Shown here: in pieces, positions 1 to 51,003 of the stretch
Layout: each line of letters begins with the position of its first letter
Position numbering within the stretch: the first letter of the stretch is position 1
DNA from: Synechococcaceae cyanobacterium
GTDB lineage: Bacteria > Cyanobacteriota > Cyanobacteriia > PCC-6307 > Cyanobiaceae
Length of the DNA stretch: 51,003 nt
Direction of reading: 5' to 3'
Assembly: GCA_947378425.1 (NCBI GenBank)
Contig: CANCJV010000031.1
Coordinates: 1 to 51,003, forward strand
The notes under the pieces: model-generated
What the model was told of the DNA's origin: nothing
Seen by the model: the letters and a program-made list of their open reading frames with translations, nothing else
The model's database searches: none
Position numbers and translations under genes: made by a program

Positions 1-330
1 CCCCTCTCGGGGATCTCGCGGCGCGTCGCCTCCCGGCGACTTGTGAAACCTACAACACCGGCGGCTTGCGCCTCCTTCGTCGTAGATCGCCTCTTGGGTG
101 CGGCTTCAGCCGCTCCGTTTGAGACTTGGTGAACCTAGCAGCTCACCCGTTCCATCCCTTCCTCGTGACTTCCAGTGCGAGGCGTTGCAGCTCTCGCTCC
201 TTCAGTCCCGAAGGCGGGACGGCTGCTCGGTTTCCCGCGCAGTCCAAAAGATTACCACCCTTTGGGCCCGTGTGCCTGCAAACCGGACGCTCACCGTTAC
301 CTGCCGGGGCAATCTCAGCCCTTGAGTTGT
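1..330 (-). ncRNA. possible structured RNA, continuing off the left edge
   Basis: No protein is recognisable here. Read on the minus strand the segment forms a string of short perfect hairpins: 1-12 (4-bp stem, loop GAGA), 25-40 (GTCGCC stem, loop GGGA), 63-72 (GGC/GCC, loop GCAA), 100-113 (GCGGC stem, loop TGAA), 177-197 (GCGAG/CTCGC) and 205-220 (GTCCCG/CGGGAC). Three loops are GNRA tetraloops on that strand only, which favours a minus-strand RNA. The right boundary is a guess. Candidates are a mobile-element RNA (such as a TnpB/IscB guide RNA), an intron fragment or an unknown family; I could not match RNase P RNA, tmRNA or rRNA. Confidence 0.3.
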
Positions 331-814
331 CTGAGGAGCACGATCACAGCCTGGCGATGTGGTTAAAAGGTCTGTGGCAGCTTGATTCCTGAGTCTGGAG
401 ACGCCTGGGAGCGTCAAGCTGATCGCGATCGAAAATCCCAGACCAGCACCCAGCCCCACAGGTGCGTCAATGCGGACAGAGAGGCGATCAAGCCTGGATA
501 GCTGCCGTCCTAGACCAGAGCCAGAGGCCATGACCACCCGCCCTCTGAACGCGTCGACCAGCTCATGGCAGCCGCTGCAGCCAGCTCCCAGCCCGGTGGG
601 AATGGGAACAAAAGTTCGCAATGGCGAAACCCGGTATCAAGCACGCCCCACAGGCATCACCAGAACGTTCGGCTCCCTGGGGCTCAGCGTGTACCGCTGA
701 AGGGCCTATGCCTTGCTTCCTGATCGGCCTGGCATCGGGGGGCCGCTGCGGGTCTGGACGCATGTCCCCCCACAGCCTGGCCTGGACAGCGCTTCTACGA
801 CCTCTGCATCGCCA
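331..814. other. gene-poor stretch downstream of petD
   Basis: Open frames exist on both strands but none has a recognisable domain, sensible start or coding-like character. I see no tRNA or repeat. It separates the possible structured RNA from the petD terminator. Confidence 0.5.
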
Positions 815-842
815 ATAAAAAAGCCGCGGACTGAGCCGCGGC
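815..842 (-). terminator. intrinsic terminator of petB-petD
   Basis: On the minus strand a perfect 7-bp GC stem (CCGCGGC... at 823-829 with 836-842, six-base loop) is followed by a run of six T (817-822 on the plus strand as A). It lies about 40 bases after the petD stop codon and is the natural end of the petBD transcript. Confidence 0.85.
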
Positions 843-884
843 CGGAGAATCGAGGACGAACCTGTTCAGACTTGTGAACTCAGC

Positions 885-1367
885 TCAGAACAGGCCCAGG
901 GTGAGGGACTTGTCGATCGGCAGAGCCGCACCGATGCCCAGGTAGATGGTGAAGAAGGTGCCGAACAGGAAGGCAGCCATGGCTACCGGCCGACGGAACG
1001 GATTCTGGAACTTGTTGAAGCTCTCGATGAAGGGAATCAGCATGAGCCCCAGAGGGATCATCGTCTGCAGGGCGATGCCCAGAAGCTTGTTGGGAACGAC
1101 CCGCAGGATCTGGAAGACCGGATAGAGGTACCACTCGGGAAGGATCTCCAGGGGCGTGGCGAAGGGGTCGGCCTTGTCGAGCAACATGGCCGGATCAAGG
1201 ACCGCGAGGCCGACTATGCAGGCAAACGTTCCCATGATGACCACAGGGAAGATGTAGAGCAGGTCGTTGGGCCAGGCCGGCTCGCCGTAGTAGTTGTGAC
1301 CCATGCCCTTGGCCAGTTTGGCCCGCAGCTTGGGATCGGTGAGATCAGGCTTCTTGAGGATGTGCAT
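885..1367 (-). CDS. petD: cytochrome b6-f complex subunit IV
   Basis: Subunit IV (17 kDa) of the thylakoid cytochrome b6-f complex. With cytochrome b6 it forms the quinol-oxidising membrane core that passes electrons from plastoquinol to plastocyanin or cytochrome c6 and pumps protons. The 160-residue length is that of the family. The start [12 protein letters not shown], the PEWY loop of the Qo site ([14 protein letters not shown], about residues 75-88) and three hydrophobic segments are all visible. It lies 43 bases after petB on the same strand and is followed by a strong terminator, so the two are very likely cotranscribed. Confidence 0.98.
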
Positions 1368-1410
1368 GGTTCGGAGCTCGTGGGGGGCAGCGTAGGCGGA
1401 CTGACAGCGA

Positions 1411-2091
1411 TCAGAGGGGACCGGAGATGCCCTGCTTACGAATCATCAGGAAGTGGATCAGCATGAACACAGCCAGCAGCCAGGGCAGGACGAAGGTGTG
1501 AAGGCTGTAGAAACGGGTGAGGGTGGACTGACCGACGCTCTCACCACCCCGCAGCAGCTCGACCATGAAGTCCCCGATCACCGGAACGGCTGCCGGCACT
1601 CCACTGACGATCTTCACAGCCCAATAGCCAACCTGGTCCCAGGGAAGGGAGTAGCCGGTGACGCCGAAGGAGACCGTGATGACGGCCATGGTGACGCCGG
1701 TGACCCAGGTGAGCTCGCGGGGGCGCTTGAAGCCGCCGGTGAGATACACGCGGAACACGTGAAGGATGAGCATCAGCACCATCATTGAGGCGCTCCAGCG
1801 ATGCACTGAGCGGATCAGCCAACCGAAGCTGACATCCGTCATCAGGTACTCAACCGAGGTGTAGGCCTCCACCACCGTCGGCTTGTAGTAGAAGGTCATC
1901 GCAAAGCCAGTGGCGAACTGGATCAGGAAGCAGACCAGGGTGATGCCGCCGAGGCAATAAAAGATGTTGACGTGCGGGGGCACGTACTTGGCCGAGACGT
2001 CATCGACGATGGCCTGGATCTCCAGGCGTTCGTCAAACCAGTTGAAAACCGGGTTTTTGGCGTCGGGCGCGGCAGGAGACGAGTTCGCCAT
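1411..2091 (-). CDS. petB: cytochrome b6
   Basis: Cytochrome b6, the haem-carrying subunit of the cytochrome b6-f complex. The protein starts [19 protein letters not shown] and shows the family hallmarks: haem-ligand histidines in the [11 protein letters not shown] and [11 protein letters not shown] segments and again near [10 protein letters not shown] and [10 protein letters not shown], plus four transmembrane helices. It has 226 residues, slightly longer than usual because of the N-terminal extension. The frame stays open further upstream, but the ATG at 2091 gives the conserved N-terminus and leaves 51 bases to the divergent ctpA start. It precedes petD. Confidence 0.97.
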
Positions 2092-2142
2092 GCAGCCTTG
2101 GGACTTGGGTTGCGAGAGTCTACCGATCGTCCTGACCCCCCT

Positions 2143-3459
2143 GTGAGCGAACCAGTCACGCCTCCGAGCCCTGCTCAACCCTTTGCAACAGGGGCTCGCC
2201 GCCGTCTGGGAGGCCTGTTCAGCCTGCTGACCGTGATCGGACTGCTGTTGCCCGTCGCGGCAGGCCCCGCGCTGATGGCCCCGCGGCCGGTCCTGGCCCT
2301 CAGTGATGTTCAGGAGTTGGTGGTGGACGCCTGGCGGCTGGTCAACCAGAGCTACGTGGACCCCTCGCGCCTGGAGGCGGTGCAATGGAGGAAGCTGCGC
2401 CAGAAGGCTCTCGAGAAGTCGATCGTCAGCTCCTCCCAGGCCTACGAAGCGATCGAGGCGATGCTGGAGCCGATCGGAGACCCCTACACCCGGCTGCTGA
2501 GGCCCGCCGACTTCGGCAGCCTGGAATCCAACACGCGCGGCACGGTCTCTGGCGTGGGACTGCAGCTGGGCCTGCGGACCAGCGACCAGGCCATCGTGGT
2601 GATCGCCCCACTGGCTGACTCACCGGCGGCCGAGGCCGGCATCGCCTCCGGCAGTGAGCTGGTGAGCGTCAACGGCAGCAACAGCAAGGAGCTGGGCCTG
2701 GAGGCCACCGCGTCCGCCCTGCGCGGAGAGGCCGGCAGCGAGGTGATCGTGACCCTGATCGCCCCGGGCCAGGTGCGCCCGAAGGAGACCGTGCTGAAAC
2801 GGCGGCAGGTGGATCTGCAGCCGGTGCGCGCCAGCCAGGTGATCCGCGAGGGCCACCGGCTCGGGGTGCTGCGCATCACCCAGTTCAGTGAGCCGGTCCC
2901 CGTCCAGGTGCGGGATGCCCTGCTGGCCTTCAGCCAGGCTGGCCCTGGCCAGATGCCGATCGACGGCCTGCTGCTCGATCTGCGCAACAATTCCGGCGGC
3001 CTGGTGCAGGCAGGTCTGGCCGTGGCCAACAGCCTGCTGGACGCGCAAGCGATCGTGGAAACCCAGGATCGCGGCGGCCTCAGCGATCGCCAGGTGGCCG
3101 GAGCTGGCAGCCTCTACGCCGGACCAATGCTGAGCCTGGTGAATGGCGGCACGGCCAGCGCCAGCGAAATCCTGGCCGGTGCCCTGCAGGACAGCGGCCG
3201 CTCTCCCCTGGCCGGCAGCCGCACCTATGGCAAAGGTCTGATCCAGACCCTGATCCCCCTCGGCGACGGCAGCGGCCTGGCGGTGACCGTGGCCCGCTAC
3301 CTCACGCCAAGTGGACGCGACATTCAGAACCTGGGCATCGAACCGGACCTGCAGCTGCCGGAACCGGAGCCCCTCAACCCCGGCGGCGATGACGACACCT
3401 GGCTGGAACAGGCCGAAACCCTGCTGGTGAAGGCCATCGAGGCGGCAGCGACACCATGA
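2143..3459 (+). CDS. ctpA: carboxyl-terminal processing protease (CtpA family)
   Basis: S41 serine protease of the type that trims C-terminal extensions, such as that of the D1 photosystem II protein precursor, on the lumenal side. From the chosen GTG ([10 protein letters not shown]) the 438-residue protein has an N-terminal hydrophobic signal segment (about 25-55), a central PDZ domain (about 130-215) and the catalytic domain. The Ser of NGGTASASE and the Lys of RTYGKGLIQ form the expected Ser/Lys dyad. The frame is open upstream into petB antisense; GTG at 2143 is the only sensible start before the signal. Three paralogues exist in cyanobacteria, so the letter A rests on context beside petB. 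The stop overlaps the next start (ATGA). Confidence 0.9.
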
Positions 3460-4700
3460 GTCAACGCACTTATCACGATCCTCTGCACGGGGCGATCAGC
3501 CTCGATCACGCCGAACCGGCCGAAGCCCTGGCCATCGACCTGATCGACACCGCCCCGTTCCAGCGGCTACGGCGGATCCGCCAGCTCGGCACCGCCTACC
3601 TCACCTTCCAGGGGGCCGAATCCAGCCGTTTCACCCATTCTCTGGGGGTGCTGCACCTGGCCCGGCTGGCCCTCGACCATCTGCTGCGCCTGGAGCCGAC
3701 CCTGGTGGAGCACCGCAACGCCCTCTATGCGGCCGCCCTGCTCCATGACGTCGGCCACGCTCCCTTCAGCCATTCCGGTGAGGAGATGTTCGGCCTGCGC
3801 CACGAGACCTGGTCAGGGCGACTGATCCGGGAGCATCCGGCCCTGCGCGATCGACTCGAGGCCGAACGCCCCGGCCTGGCCCATGAGGTGGCCGATCTGC
3901 TCGAACATGGCCGCCACCCTTGCGGCGCCATCAAGGCGCTGGTGAGCAGCCAGCTGGACTGCGATCGCCTCGACTACCTGCTGCGGGACAGCCTCAGCAC
4001 CGGCACCAGCTACGGCCAGCTGGATCTCGAGCGGATCCTGGCCAGCCTCACCCTCGCCCCGGACGGCAACCTGGCGGTGCACCCCAAGGGACTCCTGGCC
4101 GTGGAGCACTACCTGGTGGTGCGTCAACTGATGTACCGCACCGTGTACAACCACCGGCTCAACGTGGTCAGCACCTGGCTGCTGATGCGTGCCGTCGCCG
4201 TGGCCAGGCGGCTGGGAGCGGCCCTGGTCTGGGCCGATGGACCGATGGGCCGCTGGCTCTGGCAGGCGTCGTCGCTGACGATCGAGGATTTTCTGGCCAA
4301 CGACGACATCCGCACCGGCTACCACCTGGCCCGCTGGCGCGAGGAGGGGCCCGCCGAACTGGCCGATCCCTGCCGCCGCCTGCTGGATCGCCAGCTGCTG
4401 CGCGCCACCGATGTCAGTGATCGCCCCAGCGGCGAACAGCTGGAGCTGCTGGCCGTGGCCCGGCAACTCGCATCGGCCGCAGGACTGGAGCCGGAGGGAT
4501 GCTGCGGGCTGCAGCAGCGATCCAGCCGGGGATACAACGTCTACAAAGGGGGCCTGCGGCTCTGGGATGGCCGGCGACTGGAGGCCCTGGAGCAGCGCTC
4601 CGCCCTGGTGAACACCCTGGCCCAGACCCAGCAGAGTGCCTGGCTGATTCACCCGCTTGAAGTCAGTCAGGCCCTGGCACAGAGACTGCTGCTGGATTGA
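3456..4700 (+). CDS. HD-domain metal-dependent phosphohydrolase
   Basis: Member of the HD superfamily related to dGTP triphosphohydrolases. The N-terminal region carries the metal-binding series: FTHSLGVLHLA (first His), LLHDVGHAPFSHSGE (the HD pair plus following His) and SQLDCDRLDYLLRDS (the final Asp). At 414 residues the length fits this family. The true substrate (dNTP or another phosphoester) cannot be read from sequence. It starts by a 4-base overlap with ctpA and its last codons overlap the start of minC, so it sits in the middle of an apparent ctpA-HD-minC operon. Confidence 0.9.
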   Translation: MSQRTYHDPLHGAISLDHAEPAEALAIDLIDTAPFQRLRRIRQLGTAYLTFQGAESSRFTHSLGVLHLARLALDHLLRLEPTLVEHRNALYAAALLHDVGHAPFSHSGEEMFGLRHETWSGRLIREHPALRDRLEAERPGLAHEVADLLEHGRHPCGAIKALVSSQLDCDRLDYLLRDSLSTGTSYGQLDLERILASLTLAPDGNLAVHPKGLLAVEHYLVVRQLMYRTVYNHRLNVVSTWLLMRAVAVARRLGAALVWADGPMGRWLWQASSLTIEDFLANDDIRTGYHLARWREEGPAELADPCRRLLDRQLLRATDVSDRPSGEQLELLAVARQLASAAGLEPEGCCGLQQRSSRGYNVYKGGLRLWDGRRLEALEQRSALVNTLAQTQQSAWLIHPLEVSQALAQRLLLD

Positions 4701-5440
4701 CCGGAAGACGGCCGCTTCGGGGCCGCCTAGGTTTCGCTCGACCGCGCCTTGCGTTGATGGCCGCCGTACTGATCCCGGCATTGGCCCCGCAGCAGTGCCA
4801 CGAGCTCAGGCTGCCCAGCGGGGCAGGCGTGGCCAGCGCCCGGGAGGAGGTGGCCTACGCCCTCGGGGACAAGAAGCTTCAGGGCTCCCTGCTGCTCGAC
4901 AGCGGCGACTGGTTGTTGCGCCTGCCGGAGTTGCGTGACCTGCGGCAACTGCTGCTGCGCCACCAGCTGCAACTGGTTCGCGTGCGCGCCCAGCGACCCG
5001 AAACCCTGGTGGCCGCCGCCGCCCTCGGTCTGGAGACCGAAGCGGCGCCGCCAGCGGCGCAGGCCTCCGAGCCGGGCGACGCCAGCGCCCCGGACGATGG
5101 CCTGACGATCCACCGGGGCACCCTGCGCTCCGGCGACCATCTGCAGAGTCAGGGCTCGGTGCTGCTATTGGGGGATGTGAACCCGGGAGCCAGGATCAGC
5201 GCCGCTGGCCATGTTCTGGTGTGGGGACGATTGCGGGGCGTGGCCCATGCGGGCGTGCGAGGCGATCGCAGCGCCCGGATCGTGGCCCTGCACCTGCGGC
5301 CACTGCAACTGCGGATCGCCGATGCGGTGGCCCGGGGGCCGGCCGACCCGCCGGCGGATGGCCAGGCCGAAGCCGCCCACCTGGTGGATGGCGAGATCCG
5401 CATCGATCCAGCCCCACCCAGCTGGCCCGTGGGTGAGTGA
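4697..5440 (+). CDS. minC: septum site-determining protein MinC
   Basis: MinC blocks FtsZ ring assembly away from mid-cell when held at the membrane by MinD. The C-terminal beta-helix domain is clear: RSGDHLQSQGSVLLLGDVNP and GARISAAGHVLVWGRLRGVAHAG (about residues 140-185) are classic MinC_C motifs. The N-terminal domain is divergent, as usual in picocyanobacteria, and joined by an Ala/Pro/Glu-rich linker. Start ATG 4697 overlaps the upstream gene by 4 bases; an internal ATG (LALMAAVLIP, about residue 21) is possible. minD does not follow directly: a minus-strand operon of about 2.3 kb separates it. Confidence 0.93.
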   Translation: MTGRRPLRGRLGFARPRLALMAAVLIPALAPQQCHELRLPSGAGVASAREEVAYALGDKKLQGSLLLDSGDWLLRLPELRDLRQLLLRHQLQLVRVRAQRPETLVAAAALGLETEAAPPAAQASEPGDASAPDDGLTIHRGTLRSGDHLQSQGSVLLLGDVNPGARISAAGHVLVWGRLRGVAHAGVRGDRSARIVALHLRPLQLRIADAVARGPADPPADGQAEAAHLVDGEIRIDPAPPSWPVGE

Positions 5441-5527
5441 AGCCCGGGCTTCCCTGGGACCTGTCGAGGTGCCCGGCGGCCTGCCGGAGGAGCCACCGAA
5501 CTGGAGCCAACCGGCCACGGCCAGGAC

Positions 5528-6217
5528 TCAGCGGTTGATCACCCCCAGGCCCCCCAGGACACCGGCGCAAGCCATGAACCACAGCGGTGAGATGCGGGTG
5601 CGCAGCATCAGCACACAGACCACCAGCGACACCACGACGCCGGCGGCATTGGTATCCGCCGTATGCAGGATCTTGATGCCGACCTCAAACAGGATGCCCA
5701 GCGTGATCGGGCCGAGGCCGCGCTCAAAGGCGATGCGCCAGGGGGAGGTCTTGAGCCGATTCCAGCTGAGGCAGGCCGCCACCATCACCAGCGTCGAGGG
5801 CAGCAGGATCGCCAGCTCGGCGCCATAGCCACTGAGCAGGGCCCACCAGGGACCCTCCGGCCAGGCGGCCCCCAGCCCCAGAAGGCCGACCAGCATCGAA
5901 CTGGGCCCTGGTGCCGCTTCGGCCAGGGCATAGAGATCGGCGAACTGGGAGGGACTGAGCCAGCAGAACTGATGGACGCTGATGTGCTGGTATTCGCTCA
6001 GCAGGGTGTTGCCGCCGCCGAGGGAGAACAGGGACAGACCCAGGAAGGTGCCGAGCACCTGCAGCAGATGGCCCAGATCCGTGAGCGAGGTGGGCGTGCA
6101 CTGGACAGAAGCGGAGGCGCCGGCGGTCGCGGCAGCTGAGGCGGTGACCGCGGCTAACGCCGTGGTCGTGGCAGTGGCTGTGGCCATGGCCGTGGTCAGA
6201 AGCGACGTCATACTCAT
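5528..6217 (-). CDS. chrA: chromate transporter, second CHR half
   Basis: One half of a two-gene CHR-family anion transporter, a group named for chromate efflux. The motif FSLGGGNTLLSEYQ, the following LSPSQFADLYALAEAAPGPSS and several hydrophobic helices are typical. The 229-residue protein has an odd N-terminus: about 30 residues almost only Ala, Thr, Ser and Met before the domain begins near SLTDLGHLLQVLG, so the real start could be internal. It overlaps the first half by 4 bases (ATGA), which implies coupled translation and a heterodimeric carrier. The native substrate may be another oxyanion. Confidence 0.88.
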   Translation of the reverse strand: MSMTSLLTTAMATATATTTALAAVTASAAATAGASASVQCTPTSLTDLGHLLQVLGTFLGLSLFSLGGGNTLLSEYQHISVHQFCWLSPSQFADLYALAEAAPGPSSMLVGLLGLGAAWPEGPWWALLSGYGAELAILLPSTLVMVAACLSWNRLKTSPWRIAFERGLGPITLGILFEVGIKILHTADTNAAGVVVSLVVCVLMLRTRISPLWFMACAGVLGGLGVINR

Positions 6218-6774
6218 GGCTGACCCTGGGAGCTGGACGACCGCGGCCAGTACCAGGCCATCGCCAGGGGCCCGGCGATCAGCACCACAGGCACGAGCCG
6301 GACATGGAAGAACTCCATCGCCACGAAGGTGGTGGCAGCCAACACCAGGGCCACCGGATCCTTCCAGTACTGATCAAGAATCTTGAATCCCATCGACAGG
6401 GCCATGCCGGCGGCGGCGGCCACGACCCCGGCCAGCACCCGATCCACCGCCGGCAAAGTGTGGAACGAGAAGTAGGCCACACCAAACAGCATCAGCAGGG
6501 TGAAGGGCACCAGCAACATCCCCGCCATGGCCACCATGGCGCCGCTGAGGCCATGGAAGGCGGTGCCGATGTAGACGGCCATGTTGATCTGATTCGGCCC
6601 GGGGAACAGGCGCGCCACCGTCAAGCCCGTGAGGAACTCCTCGTTGCTGAGCCAGCCCCGTTGCTCGACCACAATCCTCTGGCTCCAGGCCGAGAGGCCA
6701 CCGCCGAAGGCCGAAAGAGCCACCTGGAGCATGCCGATGAACAGGTCCCGATGACTGGGGGGCTGCTCATTCAT
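6214..6774 (-). CDS. chrA: chromate transporter, first CHR half
   Basis: Partner half of the CHR transporter. From ATG 6774 (MNEQPPSHRDLFIGMLQ) the protein has 186 residues with the family pattern FGGGLSAWSQRIVVEQRGWL followed by LTVARLFPGPNQINMAVYIG (about residues 25-70) and four to five hydrophobic segments. The frame continues upstream inside the PLD-like gene, but the ATG that overlaps the end of that gene by 8 bases is the natural start. Together with its downstream partner it forms the usual split CHR pair in inverted topology. Confidence 0.9.
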   Translation of the reverse strand: MNEQPPSHRDLFIGMLQVALSAFGGGLSAWSQRIVVEQRGWLSNEEFLTGLTVARLFPGPNQINMAVYIGTAFHGLSGAMVAMAGMLLVPFTLLMLFGVAYFSFHTLPAVDRVLAGVVAAAAGMALSMGFKILDQYWKDPVALVLAATTFVAMEFFHVRLVPVVLIAGPLAMAWYWPRSSSSQGQP

Positions 6775-7765
6775 GCACGAAGTGGGGATCGGGGGGCAGT
6801 TCACCGGCTTCGTGCACGCTCGGATCGAGAGGGTCGGGGGCGTTGTACTTTTTGGCCTCATTCCAGTCGGCCTCGAACACCAGCTTGAGGCGCTCCACCA
6901 CCTCGGGGGCATCGCTTTCGATGCCCAGTTCGCGCCGCAGATCAAAGGCGCTGCGATCGATGTTCATCGAACCGGTCTGGGCATAAAGGCCATCGACCAG
7001 AATCAATTTGGCATGCAGCTTGAGATGCTTCTGGCGGCGCAGCTTGACGCCGAAGCGCTGCATGATCCGCAGCGACGAGAAGGTGTCATAAATGTCCCAG
7101 TCGCTGATGCCGTGCTTGCCGCCGCAGAGCACCCGTACCTTGACGCCCCGATCACGGGCGCAGACGATCCGCTCGAGGATCACCGCATCGACGAACTTGG
7201 GGTGCTGAATCCAGAGGGTGCTGGTGGCAGCGTCGATGATGCGGGCCATCTGGCCGCGACTGTGGGCACTGCTCCAGACCAGGCCGACATCGAGGGCGGG
7301 GGTGAAGAAACTGCGATTCCAGTCCGCCTCGAAGCCGGCGATCACCTGGGCCACCACGACGGGATTCTGGCTGACGATGCCGTAATCGCGGGTTTCGGTG
7401 AAGTACTTGTCCGAGAGGTTGAAGGTGGCAATCAGGACCGACTGCTGGTCGATCACCATCGACTTCTCATGGGTGACCGGGAAGGCCTCGGAGGTCCAGG
7501 CGGTCTCGATGCCTGCGGCCTGCAGCCGGGCGAAGGCCTCATCATTCCAGCGATCGCCGCCGGAGGTGTGGGGGTTGAGCATCACCCGCACCTGCACCCC
7601 CCGCTCGCGGGCCCGCTGCAGGGCCTGTTCAATCGCTTCGGACTGCAGCTTGAACTGCTTGAGCAACAGTTGCTCGCGGGCCGCATCGATCAGCTCCACC
7701 ACGGAGCGACAGCCATCGTCGGGCATGACCACCAGACGCTGATGGAGATGGAGAAAATCAGCCAT
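6767..7765 (-). CDS. phospholipase D-like protein
   Basis: PLD-superfamily protein with two catalytic HxKxxxxD motifs: HEKSMVID (near residue 98) followed by an Asn-containing TFNLSDKYF, and HAKLILVDG followed by TGSMNIDRS near residue 250. Both motifs are complete, so the enzyme is probably active as a phosphodiesterase or transphosphatidylase (cardiolipin synthase-like), but it lacks an obvious membrane anchor or signal. I chose the ATG at 7765 (MADFLHLHQ); a TTG at 7822 would add 19 residues. It is the first gene of the PLD-chrA-chrA operon, divergent from minD across about 120 bases. Confidence 0.85.
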   Translation of the reverse strand: MADFLHLHQRLVVMPDDGCRSVVELIDAAREQLLLKQFKLQSEAIEQALQRARERGVQVRVMLNPHTSGGDRWNDEAFARLQAAGIETAWTSEAFPVTHEKSMVIDQQSVLIATFNLSDKYFTETRDYGIVSQNPVVVAQVIAGFEADWNRSFFTPALDVGLVWSSAHSRGQMARIIDAATSTLWIQHPKFVDAVILERIVCARDRGVKVRVLCGGKHGISDWDIYDTFSSLRIMQRFGVKLRRQKHLKLHAKLILVDGLYAQTGSMNIDRSAFDLRRELGIESDAPEVVERLKLVFEADWNEAKKYNAPDPLDPSVHEAGELPPDPHFVHE

Positions 7766-7888
7766 CACGGGGGTCAGGACAGGAGCTTGTTTTAGGAGAG
7801 TGGGCTCGGGCCTGTCGAGCAAGCCAGCATGAGCTCAGCGAACCTGGCTGCGCGACAGACCGCGCCGGCTTAGCCTGCGCCGACGTCA

Positions 7889-8722
7889 ATGGATGCCGTG
7901 ACGACAGCTTCCGCCCGCATCATCCTGATCTGTTCCGGCAAGGGGGGTGTGGGCAAGACCACCCTCACCGCCAACCTGGGGGTTGCCCTGGCCCGGCTCG
8001 GCAAAACCGTGGCCGTGCTGGACGCTGACTTCGGTCTGCGCAACCTGGACCTGCTCCTGGGTCTGGAAAACCGCATCATCTACACCGCCCAGGAGGTGCT
8101 CGCCGCAACCTGCCGGCTCGACCAGGCGCTGGTGAAGCACAAGCAGCAGCCCAACCTCGCCCTGCTGCCGGCGGGCAATCCCCGCATGCTCGAGTGGCTG
8201 ACACCCGAGGACATGCAGACCATCGCCGGCCTGCTGGCCGAGCGCTCCGACTACGTGCTGATCGACGCCCCCGCCGGCATCGAACAGGGCTTCAAGAATG
8301 CGGCGGCCGCCGCCAGGGAGGCCATCGTGATCACAACCCCGGAGGTCTCGGCGGTGCGCGATGCCGACCGGGTGATCGGACTGCTGGCCACCATGGACGT
8401 CAAGCCGGTGCAGCTGGTGCTCAACCGGGTGCGGCCCAAGATGATGGCCAACCAGGAGATGCTCGCCGTCGACGACGTCACCGACATCCTGGCCCTGCCG
8501 CTGCTCGGGCTGGTGCAGGAGGACGAACGCGTGATCGTCTCCACCAACCGGGGCGAACCGCTCACCCTGGAGGACAACCCCTCTCCCGCCGGCCAGGCCT
8601 ATCTGAACATCGCCCGCCGTCTCTGCGGCGAGGACCTCCCGCTGATCGATCCCTCCAAGCAACGCCACGGCCTGCGGGCCCGGCTGATCAACAAGCTCAG
8701 GAAAACCACGGGACTCTTCTGA
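7889..8722 (+). CDS. minD: septum site-determining ATPase MinD
   Basis: Membrane-associated ATPase that recruits MinC and oscillates with MinE to place the division site. The deviant Walker A motif GKGGVGKTT is at residues 17-25, followed by [11 protein letters not shown] and the [11 protein letters not shown] switch region. The C-terminal end ([15 protein letters not shown]) is a short amphipathic helix of the membrane-targeting type. The 277-residue length is normal. minE begins 5 bases after the stop. The gene probably uses its own promoter in the 7766-7888 gap because its usual upstream partner minC is 2.4 kb away. Confidence 0.97.
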
Positions 8723-8727
8723 CGGCC

Positions 8728-9150
8728 ATGACCGTGCTCGATTTCATCAATCGCCTGCTGGGACGCGAGAAGCCCAGCGGCACCATGGCCCGGCAACGGC
8801 TGCAGCTGGTGCTGGCCCACGACCGCAGCGACCTCAACCCCGAGCTGCTGGAGCAGATGCGCCGCGAAATTCTCGAAGTGGTGCAGCGCTACGTGGAGAT
8901 CGACATCGAGAGCTGCGATGTGAGCCTGGAAACCGAAGACCGGGTCACGGCCCTGCTGGCCAACCTGCCGATCAAGCGCACCCGCGAGTTCCCGCTGCCG
9001 ATCGGCCGTGACACGCCGGGCGAGCCCGATGGCGCAGCCAGGACAACCTCAGCCAGCCTCGACGACTCCAACGCGAACCCACAGGCCGCTGCAAGGCAGG
9101 AGCCCAGCGGCGCCGAGCGGGGCGAAACACCTGCGGCCAGCCAGCCCTGA
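8728..9150 (+). CDS. minE: cell division topological specificity factor MinE
   Basis: MinE displaces MinC from MinD and drives the Min oscillation. The N-terminal part is canonical: [12 protein letters not shown] (membrane/MinD-binding helix), then [13 protein letters not shown] and the dimerisation domain ending near LPIKR (about residue 82). Beyond it the protein continues for some 55 residues of Ser/Ala/Asn/Glu-rich sequence, so it is 140 residues instead of the usual 85-100. The long frame is open upstream through minD in another phase; ATG 8728 is the start that gives the conserved helix and a 5-base gap to minD. Confidence 0.95.
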
Positions 9151-9258
9151 ACCCCGCCATCGCCCCCTGATCGAGTGGCTGTGACAATCCAAAGCCCTGG
9201 TCAGCGGCAGCCGCTGCAGCCTGCATGGACCGGCCCTGGGAAGACTGAAACCAGATCC

Positions 9259-9540
9259 GTGGCTCTGCTCGTGTCCCTGCCCCCTCGCTCGGCCTCAACG
9301 GCGCAGGCCGATCCCCTCTGGCTCCTGAGCCCGATCACCCCCGCTGAAGACAGGGTTCTGCAGCTGGTCCGCCGTGGCGGCAGCAACCGCAGCATCGCCG
9401 CCGAACTCGTGCTCAGTCCGCGCACTGTCGAAAGCCACGTGTCCAGCCTGCTGGCCAAAACGGGTTGCCGCAGCCGCAGCCAGTTGCTGCTGTGGGCCCT
9501 TGAGCAGCCGCCATCGGCGCCGCCATTGAATCAGCCGTGA
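9259..9540 (+). CDS. stand-alone LuxR-type DNA-binding regulator
   Basis: Small protein made almost entirely of a LuxR/GerE helix-turn-helix: ITPAEDRVLQLVRRGGSNR, then SIAAELVLSPRTVESHVSSL with the recognition helix, then KTGCRSRSQLLLWAL. No receiver or ligand domain is present, as in the short cyanobacterial regulators of the PedR kind. Start is uncertain: GTG at 9259 (VALLVSLPPRS) gives 93 residues; GTG at 9175 gives 121. It follows minE by about 100 bases on the same strand and could be read through from it. Targets cannot be inferred. Confidence 0.8.
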   Translation: MALLVSLPPRSASTAQADPLWLLSPITPAEDRVLQLVRRGGSNRSIAAELVLSPRTVESHVSSLLAKTGCRSRSQLLLWALEQPPSAPPLNQP

Positions 9541-10009
9541 AGCAGAGGAACCCGGTGGCCCGTCGGTGATCCAGGCCTGAATTGTGGCGCAGCGCACGGC
9601 AACACCCTGCCATTGCCACAAGACCAGCAGCTTGAGCGGCTCAATGGTCCGCCAGCTTTGAGGCCTTCGCCAATCAGATCCCGGCCCATCACCAGGAAAC
9701 GATCAACCACCCAGCCGACGACAGGAACGTCATCGGGGCCCTGCTTCTTCGCCTGGATGAAGGATGGATCGATTGTTCACCACATCAGGATCGATCTCCA
9801 GCAAGGACAGCAGCAGGGAAGGAGAGACAGGTCCACTGTCAGCGGGGGCAACGTGACAACCCTGAATCCGCAGCCGCTCCCGATTGCGACTGCAGCTGGC
9901 TCTGGACTCCGGGAAGCACGCCTCAGTGCACCCAGGCATCAGCTGCTGAGCAGGAAATGATGGCTGTTCCTGCTTGGCGAGCAGCAGCCAAGCCCACGAT
10001 CGGCGCACG
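9541..10009. other. gene-poor stretch
   Basis: Short open frames occur on both strands (for example 9613-9960 plus) but none shows a domain, a good start or conservation-like character. I see no tRNA or terminator here. Confidence 0.5.
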
Positions 10010-10153
10010 ATTTCAGGGGGAGGTCAGGTGGTGCTGCGCGATCGCGAGGTGATCACCCTCGATGAGCCGGCGATCGAAGCCGAAGCCCTGGCCTAACGCC
10101 ATCGCATCGTCGAACGCCTCGGCCTGAACCCTGGTGCCGCCGCGGCCGGCTGA
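10010..10153 (+). pseudogene. remnant of a gene C-terminus, perhaps an amidohydrolase
   Basis: The plus strand reads as TISGGQVVLRDREVITLDEP followed by AIEAEALA, an in-frame TAA at 10093, then RHRIVERLGLNPGAAAAG and a TGA at 10151-10153. The segment has strong codon bias and reads like a real protein tail interrupted by one stop. The pattern GG-VVLRD-EVITLDE-A resembles the last strand and helix of TRZ/ATZ-type amidohydrolases, but that is a guess from a short match. No upstream body of the gene is present, so this is a decayed fragment. Confidence 0.3.
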
Positions 10154-11476
10154 TCAGAACTGCAACTGCAGCTGCAGGCCCAGCGCCAGGATCGGGCCGA
10201 TGCCGGCCGGGGCCTGGATCCACTGCAGCACCGGTTGCAGCGACAGGCTGCTGTTGAGATTGAAGCTGTAATTGAGTTCCAGCAGGGATTGCGGCCTCAG
10301 CCCCGCCAGCAGTTGCTGGTTGAAGCTGCTGCGGCCAAAGCCCAGGGCCAGCACATCAAAGGGGCGCCCCGCGATCAGGCCCTGGCAGAGCCAGCCACCG
10401 CTGCCGAACAGCGTGACGGGATTGCCGCCGGCCTCATTGCCGCCACTGAGCCCGAGCCAGAGCCGGTTATCCAGGCCGATCGGCAACGCGGGCGCCAGGG
10501 TGAGGGAGCTGAACAACATCGGCAGAATCGCGCCGCTGCTGTCATCGGCGAGATAGCCACCACCCACCTGCAGCAAGGGCGCCGGCAGCATCCGGCTCAG
10601 GGCCTGGCCCCGATGCTGGATCGGCGCCACCAGCCGCCGGGCCCCGGGCAGGCGATCGAAGCGCCACTGCAGCAGCTGGATATGACCCGAGAAGCTCGGC
10701 GGCTCGGAGACAACCCCGAGCAAGGCGGAGGTGCTGAGGCTGGGATCGAGCAGATAGGCGGCGTAATGCCATTCGCCCCGCGAGCCGGAGTCCCCGGGCA
10801 GGGACGGATCAACGGCGCCGGGACGCCAATGCAACTCAAGACCCGCCGCCACAGCGGGATTGATCGGCAGACCGGGTTGATTGAGATTGAGGACGTCGTT
10901 GAACACAGGGCTCAGATAGGCGACCACGGCGGGGGCATACGCGAAGCCGGGATCCACCGAAAACAGACCAGCCTTGACATCAATCCCTCCCACACCCCCA
11001 TGCCGCTCGATGCTGGCCTCACTGATCCAGAGGCCGGTGGGACTGTCCAGGGCCGTCAGCGGGAAGGCCGCACCGATCCGTTGGCCGTAGCCGGCGACAC
11101 CGCTGAGCAGCTCGAGCGTCCCATGCAGCTGCCAGTGATCGGCCTCGCTCCAGCGGCTCGGATCCTTGCCGAAGCCGCTGCTGAACCTGGCATCAAGGCT
11201 GGTCTGCTGAATCGAGTTGCGGCCTTGAACCAGGCCGCCGCTGGGATTGACAAAGCCATCAACCTGGACACTCAGCGCCAGGTTCATCCAGGCCGGCACC
11301 TTGAGCAGCCCATTGAGCGTGGGCCAGGACTGGCTCAAAGCCAGGGGCGGCTGGGGCGATGGCGGGGTCAGCGTTCCGGCCGCGGAGCCAGCTGGAGCTG
11401 GTGCCTGGGGATCCGCCGCCTTGGCTGGGCCGATGGTCGCGGCCGTAATCAACGCAGCGATGCCGAGGCGCCGCAA
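10154..11476 (-). CDS. OprB-family outer membrane porin
   Basis: Beta-barrel protein resembling the carbohydrate-selective OprB porins common in cyanobacteria. Beginning at TTG 11476 a Sec signal peptide is clear (RRLGIAALITAATIGPAKA, cleavage after AKA). The body is a series of amphipathic strands (for example WHYAAYLLDP, LLQVGGGYLADD, FDVLALGFGRSSF) and the chain ends LGLQLQLQF with the terminal Phe of an outer membrane barrel. No SLH domain is seen at the N-terminus, unlike larger cyanobacterial porins. The frame is open to ATG 11680, but a 68-residue extension before the signal is unlikely. The substrate is unknown. Confidence 0.7.
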   Translation of the reverse strand: MRRLGIAALITAATIGPAKAADPQAPAPAGSAAGTLTPPSPQPPLALSQSWPTLNGLLKVPAWMNLALSVQVDGFVNPSGGLVQGRNSIQQTSLDARFSSGFGKDPSRWSEADHWQLHGTLELLSGVAGYGQRIGAAFPLTALDSPTGLWISEASIERHGGVGGIDVKAGLFSVDPGFAYAPAVVAYLSPVFNDVLNLNQPGLPINPAVAAGLELHWRPGAVDPSLPGDSGSRGEWHYAAYLLDPSLSTSALLGVVSEPPSFSGHIQLLQWRFDRLPGARRLVAPIQHRGQALSRMLPAPLLQVGGGYLADDSSGAILPMLFSSLTLAPALPIGLDNRLWLGLSGGNEAGGNPVTLFGSGGWLCQGLIAGRPFDVLALGFGRSSFNQQLLAGLRPQSLLELNYSFNLNSSLSLQPVLQWIQAPAGIGPILALGLQLQLQF

Positions 11477-11680
11477 CCAGCCTGCTCGCCACGGCTCCGC
11501 ACCGCACCGCGGCTGCGCCTGGCAGCTGACCTCAGCCCAGCCCCCCGGACCAGTCCGGCGCCTGCAGCCGCGATCGCCGTGCAACTCGGGCGCCGCTGCT
11601 CCGCTGCCGAGGCCTGGGGGCAGGCAGCTATCCCCTGACACCCATCGCTGGTGGCTGGCAGTGCTGGGTGGGATGGCCAT

Positions 11681-12587
11681 GAAAAAGCTGAGACCGCTGC
11701 TGAGCCGAGCCCCGCAGATGGTGGCACCCGATCCAGGGACTGCGCCAGCGCCGATCCTTCTGCAGAAGCCTGATGGATTTCAAGCCAGCGACCAGCGCCG
11801 TGCGGAACGAGCTCCAACAGAGTTGATGGCTTGTGCACGCGGACCTGAAGGACAGGTTGCAACGCCGCCAGCTGCGAGATGGTCTCGGAGATGCCGATCG
11901 AATCGATCGGTGGGCTGCTCTCGCCAAAGCCTTCTTCCAGGCAACTGAGCGGAGGACATCGCCGACCTCGGGGGCGCGGCAGACGACCCTGGTCGGCATC
12001 GGGCCGGCGTGTCTGCAGGCGCTGGAATCAGGCCGCTCCGATGGAACCAGGATCATCGCGATGAACCGTGACCAGCCGTTGACCAGCGCTGGTGTTCGAG
12101 TTGGTCCAATCGAGACCGAAGCAGCGACGCAAGCTTGCTCGCCGTCTGGATTTCTGCTGGGGCCTCCATCCCTCCTCCAGATTCACGCCACGACGGGGCA
12201 TCGATTGAGCCCCACGCCGCCTCCCAGGGCCCGGGACGCCAAGCGACCGCGTCGACAGACAACGCGCCGCCATGGCGTTGCCGAGACTCAGGCAGGCCAA
12301 CAGGCTAATTCGCTCCAGCAAGCGACATCAAAGTTCCGCCGTCCAGAAGCCCGAAGTCTCGCAGGGTGATGAATGACAACGAGAGCACAAGCAGACGGAG
12401 AAAGCCGCGAGGATCGCTCAGAAAGCAGAGCAAAAATAAACACTGAAGGCCAGCAAAATATCGCCAGGAGAGCCGAGTTAATTGCGACCAGCAGGCTCGA
12501 CAAGATCATCGCCGAAATGGACCGTTGCTCCCCAGATGAAGGCCACGGCCAGGCAGAAAGCCGCTCTGAGTGATCACCATCCCTGGC
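11681..12587. other. gene desert with an AT-richer patch
   Basis: About 0.9 kb without a convincing gene. Between about 12370 and 12520 the composition becomes clearly less GC-rich than the surroundings. A 73-codon minus-strand frame there (12288-12509) starts with a hydrophobic stretch (SLLVAINSALLAIFCWP) but then loses coding character, so I do not call it. This may be a decayed gene or an integration scar. Confidence 0.45.
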
Positions 12588-14441
12588 TCAGCGCCAACCC
12601 AAAAGCCAGGCCAGTTGATAGAAGCAGAAACTGACCAACCAGGCCAGAATCAGAGACCAGAGCACGGAAAACAGCGTAAAGCCGAGTCGTTTGGACTCCG
12701 TGCGAATCACCGCCACCGTGGAAAGACAGGGGGTGTACAGCAAGGTGAACAGCATGAAACTCACCGCCTGCACCCAGCTCACCTCGCTGGCCAGGGCGTG
12801 GCCGAGGGCACCGCTGCTGGCCGTCTGGCCATAGATCACAGCCAGCCCCCCCAGCACGATCTCCTTGGCGATGAAGCCGAAGACCAGCGCCACCGTCAGC
12901 CTGGGATTGATGCCGATCGGCGCCAAGAGGGGCTGCAGCAGTTCGCCCAGATGACCGGAAAGGGACTGGGCCGAAGCGGGGGCGACACCGAGAGGCAGGT
13001 TGTTGAGCAGCCAGATGCTGACCACGCCGAAGATGATGAAACGACGGGCCCAGAACCAGAAATGGCGCACCTCCGCCCAGGCCCGACGCAGCACCTGGGG
13101 AATCGTCGGCAGGCGATAGGGGGGCAGTTCCAGCACCAGCGCCTCCTCACTGGCAAAGCGTCCCTTGAACAGCAGCGCCGTGAGGATTGCGGCGCCGAAA
13201 CTGAGCAGATAGAGCCCGAAGATCACCAGGGCGGCCTGGCGCGGTGCGAAGAACACCGACGCCATGAATAAAAAGACATTGAGGCGAGCCGAGCAGAGCG
13301 AGAAGGGGATGATCAACATCGAGAGCAGTCTCAATCCACTCGAGCGCATCACCCTCGTGCCGAGAATCGCCGGCACATTGCAGCCGAAGCCCATCAACGA
13401 CAGCACAAAGCTGCGACCATCGAGTCCGAGGCGCTCCATGAAGGCATCCATCAGGAAAGCGGCCCGCGAGAGATAGCCGCTGTCCTCGACCACCCCCATG
13501 GCAAGAAAGAACAGGAAGATCACCGGCAAGAAGGCACTGACCGTGCCGATCCCCAGCACCAGTCCATCCAGCAGGAAGCCCCGCAGGAAGGCTGGCCAGC
13601 TGGCCAGCAGGGGGCCGAGAACGTACTGGCTGAAATTGGAAATCACGGTGCCCAGGGCCGCCTGCATCGGCACCCCCAGCGCATAGATGGCCTGAAACAT
13701 CAGCGCCATCACCCCAAAGAAAATCGGCAGGCCCAGCACGGGATGCAGGAGCCAACGATCCAGCCGGCGGGTCAGGGCATCGCGCCACTGGGCCGGGAAG
13801 GTAACGGTGGCCTGAAGCATGGACTCCATTGCCCCGGTCAGATCGCCATCCGCCGCGCCCAATCTGGCCTCCAGATCCCGGACCGGGCGCCCCCCGCCAG
13901 CCTCTGCTGCCGTCAGCTCTCTGGCGATGGCATGGCGGGCCTGAGCGAGACCCTGGCGGTACTTGGCGCTGATCAACAGCACCGGCAACTCCAGCTGGCG
14001 AGCGAGCTGGTCGAGGTCGATGCCGACGCCGAAACGCTTGGCCTCATCGGCCATGTTCAACAGCACCACCGCCGGCAGACCCAGCTGCCGCACCTGCAGG
14101 GCGAGTCTGAGCTGACGATCGATCTGGGAGGCGTTGAGGATGACCACCACCAGATCGAGGGGAGTGGACTCGAGAAAGCGACGCACAACGGCCTCATCTT
14201 CCGAGTGGCCGCGAAGGTCGTAGATGCCCGGCAAGTCCACCAGCTGGACGCTGCGGCCCTCAAGAGTCAGCTCCGCCTGCATCAGATCCACCGTCAGCCC
14301 GGGCCAATTGCCGATATGGGCATGGGTGGAGGTGAGTTGGGTAAAGAGCGTGGATTTCCCCGTGTTCGGCATGCCCACCACAGCCACCGTGGCCTGACCA
14401 GGCACCAGGGCCAGGCCGGCGGAATCGAGGCCATGGGTCAT
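12588..14441 (-). CDS. feoB: ferrous iron transport protein B
   Basis: Main subunit of the Feo system, importing Fe2+ across the plasma membrane. The N-terminal G domain shows G1 GMPNTGKST (residues 23-31), a G2-like stretch HIGNWPGLTVD, G3 DLPGIYDL and a G4-like NMADEAKR. The two Gate regions follow, with SLMGFGCNVPAILGTRVM and TPCLSTVAVI, both carrying the conserved Cys, plus about eight membrane helices. At 617 residues it belongs to the shorter FeoB type common in cyanobacteria, lacking a large C-terminal domain. It overlaps feoA by 4 bases. Confidence 0.97.
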   Translation of the reverse strand: MTHGLDSAGLALVPGQATVAVVGMPNTGKSTLFTQLTSTHAHIGNWPGLTVDLMQAELTLEGRSVQLVDLPGIYDLRGHSEDEAVVRRFLESTPLDLVVVILNASQIDRQLRLALQVRQLGLPAVVLLNMADEAKRFGVGIDLDQLARQLELPVLLISAKYRQGLAQARHAIARELTAAEAGGGRPVRDLEARLGAADGDLTGAMESMLQATVTFPAQWRDALTRRLDRWLLHPVLGLPIFFGVMALMFQAIYALGVPMQAALGTVISNFSQYVLGPLLASWPAFLRGFLLDGLVLGIGTVSAFLPVIFLFFLAMGVVEDSGYLSRAAFLMDAFMERLGLDGRSFVLSLMGFGCNVPAILGTRVMRSSGLRLLSMLIIPFSLCSARLNVFLFMASVFFAPRQAALVIFGLYLLSFGAAILTALLFKGRFASEEALVLELPPYRLPTIPQVLRRAWAEVRHFWFWARRFIIFGVVSIWLLNNLPLGVAPASAQSLSGHLGELLQPLLAPIGINPRLTVALVFGFIAKEIVLGGLAVIYGQTASSGALGHALASEVSWVQAVSFMLFTLLYTPCLSTVAVIRTESKRLGFTLFSVLWSLILAWLVSFCFYQLAWLLGWR

Positions 14442-14683
14442 GGGTCCACCCGGCTGGGATCGCCGGCGCAGATCTCGACACGGGCGGCGTCAACCCGACG
14501 CAGCATCAACTCCGTCATGCCGACGCGCAGATGGAGCGGCCCCGACCACCAGCCGCGGCGCAGCACCTTCAGCTGCTGACCAGGCTTGATGCCGAGCGCC
14601 TCCAGGCGGTGACGCAACCCCGCCTCCACCCCCAGCCCAGCGACCGTGCCGGATTCACCGGCAGCCAGATCGACCAGCCGCAG
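14438..14683 (-). CDS. feoA: ferrous iron transport protein A (non-standard start)
   Basis: Small SH3-like cytoplasmic partner of FeoB. A full domain can be read only from the CTG at 14683: LRLVDLAAGESGTVAGLGVE, then LRHRLEALGIKPGQQLKVLRRG and LHLRVGMTELMLRR, giving 81 residues, the family length. No ATG, GTG or TTG lies in frame between the upstream stop at 14723-14725 and the GTG at 14629, and starting at that GTG would delete the first beta-strands. Either a CTG start is used or the true start is damaged. The stop overlaps feoB by 4 bases. Confidence 0.8.
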   Translation of the reverse strand: MRLVDLAAGESGTVAGLGVEAGLRHRLEALGIKPGQQLKVLRRGWWSGPLHLRVGMTELMLRRVDAARVEICAGDPSRVDP

Positions 14684-14724
14684 ACGGACAGGGACCGGGG
14701 GAGCAAGGCGGACCAGGACTGCTT

Positions 14725-14743
14725 ATTGCGAATGATGCTCAAT
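14725..14743. promoter_or_regulatory. 19-bp Fur-like dyad upstream of feoA
   Basis: ATTGCGAATGATGCTCAAT is an imperfect inverted repeat (arms ATTGCG / CTCAAT, with inner AT pairs matching around a single central base), 42 bases upstream of the feoA reading frame. Length and symmetry match the 19-bp boxes of Fur-family regulators, though the sequence differs from the Escherichia coli consensus. The TGAGCAT half-site recurs upstream of the small Cys-rich gene. Confidence 0.4.
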
Positions 14744-14766
14744 ATCTTAAAGCCAGGGGGCTGTCC

Positions 14767-14919
14767 TCAGCGCCGATTGATGGCCAGCACCATTCCGCCC
14801 CCCACCAGGAGCGTCAGAAACAGGGCCATGGCAACAGCCCCACCGGCGAGGGCCCGCGCCACCATCGCCACCAGGAGGCTGGCCAGAGCCAGCACGAGCA
14901 TCGGCACCAGCGAGCTCAT
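14767..14919 (-). CDS. small hydrophobic protein, unknown
   Basis: A 50-residue protein from ATG 14919 (MSSLVPMLVLALASLLVAMV) with two hydrophobic helices separated by an Ala/Gly turn, ending LVINRR-like with two Arg. The frame is open further upstream to 15078, but that extension has no coding character. It lies upstream of feoA on the same strand; the dyad at 14725-14743 falls in the gap between them, so feoA probably has its own promoter. I do not recognise the family. Confidence 0.4.
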   Translation of the reverse strand: MSSLVPMLVLALASLLVAMVARALAGGAVAMALFLTLLVGGGMVLAINRR

Positions 14920-15226
14920 CGACGGCAGCCGGAATCGGCAGTCGCGTCGCAGCCCCAGTGGCAGGCAGGGCCGATACGCCAAGTCCAGCCCAGGCGTGCT
15001 GCAGCACGGCCGAAGCAAGGACCACAGAATCCAGCGCAGAACTTCCACGACCTCAAGTGCAATCCCTCCCCTCTGCATCGAGCCTCGCCGGAGCCGATCA
15101 TGTTGGGGGGATCAACGTCATGGATCAACACCTCAGGCACTGACTCCGCAGCGTTCAACACGCCAGCGGCGAACAAGCCAAGGGAACAACCGGAGAAGGC
15201 GGCGCTTCATAGTTCATCACAAAACC

Positions 15227-15244
15227 ATGAGCATTCATGCTCAA
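15227..15244. promoter_or_regulatory. TGAGCAT palindrome upstream of the twin-CX3C gene
   Basis: TGAGCATTCATGCTCA (15228-15243) has 7-bp perfect arms and a 2-base centre in a locally AT-richer stretch 57 bases before the ATG at 15301. It shares the TGAGCAT half-site with the dyad in front of feoA. A binding site for a Fur-superfamily metal regulator is plausible but unproven; spacing (7-2-7) differs by one base from the usual 7-1-7. Confidence 0.4.
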
Positions 15245-15300
15245 TCTGTGATCGAAACCAGGGATTCATCGTACGGTCAGGGAAGTACTGAGGCAAGAAC

Positions 15301-15507
15301 ATGATGAGCAACTGGCCGACCAACTCCCTGGATCAAGCCCTAAGTATGGATACCCAATCCTCCCTTGGCTCCAAGACTCTATTCGGGCAGGAAAAGCATC
15401 AAGCAATGGATGCAGTCGAGGCCTATTTTGAGTGCATCACGACCTGCTCACTTGATGACGGCGAGTGCATCACCACCTGCACCGAGATCCTGCGGGAACA
15501 TAGCTGA
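15301..15507 (+). CDS. small twin-CX3C cysteine protein, unknown
   Basis: A 68-residue acidic protein whose C-terminal half contains a repeated block ECITTC-SLDDG-ECITTC, that is C-X3-C-X6-C-X3-C, followed by TEILREHS. At the DNA level the block is an 18-base near-duplicate (15430-15447 and 15463-15480). Four cysteines on two short helices could bind a metal or form two disulfides. ATG 15301, 15304 or a later ATG (MDAVEAYFECI at 15406) could start it; the latter gives a 33-residue core. No signal peptide or membrane segment. The upstream dyad suggests metal control. Family not recognised. Confidence 0.7.
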   Translation: MMSNWPTNSLDQALSMDTQSSLGSKTLFGQEKHQAMDAVEAYFECITTCSLDDGECITTCTEILREHS

Positions 15508-15560
15508 CTCCTGCGTCCCTCCAGCGACCTGGGAGCCAGCCACTGCAGGCCACCAAACCT

Positions 15561-15586
15561 GGGCTCCGCTCGACGGAGCCCTTGAC
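15561..15586 (+). terminator. possible terminator after the twin-CX3C gene
   Basis: Perfect 8-bp stem GGGCTCCG/CGGAGCCC (15561-15568 with 15574-15581), five-base loop. Only TTG follows, so the U-tract is poor and termination may be weak. It lies 55 bases after the stop codon. Confidence 0.4.
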
Positions 15587-15737
15587 CATGGCCACGGTCG
15601 GGTCGACTACAAGAGCCGACTAGCTCCATCCAGGAGCGACAGAGCGCCGGCGCCAGGCATGGCGAAAGCCACCCCGGCAACCGTACGAATGCAGTGAGAT
15701 CGTGCAATAATCAATTCAAGTATCAGGCGAATCGTCC

Positions 15738-16139
15738 GTGGCCTCGCCCGAGTCCGTGTTCCCAAGCCAGCCCGAAAGCGAAGCCGACGAAAGACCCCTC
15801 CATCCCAGAAGCAGCGATCGCAGCCGCATGCCATCGGGGACGCCGGCTCGAATGACCCTGCCGGACAAGCAGAGTATTTTTGTCACGCTTCATGACATCA
15901 GCAAGGGTGGCTGCTGTGTCGTCCGGACAGGACCACTGCCGCTGAAGCCAGCTGAGCTGGTGCGGATTGAGGTCTGGAATGACGACATCCAGCTCAAGGT
16001 TTCTTTCCCCGCCACGGTGCGCTGGGTGACCCCCATGGCGATGAGCAGCAAGGCGGGCCTGCGTTTCATTGATACCTCGATCAAGACCCATCGCTACATC
16101 GAGGAGTACCTCACCCGCTCCTTGCCACCCTCCACCTGA
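15738..16139 (+). CDS. PilZ-domain protein
   Basis: 133-residue protein with a single PilZ domain, the usual cyclic-di-GMP receptor fold. Visible elements are an Arg-rich N-terminal stretch (RSSDRSRMPSGTPARMTL), HDISKGGCCVV (the D-x-S-x-x-G motif) and KAGLRFID in the last strand. The Arg motif is spaced differently from canonical RxxxR, so binding of c-di-GMP is not certain. GTG 15738 is the start. The gene ends 25 bases before the convergent transporter permease gene. Partners are not suggested by the context. Confidence 0.82.
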   Translation: MASPESVFPSQPESEADERPLHPRSSDRSRMPSGTPARMTLPDKQSIFVTLHDISKGGCCVVRTGPLPLKPAELVRIEVWNDDIQLKVSFPATVRWVTPMAMSSKAGLRFIDTSIKTHRYIEEYLTRSLPPST

Positions 16140-16164
16140 GGCACGCTCTGGCTGAAGCGAACGC

Positions 16165-17709
16165 TCAGGCCTGCCGCAACAGTCTGCGGCGCAGGCGATC
16201 GCTGAGATCCTCGCCAGCCAGGGTGAGCAAGGCATAAACCAACACCAGCGCCGCCAACTGATCCCAGGCGAAGCTGCTGAGACTTTCCAGCATCTGGCTG
16301 CCCAGGCCCACGGCCCCGGCCAGCCCCACCACCACGGTTTCACGCAGCATCACATCGCTGCGGTAGGCCCCATAGGCCAGATAGGGGCGAGCCACCCCGG
16401 ACAGCCCCCCGTACAACAGGGCCAGGCGGGGGCCGCTGCCCGCCGTGACCAGGGCCTGCTCCGCAGCGGGGCTGCAATCGTGGAGGCTCTCGCGCAGCAG
16501 GCGGCCCAGGATGCCCAGATTGTGCAGTCCCAGGGCCAGGGCGGCCGTGATCAGGCCGGGTTTGAGCACGAACAACAGCAGCAACAGGGTCAGCGGTGGC
16601 GGCCAGAGTCGCGCCAGCATCCAACCGAAACCCAGAAGCCTGCGGGCCCAGGGCCAGGGAGCCGTGAACAGAAGCAGCACCGGCGCCAGACCCACGGCCA
16701 GGCCAGCCGCCAGAGCTGTGAGCAGCACGGTGCCACTCACCAACTGCGGCCAGGGCAGGCTCCAGACCGCCTGCCAACGGCCGGAGGCGAGCCCTGGCAG
16801 CGGCTGCCAATGGGCCAGGGCGGCCGGATCGACCCCCATGGCCCGCCCCACCAGCACCAGCAGCGGCACCAGGGCCATCAGGGCCAGCACCATCTCCCGG
16901 CCCCGCCGTCCCACAGCAAGCTGATGCAGCCCAAGGCGGCGTGGCATCGCCCAACGCCGCCGCAGCAGACCCACGCCTGTCTCCAGCGTCAGCATCACGG
17001 CGAGCAGCAGCCACAGGCCACTCCAGAGTTCATGGAACTCCAGCGACTGCAAGGTCAGCTTCAGTTCCGTGCCCAGCCCGCCAAGGCCGAACACCCCCAG
17101 CAGGGTGGCGCTGCGCAGAGCACATTCGAGTCGGTAGCCGCCATAACTCAGCACCCCCGGCAGCAGCGGCGGCCCCAGGGCTGTCAGTAAGGCGGCAGGG
17201 GCCGGCGCCCCACTGGCGCGCAGCGCCTCCAGGTTGGCGGTGGGAAGGGCATCGAGCAGATCACTGACGACCCGGGCCACCAGGGCGCCGTAGGGAATGG
17301 CAATGGCCAGCACCGCGACCACCGGTTGCAGCCCCAGCAACTGCAACAGCAACAGGCCCCAGAGAAGTTCGTGAATCGAGCGAGGCAGCGCCAGAACCCG
17401 GCGGATCAGCTGCGCCGGCAGCTCATGGCCCAGAAGGGTGCGCCAGATCGTTCGCGAACTGGCCAGGCCCAGCACCAGGCCCGCGAACAGGCTGGTGCCC
17501 CAGCCCAGCAGGGCCATGGCCACGGTCACCCCGAGGCCGCTCAGCAGCGAGTGCAGCACCAGCGGATCGAGCGACGGCGTCAGCGCCGCAACACCGAAGT
17601 CTGCGATCAGATCCCAGCCGCCACCGTGCAGCAATCCCGGCAGGGCCAGCAGCAGCGGCACCAGCACCAGAGCCGGCAGCAGCAGCAGCAACGGTGGCGC
17701 CGGCCTCAT
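16165..17709 (-). CDS. PhnE-like ABC transporter permease, double length
   Basis: Inner membrane permease of a phosphonate/oxyanion-type ABC transporter. At 514 residues it is twice a normal PhnE and contains two copies of the permease unit: each half has the coupling-loop pattern around EALRASGAPAPAALLTAL (first half) and QALVTAGSGPRLALLYGG (second half), followed by YGGYRLECALR / YGAYRSDVMLRE. The family thus works as an internally duplicated dimer. It overlaps the ATPase gene by 4 bases. From the linked SelD and MnmH genes I infer the cargo is a selenium oxyanion rather than phosphonate. Confidence 0.85.
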   Translation of the reverse strand: MRPAPPLLLLLPALVLVPLLLALPGLLHGGGWDLIADFGVAALTPSLDPLVLHSLLSGLGVTVAMALLGWGTSLFAGLVLGLASSRTIWRTLLGHELPAQLIRRVLALPRSIHELLWGLLLLQLLGLQPVVAVLAIAIPYGALVARVVSDLLDALPTANLEALRASGAPAPAALLTALGPPLLPGVLSYGGYRLECALRSATLLGVFGLGGLGTELKLTLQSLEFHELWSGLWLLLAVMLTLETGVGLLRRRWAMPRRLGLHQLAVGRRGREMVLALMALVPLLVLVGRAMGVDPAALAHWQPLPGLASGRWQAVWSLPWPQLVSGTVLLTALAAGLAVGLAPVLLLFTAPWPWARRLLGFGWMLARLWPPPLTLLLLLFVLKPGLITAALALGLHNLGILGRLLRESLHDCSPAAEQALVTAGSGPRLALLYGGLSGVARPYLAYGAYRSDVMLRETVVVGLAGAVGLGSQMLESLSSFAWDQLAALVLVYALLTLAGEDLSDRLRRRLLRQA

Positions 17710-18479
17710 GGGCTCCCAGCCTCGGAGCCATAGAGCTCGCGCAGGCTGGCCCCCGCCACCGCTGTGGCCGCACAGTCGAACAGCAGGCGCCCCTGCCGCA
17801 GGCCGATCACCCGATCAAACCCCTGCAGCAGGTCGGGGCGATGCAGGCTGAGCAGCAGGGCCCGAGGGGCCTGTGCCTGGCGCAGCAACAGGGCCAGCAG
17901 CTGGTCGGCCAGGCGCGGATCCAGGCTGGCCAGCGGTTCATCGGCCAGCAGCAGGCTGGGCTGCTGGCGCAACAGCCGCGCCATCGCCAGCCGCTGGCGC
18001 TGGCCGCCGGAGAGGGCCGTGACCGGCTGGGACAGCAGGGCCGGATCCAGCTCCATCTCGCGCAGGGCGGCGGCACAGGCTTCGGTTTCCAGCGGCACCA
18101 GCAGATTGAGCAGGGCTCTCGGCCAGCCCCACTGAGCGAGGCGGGCCGCATTGAGGTTCTGCTGCACGCTCAGTTGCTCGATCAGCCGCAAGTCCTGCCA
18201 GAGGGTGCCGATGCGGGCCTGCTGGCGACGGCGCTGGCGGCCGGAGCGCTGCGGCGGCAAGCCCTGCCAGAGCACCTGCCCCGCATCGGGCCGCAGGGAG
18301 CCGTTGGCCACCGCCAGCAGGGTGCTCTTGCCGGCACCACTGGGGCCGATCAGGGCCACCCGCTCGCCACAGTCAAGGCGAAGGTCCAGCTTCTCCAGCC
18401 GCGGCCGATCGCGCCCAGCGACGCTGACCTGCCGCAGTTCCAGCAAGGGAGCCGCCGCGGCCAGTTCAGGCCTCGCCAT
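17706..18479 (-). CDS. PhnC-like ABC transporter ATP-binding protein
   Basis: ATPase of the transporter. From ATG 18479 (MARPELAAAAPLLELRQVSV) the 257-residue protein has Walker A GPSGAGKST, the signature ALSGGQRQRLAMARLL, Walker B LLADEPLASLD and the switch His in LLSLHRPDLL. The family is close to the PhnC branch. The frame is open upstream inside the small 80-residue gene, but the ATG chosen overlaps that gene by only 14 bases and gives the right N-terminus. The stop overlaps the permease start (ATGA). Confidence 0.9.
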   Translation of the reverse strand: MARPELAAAAPLLELRQVSVAGRDRPRLEKLDLRLDCGERVALIGPSGAGKSTLLAVANGSLRPDAGQVLWQGLPPQRSGRQRRRQQARIGTLWQDLRLIEQLSVQQNLNAARLAQWGWPRALLNLLVPLETEACAAALREMELDPALLSQPVTALSGGQRQRLAMARLLRQQPSLLLADEPLASLDPRLADQLLALLLRQAQAPRALLLSLHRPDLLQGFDRVIGLRQGRLLFDCAATAVAGASLRELYGSEAGSP

Positions 18480-18708
18480 CGGGATGCTGGTCGAGCAGGG
18501 CCTGAAGCCGCGGCAGCAGATCCTCCCGCTGGGCGGGATCACCCACCAGCGCCAGCCGGCCATCCCCAGGCCACCAGTTGAGCTTGAGATTGCTGACCCC
18601 GTCCTCGAACACAGCCATCTGGAAAGCCCCCCTGGACTGCCAGCGACAGGGAATCCCCAGGGCAGCCACCAGCTGCTTGAGGTCGTCGATGGAACCTTTG
18701 AAGATCAC
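18466..18708 (-). CDS. small protein embedded in the selenium transporter operon
   Basis: 80-residue soluble protein (MIFKGSIDDLKQLVAALGIP..., with SNLKLNWWPGDGRLALVGD in the middle) lying between the binding-protein gene and the ATPase gene. It overlaps the ATPase start by 14 bases and begins 22 bases after the binding protein, so it is almost certainly cotranscribed. A beta-alpha pattern with a central Trp pair is visible; there is no membrane segment or signal. I do not recognise the family and assign no function. Confidence 0.7.
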   Translation of the reverse strand: MIFKGSIDDLKQLVAALGIPCRWQSRGAFQMAVFEDGVSNLKLNWWPGDGRLALVGDPAQREDLLPRLQALLDQHPDGEA

Positions 18709-18730
18709 GGGGAATCAGGGGGTGGCATGG

Positions 18731-19678
18731 TCAGCGGATCTTGCCGATCTGGCGACCCACCTGCTCAATCTTGACGTAGGCAGCGGCTTCGGCAGGGGTG
18801 AACTGCTGGGCACCGAAGAGAGTGAGGATCTGCTTCTGCTGGGAATCACTGGGCCGCCAGCTGAGGATCGCCTGCTGCAGCTTGAGGGTGAAGCCCTTGC
18901 CGAAGCGCTGATCGAGATCCCCCTGGGCAATCCAGTGATAGTCCTGATAGCCGGGGCTTTTCCAGATCGCCACCACCTTGGCGCGCTTGGCCTTGCCGTC
19001 GTGCAGGCTGGTGCGCCAGACCTGCTCGTTCACGACGCCGGCGTCATAGGTGCCGCTCTGCACCAGAGCGATCGTGGCGTCATGGCTGCCACTGAAGCCG
19101 GGGGCACCGCCGGCGAAATCCGTGAGCTTCACCCCGGCCTGGCTGAGGAAATACTGGGGCATCAGCCGCCCGGAGGTGGAGCTTTCCGAGCCGAAGGTGA
19201 ACCGCTTGCCCTTCAACTGGGCCAGACCCTTTTGTTGGCTGAAGGGCTGAATGCCGCTGCCGGTGTTGGCGATGAAGATGCTGTGGAAGGCCACATCGAT
19301 ATCCCGCTGGGCCAGCACCTGCGAACCCGGCCTCTGCAGCCGCGCCTGGACGCCCGTGAGCCCGCCGAACCAGACCAGATCCAGATCACCGGTACGGAAG
19401 GCGCTGACGGCGGCGGTGTAATCCACCACCGGCACGTACTTCACCGTGACCCCGAGCTGGCGGCTGAGCTCACTGGCCACCAGGGGATAGAGGCGATTGA
19501 GTTTCTCGGGTTTCTGATCGGGGATGGCGCCGATGCGCAGCACCCGGAGGGCCTTGGCAGGCTCGGCGGCGGCCTGCGGCATCAGGGATGGGGCGCCGCT
19601 CAGCAGGGGCGCCAGCAGGGGCGTGAGCGCCAAGCTGAGCCCCGTGACAAGGGCGGTGGTGCGGCTGCGGATCGTCAT
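18731..19678 (-). CDS. periplasmic binding protein, probable selenium-oxyanion transporter
   Basis: PhnD-like periplasmic solute-binding protein of 315 residues. A signal peptide (residues 1 to about 38, ending near PQAAAEPA) precedes LRIGAIPDQKPEKLNRLYPL, DYTAAVSAFRTGDLDLVWFGG, KRFTFGSESSTSGRLMPQYF and DATIALVQSGTYDAGVVNEQVW, the usual core of the family. A subfamily of such proteins is known to cluster with selD and mnmH and is proposed to bind selenate; the gene order here fits this exactly. It heads the operon binding protein - 80-aa protein - ATPase - permease. Confidence 0.85.
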   Translation of the reverse strand: MTIRSRTTALVTGLSLALTPLLAPLLSGAPSLMPQAAAEPAKALRVLRIGAIPDQKPEKLNRLYPLVASELSRQLGVTVKYVPVVDYTAAVSAFRTGDLDLVWFGGLTGVQARLQRPGSQVLAQRDIDVAFHSIFIANTGSGIQPFSQQKGLAQLKGKRFTFGSESSTSGRLMPQYFLSQAGVKLTDFAGGAPGFSGSHDATIALVQSGTYDAGVVNEQVWRTSLHDGKAKRAKVVAIWKSPGYQDYHWIAQGDLDQRFGKGFTLKLQQAILSWRPSDSQQKQILTLFGAQQFTPAEAAAYVKIEQVGRQIGKIR

Positions 19679-19698
19679 CGAAAGGGTGGGGGGGGGGG

Positions 19699-20133
19699 TT
19701 AAGTCTGAGTACCGAGCAATTGCACCATCACCTGGCGCGGCCGCGGCCCATCCAGCTCCACCAGCATCACGGATTGGTAGCGCCCCAGACCGAGACGGCC
19801 GTTGACGATCGGCAGGCTCAGCTGGCTGCCGAGCATCAGGGCGATCAGATGGGAGTGGGCATTGCGCGGCTCATCGGCGGGCACATCGCGCAGGTGCAGA
19901 TCGTTGTGACGCCAGGGATGGTCCGCGCGCACCAGGGAGCTGAAGAAGCTGGCGATGTCGGCCATCAGGCGCTCCTCGGCCTCGTTGATCACCAGGGCCG
20001 TTGTGGTGTGCTGGGCCACGGCCACCAGCACCCCCGAGTGCAGGCCGCTGACCTCCAGGCGGGCGTTGAGCTCGGCGGTGAGGTCGTGGCAGGCGACGGC
20101 GGCCCGGGTGTCCAGAGAGAGGGTGAAGTGCAT
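19699..20133 (-). CDS. yjbQ: YjbQ/UPF0047 family protein
   Basis: 144-residue member of the YjbQ family, whose members were reported to have a minor thiamine-phosphate synthase activity; the physiological role is unclear. The hallmarks are VAQHTTTALVINEAEERLM, WRHNDLHLRD, NAHSHLIALMLGSQLSLPI and RYQSVMLVELDGPRPR. I chose ATG 20133 (MHFTLSLDTRAAV) because it gives the usual length; the frame is open to 20346. It lies 20 bases upstream of the binding-protein gene on the same strand, so it may head that operon. Confidence 0.9.
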   Translation of the reverse strand: MHFTLSLDTRAAVACHDLTAELNARLEVSGLHSGVLVAVAQHTTTALVINEAEERLMADIASFFSSLVRADHPWRHNDLHLRDVPADEPRNAHSHLIALMLGSQLSLPIVNGRLGLGRYQSVMLVELDGPRPRQVMVQLLGTQT

Positions 20134-20567
20134 CAGCGGCAGCGCTTTGGGGTCTCGGGCCCGGCGGGCTGTGGGGGCGGCAGGGAGTTGCTGGCTCCGC
20201 CGCCGGCCATCCTGGACTCTCGCCGCAGAGCGCCCGAGCGCGCAGGGCTGCAGCGGCCTGACCGCCTTGATGCCGGCCTCATGCCGGCTCGGCTTCCCTG
20301 GGGAGGCGTCCCCTGCAGCTGTTCTCCCGGTTGAAACCCAGCCCATGACTCCAGGGCACCGCTGCCGTCTTCAGCCCCAGACCGGAGCAGGCTGCGGGGG
20401 TGGCCTGGATCGCCAGGGGTTGGCGCCGGTTTGCCCTTGGTCCAGCCCCTTCGCTTCCAATCGCCTCAATTTCAGTCCCCTCGATTCGTACGCTGAGGTC
20501 CGCTCGCCACGTCGCCGGGGAGACTGGGCTTGATCAGATCCATGGGCGGATTGATGGTGGTGACCCG
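20134..20567. other. divergent intergenic region of the selenium block
   Basis: About 430 bases between yjbQ (minus) and mnmH (plus), the likely site of both promoters. The mnmH frame is open back to 20400 but lacks conserved sequence there. I see no clear hairpin regulator or repeat. Confidence 0.45.
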
Positions 20568-21587
20568 GTGATTCCAACCCTGCCGATCTCGGCATTCCTG
20601 GCCGCTCAGGGGCCGATCCTCGACGTGCGCAGCCCGGCGGAATTCGCCCAGGGACACATTCCCGGGGCAACCAGCCTGCCGCTGTTTGACGACAGTGAGC
20701 GAGCCGAGATCGGCACGCTGTACAAGCAGCAGGGTCGCCAGGCGGCCGTGCTGCGCGGCCTGGCCCTGGTGGGGCCGCGCATGGGAGCCCTTGCCGGGGC
20801 CCTCGCCGAGGCCGCGACCGACAGCGTCCCCCTGCGGCTGCACTGCTGGCGAGGCGGCATGCGCTCGGCCTCGGTGGCCTGGCTGGCCCGCCAGCTCGAC
20901 CTGCCGGTGCTGCTGCTGGAGGGGGGCTACAAGGCCTACCGCCGCTGGGTGCTGGCGCTGTTCGAGCGACCCTGGCCCCTGCGGCTGCTGGGCGGACGCA
21001 CCGGCTGCGGCAAGACGGAGTTGCTGTTGGCCCTGGCGGAACGGGGTGTGGCGATGGTGGACCTTGAAGGCCTGGCCCACCATCGCGGCAGCAGCTTCGG
21101 CGCCCTGGGGCTGCCACCCCAGCCCAGCAGCGAGCACTACGAAAACCGGCTGGCCGCCGCCCTCTGCCGCCTGGAGGGCGCCCCGGCGATCTGGCTGGAG
21201 GCGGAGAGCTCCCAGGTGGGCCGCTGCCGCATCCCCTCCGGCCTCTGGCGCCAGATGCGGGCCGCCCCGGTGCTGGAGGTGCAACGCTCAATCGAGCAGC
21301 GGGTGGCCCACTTGGTGGCGATCTACGGCATCCAGGAGCCGCAGGCCCTGGCCGAAGCCACCCAACGGATCGCCAGACGGCTCGGCCCCCAGCGCACGGC
21401 CGCCGCCCTGGAGGCGATCGAACGGGCGGACTGGGCCACCGCCTGCCTGCAGATGCTCGACTACTACGACCGCTGCTACGACCATGAACTGGGCCAGCAT
21501 CGGCTCTCGACGGTGGAGCTGGGCCAGCTGAGCCCAGCGGCGGCGGCCCAGGAGCTGCTGGATCGAGGCCTGATGACTCCGGGCTAA
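20568..21587 (+). CDS. mnmH: tRNA 2-selenouridine synthase
   Basis: MnmH (YbbB/SelU) exchanges sulfur for selenium at the wobble 2-thiouridine of Lys, Glu and Gln tRNAs, using selenophosphate. The rhodanese domain starts with ILDVRSPAEFAQGHIPGA and carries the catalytic Cys in LHCWRGGMRS (Cys93 from the chosen start). The P-loop domain follows with GGRTGCGKTELL (143-152). 339 residues is the normal length. GTG 20568 (VIPTLPISAF) is chosen; the longer frame has no conserved residues. Its stop overlaps the convergent selD stop by 4 bases. It is the only selenium consumer visible here. Confidence 0.95.
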   Translation: MIPTLPISAFLAAQGPILDVRSPAEFAQGHIPGATSLPLFDDSERAEIGTLYKQQGRQAAVLRGLALVGPRMGALAGALAEAATDSVPLRLHCWRGGMRSASVAWLARQLDLPVLLLEGGYKAYRRWVLALFERPWPLRLLGGRTGCGKTELLLALAERGVAMVDLEGLAHHRGSSFGALGLPPQPSSEHYENRLAAALCRLEGAPAIWLEAESSQVGRCRIPSGLWRQMRAAPVLEVQRSIEQRVAHLVAIYGIQEPQALAEATQRIARRLGPQRTAAALEAIERADWATACLQMLDYYDRCYDHELGQHRLSTVELGQLSPAAAAQELLDRGLMTPG

Positions 21588-23776
21588 TCCACTTCGCCGG
21601 CCAGCACCTGGCCGATCAGGGTCGCCTCGCTGAAGCCGGCAGCCCGCAGGGCCGCCAGAGCCGCCGGCGCCCGCTGCGCCGGCAGCGCCGCCAGCAGCGG
21701 GCCGCAGGTCTGGGGATCGAGCATCAGGGCCTCACGGGCCGCCGCCAGCGGACCGCCTCTGGAACAGCGCACAGCCCCCTTCAGCAACGCCAGGGCACTG
21801 GCATTGGCCGGGGCCAGACTGCTGGCATACCCCCACTCAAGCAGCTCCAGGGCCCCCGGCAAAGCCGGGATCGCCTCGGCGTCGAGCGCCACCCGGACCT
21901 CCGGGGCAGCAGCGAGCATTTCGCCCAGATGGCCCAGCAGCCCGAAGCCGGTCACGTCGGTGCAGACCCGCACCCCATGGGCGGCGAGCAGCGGCACCAG
22001 CTCGGCCTGGCTGACCTGCATCACCGCCAGGGCCGCATCGATCCACTGCGGCTGCGCCGCCCCCGCCATCGCCGCCGCAAACAGCACCCCGCTGCCCAGA
22101 GGCCGGCTCAGCAGCAACACATCGCCAGGAAGCAGGGGGCCCTTGGGCCAGTGACGCGCCGCCGGCACCCGGCCATTGACCGTGAGGGCCAGGGCCAGGG
22201 CCGCCCCATCCCGGCCCTCGAGGGTGTGGCCGCCGATCAGGGCCGCCCCCAGGGGCTCCAGCACCGAACGCACCCCCGCCAGGGTCTGCAGCAACAGCTC
22301 TTCCTGCAGGGCCTCGGCGGCCTGGGGCACGGTCACCAGGGCCTGCACCGATTGCACCGAAGCCCCGGAGGCCCAGAGATCGCTGCAGGCGTGCAGGGTC
22401 GTGAGGCGGGCATTGAGCCAGGGATCGTCGAGCAGGGCCGGGAAGCCATCCAGGCTCTGCAGCAGCAGCTCCCCATCGGCGGCCACAGCCAGAACGGGGG
22501 CGTCTTCAGCCGGCGGGGCCTGACCGTGCGGATCAAGCCGGGCCAGGGCGCCAGCGAGGGGTCGGGCCGCCAGCTTGGCGCCACAGCCCCGGCAGGCCAT
22601 GGCCCCGGCCAGGGAATCGGGGTTCACCTCCCTGGCCGCGGCCAGGGAGGTGAACCGGGCCATGAAACGACGGTCGATCCACTGCTTCCAGCGCCACAGC
22701 CAGCGGTACGGCCCCAGGACGAACGGTCCCCAGAGGGCGAGTGCCCGGAAGTCCTGGGGCTCGCAGGCTCCGAAAGCCGCGCCCACGCCCAGCAGCTGCA
22801 TGGCCCAGGCCTGGGGCCGCCAGGACTGCAGCGACGCCCCGGGCTGCTCCAGCTGACGCTGCAGATTGCTGGCCAGCACCGGCGCCGCCCGCACCGCCCA
22901 CACCCCCGACGCCGGTCGGGGAGCGGCGTCGATCAGGCCGCAATCACCGGAGGCGAACACCTGGGGATGGCCGATCACCGCCAGGGTGCGCTCCGTCAGC
23001 ACCCGGCCGCTGGCCGCCTGCACCGGCAACCCGGACGCGGCCAGCCAGGCCGGCGCCCGGCTGCCGGTGCAGGCCAGATCCGCCTCTGCTGGAACCACTT
23101 CTTGCCCCGGTCCCTGGCGCTCCAGGGGGATCGCCGCCTCGGCCAGCAGCCGCTCCACAGCCCGCCGGGCGGCGGCGGACTCGAAGTGGAGTTCATCGCC
23201 TCGCAGCAGCAGGCGAGCGGCCACACCGCGACGGCGCAGGGCCAGGGCCACCTCCACCGCCGCGGCACCCCCTCCCCGGATGCGCACGCTCCGCCCGGGC
23301 TCCAGGGCCTCACTCCAGTCCAGAAAGGGCTCCAGCGGCTTGACCGCCAGCTCGCCGATCCCGGCCGCAGGGTTGTCGAACGCAGCGCCGTTGGTCCGGA
23401 CCGGCGGCACCACAGCCCCGCTCACGGCGCCGACATCGAGGCTGAGGATGTCGAAGCGCAATGGCGCCCGTCCCGCCAGCTCCAACTGCCGCCGGCCAAG
23501 GTCGAGGCCGGTGATCTCCGCCTGAATGAAGCTCACGCCGGCCAGGCCGCAGAGTCGGCGCAGATCGATCGCGCACTCGCTCCGCCGGTAGTGGCCGGCC
23601 ACCAGGCCCGGCACCATGCCCGAATAGAGAGCTGTGCTGGCGCGATTGACCAGGGTGATCAAGGTGCCGGCGGGACGGCGGGACGGAGCCATGGCCCATT
23701 GGCGCAGCATCAGGGCATGGCTGTGACCACCGCCGGCCAACAGCAAGGAGCGCTGAGGCCTGGAGGCGATGTCCAA
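21584..23776 (-). CDS. selD: selenophosphate synthase fused to an NDH-2-like flavoprotein
   Basis: Two-domain protein of about 730 residues. Residues 1 to about 370 form a pyridine nucleotide-disulfide oxidoreductase domain (LLLAGGGHSHALMLRQW, IRGGGAAAVEVALAL, FASGDCGLID) of the type II NADH dehydrogenase kind. The rest is SelD, which makes selenophosphate from selenide and ATP: ACRGCGAKLA holds catalytic Cys398 and Lys401, and VTGFGLLGHLGEM and IGGHTLEGRD are typical. No UGA codon occurs, so it is the Cys form. TTG 23776 gives the conserved start (LDIASRPQRSLLLAGGG); ATG 23854 is an alternative. The fusion may deliver reduced selenium directly. A perfect palindrome marks the junction. Confidence 0.92.
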   Translation of the reverse strand: MDIASRPQRSLLLAGGGHSHALMLRQWAMAPSRRPAGTLITLVNRASTALYSGMVPGLVAGHYRRSECAIDLRRLCGLAGVSFIQAEITGLDLGRRQLELAGRAPLRFDILSLDVGAVSGAVVPPVRTNGAAFDNPAAGIGELAVKPLEPFLDWSEALEPGRSVRIRGGGAAAVEVALALRRRGVAARLLLRGDELHFESAAARRAVERLLAEAAIPLERQGPGQEVVPAEADLACTGSRAPAWLAASGLPVQAASGRVLTERTLAVIGHPQVFASGDCGLIDAAPRPASGVWAVRAAPVLASNLQRQLEQPGASLQSWRPQAWAMQLLGVGAAFGACEPQDFRALALWGPFVLGPYRWLWRWKQWIDRRFMARFTSLAAAREVNPDSLAGAMACRGCGAKLAARPLAGALARLDPHGQAPPAEDAPVLAVAADGELLLQSLDGFPALLDDPWLNARLTTLHACSDLWASGASVQSVQALVTVPQAAEALQEELLLQTLAGVRSVLEPLGAALIGGHTLEGRDGAALALALTVNGRVPAARHWPKGPLLPGDVLLLSRPLGSGVLFAAAMAGAAQPQWIDAALAVMQVSQAELVPLLAAHGVRVCTDVTGFGLLGHLGEMLAAAPEVRVALDAEAIPALPGALELLEWGYASSLAPANASALALLKGAVRCSRGGPLAAAREALMLDPQTCGPLLAALPAQRAPAALAALRAAGFSEATLIGQVLAGEVD
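22621..22656. repeat. perfect 36-bp palindrome inside selD
   Basis: GGTTCACCTCCCTGGCCG at 22621-22638 is followed at once by its exact reverse complement (22639-22656). Outer flanks add further partial symmetry (CATGGCCCCGG near 22599, CCGGGCCATG at 22655). It encodes FTSLAAAREVN at the flavoprotein/SelD junction, ending 35 bases before the catalytic Cys398 codon in mRNA sense. Confidence 0.95.
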
Positions 23777-23893
23777 GGATCCGCGGCCGGGGCCCTGCAC
23801 GCAGCTGTCAGGGCGAAGGTGTCCCCATTCTCGCGCCCGCCCGATCCAGCCCAATAACCTGATCGCAACCCTGACTCAGGGGCTGGAACAACG

Positions 23894-24088
23894 ATGGATC
23901 CTGTGCAGGCCGAACTCCTCGCCAAGCTGGAAGTGGGCCAGATCCATCGTCAGGAGATGGAGTGGTACCGGAGCCAGCCACTCCCGGCTCCGATCCATGT
24001 CGAGCTGATGTGGATCCTGTTCGCGATCGACACCCTGGAGCAGCACCGGCTGCAACTGGTGGACAAGCTGAGGACCCTGAAAGCCTGA
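23894..24088 (+). CDS. small conserved-looking protein, unknown
   Basis: 64-residue soluble, mostly helical protein (MDPVQAELLAKLEVGQIHRQ ... ELMWILFAIDTLEQHRLQLVDKLRTLKA) with good codon bias. It begins about 120 bases from the divergent selD start and ends 12 bases before the VIT-type transporter gene, with which it is probably cotranscribed. I do not recognise the family. The heptad-like leucines suggest helix packing or dimerisation only. Confidence 0.6.
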   Translation: MDPVQAELLAKLEVGQIHRQEMEWYRSQPLPAPIHVELMWILFAIDTLEQHRLQLVDKLRTLKA

Positions 24089-24100
24089 AGCCCTGCTGCC

Positions 24101-24799
24101 ATGCCCTCCCTGCACCATCGAGAACGCCACAAGAGCCATCGGGTGGGCTGGCTGAGGGCCGTCGTGCTTGGCGCCAACGACGGCACCATCTCCGTCTCGA
24201 GCCTGGTGGTGGGCATCGCCGCCTCCGGTGCCAATCGCCAGACCCTGCTGCTCTCCGCTCTGGCCGCCATCGTCGCTGGAGCGATGTCGATGGCGGCTGG
24301 GGAATATGTCTCGGTGCAATCGCAGGCGGACACGGAGGCGGCGGATCTGGCCCGGGAGCGACAGGAACTGGTTTTGGACCCGGGTGGAGAACTGGCGGAA
24401 CTCACCGAGATCTATCGACAGCGCGGCCTGGAGTCGGCTCTGGCGCGGCAGGTGGCCGAACAACTCACGCTCCATGACGCCCTGGGAGCCCATGCCCGCG
24501 ACGAGCTGGGACTGAGCGAAATCCTGCGGGCCCGACCGATTCAGGCGGCCCTGGCCTCCGCCGCCAGCTTCGCGGCCGGAGCCCTGCTGCCCCTGCTGAC
24601 GATCCTGCTGAGCCCGCCGGCCCAGATCAGTGCGATCACCACAGCCGTGGCCCTGCTGGCTCTGATGGCACTGGGCGGTCTGGCCGCCTGGGCCGGCGGG
24701 GCCCCGATCCGCACCGGCAGCCTCAGGATGCTGTTCTGGGGAGCCCTGGCCATGGGCCTGACGGCCGGGGTCGGCAAGCTCTTCGGCGCCACACTGTGA
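24101..24799 (+). CDS. VIT1/CCC1-family metal transporter
   Basis: Integral membrane protein of the vacuolar iron transporter family, moving Fe2+ or Mn2+. The N-terminal signature VVLGANDGTISVSSLVVGIAAS and AGAMSMAAGEYVSVQSQADTE are exact family motifs. A cytoplasmic acidic metal-binding region follows (ERQELVLDPGGELAELTEIY ... GLESALARQVAEQL), then three more membrane helices. 232 residues is normal. It has a 12-base gap from the 64-residue upstream gene. Direction of transport and preferred metal are inferred from the family only. Confidence 0.93.
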   Translation: MPSLHHRERHKSHRVGWLRAVVLGANDGTISVSSLVVGIAASGANRQTLLLSALAAIVAGAMSMAAGEYVSVQSQADTEAADLARERQELVLDPGGELAELTEIYRQRGLESALARQVAEQLTLHDALGAHARDELGLSEILRARPIQAALASAASFAAGALLPLLTILLSPPAQISAITTAVALLALMALGGLAAWAGGAPIRTGSLRMLFWGALAMGLTAGVGKLFGATL

Positions 24800-24866
24800 T
24801 TCCCGCGGCACATTGATTCCAGCGCCACGGTGATCCCCGGCGGAACCAGGATCCCAGGCGGAGCGC

Positions 24867-25298
24867 TCAGCGCCGGATCGGCACCACCGCCATGCCGATC
24901 GGCGCCAGGGCGATCACGGCGAGCTTGAGGTGCTGGAAGCCAAAGGGGATGCCGATGATCGTGATGAAGCAGGCAAAGGCCGAGGCCACATGTCCCACGG
25001 CCAGCCACCAGCCGGCCAGCAGAAACCAGACCAGATTGCCGACAAAACCCAGAGGACCGGTGCCGATATCGCCCTTGCCGCTGAGTTCGGCGCGGCTGAT
25101 CGCGGCGGAGCCAAACGGCCAGAACGAAAAGGTGCCGATCACGAAGCAGGCCCGGGCACACGGAATGCCGACGATCGACAGGGCCGCCACAAACCCCGCC
25201 AACCACCAGCCCAATCCCATCACCAGACCGCCACACAGGAACCAGATGACGTTGGCGATGAATCGCAGCAAGTTCAACGCAGGCCGCAGTCGATTCAC
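24867..25298 (-). CDS. YccF-domain inner membrane protein
   Basis: 143-residue membrane protein with two YccF repeats. Each has the pattern of a hydrophobic helix with Trp-rich GG(L)xxGLGWWLAGF followed by SIVGIPCARACFVIGTFSFWPFG, and the second copy LLAGWWLAVGHVASAFAC / TIIGIPFGFQHLKL. Four membrane helices are predicted. Function of the family is unknown. GTG 25298 (VNRLRPALNLLRF) is the start. It is convergent with the metal transporter gene and separated by 67 bases. Confidence 0.88.
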   Translation of the reverse strand: MNRLRPALNLLRFIANVIWFLCGGLVMGLGWWLAGFVAALSIVGIPCARACFVIGTFSFWPFGSAAISRAELSGKGDIGTGPLGFVGNLVWFLLAGWWLAVGHVASAFACFITIIGIPFGFQHLKLAVIALAPIGMAVVPIRR

Positions 25299-25397
25299 AA
25301 CTTAAGACGCCCAGCCCCCGGCAGCTCCGGCCTGGGGGCAAGGCCATCCCCGCAGGCGGCCGCGGCATGCTGGTCGCCGTCGCCGCATCGCCAGCGC

Positions 25398-25613
25398 ATG
25401 TCCCGCGAACAACTCCGGGCCTTTCTCGCCAGAGTTCAGGACACCCCGGCGCTGCGATCCGCCATCGAGGCGGCCGCCACCGCCGACGATGTCGCGCAGA
25501 TCGCCGCCGGGCTGGGCTTTGAGTTCTCCGGCGACGAACTGCTGCGAGCCTCCGGTCAGACCTTCGACCGCGTGACGGTCACCAAGCGGGACATCCCCGG
25601 TGAATACAGCTGA
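25398..25613 (+). CDS. Nif11-like peptide
   Basis: 71-residue protein with the Nif11 N-terminal domain: MSREQLRAFLARVQDTPALR, then AATADDVAQIAAGLGFEFSGDELL. In cyanobacteria this domain serves as the leader of modified peptide natural products, but also occurs in proteins with no such role. The tail (GQTFDRVTVTKRDIPGEYS) has no Cys and no Gly-Gly cleavage site followed by a core, and no modifying enzyme lies nearby, so a precursor role is not supported here. Start ATG 25398; the frame is open upstream without coding character. Confidence 0.8.
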   Translation: MSREQLRAFLARVQDTPALRSAIEAAATADDVAQIAAGLGFEFSGDELLRASGQTFDRVTVTKRDIPGEYS

Positions 25614-25684
25614 GGGCTGGCAGGCAGAAGGCGACCATCCGGCGCCAACGTTTACTGTGCCAGCCATCAGTGACCGGACTCCCG

Positions 25685-26371
25685 ATGGTGAAGGAAGAAG
25701 GCTGTCGCTCGGCAGAGTTGCGCGAGCTGGGTTGGACGGCTGAAGAAGTTCGCGTCTACGAGGAGCTCTGGGAATACCGGCAGCGCTGGGGGGCGATCAA
25801 TCTGGAACCGGAGGAGAGGGTGTTGCTGCGCAAGGCCGAGGCTGCCCTGCCCAAGCGCCCCAGCTCCGGTCGGGGCTCCGCCAGGAAAACCCTGAAGGAA
25901 AAAGCGCACCATCGCTGGTTGAGCTTCCATCTGGCGGCCATGCATGCCAGCGCCGATGCGCTGGGGCTTGAGAGCGACGAGGAGGCGGCCTGGCCGATCC
26001 TGCTGGAGGAAGAACTCAGGGCCCTGGAGTACTACGAGCCGGTGCTGGGCCTGCCGGACACGCTCAAAGCCAAGCTGTTTCTGCCGGAGCGGGAACGCTG
26101 GGCGGCCGAAGCCGCAGCCCTCGGTCGCGTCCTCAATTACGACTTCGCAGCCCCCCTTGAGGCCCTGAAACTGCAGGAGCCCACCAGCTGGAAGCACCTG
26201 CGCGGTGACGAGCGAGCCTCCGCCACCGATTACCCGGTGCTGGCGGGCGAAGCGGCGCACAGCTTCCGCAGCAAAGTGCGACAGGAGATCTCGGCCTTCA
26301 CCCGCGCCACCTATCCATCGCTCAAGGACAGCGACAAGCCCGCTCCGCCGCAGGATACAGGTGCAATCTGA
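25685..26371 (+). CDS. hypothetical protein upstream of rpaB
   Basis: 228-residue soluble protein from ATG 25685 (MVKEEGCRSAELRELGWTAE); GTG 25670 would add five residues. It is rich in charged and Trp/Tyr residues (EEVRVYEELWEYRQRWGAIN, WKHLRGDERASATDYPVL) and predicted all-helical, with no membrane segment or motif I recognise. Codon use matches the neighbours, so it is a real gene. It lies 110 bases upstream of rpaB on the same strand. Confidence 0.7.
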   Translation: MVKEEGCRSAELRELGWTAEEVRVYEELWEYRQRWGAINLEPEERVLLRKAEAALPKRPSSGRGSARKTLKEKAHHRWLSFHLAAMHASADALGLESDEEAAWPILLEEELRALEYYEPVLGLPDTLKAKLFLPERERWAAEAAALGRVLNYDFAAPLEALKLQEPTSWKHLRGDERASATDYPVLAGEAAHSFRSKVRQEISAFTRATYPSLKDSDKPAPPQDTGAI

Positions 26372-26480
26372 GCCCTTACCACACCCAGTGCCCTACCCAC
26401 CGGCTCGCTATCTGAGAGGATCGGCATAACGACACGAAAGGCCTGCAGAGGCCTCTCACTTCCCCCTGAGTCGAGTCACC

Positions 26481-27251
26481 ATGACCGCATCCGTTCCCCA
26501 TTCCGGCACCGACGGACGTGAGGCGACCGGCAACAAGGGAACCATCCTGGTGGTGGATGATGAGGCCAGTATCCGCCGCATCCTGGAAACCCGCCTGTCG
26601 ATGGTGGGCTATACCGTGGCCACCGCCAGCGATGGCGAGGAAGCTCTGGATCTCTTCCCGTCCGTCGAGCCCGATCTGGTGGTGCTCGACGTGATGATGC
26701 CCAAATTGGACGGCTATGGCGTCATCCAGGAATTGCGCAAGATTTCGGATGTGCCGATCGTGATGCTCACGGCCCTCTCCGAGGTGAAGGATCGGATCCT
26801 GGGCCTGGAACTGGGAGCCGACGACTATCTGATGAAGCCCTTCAGCCCCAAGGAGCTCGAAGCCCGCATCCGCTGCGTGCTCAGGCGGGTGCATGGCAAC
26901 GGCAACGGCGGCCCGCGACCGGCTACCTCCAACGGCATCGAGGTGGGTGGCCTGCGCATTAACACCGCCAAGCGCCAGGTGTTCCGCGGCGACGACCGGA
27001 TCCGGCTGACCGGCATGGAATTCGGCCTGTTGGAACTGCTGCTCAGCCGCTCCGGGGAACCCTTGAGCCGCGCCGACATCCTTACCAAGATCTGGGGCTA
27101 CACACCGGAGCGCCATGCCGACACCCGGGTGGTGGATGTACACGTCTCGCGGCTGAGGGCCAAGCTGGAGGAAGATCCGGAAAATCCCGAGCTGATCATC
27201 ACCGCCCGGGGCATGGGTTACATGTTCCAGAGGATCGTCACCAGCGCCTAG
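26481..27251 (+). CDS. rpaB: response regulator RpaB (OmpR family)
   Basis: Essential cyanobacterial response regulator that binds HLR1 sites and controls high-light and photosystem genes, normally paired with the kinase NblS. The receiver domain shows ILVVDDEASIRRILETRLSM, the phospho-acceptor Asp in LVVLDVMMPKLDGYG and the Lys in YLMKPFSPKELEARIR. The winged-helix domain has RIRLTGMEFGLLELLLSR and WGYTPERHADTRVVDVHVSR, ending RGMGYMFQRI. This sequence is closer to RpaB than RpaA. 256 residues with a Ser/Gly-rich N-terminal extension. A small hairpin (AGGCCT repeat, 26439-26454) lies in the leader. The kinase is not in the window. Confidence 0.92.
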   Translation: MTASVPHSGTDGREATGNKGTILVVDDEASIRRILETRLSMVGYTVATASDGEEALDLFPSVEPDLVVLDVMMPKLDGYGVIQELRKISDVPIVMLTALSEVKDRILGLELGADDYLMKPFSPKELEARIRCVLRRVHGNGNGGPRPATSNGIEVGGLRINTAKRQVFRGDDRIRLTGMEFGLLELLLSRSGEPLSRADILTKIWGYTPERHADTRVVDVHVSRLRAKLEEDPENPELIITARGMGYMFQRIVTSA

Positions 27252-27277
27252 TTTGTTTGATCCGCTACAGAATCAGC

Positions 27278-27808
27278 ATGGTGCTGGCTCGGCTGCGCTC
27301 GTTCCTGGCCCATCAGCGCCAACGGGGCCGCGCCTACCAGCCGGACTTTGAGGCGAATCAGGTGATCAGGGCCTGGCTGGGTGCCCTGATCGCCATCACC
27401 CTGCTGGGACTCCTGAGCGCCTGGAGCCACTACCCGTTGATCGCCGCCCCCCTCGGAGCCTCCTCCGTGCTGCTCTTCGGCCATCCCGAAAGCCCCCTGG
27501 CCCAGCCTCGCAACCTGGTGGCCGGCAACACACTCGCCGCCCTGATCAGCGTCGGCTGCGTGATGCTGTTCGGCACGGCTCCCTGGGTGATGGGACTGGC
27601 GGTGGCCTTGACCATCGCCAGCGGCCAGATGCTGCGCTGCCTCCATCCCCCCGCCGGAGCGGTGGCGCTGCTGGGGGTGCTGCTGGGCGCCAGACCCGGT
27701 TTCGTGCTGATGCCCGTTCTGGCTGGGTCGCTGCTGTTGCTGCTGATGGCCGTGGCCCTCAGCCAGCTGTTCCCAGCCACCAACCCCTACCCCCACCACT
27801 GGCTGTAA
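27278..27808 (+). CDS. HPP-family membrane protein
   Basis: Integral membrane protein of the HPP family, which has been linked to nitrite transport into chloroplasts in plants and related transport in cyanobacteria. Key motifs are APLGASSVLLFGHPESPLAQP with NLVAGN following, and MLRCLHPPAGAVALLGVLLG, which carries the name-giving HPP. Four to five helices. ATG 27278 (MVLARLRSFLAHQ) gives 176 residues; TTG 27257 is in frame upstream. It begins 26 bases after rpaB and may be in its transcript. Confidence 0.88.
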   Translation: MVLARLRSFLAHQRQRGRAYQPDFEANQVIRAWLGALIAITLLGLLSAWSHYPLIAAPLGASSVLLFGHPESPLAQPRNLVAGNTLAALISVGCVMLFGTAPWVMGLAVALTIASGQMLRCLHPPAGAVALLGVLLGARPGFVLMPVLAGSLLLLLMAVALSQLFPATNPYPHHWL

Positions 27809-27875
27809 GCCGGCGGCTCCCTGGCCCGGCGCCGATCTCCCAACAAAACGCGTCAATCCGCTTTCATCAACAGCG

Positions 27876-28682
27876 ATGTACGCATACTCAGCAGGCAACG
27901 GCGCACTCATCGACAACACGCCGTCAGCGGCCAGCGCCAAGTCGCAGGACATCAACTTGCGCCATCCAGCAGCAATGAGCAACACAACAGGTATGAGCAC
28001 CAGAACAGCCGGTGGCGTTCCAGCAATCGCAGTCCCTGATCCAAACGCGGACAGGGGCAGAGCTTCTACCAGCGCCTCAGGGATGCCGCTCCTGGAGCTG
28101 CCTCACATTTCAATGACCTCTGACGACGTCGTCGTCTTCGGCGGGGTGCTGGATCAGCTGTTGCCGGTGAAGGTAGCCACCTGGGATGCCCTGGACCCGC
28201 AGCAACCCTTCTTCAACAAGTCTGCCGCGGTGCAACTGGACGATCTCAGTCTGCTGTCGACCTTCGGCTCAGGCTTCGATGGCACCCTTGAACGACAACA
28301 TCAGGCTCACGTCGTGCTCCCCTACGCGCCGGAGCTGGCGATCAACGATTACCAGGTGGAAGGGCGGACCTATCGCTTCCAGGATGCCGGCCTGTTTCTC
28401 AGTCAGGAGCAGTCCCAGCTGCGCATTCACGCCAACTTCTGCACTGCGGTGGTGGTGACATTTCCTCCCGAAAGCCTGAGGACAGTGGCCAGCGCCATGG
28501 CCGGATCGGCACGGGGCTCCAGGGCCATCCAGACGGCCTTGCAGCGGACCACCGTGCTGGATCAGCGGGCCGATCGGCGCCTCGGCAAGGCTCAGAACCT
28601 GCTGAGACAGAGCCTGCAGCTGATCCACGCAGCCATCGCCGCCAGCGGCAGCATCACCCGATGTTGCAGCTCGACGATCTGA
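27876..28682 (+). CDS. AraC-type regulator, N-terminal piece (frame broken)
   Basis: Sensor part of what looks like one AraC-family regulator split by a frameshift. The folded part begins near LPHISMTSDDVVVFGGVLDQ and has the cupin-like features of AraC effector domains (QAHVVLPYAPELAINDYQVE, TYRFQDAGLFLSQEQSQLRI). The last few residues (TRCCSSTI) are frame-shifted sequence: adding one C to the run at 28657-28659 would continue as SITPMLQLDDLMLRLL into the next frame. The first 60-70 residues are Ser/Thr/Ala-rich and the true start may be an internal ATG. Confidence 0.7.
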   Translation: MYAYSAGNGALIDNTPSAASAKSQDINLRHPAAMSNTTGMSTRTAGGVPAIAVPDPNADRGRASTSASGMPLLELPHISMTSDDVVVFGGVLDQLLPVKVATWDALDPQQPFFNKSAAVQLDDLSLLSTFGSGFDGTLERQHQAHVVLPYAPELAINDYQVEGRTYRFQDAGLFLSQEQSQLRIHANFCTAVVVTFPPESLRTVASAMAGSARGSRAIQTALQRTTVLDQRADRRLGKAQNLLRQSLQLIHAAIAASGSITRCCSSTI

Positions 28683-29155
28683 TGCTCCGGCTGCTGGTGA
28701 TGTTGCTGTTGCCGCAGTTGTTGAACGCCGATGGTGGCGAGCTCGACACCGCATCGGGCCTTGGCCGCAACGAGCGGCAGCAGGATCCCTTCAGCCATGA
28801 CGCGCTTGTGCAGTGGATGGTGGCGAATCTGCAGCAGCCCATCAGACTCAGCGCCATCGAACGCCGCAGCCGCTACAGCCGCCGCTCGCTGCAGTACGCC
28901 TTCCGTCAGCGTTACGGCTGCGGCCCCACCCAGTGGCTGCGCCGCCAACGGCTGGTACGCGCCCTGACCATCCTGGGCGAGCCCAGTCCAGGCCTGACGA
29001 TCGGCCAGGTGGCCCAGAATTGTGGCTACATCAGCCAGTCCGCCTTCCGCCGCGATTTTCTGCGGCGCTTCGGCCAGAAGCCCTCGGAGGTCCTGGGTCA
29101 CAGCGCCAGCGACCCTGAAGGCCATGGGCCAGCTCCACCGCGGCGGAGAAGCTAG
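28661..29155 (+). CDS. AraC-type regulator, DNA-binding piece (frame broken)
   Basis: Second part of the split AraC regulator. After a helical linker (MLQLDDLMLRLLVMLLLPQL) it contains both helix-turn-helices of the AraC family: RLSAIERRSRYSRRSLQYAF with the first recognition helix, then TIGQVAQNCGYISQSAFRRD with the second, and RRFGQKPSEVLG at the end. Both are intact, so the domain could bind DNA if expressed. It overlaps the N-terminal piece by 22 bases in the +1 frame. Whether it is one broken gene, two genes or a sequencing error cannot be decided from the sequence alone. Confidence 0.8.
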   Translation: MLQLDDLMLRLLVMLLLPQLLNADGGELDTASGLGRNERQQDPFSHDALVQWMVANLQQPIRLSAIERRSRYSRRSLQYAFRQRYGCGPTQWLRRQRLVRALTILGEPSPGLTIGQVAQNCGYISQSAFRRDFLRRFGQKPSEVLGHSASDPEGHGPAPPRRRS

Positions 29156-29448
29156 CCCTCTGATGGACGCGATGCCCAGCTTCAGCCAATCGGCCCCCAG
29201 CCAGCCACCGGTGGAGGGGCATGGCCCAGGCCCCGCAGCGCCCCCCATTGAGACCAGCGAGGCGATTCGAGGCTGAAAACGGCGCCAGGGCTGGCTTGGC
29301 CAACAACGGGATTCAGCGATTCCATTCACTCAAATCAGCCAACTTTGCGGGAGTTTCCGATCGCCATTCCCTTGGTTGCAGCTGATTCAACACTGCCCGC
29401 CCCTGCTAACCTCCGCCGGGCAGCTGCCGATCAGAGCCCCCAAGTCCA

Positions 29449-30771
29449 GTGGTCACCACCCTCGTTGAAATTGTTCTGATCCTCGTTCTGATCGTTGCCA
29501 ACGGCGTCTTCTCAGGATCGGAGATCGCCGTGGTTTCGGCCCGCAAGATCCGGCTCGAACAGCTGGCCGAGCAGGGCCATACCCGGGCCCGGGCTGCCCT
29601 GAAACTCGCCAACTCACCCAACGACTTTCTCTCCGCTGTTCAGATCGGCATCACCCTGATCGGCATCCTCAGTGGAGCGGTGGGAGGGGCCACTCTGGCC
29701 CGCCGGCTCCAACCCCTGCTGGCCTCGATGCCGCTGCTGCGAGCCTGGAGCGAAGGCCTCAGTGTGGCCGTGGTCGTCGGGGTCATCACCTATCTCTCGC
29801 TGGTGATCGGCGAGCTGCTGCCTAAACGCATTGCCCTCAACAATCCCGAAGCCGTGGCCTGCGCCGTGGCCCGGCCGATGCGCTGGCTGGCTGGCTGGAC
29901 GGCCCCGCTGGTGCGGCTGCTGGGCCTCTCCACCGAAGTGCTGCTCAATCTGCTGGGAATTCGCAGCTCCAGTGATCCGGACCTCACCGAAGAAGAGCTC
30001 AAGGCCCTGATCCGCCAGGGAGCCGAATCGGGTGTGCTGGAAGAAGCCGAGCATGACATGGTGCAACGGGTCTTTCGACTGGGGGACCGTTCAATCCGCG
30101 CGATCATGACGCCGCGCACCGAGATCTGCTGGCTGGATCTCAACATCGCTCGCGAGCAACAACTCCAGCTGGTGACTGGCAGCAACCACTCCCGTCTACC
30201 CGTGGCCCAGGGCGGTCTTGACAACTGTCTCGGCATCCTGCGGGGCCGCAATCTGCTGGCGGCCGAACTCTCAGGCGATCCCGTGGATCTGAAGGGTTTA
30301 CTGCAACCACCCCTTTACATCACGGAATCAGCCCGAGCCCTCCATGTGATTGAACAATTCCGCCAGACCGGCGTTCACATCGCCCTGGTCACGGATGAAT
30401 ACGGCGGCATCGAAGGGCTGGTGACCCTCACCGATCTGATGGAGGCGATCGTTGGCGATCTGCCCTCAGCCGAAGATCTCGATGAACCGCAGATCATCCG
30501 CCGCGAAGATGGTTCCTGGTTGCTCGATGGTGCTCTTGATATCAATGAATTCAAGGATCTGGTTCAGCGTGCCAGCCTCCCCGACGAAGTCAGTGGCGGC
30601 TTTCACACCCTCGGCGGCTTCGTCCTGCATGTGCTCGGCCGAGTGCCCCGGGCAGGAGATCACTTCAGCTGGGAGGGCCTGCGCTTCGAGGTGATGGACA
30701 TGGACGGCAAGCGGATCGACAAGGTGCTGGTGGCTGCCCTTGCCGAACCCTCCAGCCAGGCTGACGGTTGA
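29449..30771 (+). CDS. CorC/HlyC-family membrane protein (CNNM domain, CBS pair)
   Basis: 440-residue protein of the CorC/HlyC type, a family linked to Mg2+ and Co2+ transport. Order of domains: CNNM/DUF21 membrane domain with NGVFSGSEIAVVSARKIRL and VVVGVITYLSLVIGELLPKR (residues about 1-190), a CBS pair starting at IRAIMTPRTEICWLDLN and including VTDEYGGIEGLVTLTDLMEAIVGD, then the C-terminal CorC_HlyC domain (ISGGFHTLGGFVLHVLGRVP-like, about 380-435). GTG 29449 is the start. No partner gene is adjacent. The old hemolysin name is not meaningful here. Confidence 0.92.
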   Translation: MVTTLVEIVLILVLIVANGVFSGSEIAVVSARKIRLEQLAEQGHTRARAALKLANSPNDFLSAVQIGITLIGILSGAVGGATLARRLQPLLASMPLLRAWSEGLSVAVVVGVITYLSLVIGELLPKRIALNNPEAVACAVARPMRWLAGWTAPLVRLLGLSTEVLLNLLGIRSSSDPDLTEEELKALIRQGAESGVLEEAEHDMVQRVFRLGDRSIRAIMTPRTEICWLDLNIAREQQLQLVTGSNHSRLPVAQGGLDNCLGILRGRNLLAAELSGDPVDLKGLLQPPLYITESARALHVIEQFRQTGVHIALVTDEYGGIEGLVTLTDLMEAIVGDLPSAEDLDEPQIIRREDGSWLLDGALDINEFKDLVQRASLPDEVSGGFHTLGGFVLHVLGRVPRAGDHFSWEGLRFEVMDMDGKRIDKVLVAALAEPSSQADG

Positions 30772-31297
30772 ACCGCCTTCCTGTGCCGGCATGACGGATC
30801 CCTGGCCAGGCCCACGGAGAACGGATCCGGTGCTGCCGATCGCCGCCGGTCACGGACTGATCGTGCTCGGTGTGAGCGTGTTCAACCAGCTGGACAAGGT
30901 AGTGCTGCTGCTGCCGCGCCCCAGTGCCACAGCGGCTCGGCGCCCCTGAAGCCCCCTGAACCTGCGCAGCCATCGCAGCGAAGGCATCGCATCCAGACAT
31001 CTCAATCAGCGAGCTGTGCCATTCGATCGAGCCGAGCCTGCGCACATGGGGGGGCTGGTGTTGTGATCTCCCGGCTGGATCTTGTGGCAATCGCACCCCT
31101 GCCGCACCTGCCGCTGCAGATCCCATGCTGGAGCTGAGATCATTCGTGTCGGCTGCCTGCACAAGCCTCCAATCGTCTCAGAGGCTTCCTCACTGGCGGA
31201 TCCAGGCATCACCCAGCTCAGCCGGACTCCGCCCTGATCGTCAGCAGCGCCAGGCCTGGCGCCGAATCATCCCCAGGAGTCACTTGCCAAGACGCTC
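30772..31297. other. gene-poor stretch
   Basis: About 525 bases between the CorC-type gene and the minus-strand TsaC/PrmC/DprA block. Only shadow frames are present. I see no tRNA, clear hairpin or repeat. It marks the right end of the accessory region. Confidence 0.5.
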
Positions 31298-31642
31298 CTA
31301 AGCGCCACTGCCCAGGCTCAACAGACCAAACAGCAGCCCGATCAGATGGCTGCTGAGGGGAATGAGGCGATTGGGGGGATAACAGCGCAGCAGCGCCAGG
31401 CCCCGGATGCGCTGATGGGTGAAAAAGAGCGCACAGAGCAGGCCGAAGCCATCAACCGCAAGCACCAACAGGGCTTCGCCAGCGGCAGACCAGCCGACAT
31501 GGCTGCGCAGACAGCTGATCCAGGCCAGCAGATGGACCGGAATCCGGGCACTCAGCAGGAACACCAGCCCGCAGGCCAGGAGCTGACGCATCCAGAGCGG
31601 CCGGGGGGGACCGTGCCCCAGAAGCCCCGTCTCATCCCTCAC
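31298..31642 (-). CDS. hypothetical membrane protein downstream of tsaC
   Basis: 114-residue membrane protein from GTG 31642 (VRDETGLLGHGPPRPLWMRQ) with three hydrophobic segments (LLACGLVFLLS, EALLVLAVDGFGLLCALFF, LSSHLIGLLFGLLSLG). An ATG about 18 residues in is an alternative start. It overlaps the previous small gene by 11 bases and is the last gene of the block. I do not recognise the family. Confidence 0.6.
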   Translation of the reverse strand: MRDETGLLGHGPPRPLWMRQLLACGLVFLLSARIPVHLLAWISCLRSHVGWSAAGEALLVLAVDGFGLLCALFFTHQRIRGLALLRCYPPNRLIPLSSHLIGLLFGLLSLGSGA

Positions 31643-31796
31643 GCCGATCGCCGGCAAACAGCCAGATCAGACCCGCCAGCAGCCCCCAGCCCAACCAGGA
31701 GAGGCTCAGCAGCGGCCGGATCAGCGCAGCCAGGGGCTCCAGCAACCAGTGGCTCAAGGCCAGAGTCAGCAGCAACAGAAGGACAAGGGCCTGCAT
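31632..31796 (-). CDS. small membrane protein downstream of tsaC
   Basis: 54-residue protein (MQALVLLLLLTLALSHWLLE ... WLGWGLLAGLIWLFAGDRREG) with two transmembrane helices. ATG 31796 lies 7 bases after the tsaC stop and the 3' end overlaps the next gene, so it sits in the same operon. Unknown function; the tight packing supports a real gene. Confidence 0.6.
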   Translation of the reverse strand: MQALVLLLLLTLALSHWLLEPLAALIRPLLSLSWLGWGLLAGLIWLFAGDRREG

Positions 31797-31803
31797 CAGC
31801 GGA

Positions 31804-32385
31804 TCAACCCGAGGTGGGCAGCACGGGGCCGGCACGCAACACCTGCCAGTTCCCAGGCTGGTCGCCAGCACGGATCCAGGCCAACACGCTGCTGGCCTGG
31901 CCCGAGGACTGAGGCCAGGGCAGGGGCTCCAGCCAGGGCAAGGCGGGAAACCGTTGCAACGCCTCCCTTTGGTTCAGGGCCGGGGGCTCTCCGGAGCGGT
32001 TGACGCTGCTGGTGGCGAGGGGCCCTGTGCGCCGCAGCAGCGCCTGCAGCGGCGCACAGGCCGCGACCCGCAACCCCAGACTGCTGCCTCCGGGATGGAG
32101 CGCCGCCGTGATGGCGCCCTCGAACGGCAACACCAGGGTCACGGCACCGGGCCAGGCGGACTCGGCCTGGTTCAGCCATTCCTGACGCCAGGCCAGGCCC
32201 AGCAGCTGCCGGAGTTGGGCCAGATCGGCGCCCATCAGGATCAGGGGCTTGTCGGCGGGCCTGGCTTTGAGTTGCCAGATCAGGGCTGCCGCCTTGGGGT
32301 GCACCGCCAGTGCGGGCAAGGTATCGGTGGGGAGCAGGGCTGCACCCCCCGCCTGCACGTGGGCCGCGAGCCTGGCTTCATCCAT
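31804..32385 (-). CDS. tsaC: L-threonylcarbamoyladenylate synthase (TsaC/Sua5 type)
   Basis: YrdC-domain enzyme that forms threonylcarbamoyl-AMP, the first step of the t6A modification of ANN-decoding tRNAs. From ATG 32385 (MDEARLAAHVQAGGAALLPTDTLPALAV) the motif LPTDTLPALAVHPKA, then KARPADKPLILMGADL, GAVTLVLPF and ATSSVNRSGEPP are all typical. At 193 residues it is the short TsaC form without the extra Sua5 domain. The N-terminus overlaps the end of prmC by 8 bases. It is part of the dprA-prmC-tsaC run. Confidence 0.92.
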   Translation of the reverse strand: MDEARLAAHVQAGGAALLPTDTLPALAVHPKAAALIWQLKARPADKPLILMGADLAQLRQLLGLAWRQEWLNQAESAWPGAVTLVLPFEGAITAALHPGGSSLGLRVAACAPLQALLRRTGPLATSSVNRSGEPPALNQREALQRFPALPWLEPLPWPQSSGQASSVLAWIRAGDQPGNWQVLRAGPVLPTSG

Positions 32386-33424
32386 CGGCCCGGCTCCTGT
32401 AGGCGCGAGCGAAACGCAGGGTGCCCTCCAGGTCGGGATGGGCTGTGGCGGCCTCCAGGCCCGCCTGCTGAAGAAGCTCCAGCACAGCCGCACTCTGATC
32501 GTGATGGTGCTCCAGCAGCAACACCCCTCCTGGAGCAAGCGCCCTGCCAGCTCCAGCGGCGATGGCACGGATGGCCTCCAAGCCATCCTCTCCGCCATCG
32601 AGGGCCAGCCAGGGCTCGTGATCCCGGACCACCGGTTCAAGGCCTGCGATCAGGCCGGTGGGGATGTAGGGGGGATTGGCCACCACCAGATCGAGGTGCC
32701 CCCACCAGGGCTCCAACCCACCCCACCAATCGCCCCGGTGCAGGCTGACCATCGCCTCCAGGCCGAAGCGGCTGAGATTCTGCGCCGCCTGAGCCAGGGC
32801 CTGATCGGAACAATCCACCGCCAGCCCGCGCGTCAGCGGCAAGGCCCGGGCCAGAGCCAGGGCCATACAGCCGGAGCCGGTGCCCAGATCCGCCCACAGC
32901 AACTCCCCGGTTGGCCGCGCGCCAGCCGCTGCGCTGTCGCCGGGGCCTGGGTTGGCGATGCAGACATCCCCCAGACCTGCTGGCCCCTTCGGCTGCACGC
33001 TGGCGAGCCGCGCCGCGGGCAGGCTGGCCAGGGCCAGATCCACCAGACATTCGGTCTCCTGCCGGGGGATCAGCACCCCGGGAGCCACCCACAGCTCCAC
33101 ATCCCGCCAGGGGCAGAGGCCCACCAGATACTGGAGTGGTTCGGCCGTCTGCCGATGGCGGCACCAGATCGCTTCGAGTTCCTGGCGGCTGCGCTCCAGG
33201 CGGATCGAACGGCTGGGATCAAGCCTCAGTCGCTGCAGCACAGGCCAACGCACCCCCGCCGCCAGATCCAGCAGCCAGTCCAGATCCTGGGCGATGCCCC
33301 CCCCGGCGAGCAGCTGACGCCGCCAGGCCAGTAACACCTCGCCATTCAGGTTCTCACCTGGGTCGGTGTAGGGCGGCGGGCAGACACCCGATCCTCCAGC
33401 CCGTGACGGCGTCAACGAAACCAT
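32378..33424 (-). CDS. prmC: peptide chain release factor glutamine methyltransferase
   Basis: PrmC (HemK) methylates the Gln of the GGQ motif in release factors. The N-terminal helical domain (QLLAGGGIAQDLDWLLDLAAG ... EPLQYLVGLCPWRD) is followed by IPRQETECLVD and the SAM-binding LWADLGTGSGCMALALA. The catalytic NPPY is present in LDLVVANPPYIPTG. 348 residues is longer than the usual 280-300, due to an insert of about 30 residues (KGPAGLGDVCIANPGPGDSA) before the SAM motif. ATG 33424 (MVSLTPSRAGG) chosen; the frame is open upstream as dprA antiphase. Confidence 0.93.
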   Translation of the reverse strand: MVSLTPSRAGGSGVCPPPYTDPGENLNGEVLLAWRRQLLAGGGIAQDLDWLLDLAAGVRWPVLQRLRLDPSRSIRLERSRQELEAIWCRHRQTAEPLQYLVGLCPWRDVELWVAPGVLIPRQETECLVDLALASLPAARLASVQPKGPAGLGDVCIANPGPGDSAAAGARPTGELLWADLGTGSGCMALALARALPLTRGLAVDCSDQALAQAAQNLSRFGLEAMVSLHRGDWWGGLEPWWGHLDLVVANPPYIPTGLIAGLEPVVRDHEPWLALDGGEDGLEAIRAIAAGAGRALAPGGVLLLEHHHDQSAAVLELLQQAGLEAATAHPDLEGTLRFARAYRSRADG

Positions 33425-33434
33425 GGGGTGAAGC

Positions 33435-34802
33435 CTAGGCAGACCCCTGCTGCACCAGAACGGCTGCCGGCCGCCAGCGCAGGCCAGGCTCGGCCCTGAG
33501 CAGACCGGCCAGTTCCAGATCGAGCAGAACGGGCACCAGCTGCTCGGCCGGCTGGCCCAGGGCCTGGCTGATCTGCTCCAGGCTGGCGCCGGCCCCCACC
33601 GCTGCCAGCAGGCGCCGGCCAGCCGAGTCGAACCGGCACGCATCAGGGCTGCCCTGGCGAGCCCGGCCTGCCGCCATCGCAGCCGCTGGCGCCGGGGGGC
33701 GCAGGGCCTGGCTGCCAGCATCTCGGGCCCTGGAAGCTGAGCCCTTTTCACCAACAGCCGTTTCACCAACAGCCGTTTCACCAACAGCCGTGGCCACCCC
33801 GGACCAGGGTCTGCCGGCCAGGGGGCCCAGCCCCAGTTGATCGATCAGATCGGAGGGTGTGAGCAACGGGGTGGCTCCCCTGGCCAGCAGACGGTTGCTG
33901 CCCTGCGCCGAAAGCCTGGCAGCATCAGCCGGCACCACCCAGAGGGGCAGGCCCTGGGCCCAGGCCAGATCGGCGGAATGGAGGGCTCCGCTGGCCAGCG
34001 GACATTCCACCAGCACCAAGGCCTTGGCCAGGGCCACCTGAAGACGATTGCGGCTGGCGAAGTGACCGGGCCGGACCGGGGCTCCGACGGGCCATTCACT
34101 CAGCAACAGCCCCTGGCGAGCCACCTGCTGCTGCAGAGCGCGGTGATGCCGGGGATAGGTGCGATCGAGTGGGGTACCGAGCACCCCCACCGGGGCCCCG
34201 CCACCCGCCAGACAGCCCTCATGGGCGGCGCCATCGATCCCCTCGGCCAACCCGCTCACCACCGGCCAGCCGGCGGCCGCCAGCGCCGCTCCAATGCGAC
34301 TGGCCATCAGCAGGCCATGGTTGGACGGCCGGCGGGTGCCGACCACCGCCACGGCCAGGCGGCTGGCCAGGGGCGCCCACAGACTGCCTCGCCCTCGCCA
34401 GTACAGCGCCGGGGGCGGGCGGTCGAGGGAGTCCATCGCCTCAGGCCAGCGCCGATCCCCGGGCAACAGAACCCGCCGCCCGACCTGAGCCACTCCGGCC
34501 AGCAGGGGCAGGGGATCGCTCCCCCAGCGGCCGCGGAACTGATCCACAGCCGGCCCCAGACTCCGGGGCCAGCCCAGCTGGTCCGCCAGCAGATCAACAG
34601 GGAGCCTCCAGGCTGCTTCAAGGCCACCGGGCAGCAGCACCAGCCGCCGCAGGCGCTTGACGCCGATGCCAGGACAGAGACTCCAGAGCAGCCACCAGAG
34701 CCGCTGACGGGCATCCCAAGGGGCAGGACAAGCCGCGCGCAGGAGCTCGGACGATGCACCCCCCGAAAACACCCCCCGCACCAGATCCCCCATCAAGCCC
34801 AT
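33435..34802 (-). CDS. dprA: DNA-processing protein DprA
   Basis: DprA (Smf) loads RecA on incoming single-stranded DNA during natural transformation. The Rossmann-like core is clear: AVVGTRRPSNHGLLMASRIG, VVSGLAEGIDGAAHEGCL, GGAPVGVLGTPLDRTYPRHH, LLSEWPVGAPVRPGHFASRNR and ALHSADLAWAQGLPLWVVP (about residues 150-320). A C-terminal winged-helix-like domain (RRLLAAVGAGASLEQISQAL) follows an extended linker that carries three copies of a 5-residue repeat (AVGET). 455 residues. It starts the minus-strand block. comF also occurs in this window, so transformation is plausible for the organism. Confidence 0.95.
   Translation of the reverse strand: MGLMGDLVRGVFSGGASSELLRAACPAPWDARQRLWWLLWSLCPGIGVKRLRRLVLLPGGLEAAWRLPVDLLADQLGWPRSLGPAVDQFRGRWGSDPLPLLAGVAQVGRRVLLPGDRRWPEAMDSLDRPPPALYWRGRGSLWAPLASRLAVAVVGTRRPSNHGLLMASRIGAALAAAGWPVVSGLAEGIDGAAHEGCLAGGGAPVGVLGTPLDRTYPRHHRALQQQVARQGLLLSEWPVGAPVRPGHFASRNRLQVALAKALVLVECPLASGALHSADLAWAQGLPLWVVPADAARLSAQGSNRLLARGATPLLTPSDLIDQLGLGPLAGRPWSGVATAVGETAVGETAVGEKGSASRARDAGSQALRPPAPAAAMAAGRARQGSPDACRFDSAGRRLLAAVGAGASLEQISQALGQPAEQLVPVLLDLELAGLLRAEPGLRWRPAAVLVQQGSA
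33748..33792. repeat. 3 x 15-bp in-frame tandem repeat in dprA
   Basis: The 15-base unit TTCACCAACAGCCGT occurs three times in a row (33748-33762, 33763-33777, 33778-33792), encoding (AVGET)2 followed by AVGEK on the minus strand. Being a multiple of three, copy number can change without frameshift. It lies in the linker between the DprA core and C-terminal domain. Confidence 0.95.
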
Positions 34803-34820
34803 CGCAATGATTCAAATGTA

Positions 34821-35297
34821 CTATCCCTGTGCCCTTTCGATCAACGCCTCCAGGGCGCCATTGAGGTCGGCGGGCCAGTGGCGCAGCAGCCGGCGCTGGC
34901 TAGGGCCGGCGGAGAGATCCACCAGCACCAGCTCCACTCGGGCCGTCGCCGCCAGCCCGCCACCGGGCCTGAAGAGGGAGGTGTGCCAGGGCAGCTTCAC
35001 CCCCTGGCGCGGCAACACCAGGCTGCACAACTCCACGGCATCGCCATGGAGCAGGGCCTGCCGGTAATCGATCGCCAGGGAGACGACCGGCAGCTCCAGG
35101 CCACGGGCCGACAGCTCGCTGTAGGGCAGTCCAACGGCCCCGAGTGCCTCGATGCGGGCCTCCTCCAACCAGCCCAGATAAGCCCCGTGCCACATCACGC
35201 CGGCGTGGTCGGTGTGCTGGGGCAACACCCGCCGGCGCAGACACCACCCCCGGCCCGGTTCCACGGGGAAAAGGGGGGCTGGAGGCGACTGCATCAC
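34821..35297 (-). CDS. hotdog-fold acyl-CoA thioesterase
   Basis: 158-residue 4HBT/YbgC-type thioesterase. The active-site segment is RVLPQHTDHAGVMWHGAYLGWLEEARIEAL (given in part: HTDHAGVMWHGAYLGWLEEA), with the catalytic Asp next to the His, followed by LELPVVSLAIDYRQALLHGD. In cyanobacteria a relative hydrolyses 1,4-dihydroxy-2-naphthoyl-CoA on the way to phylloquinone; the motif fits that group, but I cannot exclude another acyl-CoA substrate. ATG 35297 or 35294. It lies divergent from the Usp gene across 69 bases. Confidence 0.85.
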   Translation of the reverse strand: MMQSPPAPLFPVEPGRGWCLRRRVLPQHTDHAGVMWHGAYLGWLEEARIEALGAVGLPYSELSARGLELPVVSLAIDYRQALLHGDAVELCSLVLPRQGVKLPWHTSLFRPGGGLAATARVELVLVDLSAGPSQRRLLRHWPADLNGALEALIERAQG

Positions 35298-35366
35298 GGT
35301 GTTGCGGCACTTGGAGATCCTGACCGCCGATCAGCCATAGGCTGCAACCCAGCCTCAAAGCATCCC

Positions 35367-36215
35367 GTGTTCCGCAATCTCCTGATCGCCAATTCCGGCA
35401 AGAGCCAGGTGGAAGAGATGGTCCGCATGTTGCGGGACATCCCCCCTTGCCGCCAGGCCCGGATCACCCTGCTCCACGTGATCCCGGAACAGGGGGGCAG
35501 CGACCTCCAGGAGCACCGCGATCGCAGCGAGGCCCTGGTGAACGAAGCCATTCAGCGCCTCGGTCTCAGCGCCGCCGAGGTCACCACGATCGTGCGCCAG
35601 GGCGACACCAAACAGACCGTACTGAAGGTGGCGGACGAGATCGACGCCGACCTGATCGTGATGGGCTCCAGGGGACTCGGCAGACTCCAGTCGATCCTCG
35701 CCAACAGTGCCAGCCAGTACGTGTTCCAGCTGTCGACACGGCCGATGCTGCTGGTCCGTGACGACCTCTACGTGCGGGCCATCAATCGGGTCATGGTCAC
35801 GGTTGACGGCACGGGCGTCGGCGATGACGCCATTCGCCTGGCCTGTGAGCTGGTCAGCGGCATCCCCGGCGGCAGCCTCACGGGCGTCCACGTGACCCGC
35901 CAGGACATCACCCCCTCCCGCGGCGGCAAGAGCCCCGCCGACGAGGTGCTGGGCAAGGCGGTGCAACGGGCCCGATCCATGGGCGTGGAGATGAAACCGG
36001 TCCATCGCACCGGCGACGTCAGCCGAACGGTCTGCCAGTTGGCCGAAGAGCTCAAGGTCGACCTGCTGGTGATCGCCTCCCAGGACCGCCGCCCCCTGGT
36101 GGCCAAGGCCCTGGTGGATCTGGACCGGCTGCTGGGCAGTTCCGTCAGCGACTACATCCGCGTCCATGCCCCGGCGCCGGTGCTGCTGGTGAGGGAACCG
36201 GAGGGCAGCCGCTGA
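35367..36215 (+). CDS. tandem universal stress protein
   Basis: Two Usp domains in one 282-residue chain. The first ends with the ATP-binding motif VMGSRGLGRLQSILANSASQYVFQ (GxxG-x9-GS/N type) and PMLLVRD. The second starts RVMVTVDGTGVGDDAIRLA and has IASQDRRPLVAKALVDLDRL, where the Gly motif is degenerate, so only the first domain is likely to bind ATP. GTG 35367 (VFRNLLIANSGK) is the start; the reading frame is open far upstream as a shadow of dprA. Role under stress is inferred only from the family. Confidence 0.9.
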   Translation: MFRNLLIANSGKSQVEEMVRMLRDIPPCRQARITLLHVIPEQGGSDLQEHRDRSEALVNEAIQRLGLSAAEVTTIVRQGDTKQTVLKVADEIDADLIVMGSRGLGRLQSILANSASQYVFQLSTRPMLLVRDDLYVRAINRVMVTVDGTGVGDDAIRLACELVSGIPGGSLTGVHVTRQDITPSRGGKSPADEVLGKAVQRARSMGVEMKPVHRTGDVSRTVCQLAEELKVDLLVIASQDRRPLVAKALVDLDRLLGSSVSDYIRVHAPAPVLLVREPEGSR

Positions 36216-36833
36216 AACCCGATCGGCCCCTCCTGCAGGAGCCGGGGCTCAACGCACCCCATCCGTGAGCTGATCCGACCGCTGAGCCGGTTTGGAGCGA
36301 ATCCATTGAACAGACAGAAGCGCTGCCGAAAGCGGTGGCGCGCCGGCTGGCCGGAGGCCTCAACCAACCCCAGCAGCGGCCGCGACCTGGACCAGGGCCA
36401 GGAGGCAACCGGGCCCCGCGGGACAGGCTCGGCCAGCCAAGAAAGCTCTGGTTGACCCACGAGCCCGACCAGCCAGAGCCGGCAGAGCAACGGCAGACCC
36501 GCAACGGAAGCGGCTGTGGGCCGAGCCCCGTTCTGAAGAAGCAGAGCGAACTCCTGCTCCCCTGCCAACACCGAATCAGGCCGGTAGCCGCTCCCGCAAC
36601 AGGTGCTCCGGCACCTTCAAGCCGAGATCGCGGCGGGGCTTTCCCGCCCAACTGGGGTCTTGATTACCCAGAAAGCTCCGCCGATACCGGATCAGTCTCA
36701 GCAAGGGCTTTCATCACGTGGTGAGGACACAGCAGAGCCTTTGCAGCACGCCTCTGCACGGAGCGAGCTGGATCTTCAAGACTGGGGTTTGAGTCTGATC
36801 TCGCCAGCTCAACTGTCGGCTCAGAGTGACCAA

Positions 36834-36861
36834 GGATTGAGTGTCACCTGACACTCAATCC
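36834..36861. repeat. 28-bp inverted repeat, intergenic
   Basis: GGATTGAGTGTCA (36834-36846), CC, then its exact reverse complement TGACACTCAATCC (36849-36861). No T-run follows on either strand, so it does not look like an intrinsic terminator. Confidence 0.9.
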
Positions 36862-37087
36862 GCTCCCACCCATCAGCGAAACGCTGCCCGACCCAGAGCG
36901 AGCGTTCCCAGCACCACGAGACGCACAGAGTGGTCAGCATCTCCAGGCTCGCCCGGGCGATTGATTGAAGCCTGCTTCAGCGCCGGCAGGAGGCAGGCCA
37001 TTGGAACGGAATCGCGCTGGACACGATGTCGAACCCGGCCGAAACCACGGCAGGATCCCATCGTCACGTCGCAGAAAAGGATCAAAA

Positions 37088-37114
37088 CAAGCCTGATTGC
37101 CGAAGTCAGGCTTG
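37088..37114. repeat. 9-bp stem-loop, intergenic
   Basis: CAAGCCTGA at 37088-37096 pairs with TCAGGCTTG at 37106-37114 over a nine-base loop. No T-run is attached. It may be part of a small RNA or a fortuitous hairpin. Confidence 0.6.
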
Positions 37115-37232
37115 ACGTCGTAGCCGAATTCAACGTCGTGGCGAGACTGAACCTCTGGCTCCAATCCATTGATGTCACCAGCACGTGCACTTGAGCGCAA
37201 GCTGCCCCTGTCGTTGCCCGCACTGCAAAGGG

Positions 37233-37263
37233 AAAAGCCCAGGACTCCTGACAGGCCTGGGCT
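37233..37263 (-). terminator. probable terminator of psbM
   Basis: On the minus strand AGCCCAGG pairs with CCTGGGCT (37256-37263 with 37236-37243, 12-base loop) and is followed by TTTTCC. It lies about 120 bases after the psbM stop and is correctly oriented to end that transcript. Confidence 0.7.
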
Positions 37264-37380
37264 CAGCTCTCCTGACAATCACGACTTCTCAAGCAGGTAC
37301 GACTGTCCGCGGTGGACGCCTACTCCTCGGCAGCCGCCGCACCCGGTCGAGTCAGCCCCACAGGGGAGCGACGTGGAAGC

Positions 37381-37488
37381 TCACCCCCCCTGACGGCTGC
37401 TGGTCTGGATGTAGAGGATGATCAGAAAGACGGCCGGCACCAGGACGAACAGCAGGCTGGCTACGAAGCCGAGGTCGTTGGTTTCCAT
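37381..37488 (-). CDS. psbM: photosystem II protein M
   Basis: 35-residue single-helix subunit at the photosystem II dimer interface. The translation [35 protein letters not shown] matches PsbM throughout, with the conserved METN start and one transmembrane helix. The gene is too short for normal ORF cut-offs. It lies 27 bases downstream of the ferredoxin gene on the same strand, so both may share a transcript. Confidence 0.96.
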
Positions 37489-37515
37489 GGCTGTCGGAAA
37501 GATGCAGAGAACGTA

Positions 37516-38016
37516 TCACCGCCCCCGTTGGCTCTCTGCGGTCGCTTCATCGCTCGTTGTGGTTGGAGCCTCTGCCGCCGTCTCCCCAGCAGGGTCAGCA
37601 GCTGTAGCAGGCTCCTCCGGCTCTTCCTCTACAGGAGTGGGCCAGGCCGTAGGGCCCAAAGGCAGGGGGCTGGAGAGGGCCTCCGCCAGCAGCGCATCCC
37701 GATCCGCCAGGCCCGCCTGGGGCCGGGTGACCACGGCCAGGGACTGCTGAACCAAGGCCTGACAGGCCAATCGCCAGCCCTGGGGACGGCGGCGCAATTT
37801 CTGCACCTCCACCGCCGTGGGTGGGGTCAGGGCAGCCTCGCTGGCCCCCTCCACATCGACAAAACAGGTGATGCACTGCCCGCAACCACCACAGTTGCCC
37901 AGTTTTCCCTTGAGGCCATAGAGCTCGATCCCCTCGCGCAGAGCCACCTCGCGCAGGTTTTCACCGGGGTAGCACTCCACATCGCGGCCTTCGCGCACGA
38001 ATCGGATCACGGGCAT
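37516..38016 (-). CDS. [2Fe-2S] ferredoxin-like protein
   Basis: 166-residue protein with an N-terminal ferredoxin domain. The cluster ligands are C42-x5-C48-x2-C51 in GNCGGCGQCITC and C85 in WRLACQ; an extra Cys45 lies between. This spacing is of the adrenodoxin/plant type. The last 60 residues are a low-complexity Pro/Ala/Glu/Thr tail unusual for ferredoxins. It sits between psbM and the divergent psbB, suggesting a photosynthesis-linked electron carrier, but its partner is unknown. Confidence 0.88.
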   Translation of the reverse strand: MPVIRFVREGRDVECYPGENLREVALREGIELYGLKGKLGNCGGCGQCITCFVDVEGASEAALTPPTAVEVQKLRRRPQGWRLACQALVQQSLAVVTRPQAGLADRDALLAEALSSPLPLGPTAWPTPVEEEPEEPATAADPAGETAAEAPTTTSDEATAESQRGR

Positions 38017-38172
38017 GGCGCAACAAGATCGAGAAGCTCCATTTTGGAACCGTCAGCTCAGGCCTGCAGTTGCGGACCGTTACCTGGCGCCCCGTGCGGC
38101 CATCCGCACCCTCTACCATCGCCAGACGGATCGGCCTGGCCGATCGCAAACCCAACCCAGATCTGACCCCCC

Positions 38173-39732
38173 ATGGGATTGCCCTGGTACAGGGTGCACA
38201 CGGTCGTCATCAACGACCCGGGCCGCTTGCTCGCCGTGCACCTCATGCACACCGCCCTGGTCGCCGGCTGGGCCGGCTCCATGGCGCTCTATGAGCTCGC
38301 CATTTTCGATCCCTCCGACCCGGTCCTCAACCCCATGTGGCGCCAGGGCATGTTCGTCATGCCCTTCATGGCCCGCCTGGGTGTCACAGGCAGCTGGGGT
38401 GGCTGGAGCATCACCGGAGAAACCGGTGTTGACCCAGGCTTCTGGAGCTTCGAGGGCGTCGCTGCCGCCCACATCATTTTCAGTGGCCTGCTTTTCCTTG
38501 CCGCCATCTGGCACTGGACCTACTGGGATCTGGAGATCTGGCAGGACCCTCGCACCGGCGAACCCGCCCTCGATCTCCCCAAGATCTTCGGTATTCACCT
38601 GCTCCTGGCAGGTCTCGGTTGTTTCGGCTTCGGCGCCTTCCATCTCACCGGCGTGTTCGGTCCAGGGATGTGGGTCACCGATGCCTATGGCCTCAACGGA
38701 CACATTGAGGCCGTTCAACCGTCGTGGGGACCGGAGGGTTTCAACCCCTTCAACCCCGGCGGCATCGTCGCTCACCACATCGCTGCGGGCATCGTCGGCA
38801 TCATCGCCGGCATCTTCCACATCACCACCCGACCGCCGGAGCGCCTCTACAAGGCCCTGCGGATGGGGAACATCGAAACGGTTCTGGCCAGCGCCATCGC
38901 CGCCGTGTTCTTCGCCGCCTTCATTGTGGCCGGGACCATGTGGTACGGCGCCGCAGCCACCCCGATTGAGCTGTTCGGCCCCACCCGATACCAGTGGGAT
39001 CAGAGCTACTTCAAAACCGAAATCAACCGGCGCGTTCAAACCGCCATCGATAACGGCGCCACCAAGGAACAAGCCTGGTCGGCGATTCCCGAGAAATTGG
39101 CCTTCTATGACTACGTCGGCAATAGTCCTGCCAAGGGCGGTCTGTTCCGGGTCGGCCCGATGGTGAACGGCGATGGCCTGCCCACCGGCTGGATCGGCCA
39201 CATCGCCTTCACCGACAAAGCCGGTCACGACCTGCAGGTCCGTCGTCTGCCCAACTTCTTCGAGAACTTCCCCATCGTCCTCCAGGACGAAGAAGGCATC
39301 GTTCGCGCCGACATCCCCTTCCGCAGGGCTGAGGCCAAGTACTCCTTCGAGCAACAGGGCGTGACCGCCACCATCTTCGGTGGTGCTCTCAACGGGCAGA
39401 CCTTCAGCGACCCTGCCGACGTCAAACGGCTGGCACGCAAAGCCCAGCTGGGCGAGGGTTTCGAGTTCGACCGTGAGACCTACCACTCCGATGGTGTCTT
39501 CCGCAGCTCACCGCGTGGCTGGTTCACCTTCGGCCATGCCACCTTCGCCCTGCTCTTCTTCTTTGGGCACATCTGGCACGGTGCCCGAACCCTCTACCGT
39601 GATGTCTTCGCCGGCATCGATCCCGATCTTGGCGAACAGGTGGAGTTCGGTCTGTTCCAGAAACTGGGCGACAGGTCGACCCGCCGCCTGCCCGAGGGCT
39701 ACGTGCCTCCGGCTGGCTCCACCCTCAGCTGA
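38173..39732 (+). CDS. psbB: photosystem II CP47 chlorophyll-binding protein
   Basis: CP47 inner antenna of photosystem II, binding about 16 chlorophylls. The start [20 protein letters not shown], His ligands in [20 protein letters not shown], and the large lumenal loop between helices V and VI are conserved. 519 residues is the normal length. The first gene of the psbB-psbT pair; psbT starts 36 bases after its stop. It is divergent from the ferredoxin gene across about 155 bases, where the promoter must lie. Confidence 0.99.
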
Positions 39733-39768
39733 TCGCCGGCTTCATCCCTCATCTCCCGAGAACTCCCC

Positions 39769-39864
39769 ATGGAGAGCTTCGCCTACATCCTGATTCTGGC
39801 CCTGGCCATTTCCACCCTGTTCTTCGCCATCGCCTTCCGCGATCCCCCGAAGATCGGCAAGTGA
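39769..39864 (+). CDS. psbT: photosystem II protein T
   Basis: 31-residue one-helix subunit of photosystem II, near the dimer interface and the acceptor side. The peptide [20 protein letters not shown] followed by [11 protein letters not shown] is a full-length PsbT. It is too short for ORF cut-offs. It shares the psbB transcript and is followed by a strong terminator. Confidence 0.98.
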
Positions 39865-39897
39865 TCCGGTAGCCGTTCCCACGACAGCAGCGCCAAC

Positions 39898-39925
39898 AAA
39901 ACCCTCGCCACGGCGAGGGTTTTTT
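39898..39925 (+). terminator. intrinsic terminator of psbB-psbT
   Basis: Stem CCCTCGCC/GGCGAGGG (39902-39909 with 39912-39919), flanked by AAAA before and TTTTTT after, 33 bases after the psbT stop. A strong, canonical structure. Confidence 0.95.
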
Positions 39926-40127
39926 CGTGGAATAACGGCCTTGTTGATCAGGCAGCAGACTGCGAACCCTGTCCTTTTCGGCTTCGTCTTGACCCGACGG
40001 CCACTGAAACCGTTGCCGGTTGCAGTGGTTCATCCGCCATCAACACAGCCCAGAATGGCAGCAAACCTTTTCTTTCTGTCGTTAGCTGTCTACACTTGCG
40101 AAAACCGAACACGGAGCGACTCCGGGG

Positions 40128-40628
40128 ATGCAATGTCCCACCTGCCAACACACCGACAGCCGGGTGCTTGAATCCCGGGCGGCAGATGGTGGTCGCAGCG
40201 TGCGGCGGCGGCGTGAATGCCTCAACTGCGACTTTCGCTTCACCACCTACGAACGGGTTGAAACCGTGCCGATCACGGTGGTCAAGCGGTTGGGAACCCG
40301 TGAAACCTTCAACCGCTCCAAACTCCTGCACGGCCTGCTGCGGGCCTGCGAAAAGACCGGGCTGGCACCGGCCCAACTGGAAGCGGTGGTCGACGACATC
40401 GAATTGGCCCTGCAGCAGCGCAATGGCCGGGAAGTCACCAGCAGTGAAATCGGTGAACTGGTTCTGCAGCAATTGCGCGACATGAGCGAGGTGGCCTACG
40501 TTCGCTTCGCCTCGGTCTACCGCCAGTTCCAGAGCGTCAGCGATTTCGTCGCCACCCTGGAGGGGCTTAGCCATCCCAACCAGGGGCGCAGCAGCAAAGG
40601 CAAAAGCCGGTTGGCGATTGTGGGCTGA
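40128..40628 (+). CDS. nrdR: transcriptional repressor NrdR
   Basis: NrdR represses ribonucleotide reductase genes when bound to dATP and ATP. Zinc ribbon [17 protein letters not shown] with [18 protein letters not shown] (CxxC at 3-6 and 31-34), then the ATP-cone domain starting [19 protein letters not shown] and including [16 protein letters not shown]. 166 residues, as usual. It lies between psbT and rpsA, an order I recall as conserved in picocyanobacteria. No NrdR box pair is obvious next to it. Confidence 0.97.
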
Positions 40629-40822
40629 AGCCCAGATCCAAGACAGAGGAGGCGCCTGTGAGCCAGTTGCCCCCTGCAGAGGTCAACTGGAGGAGGCCCA
40701 TGGGCAGGAACATGGGCCTTGTCGGCAGGTCTGTTGATAGAGTTGAGGATTGCGCCTCCGCTGCTGGCGGGCAGAGAGGCACCTCCCTATCGCACTGCCT
40801 CCGGGCAGACCGCCCCTGTTCC

Positions 40823-41887
40823 ATGACCGTGACCCCTTCTTCCGAGCGCGAGGCTCAGACCACCGATGTGGTGGTTGTCGATCTGCAGGAGGAGGATGCC
40901 TCCCTGGATCTCGCCATTCCGGAAGATGTGCCCTCCGCCGATGACTCCAGCAGCCGGGTGGCAGCCCGCGATGGCGATGGGGTGGGCTTCACGATCGACG
41001 ACTTCGCAGCTCTGCTGAGCAAGTACGACTACAACTTCAAACCCGGCGACGTCGTCAACGGCACCGTGTTCGCCCTGGAATCCAAGGGCGCCATGATCGA
41101 TATCGGCGCCAAGACCGCCGCCTTCATGCCCCTCCAGGAGGTGTCGATCAACCGGGTCGAGCACCTCTCCGACGTGCTCGAGCCCGGCGAAGTGCGTGAG
41201 TTCTTCATTCTCAGCGAAGAGAACGAAGACGGCCAGCTCACCCTCTCGGTGCGCCGCATCGAATACCAGCGGGCCTGGGAGCGGGTGCGTCAGCTTCAGA
41301 AAGAAGACGCCACCATCTACAGCGAAGTCTTCGCCACCAACCGCGGTGGTGCCCTGGTGCGGGTCGAGGGTCTGCGCGGCTTCATCCCCGGCAGCCACAT
41401 CAGCACCCGCAAAGCCAAGGAAGAGCTGGTCGCCGACTTCCTGCCCCTCAAATTCCTGGAGGTCGACGAGGAGCGCAACCGCCTGGTGCTCAGCCATCGC
41501 CGCGCCCTAGTGGAGCGCAAGATGAATCGCCTCGAAGTGGGCGAAGTGGTGCTCGGCACCGTGCGTGGCATCAAGCCCTACGGCGCCTTCATCGACATCG
41601 GCGGCGTCAGTGGCCTGCTGCACATCTCCGAGATCAGCCACGAGCACATCGAGACACCGCACACAGTGCTCAATGTCAACGATCAGATGAAGGTGATGAT
41701 CATCGATCTCGACGCCGAGCGCGGTCGGATCTCCCTTTCCACCAAGGCCCTCGAGCCCGAGCCCGGCGACATGCTCACGGATCCCCAGAAAGTGTTCGAC
41801 AAGGCCGAGGAAATGGCAGCCCGCTACAAGCAGATGCTGCTGGAGCAGGCCGAAGATGGCGAACCCATGGGTGTCACCCTCGATTGA
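40823..41887 (+). CDS. rpsA: 30S ribosomal protein S1
   Basis: mRNA-binding ribosomal protein S1 with three S1 domains, as in the short cyanobacterial form (354 residues). Domain starts: YNFKPGDVVNGTVFALESKG (about 70), TIYSEVFATNRGGALVRVEG (about 158) and LEVGEVVLGTVRGIKPYGAF (about 235), the last ending GLLHISEISHEH. An acidic, poorly conserved N-terminal segment precedes the first domain. ATG 40823 gives MTVTPSSEREAQ; the frame is open upstream to 40658. It is followed after 23 bases by the HAD gene. Confidence 0.95.
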   Translation: MTVTPSSEREAQTTDVVVVDLQEEDASLDLAIPEDVPSADDSSSRVAARDGDGVGFTIDDFAALLSKYDYNFKPGDVVNGTVFALESKGAMIDIGAKTAAFMPLQEVSINRVEHLSDVLEPGEVREFFILSEENEDGQLTLSVRRIEYQRAWERVRQLQKEDATIYSEVFATNRGGALVRVEGLRGFIPGSHISTRKAKEELVADFLPLKFLEVDEERNRLVLSHRRALVERKMNRLEVGEVVLGTVRGIKPYGAFIDIGGVSGLLHISEISHEHIETPHTVLNVNDQMKVMIIDLDAERGRISLSTKALEPEPGDMLTDPQKVFDKAEEMAARYKQMLLEQAEDGEPMGVTLD

Positions 41888-41910
41888 TCTCCCCAAGGGG
41901 TTCAGCCACC

Positions 41911-42870
41911 GTGGTGCATCTCAATCTGGGTGGAAAGCCCCTCGGCGCCTGGCATGCGGGCATCAAACCGGCAGCTACGGCGTCTGGCTCCGCAACGCCA
42001 GCGAACACCTCGGCGAGATCTGGTCCTGCAGGGTTTGAACCTGCCGAAATCAAAGCCGTTCTGTTCGACAAGGACGGCACCATGAGCCACAGCGAGCCGA
42101 TGCTCGAAACCCTTGCCACCGCAAGGGTTTTTCATTGTCTTGAGGCCCTCGATCACCAGGGACAACAGCAACGTCGCGATGCGCTGGAGGATCTGCTGCG
42201 CCGTGCCTACGGCCTCACGCCCGCCGGCATCCATCCGGCCGGCACCACGGCCGTGGCCTCCCGAGAACACAACCTGATCTCCACCGCCACCGCCTTCGCC
42301 ATGGTGGGATTCGGCTGGCCGGAAGCGCTGGCCATCAGTGAAGACGTGTTTGCCCGCACCGATGCCCTCCACGGCCAGGGCAGCCAGCACCGTCCGCAGG
42401 CCACCGATGGGCTCGCCGAGCTCCTGGAGCGTTTCAGCAACGCCGGCCTGCGCTGCGCTGTGATCAGCAACGACCATGAAGTGGGAATCCGCGACTTTCT
42501 GGCGAGCCATGGCTTCCAACGTCACTTCCAGGCGATCTGGAGTGCTGAACACCGGCCCTGCAAGCCCCATCCCGACGCCGTTCATGGCGTCTGCCGGGAC
42601 CTGGGCATCGCCGCTGGGCACTGCGCCCTGATCGGCGACGCCAACAGCGACCTGCGCATGGCCCGCTCCGCCGGGGTGCCGGTGGTCCTGGGCTATCGAG
42701 CCGGCTGGAGACAGCCACCACCCCTGGATGCCGATGTGCCCCAGCTTCATCACTGGAGCGAATTGACGGTGGGTCACAGCCACCCGGAACCGGTCGTGTC
42801 CATGGGCACGATCAGCTCTGACGCTGACGCCATAGGCTCTCAGCCTGTATCAGATTGCGCGCAGGCATGA
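41911..42870 (+). CDS. HAD-family phosphatase
   Basis: HAD hydrolase, 319 residues from GTG 41911. Motif I is [14 protein letters not shown] (nucleophile Asp), motif [12 protein letters not shown], motif [13 protein letters not shown], motif [19 protein letters not shown]. Such enzymes act on sugar phosphates or phosphoglycolate-like substrates; the true one is unknown. The first 50 residues ([20 protein letters not shown]...) have no match and GTG choice is uncertain; the fold starts near [11 protein letters not shown]. The stop overlaps metK by 4 bases. A complete intrinsic terminator lies inside the coding region (42107-42132). Confidence 0.88.
42107..42132 (+). terminator. terminator-like hairpin inside the HAD coding region
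   Basis: AAACCCTTGC (42107-42116), loop CACC, GCAAGGGTTT (42121-42130), then TT and C. A perfect 10-bp stem with tetraloop and a T5 tract (42128-42132), as good as the psbT terminator, 220 bases after rpsA. It lies in the codons for TLATARVF of the HAD protein. It could end most rpsA transcripts and lower HAD/metK read-through, or be tuned by translation. Confidence 0.65.
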
Positions 42871-44126
42871 GCCGTTACGTCTTCACCTCGGAATCGGTCA
42901 CGGAGGGCCATCCCGACAAAATCTGCGATCAGGTGAGCGATGCGGTGCTCGACGCCCTTCTCGCCCAGGATCCCGCCAGCCGTGTGGCCTGCGAAACCGT
43001 GGTCAACACGGGCCTTTGCCTGATCACCGGGGAGGTCACCACCACCGCTCGGGTCGACTTCAACACCCTGGTGCGGGGCGTCATTGAGGAGATCGGCTAC
43101 AGCGGCGCCCGCGCCGGCGGCTTTGATGCCCGCAGTTGCGCCGTGCTGATCGCCCTCGACCAGCAGTCCCCCGACATCGCCCAGGGCGTCGATGAGGCCG
43201 ATGACCACGACGGCGATCCCCTCGACAAGATCGGCGCCGGCGATCAAGGGATCATGTTCGGCTTCGCCTGCAACGAAACGCCGGAACTGATGCCGCTGCC
43301 GATCAGCCTGGCTCACCGCCTGGCTCGCCGGCTGGCCCACGTGCGCCACGACAACAGCCTCCCTTACCTGCTCCCCGACGGCAAAACCCAGGTCAGCGTC
43401 GTCTATGAGAACGACGTGCCGGTGGCGATCGACACGATTCTGATCTCCACCCAGCACATTGCCGAGATCGACGGCATCAGCGACGAAAAGGGCCTGCGGG
43501 AGCGAATCGCCGCCGACCTCTGGAGCCATGTGGTGGAGCCCTGCACCGCCGATCTCAACCTCAGGCCCGATCGCGAAACCACCCGCTTCCTGGTCAATCC
43601 CACCGGCAAGTTCGTGGTCGGCGGTCCCCAGGGGGATGCGGGCCTCACCGGGCGCAAGATCATCGTCGACACCTACGGCGGCTACGCCCGCCATGGCGGC
43701 GGTGCCTTCTCCGGCAAGGATCCCACCAAGGTGGATCGCTCCGCCGCCTATGCCGCCCGCTACGTGGCCAAGGCCCTGGTCGCCGCAGGCCTGGCACGCA
43801 AGGCCGAAGTGCAGCTCAGCTATGCGATCGGCGTGGCCAGGCCCACCAGCATCCTGGTCGAGAGCTTCGGCACCGGCAGCCTCAACAACGCCGACCTCAC
43901 CGCCCTGGTGCAGGAACACTTCGACCTGCGCCCCGGCGCGATCATCGCCAGCTTCGGCCTGCGGGAACTGCCCCAGCAGCGTGGTGGCCGCTTCTACCAG
44001 GACGTGGCCGCCTACGGCCACTTCGGGCGCAGGGATCTGAGCCTGCCATGGGAAGACGTGGACAGCATCGTCGCCACCCTGCAGCAGGCCACGGCCGACC
44101 GTGTCACGGCTGGCGCTGGGGCTTGA
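42867..44126 (+). CDS. metK: S-adenosylmethionine synthetase
   Basis: MetK makes S-adenosylmethionine from methionine and ATP. Signature regions are [15 protein letters not shown] (catalytic His), [16 protein letters not shown] and [19 protein letters not shown], the two PROSITE signatures, and [13 protein letters not shown]. 419 residues from ATG 42867, which overlaps the HAD stop as ATGA; the in-frame ATG at 42855 is less likely. Cytoplasmic homotetramer. The 3' end overlaps the kinase start by 26 bases. Confidence 0.98.
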
Positions 44127-45405
44127 TCTCGGCAGCAGTGGCCTGCGCCTCGCCCTGGCGAAAGCCGACAGCGATGGCCCTGCCGAGCTGCTGATCGAGA
44201 CCAACAGCCCCTACCCCGGCTGCTTCAACGAGCCCGCGGCCTGGCTCCGGGGCTTGATCGCCCTGACCCAGCGGCTGCCAGCCGAACTGCGGCAGAGGGT
44301 GAGCGCCATCGCCATCGATGGCACCTCCGGCACCCTGCTGCTCTGCCGCCGCGACGGCAGCCTGCTGCCGGGAGCCCTGGGCCTGGCCCTGCCTTTCCAC
44401 CAGGCGTGCCCGGAGCAGGTGCAAGAAGCACGCCAGCTCTGCGGCGAAGACGCCAGCCCGGCGGCCAGTGCCAGCGGCAGCCTGGCCCGGGCCCTGCGAC
44501 TGCTGCACCAGGCCCACCAGGGGGGGGAAGGGTCCGACTTGTTGCTCCGCCATCAGGCCGACTGGCTGATGGGCTGGCTGCTGGCTGACTGGCGCTGGGG
44601 GGAAGCGGGCAACAATCTCCGGCTTGGCTGGGATCTGGCGCGGGGCCAGTGGGCCGGCAGCATCGGCGAGCAGCCCTGGGCGCCAGCCCTGCCCAGCATC
44701 CGGGCCAGCGGCACACGCCTTGGGACGCTGGCGGTAGCCAGTGCCGAGGCCCTGGGCCTGCCCACCAGCTGCCAGGTGGTGGCCGGCAGCACCGATGCCA
44801 ATGCGGCCTTCCTGGCCGCCGATCCCCAGGAGGGCGATGGGGTCGCGGTGCTCGGCACCACGATCGTGCTGAAACAATTCGCAGCAGCGCCGATCCACGC
44901 TGCCGGCATCAGTTGCCATCGACTGGCCGGCCGCTGGCTGGTGGGAGGGGCGTCCAATGCCGGTGCGGGTGTGCTGCGCCGTTTCTATCGCGACGCCCAG
45001 ATCAGGGAGCTGAGCCGACAGATCGATCCAGAACGCCCCACGGGCCTCGATCTGCTGCCGCTGCCCTGCACCGGCGAGCGCTTCCCGGTGGATGATCCGG
45101 CCCTGGAGCCCCGTCTGGAACCGCGGCCGGTGAGCGATGCGCTCTATCTGCAGGCCCTGCTGGAGGGGCTCACGGCGATCGAAACCAGGGGCTGGCGCCG
45201 GCTGCTGCAGCTGGGGGCCCCACCCCTGCGCCAGGTGATCACCCTGGGGGGCGGTGCCCACAATCCCCAGTGGCGCCAGCTGCGGCAGCGGGCCCTGGGC
45301 GTGCCGGTGCGCAACCGCCCCCGACTCTCGGCCGCCCTGGGCATGGCCCGTCTAGCTCTGCAGGCCCAGGCCAGGATGGAGGAGTCAGCCGCAGCCTCCC
45401 GATGA
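44101..45405 (+). CDS. FGGY-family sugar kinase
   Basis: 434-residue kinase of the FGGY superfamily. N-terminal [20 protein letters not shown] and [13 protein letters not shown] (phosphate loop), central [30 protein letters not shown] and C-terminal [13 protein letters not shown] are typical. A close cyanobacterial relative is described as a D-ribulose kinase; this one probably phosphorylates a pentulose, but the substrate is not readable from sequence. Start GTG 44101 lies inside the end of metK. The stop overlaps the next small gene. Confidence 0.88.
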
Positions 45406-45521
45406 ACGCGCGCCTCCAGACGATCCTCTCCATGGCGCTGTTCGTGGTGCTGGCCGGCTACGTCGGCTTCAGCGCCATCCGCCTGGCGCTGTTGCTGTGG
45501 CAACGCTTCGGCGCCGCCTGA
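45402..45521 (+). CDS. 39-residue membrane protein
   Basis: [39 protein letters not shown]: one or two hydrophobic helices. ATG 45402 overlaps the kinase stop (ATGA), so translation is coupled. Unknown function, too short for ordinary ORF cut-offs. The DUF2470 gene follows 32 bases later. Confidence 0.55.
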   Translation: MNARLQTILSMALFVVLAGYVGFSAIRLALLLWQRFGAA

Positions 45522-45553
45522 CTCCAGAATCCCCCCATCTCCGCCCTGCCGTG

Positions 45554-45826
45554 ATGAGTGCCGACCCCCTGACCCCGGCCGTGAGCGATCGGATCTGCAA
45601 ACACATGAACGACGACCACGCAGCCGCGGTGCTCGCCTACGCCCGCCACTACGGCGGCCTGAGCAGCGCCCAGCAGGCCCGGATGCTGGCGGTGGCTCCC
45701 GAAGCGATGCGGCTGGAGGTGGATGGCACTCCCGTGGAGGTGCCGTTCGACCACACCCTCAGCGACAGTGAAGACGCCCACCGCACCCTGGTGAGCATGC
45801 TCAGGTCGCTGCCGGGGAATCCTTGA
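45554..45826 (+). CDS. DUF2470 domain protein
   Basis: 90-residue protein (MSADPLTPAVSDRICKHMND) containing the motif ICKHMNDDHAAAVLAYARHYGG (in part) and PEAMRLEVDG, VPFDHTLSDSEDAHRTLVSML. This domain occurs as the C-terminal part of heme-binding proteins of the HugZ/PPOX type in bacteria and plants; here it stands alone. The His/Asp-rich motif may bind haem or a metal. GTG 45551 is an alternative start one codon upstream. Confidence 0.82.
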   Translation: MSADPLTPAVSDRICKHMNDDHAAAVLAYARHYGGLSSAQQARMLAVAPEAMRLEVDGTPVEVPFDHTLSDSEDAHRTLVSMLRSLPGNP

Positions 45827-45889
45827 GACAGTTGTCGACCGTCGCTGCCGCTGGCGGTTCTCCCCCTGAAGCCTTTTCCCGTCCCTGCG

Positions 45890-46579
45890 TTGCTGGAACG
45901 CGGCCTGTCAGCGCTGCCGCTGCGCTGGCTGCTGGGTACACCCTGCCCGCTCTGCCGCAAGCTGCCTCCCCTGGCGGAAGTGACCGGCACGGCCTTTTGC
46001 CTGGCCTGTGAGGAGCGCTTGCTGCTTCCCCCCAGGGGCCTGCGGGGCCAGCAGCCCCTGACCTGGTGGAGCAGCGGCAGCTACGGCGGAACGCTGCGGC
46101 AGCTGCTGCTCGACATGAAGCTGCGGCCCCGGCCGCAACTGGTGGCAGCCCTGCTCAAACCGCTGCAGCCGCCACTGGCGGCCCTGGCGGCGGCCCAGGT
46201 CGGCCCCGCGCCCCTGCTGGTGCCCATCCCCAGCTGGAAGCGTCGCGGCAACCCGATCCCGCCACTGATCTGCCGCAGCCTGGAGCAACACCTGGGGTTG
46301 CGGCGAGTCGACCTGCTGGAGCGTTCCCATCCGGTGCTGGGGCAACACCACCTCAATCGCCGGCTGAGGCTGGCCAACCAGCACGATGCCTTCCGCTGCC
46401 AGAGAGCGGGCGAGCGACGGCGGCGACGTCCCGTGCTGATCGTCGATGACATCCTCACCACCGGAGCCACCGCCCTCAACGGCGCCCTGTGCCTGCGGGC
46501 CGCGGGCTGGCCGGTGTTGGGCCTGGTCTGCCTGGCCCGTACTCCGCCGCGGCACGGGACCCACGAGGCCGTGATCTAA
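45890..46579 (+). CDS. comF: ComF-family phosphoribosyltransferase-like protein
   Basis: ComF is needed for late steps of DNA uptake in competent bacteria. The N-terminal zinc-binding part has CPLCRK and CLACEE. The PRTase core has YGGTLRQLLLDMKLRPRPQL, LLVPIPSWKRRGNPIPPLIC (PRPP-side loop) and the signature VLIVDDILTTGATAL. 229 residues. TTG 45890 is the start; no ATG or GTG precedes the zinc motif. Together with dprA it points to natural transformability. It ends 37 bases before tRNA-Phe. Confidence 0.9.
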   Translation: MLERGLSALPLRWLLGTPCPLCRKLPPLAEVTGTAFCLACEERLLLPPRGLRGQQPLTWWSSGSYGGTLRQLLLDMKLRPRPQLVAALLKPLQPPLAALAAAQVGPAPLLVPIPSWKRRGNPIPPLICRSLEQHLGLRRVDLLERSHPVLGQHHLNRRLRLANQHDAFRCQRAGERRRRRPVLIVDDILTTGATALNGALCLRAAGWPVLGLVCLARTPPRHGTHEAVI

Positions 46580-46615
46580 GATCTCAGCGTCGCAGCGGCC
46601 CGGCCACAGCGACAA

Positions 46616-46688
46616 GCCGGGATAGCTCAGTTGGTAGAGCAGGCGATTGAAAATCGCCGTGTCCCCAGTTCAAATCTGGGTCCTGGCA
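46616..46688 (+). tRNA. tRNA-Phe (GAA)
   Basis: 73-nt cloverleaf: acceptor GCCGGGA pairs with TCCTGGC (one G-U pair), D-arm GCTC-AGTTGGTAGA-GC type, anticodon arm GGCGATTGAAAATCGCC-like with anticodon GAA flanked by T and A, T-arm CCCAG-TTCAAAT-CTGGG, discriminator A. CCA is not encoded. Confidence 0.97.
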
Positions 46689-46713
46689 TCACGATCAAGC
46701 GGCACTCTTTCCC

Positions 46714-46947
46714 ATGCAACAGCCGCAACCGTTCACCGATCGCACCTTCAATAACGCCGACAGCTATGCCCAGGCGTTTGACGAGGCCTGGCAAGAGCAT
46801 GCCCGTCGCGAGCCCAGCCACGGGCTCAGTTCCGCCGACAAGCTGGATCTGATCCTCAGCCGCGTCGCGGACCATCCCTTCGCCCAGGACGACGCCGCTC
46901 AGGCCCGTCAAGTGGCGGAGTTCCGGGTGCGACTTCTCGGTCTCTAG
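46714..46947 (+). CDS. small hypothetical protein upstream of the CpcT-type lyase
   Basis: 77-residue soluble protein (MQQPQPFTDRTFNNADSYAQ ... DEAWQEHARREPSHGLSSAD) with coding-like codon use and an ATG 26 bases after the tRNA. It ends 9 bases before the CpcT-type gene and is likely cotranscribed. It is helical and acidic, with no motif I recognise. The linkage suggests, but does not prove, a role near phycobilisomes. Confidence 0.65.
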   Translation: MQQPQPFTDRTFNNADSYAQAFDEAWQEHARREPSHGLSSADKLDLILSRVADHPFAQDDAAQARQVAEFRVRLLGL

Positions 46948-46956
46948 CTTCTGGCC

Positions 46957-47568
46957 ATGAGCAGCTCCCTCACCCGACTGGTCCGGATGCTGAGCGCCGG
47001 CTTCAGTAACCAGGCGCAGGCCTTTGAAAATCCGCCCCTCTACGCCCACATCCTGGTGAAGTTCCGGCCCCTGCCGCAACTGGCGCCTGGATCACTGCTG
47101 CTCGAGCAGTCCTACGCGATCAACCCGGCAGCGCCTTATCGCATCCGGGTGCTGCGAGCCGAACGGCGCGACGGTGGTCTGATCATCCACAACCAGGCCC
47201 TTCACGGCGACGAGCGTTTCTGGGGTGCCGTGGAGGATGCCGCCAAACGGGACAGCATCCGCGCCGATGACCTGCGCTCCCTCGAGGGCTGCACCTATGT
47301 GGTGCGCGAACAGGGCGACGGCTTCATCGGCGAAGTGGAGCCCGGCTGCCGCTGCCTGGTGGAACGCAAGGGGGCCAAGGCCTACCTGGTGAGCAGCTTC
47401 GAGCTCGATCCCCGCGGCATGCGCACCATCGACCGCGGCCATGACCCCCAGACCCACGAGCAACTCTGGGGCTCCCTGGCCGGACCATTTGAGTTTGAGC
47501 GCACCGACGACTACAGCCAGGAGATCCCCGATCCCTGGCTCGACGCTCTGGAGGCGTCGCCAGGCTGA
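46957..47568 (+). CDS. cpcT: chromophore lyase CpcT/CpeT family
   Basis: 203-residue protein of the CpcT/CpeT family, enzymes that attach phycocyanobilin to Cys-153 of the beta subunit of phycocyanin (CpcT) or related chromophores. Typical parts: SAGFSNQAQAFENPPLYAHILVKFRPL (in part), LLLEQSYAINPAAPYRIRVL, CTYVVREQGDGFIGEVEPGCRC, YLVSSFELDPRGMRTIDRGHD. The chromophore and subunit specificity are inferred from the absence of phycoerythrin genes in view. ATG 46957 is the start. Confidence 0.9.
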   Translation: MSSSLTRLVRMLSAGFSNQAQAFENPPLYAHILVKFRPLPQLAPGSLLLEQSYAINPAAPYRIRVLRAERRDGGLIIHNQALHGDERFWGAVEDAAKRDSIRADDLRSLEGCTYVVREQGDGFIGEVEPGCRCLVERKGAKAYLVSSFELDPRGMRTIDRGHDPQTHEQLWGSLAGPFEFERTDDYSQEIPDPWLDALEASPG

Positions 47569-47873
47569 GAGGGACCACAGCGCATCCGGGGCGACGGAGG
47601 CGGAGCAGGCTGGGGCCTGAGCGTCGGTGGGATCGTGCAGCGGTCTCCACCAGCGGGCGCGACTCCGCCATCTGGCGGCCCAACCAACGGGGAACCAGTG
47701 GCCAGCGGCAGTTCCATCAGCGCTTGGTCCGGGCGACCTCGAGCCGGGGTCAACATCCGCGACGCCACGGCGACGTAAAGGACTTTGGCGAGTTCACGAG
47801 CCGGAACTGGGGAACGGAATGATCCGCCTACCGTTCGCCGCAACCTTCGGGCCGTCGTCGCCTCTCCGTTGCC
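47569..47873. other. upstream region of the CpcL-type gene
   Basis: 305 bases between the CpcT-type gene and the linker gene, with no open frame of interest. It probably contains the linker promoter; I see no clear hairpin or repeat. Confidence 0.4.
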
Positions 47874-48641
47874 ATGAGCCTCCCCCTGCTGTCCACAGCT
47901 CCCGTCAGCCAGAACGCCCGGGTCCATCCCTTCGCCATCGGCAACGAGGACACCCCGCGCCAGGTGCCCCAGACGATCGGGCGCAACGCCACCAGTGCCG
48001 ACGAGCTGATTGAGCAGGCCTACCGGCAGATCTTCTTTCACGCCTTCAAAGTGGACCGCGATGCCGTACTCGAATCGCAGCTGCGCAGCCGTCAGATCAC
48101 CGTGCGGGACTTTGTGCGCGCTCTGCTGTTGTCCAACAAATTCCGTGACGACTTCTATCGGTGCAACAGCAACTATCGGATGGTCGATCAGATCGTCGGT
48201 CGGGTTCTCGGTCGGCCGGTGCACGGCGACCAGGAGCGCATCGCCCTCTCGATTCTGATTGCCCAGAAGGGACTTGGCGGCCTGATCGACCACCTGCTCA
48301 ACTCCGACGACTATCTCGACAACTTCGGCTACGACACAGTGCCTTACCAGCGCTCCAGGGTGCTGGCCGGTCAGGCCCAGGGGACCGTGCCCTTCAACCA
48401 GCAAGCCCCCCGCTACGACGGCTACTGGAGGGAAGCGATGGCACGCCGGGCCCCCGCCGGCCACAACACAGCCTGGGCTCCCAGCGGCAGCTTCTCGCTG
48501 CCCCGCCCAGCCTGGCTCGCCGATGCTCCCTCGCCCCTGGCTCGCAGGATCTGGCAGGGACTGGTCACCACCGGTGGCTTCGTGCTCACCGGCCTGGTGA
48601 TCTACATCGCCGCCACCATGCTGAGCACGGCCGGGTCCTAG
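47874..48641 (+). CDS. cpcL: rod linker with C-terminal membrane helix, CpcL/CpcG type
   Basis: 255-residue phycobilisome linker. The N-terminal PF00427-type domain is clear: ADELIEQAYRQIFFHAFKVD, VRDFVRALLLSNKFRDDFYR, VGRVLGRPVHGDQERIALSI. The C-terminal end is a hydrophobic helix (about residues 231-251, TTGGFVLTGLVIYIAATML). Ordinary CpcG lacks this; CpcL has it and anchors rod-only phycobilisomes to the thylakoid, feeding photosystem I. ATG 47874 is the start. The stop overlaps that of the convergent gene by 4 bases. Confidence 0.88.
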   Translation: MSLPLLSTAPVSQNARVHPFAIGNEDTPRQVPQTIGRNATSADELIEQAYRQIFFHAFKVDRDAVLESQLRSRQITVRDFVRALLLSNKFRDDFYRCNSNYRMVDQIVGRVLGRPVHGDQERIALSILIAQKGLGGLIDHLLNSDDYLDNFGYDTVPYQRSRVLAGQAQGTVPFNQQAPRYDGYWREAMARRAPAGHNTAWAPSGSFSLPRPAWLADAPSPLARRIWQGLVTTGGFVLTGLVIYIAATMLSTAGS

Positions 48642-49066
48642 GCGATCAGTTCATCCATGAAGGGCTGCTCGCCCTCGTCGAGGAAGGGATCCTCCTGGGG
48701 GATCCTGACCTCGGCGGCAGCGGAAACCCCAGCCTGGCGGACTCGCGGAGGCGATCCGACCGGGGAATGGGCGCTCGCCAGGCGCAGGGGCTGGCCTGGG
48801 CGAAGGGCGCTGGAGGCCTCGCCAGCCGTAAGCAGGCCTTCAATGCGAGCCAAGCGATCCTCGGTGTCAAGCAGCCGCTGCTCCATCTCCTCGGCCAGCG
48901 GCGAATCGCCGGCTTCCGCCTGCTCCAGCAGGTGCTGCTCCTGAACCGCCAGCCGTTCTTCGAGATCCAGCAGGCGATAGGTGAGGCTTTCGGCCACCTC
49001 CGAGAGCACCTGCAACTGATCGGCCAGGCGGCTGGACCAGGCAAGAGGCTGGGGCTGGGACGTCAT
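48638..49066 (-). CDS. hypothetical coiled-coil protein
   Basis: 142-residue protein with a coiled-coil N-terminal half (ADQLQVLSEVAESLTYRLLD LEERLAVQEQ...; heptad leucines to about residue 80) and a disordered, acidic C-terminal tail ending FMDELIA. No membrane segment. It is placed convergent to the CpcL gene and divergent from cpcC, suggesting local conservation with phycobilisome genes but no function. Family unknown. Confidence 0.65.
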   Translation of the reverse strand: MTSQPQPLAWSSRLADQLQVLSEVAESLTYRLLDLEERLAVQEQHLLEQAEAGDSPLAEEMEQRLLDTEDRLARIEGLLTAGEASSALRPGQPLRLASAHSPVGSPPRVRQAGVSAAAEVRIPQEDPFLDEGEQPFMDELIA

Positions 49067-49273
49067 GGCAAGACGGAGCCAGGGTTCTGACGGGATGGTA
49101 TCGGCACAGCCCGGCGCCGCCAGGGGCCCTGCCGGCCAAGGCTTTGTAACGATTGTGAAAGCCTTGTCCTGAGGTCAAGGCAGACCCATAGGATCCGGCT
49201 TGCAGCCTCAGGTTGAGACATTCAGGCTGCCGAACCGCCTTCTCCCCAACGCCATCTCCCCAGGCCCACGCCC

Positions 49274-50119
49274 ATGACACTCGCCAACGCTGCCTATCTG
49301 GGCATCGAGCGTTTCGCCAGCGACCGCAACAAGGAAAACTGGTCCAACGCCACTGAAAACGACAAGGCGGCCCTGATCCGTGCGGTCTACAAGCAGGTGC
49401 TCGGCAACCAGTACATCATGGCCAGCGAGCGGCTGGAAGGACCTGAGTCGCTGTTCAAGCGTGGCTATCTGAGCGTTCGGGAGTTCGTGCGCCAGGTGGC
49501 CAAGAGCGGACTGTATCGGGGCAAGTTCTTCGAAAACTGCAACGCCTACCGCTTCATTGAGCTCAACTTCAAGCACCTGCTCGGCCGCGCTCCCCAGAAC
49601 AAGGCGGAGATGCTGCATCATTTCACAATCTTGCAGGAGCAGGGTTTCGACGCCGAGATCGATTCCTACCTCGACAGCGCCGAATACCAGAATCGCTTTG
49701 GCGAAGAGGTGGTTCCTTTCCTGCACGGCTGGGATTATTCCGCCGGCCAACAGGGCCTGCAATTCTCCTACATGCTGCAACTGGCCCGGGGCGTCGGTGC
49801 CTCGGTGCGGGGCGATGCCCTTAAGACCCAGTCCCGCCTGAACCCCTCGGTGCACGCCGAAAAGCCGATGCCGGTCGTCAGCCCCAATGCCAAGGGCAGC
49901 GCCTTCCGCGCCGTCTCCAGCGACGGAGTCACCCGTCAGGGCGTGGGCGCCGGCGAGGAAGGCCGCACCTTCCGAGTTGAGGTCACCGGCTTCAACAACT
50001 ACCGCCTGCACAAGCGCAGCAATCGGGTGCTGTTCGTGCCCTTCAACAAGTTGCTGGAGGTGCAGCAGCAGGTGCAGCGCCAGGGAGGCCGCATCGCCAG
50101 CCTCACCCCTGTCAACTGA
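49274..50119 (+). CDS. cpcC: phycocyanin-associated rod linker CpcC
   Basis: 281-residue rod linker. The N-terminal PF00427 domain has NATENDKAALIRAVYKQVLG, YLSVREFVRQVAKSGLYRGK and FKHLLGRAPQNKAEMLHHFT; the C-terminal CpcD-like domain (about 225-280) has RTFRVEVTGFNNYRLHKRSN and VPFNKLLEVQQQVQRQGGRI. It joins phycocyanin hexamers in rods. It starts 207 bases from the divergent coiled-coil gene and precedes cpcD by 43 bases. Confidence 0.96.
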   Translation: MTLANAAYLGIERFASDRNKENWSNATENDKAALIRAVYKQVLGNQYIMASERLEGPESLFKRGYLSVREFVRQVAKSGLYRGKFFENCNAYRFIELNFKHLLGRAPQNKAEMLHHFTILQEQGFDAEIDSYLDSAEYQNRFGEEVVPFLHGWDYSAGQQGLQFSYMLQLARGVGASVRGDALKTQSRLNPSVHAEKPMPVVSPNAKGSAFRAVSSDGVTRQGVGAGEEGRTFRVEVTGFNNYRLHKRSNRVLFVPFNKLLEVQQQVQRQGGRIASLTPVN

Positions 50120-50162
50120 GCGGCTTCGCTCCCCCCTTGTCCCCAATCACGGCATCAACCCC

Positions 50163-50414
50163 ATGAAGGTTTCTGCAGGTACCCGAGGCACCAGCTTCAG
50201 CAACGGCCGCCAGGTCACCATCACGGTCACCGGGCTGGCCAACAACGACTTCGTGCGCAGCTCCGACTGCGTCATGCAGGTTCCTTACACCCGCATGAAC
50301 GAGACCATGCGGCTGGTCCAGCGCATGGGCGGCAAGATCACCGAGGTGGCCGTGAGCGGTGGCGACATCCCGGCAGCCGCCGCTGCCCCCAAGAAAGCCA
50401 AAGCCAAAGGCTGA
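50163..50414 (+). CDS. cpcD: small rod-capping linker CpcD
   Basis: 83-residue CpcD-type linker that caps the distal end of phycocyanin rods. KVSAGTRGTSFSNGRQVTIT, VTGLANNDFVRSSDCVMQVP and MRLVQRMGGKITEV are the family pattern; the tail is Ala/Lys-rich. ATG 50163 follows a 43-base gap from cpcC. A terminator follows. Confidence 0.93.
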   Translation: MKVSAGTRGTSFSNGRQVTITVTGLANNDFVRSSDCVMQVPYTRMNETMRLVQRMGGKITEVAVSGGDIPAAAAAPKKAKAKG

Positions 50415-50459
50415 AGCCAGGGTCCGCCCTTCCTTGGCGGCTTGATCCCATGTCTGTCC

Positions 50460-50482
50460 GGGGCCCTGCTGGGGCCCCTTTT
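50460..50482 (+). terminator. intrinsic terminator of cpcC-cpcD
   Basis: GGGGCCC (50460-50466) pairs with GGGCCCC (50472-50478) over a 5-base loop and is followed by TTTT. It lies 45 bases after the cpcD stop and separates this unit from cpcB. Confidence 0.85.
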
Positions 50483-50797
50483 CATTGACAGGAACGCTGC
50501 GGCAATAGTGGCCAGACAGCTTGCAAACACTGGGCCAGACCAGGGCAATGACCGTTTGTTACGGCAGCCACAACCTGCCGCCGCTGGGATCAACAATGGT
50601 TCAGTCAAACGGGATACACCAAAGCGTTCCCGCCTGCGTTAGGTGAGCGTCAAGCTTCACCAACGCCCTGGGTCACGCCACCCGTGCCTACGGTTTGACC
50701 ACGAGGATTTCTGACGGTCGGGCGCAAGCCCTTCACGCCGATCGCCTCACCCCCTTACCCACCCTCCCGACTCCAGTCGAGAACAGGAGCTACCTCA
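50483..50797 (+). promoter_or_regulatory. cpcB promoter and long leader region
   Basis: 315 bases between the cpcCD terminator and the cpcB ATG with no gene. It must contain the cpcB promoter; an AGGAG ribosome binding site lies at 50783-50789, about ten bases before the ATG. Long leaders are typical of cpc operons. I cannot pinpoint -10/-35 elements with confidence. Confidence 0.5.
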
Positions 50798-51003
50798 ATG
50801 TTCGACGCCTTCACCAAGGTCGTTGCGCAGGCTGATGCCCGCGGCGAATTCATTAATGCTGGTCAGATCGACGCCCTCTCGGCGATCGTCGGCGACAGCC
50901 TCAAGCGGATGGATACCGTCAACCGGATCACCTCCAACGCTTCCGCCATCGTCACCAACGCTGCTCGCGAACTCTTCGCCCAGCAGCCCGCTCTGATCGC
51001 CCC
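50798..51003 (+). CDS. cpcB: phycocyanin beta subunit (partial, runs off the window)
   Basis: First 68 residues of C-phycocyanin beta: [68 protein letters not shown]. The 3' end lies beyond the window, so the chromophore cysteines cannot be checked. It opens a separate transcription unit after the cpcCD terminator; cpcA would be expected next. Confidence 0.97.

Follow-up and report, generated by a model that had tools for sequence, protein, structure and literature searches.

A perfect 36-bp palindrome in the linker of a cyanobacterial oxidoreductase/SelD-related fusion gene as a probable scar of a short template-switch mutation

Template switching of a DNA strand that folds back on itself is described as an established model of mutation for bacteria, phage T4 and yeast (PMC7202029; PMC8604942). 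The bacterial account draws on a hotspot in thyA of Escherichia coli and on lacZ reporters, in which quasipalindrome-associated mutations are explained by the model of Ripley from 1982 (PMC7202029). Template-switch multinucleotide mutations of yeast are reported to replace up to five neighbouring residues (PMC8604942), and template switching is described as capable of making perfect RNA hairpins in one step (PMC8794818). Palindromes within coding sequences are reported from the mitochondria of Nematomorpha, with template switching offered as one possible cause (PMC6649704). The gene that carries the palindrome presented here is related to the Ndh-SelD fusions, of which the detected members are described to carry a CxxC motif (PMC2398784). 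The corresponding NCBIfam family, TIGR04369, has the NCBI short name 'fusion_not_SelD', a caution against taking the enzyme activity as proven.

The window, i.e., the whole stretch of 51,003 bases analysed in this study, contains a perfect 36-bp palindrome with arms of 18 bases and no spacer (Table 1). The original prediction of an exact palindrome was confirmed by the identity of the sequence with its own reverse complement, and the location had also been recognised correctly, in coding DNA at the junction of two domains and ahead of a CxxC motif. The encoded peptide FTSLAAAREVN presents residues 401-411 of the minus-strand frame, for which the start codon is uncertain, the outermost one in frame being a TTG at 23854. 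The deduced protein matched TIGR04369, 'oxidoreductase/SelD-related fusion protein', with 873 bits (cut-off 700) over residues 39-744, and this full-length match together with CRGC at 421-424 affiliates it to the oxidoreductase/SelD (Ndh-SelD) fusion class. The C-terminal half matched TIGR00476 (selD) with 182.5 bits (cut-off 125) from residue 418 onwards, the N-terminal part TIGR03169 with 257.5 bits, under the cut-off of 310, up to residue 401. Since one match ends at residue 401 and the other starts at residue 418, the palindrome occupies most of the linker. Pfam domains were Pyr_redox_2 (residues 52-312), AIRS (450-563) and AIRS_C (576-754). C421, R422, G423 and C424 were invariant in an alignment of six sequences. 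The distance of 35 bases given for the palindrome and the catalytic Cys codon is right for C424 (22583-22585), the second Cys of the motif and, by analogy with other SelD proteins, the putative catalytic residue; the codon of the first one, C421, is nearer to the palindrome (22592-22594). Solved SelD relatives, 3u0o and five other distinct sequences, matched the SelD half only, and a structure prediction of the fusion protein based on an alignment of six sequences had a mean pLDDT of 37.2 and was uninformative on the flexibility of the linker. The fusion gene and its tail-to-tail neighbour overlap by 4 bases. This neighbour codes for MnmH, which uses selenophosphate, yet the best model for the fusion protein is the one named 'fusion_not_SelD'.

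Table 1 Features of the palindrome and its surroundings (positions in the window)
Feature	Position	Strand	Remarks
Perfect 36-bp palindrome	22621-22656	minus	touches codons 400-412 of the fusion gene
mRNA-5' arm (putative template arm)	22639-22656	minus	encodes F-T-S-L-A; closer to relatives
mRNA-3' arm (putative derived arm)	22621-22638	minus	encodes A-A-R-E-V-N; probable inverted copy of the 5' arm
Outer inverted-repeat piece CATGGCCC	22657-22664	minus	also in the sister species
Outer inverted-repeat piece GGGCCATG	22598-22605	minus	also in the sister species
CxxC motif C421-R-G-C424, SelD-like domain	22583-22594	minus	Cys codons TGC and TGT
Oxidoreductase/SelD-related fusion gene	21584-23854	minus	756 codons; NCBIfam and Pfam matches
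tRNA 2-selenouridine(34) synthase MnmH	20400-21587	plus	NF008750, 398.2 bits (cut-off 241); tail-to-tail neighbour

The palindrome is beyond chance expectation, as had been claimed. Other spacer-free palindromes of the window with arms of at least 7 bases had arms of 9, 8, 8, 7, 7 and 7 bases, and the longest arm in 40 order-3 Markov simulations of the window was 11 bases. A sample of 451,003 bases was composed of the window and 20 stretches of 20 kb from the same genome. Twelve perfect inverted repeats with arms of at least 12 bases and a spacer of up to 8 bases were present in this sample, and the palindrome of the fusion gene was the longest of all with a spacer of 0-8 bases. Five simulations of 451 kb, again with spacers up to 8, yielded five repeats with arms of 12 bases in all and none longer. 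Eight repeats of the sample had arms of at least 13 bases, compared to none in the five simulations; three of these eight were located outside long frames and another one (L050) looked terminator-like. The additional partial symmetry noticed outside the palindrome is real and consists of the pieces CATGGCCC and GGGCCATG. They probably predate the palindrome, because both occur in the sister species.

In a survey of the genus, 40 of 42 genomes, including that of the window, had a match to the fusion protein, one (G039) at 27 % identity only. The domain junction was read in 29 of the 39 other matching genomes and in four additional ones (L034-L037), thus in 33 orthologues. Neither the palindrome nor the peptide FTSLAAAREVN was present in any of the 33. 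A conservation across orthologues, raised by the original prediction, was therefore not observed, and orthologues that keep the peptide but lack the symmetry, named there as evidence to the contrary, did not come into play since the peptide itself was absent from all that were read. The linker ahead of the CxxC motif is variable: 34 genes had 16 to 28 residues of varying composition. It comprises 69 nt in the window versus 72 nt in each of the seven closest relatives; other members of the genus have 48 to 84 nt. The 60-base flanks upstream and downstream were 77-92 % identical to the close relatives. For the 5' arm an identity of 0.44-0.78 to the seven close relatives was obtained, for the 3' arm 0.17-0.72, with 0.08-0.58 for its outer 12 bases, and the 5' arm had the higher value in all seven comparisons. 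The alignment within the linker is uncertain, and in the sister alone the two values were little apart, 0.78 (5') and 0.72 (3'). Because the 5' arm is closer to the relatives in seven of seven cases, the mRNA-3' arm is interpreted as derived, by inverted copying of the mRNA-5' arm.

The nearest relative, the sister species (L004), has a gene sequence identical to L033 on contig CAIJRN010000044.1 of a metagenome-assembled genome. The fusion proteins of window and sister were 88-89 % identical, while the DNA differed by about 10 % (226 of 2280 columns, 18 of these being gaps). The linker reads RFTDLAAAMAPANAAGPAGAMAC in the sister versus RFTSLAAAREVNPDSLAGAMAC in the window; the sister is one codon longer, as are the six next relatives. 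The core GCCGCGGCC is present at the same place in the sister, the only source for the reconstruction of the direct ancestor. Eight clusters of mismatches separated the two genes. Within a search range of 15 bases beyond each cluster, an inverted copy of 27 bases was found for the linker cluster, and for the other seven, one of them an end gap, the copies had at most 10 bases.

We regard the palindrome with good confidence as the scar of a short template-switch mutation, i.e., a quasipalindrome correction, that occurred in the lineage of this species, in frame and in a tolerant linker. In the ancestor, the 5' arm (GGTTCACC..CTGGCC, coding for FT.LA) would have stood ahead of a short palindromic core rich in GC (TGGCCGCGGCCA or a similar sequence). 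The strand being synthesised may have folded back on this core during replication and used its own 5' arm in place of the true template for about 8-12 further bases, after which synthesis would have resumed on the template close to an AAC/CCG match. Judged from the sister sequence, after which this ancestor is modelled and which differs by about 10 % in DNA, the GC-rich core around GCCGCGG would have served as the seed, with the return point near AAC.CCG. Probably in a single step, this would have produced the perfect palindrome of 36 bp and replaced the peptide, with 3 bases lost on balance and the frame intact. The frame is kept because the net change is minus 3 bases. Selection would tolerate the change, the slot being part of the variable stretch that links the oxidoreductase and the SelD-like domains. 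Two characteristics of template-switch products were found at the locus: the new sequence repeats a neighbouring one exactly in inverted orientation over 18+18 bases, and one arm appears ancestral and the other one derived (seven of seven relatives, for the sister by a small margin). The mechanism is known, and the palindrome is an unusually clean example of it.

Other origins of a perfect palindrome have to be considered. Dispersed palindromic elements, such as the Rickettsia palindromic elements, occur in several copies per genome, and their insertion lengthens the host gene. The original prediction had offered the in-frame insertion of a palindromic element, and so much is correct that a perfect palindrome resides in a coding frame without damage to it. 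However, a BLAST search of the own genome with 161 bases, on both strands, matched only the palindrome locus, and an extension of the linker was not observed: with 69 nt versus 72 nt in the seven closest relatives, it is shorter by one codon. The 36-mer was detected with up to 3 mismatches in one of 400 family genomes, the window's own, and in none of the 399 others; a search of a plasmid collection had no match. Allowing up to 2 mismatches, a 17-base arm had 13 other matches in the genome versus two for the reversed control, but 12 of them contained 2 mismatches and the remaining one contained 1. This excess probably reflects common coding words such as CTGGCC, and neither the 161-base search nor the arm pattern revealed another copy of the palindrome in the genome. 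It appears that one arm was overwritten by an inverted copy of the other, rather than that 36 bases were inserted, and a mobile or dispersed element is extremely improbable. Fold-back reads make inverted duplications, and the draft state of the genome with its 84 contigs leaves room for a chimera of this kind. Yet such a chimera would run on into the inverted flank, whereas the palindrome is bordered on either side by correct orthologous sequence in frame, and in comparison with the sister the segment was replaced, at a net cost of 3 bases. We thus hold a sequencing or assembly artefact for improbable. Point substitutions in the GC-rich linker could also have converged on the palindrome by chance; the core and the outer pieces are already partly symmetric in the sister, so that fewer than 18 pairs had to be formed. 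The simulations, which reached arms of 11 (40 of 51 kb) and 12 bases (five of 451 kb, spacers up to 8), make this very improbable.

Another explanation would be a lineage-specific functional hairpin, a stem in the mRNA that slows the ribosome in order that the first domain folds before the second is made. Indeed, a fold of 91 nt had -52.1 kcal/mol versus -38.6 kcal/mol for shuffled sequences (z -3.93, and -3.8 in the comparison with relatives; 1 of 200 as good), and the stem is placed at the domain boundary. The sister folds strongly at this position too (z -2.88), by another inverted repeat, its stem being unrelated to that of the window and having a longer loop. The mean z of 29 relatives was, however, -0.89 with three of them below -2 (L004, L025 and L014), and the longest perfect junction stem with a loop of up to 8 bases had arms of 8 bases or less in all 29 relatives of the genus. 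Neither the sequence nor the stem is common to the relatives, and one mutation suffices for the stem, so that selection need not be invoked. The suggestion of a hairpin that stalls translation found no support as a conserved device, with peptide and symmetry unshared and few strongly folding relatives, and a function restricted to this lineage is unlikely. The statement that the palindrome is not a standard SECIS proved right: the frame contains no stop, and the Cys codons of the CxxC motif are TGC and TGT. A recoding for selenocysteine was rejected, as an in-frame UGA is absent and the Rfam matches of the region 22300-23000 (E up to 1) did not include a SECIS family. The eight Rfam matches in this region had a best E of 0.0008, all far under the gathering scores, and the seven on the palindrome (models of microRNA and VA RNA) are taken as the weak matching of any perfect stem. 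Terminator-like sites were absent from both strands of 22300-23000, which rejected an intrinsic terminator, and a promoter was not found in the same region.

The sister species has an inverted repeat of its own in the same linker slot. In a scan of 34 genes that allowed spacers up to 40 bases, a perfect inverted repeat unlike that of the window, with arms of 15 bases and a spacer of 14 bases, was detected at 3225-3268 of L033 (CAIJRN010000044.1). It consists of GCCATGGCCCCGGCC, 14 bases and GGCCGGGGCCATGGC, and is the longest inverted repeat of the sister gene. An inverted repeat of equal arm length (15 bases, spacer 32) is located elsewhere in the fusion gene of L024. The 3' copy of the sister encodes PAGAMA, comparable to LAGAMA in the window and MAGAMA in the outgroup L008. 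Because of this resemblance of the 3' copy to window and outgroup, the 5' copy is taken as derived, which would imply another copying event in the opposite direction. Apparently the same slot was overwritten in both sisters from opposite flanks, or one event came after the other. This paired event, a post hoc observation, is the most interesting part of the case. A general concentration of inverted repeats in the linker is not supported for the 34 genes: four of 96 repeats with arms of at least 9 bases overlapped the linker, extended by 6 bases on each side, while the linker without the extension accounts for 2.7 % of the gene length. Only tentatively can the linker be considered a template-switch hot spot of the clade, in which a slot of about 20 bases was overwritten in both sisters by inverted copies of opposite flanks, and linker peptides (AREVN, AMAPA) were repeatedly invented by fold-back copying instead of point mutation. 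In a variant of this proposal, the hairpins may be kept for slowing translation between the domains.

The coding status of the 12 repeats with arms of at least 12 bases was assigned by a crude stop-to-stop test, which placed seven inside a frame. Three of the other apparently coding repeats were compared to four chosen relatives, namely 8513-8546 of L065 as well as 11029-11058 and 15442-15468 of L061; L050, L051 and L056 were left out. The first one (contig C20 of the window's genome, arms of 14 bases) is located near the C-terminus of a frame that by eye resembles a sigma factor, and its right arm differed in all four relatives. The two repeats of L061 (contig C16) are perfect with arms of 13 bases in apparent coding frames. 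All 12 comparisons had imperfect arms in the relatives, a contrast that is biased by ascertainment, as the repeats were picked for being perfect in the window's genome, and that for 11029-11058 depends mainly on two adjacent bases. These three repeats lend weak support to a general process of quasipalindrome correction. Perfect stems with loops of 2 bases were also observed outside long frames of the window at 36834-36861 (arms of 13 bases) and 39898-39923 (arms of 12 bases), the latter bordered by runs of A and T in the manner of a two-way terminator. Another member of the genus has a perfect inverted repeat with arms of 17 bases and a loop of 2 bases past the 3' end of the fusion gene (L022, 5041-5076). 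A loss of SbcCD, a nuclease that cleaves palindromes, might be considered a cause of their tolerance; SbcD was represented in the window's genome by one partial match of 45.7 bits, under the cut-off of 77.65; among 14 control genomes, 13 had a match and eight exceeded the cut-off.

The fusion gene offers a clean between-species example of a type of mutation by which a long perfect palindrome arises and a bacterial protein acquires several new residues, probably in one event. Such a palindrome can give the false impression of an insertion element or of an RNA structure under selection. Together with the different repeat of the sister at the same slot, it presents a natural site for measuring the frequency of linker evolution by fold-back copying. 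The palindrome adds little new to selenium biology. With the Ndh-SelD fusions described (PMC2398784) and with TIGR04369, the gene has in common the oxidoreductase domain and the SelD-like domain with a CxxC motif, and apart from the sequence of the linker no unusual feature was noticed in it. A close resemblance is to the quasipalindrome mutations described for bacteria (PMC7202029), which also act over a short range in coding DNA and, as presumed here, perfect an imperfect repeat by the copying of one arm. The present case is, in contrast to those, a difference between species instead of an observed event, and it comprises 36 perfect bp and a net loss of 3 bases compared to the sister. The in-frame replacement of several neighbouring residues, for which selection is not needed, is shared with the template-switch mutations reported for yeast (PMC8604942); here, the organism is a cyanobacterium, an estimated four to five linker residues were replaced, and the comparison is based on one sister pair instead of a strain tree. 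With the one-step RNA hairpins (PMC8794818) the locus shares a perfect stem from one presumed event, but the stem belongs to a protein-coding gene and not to a structural RNA. Perfect inverted repeats inside protein-coding genes are also reported for the mitochondria of Nematomorpha (PMC6649704), where the palindromes are numerous, up to 284 bp long and located in conserved regions, whereas the palindrome of the fusion gene resides in a variable linker.
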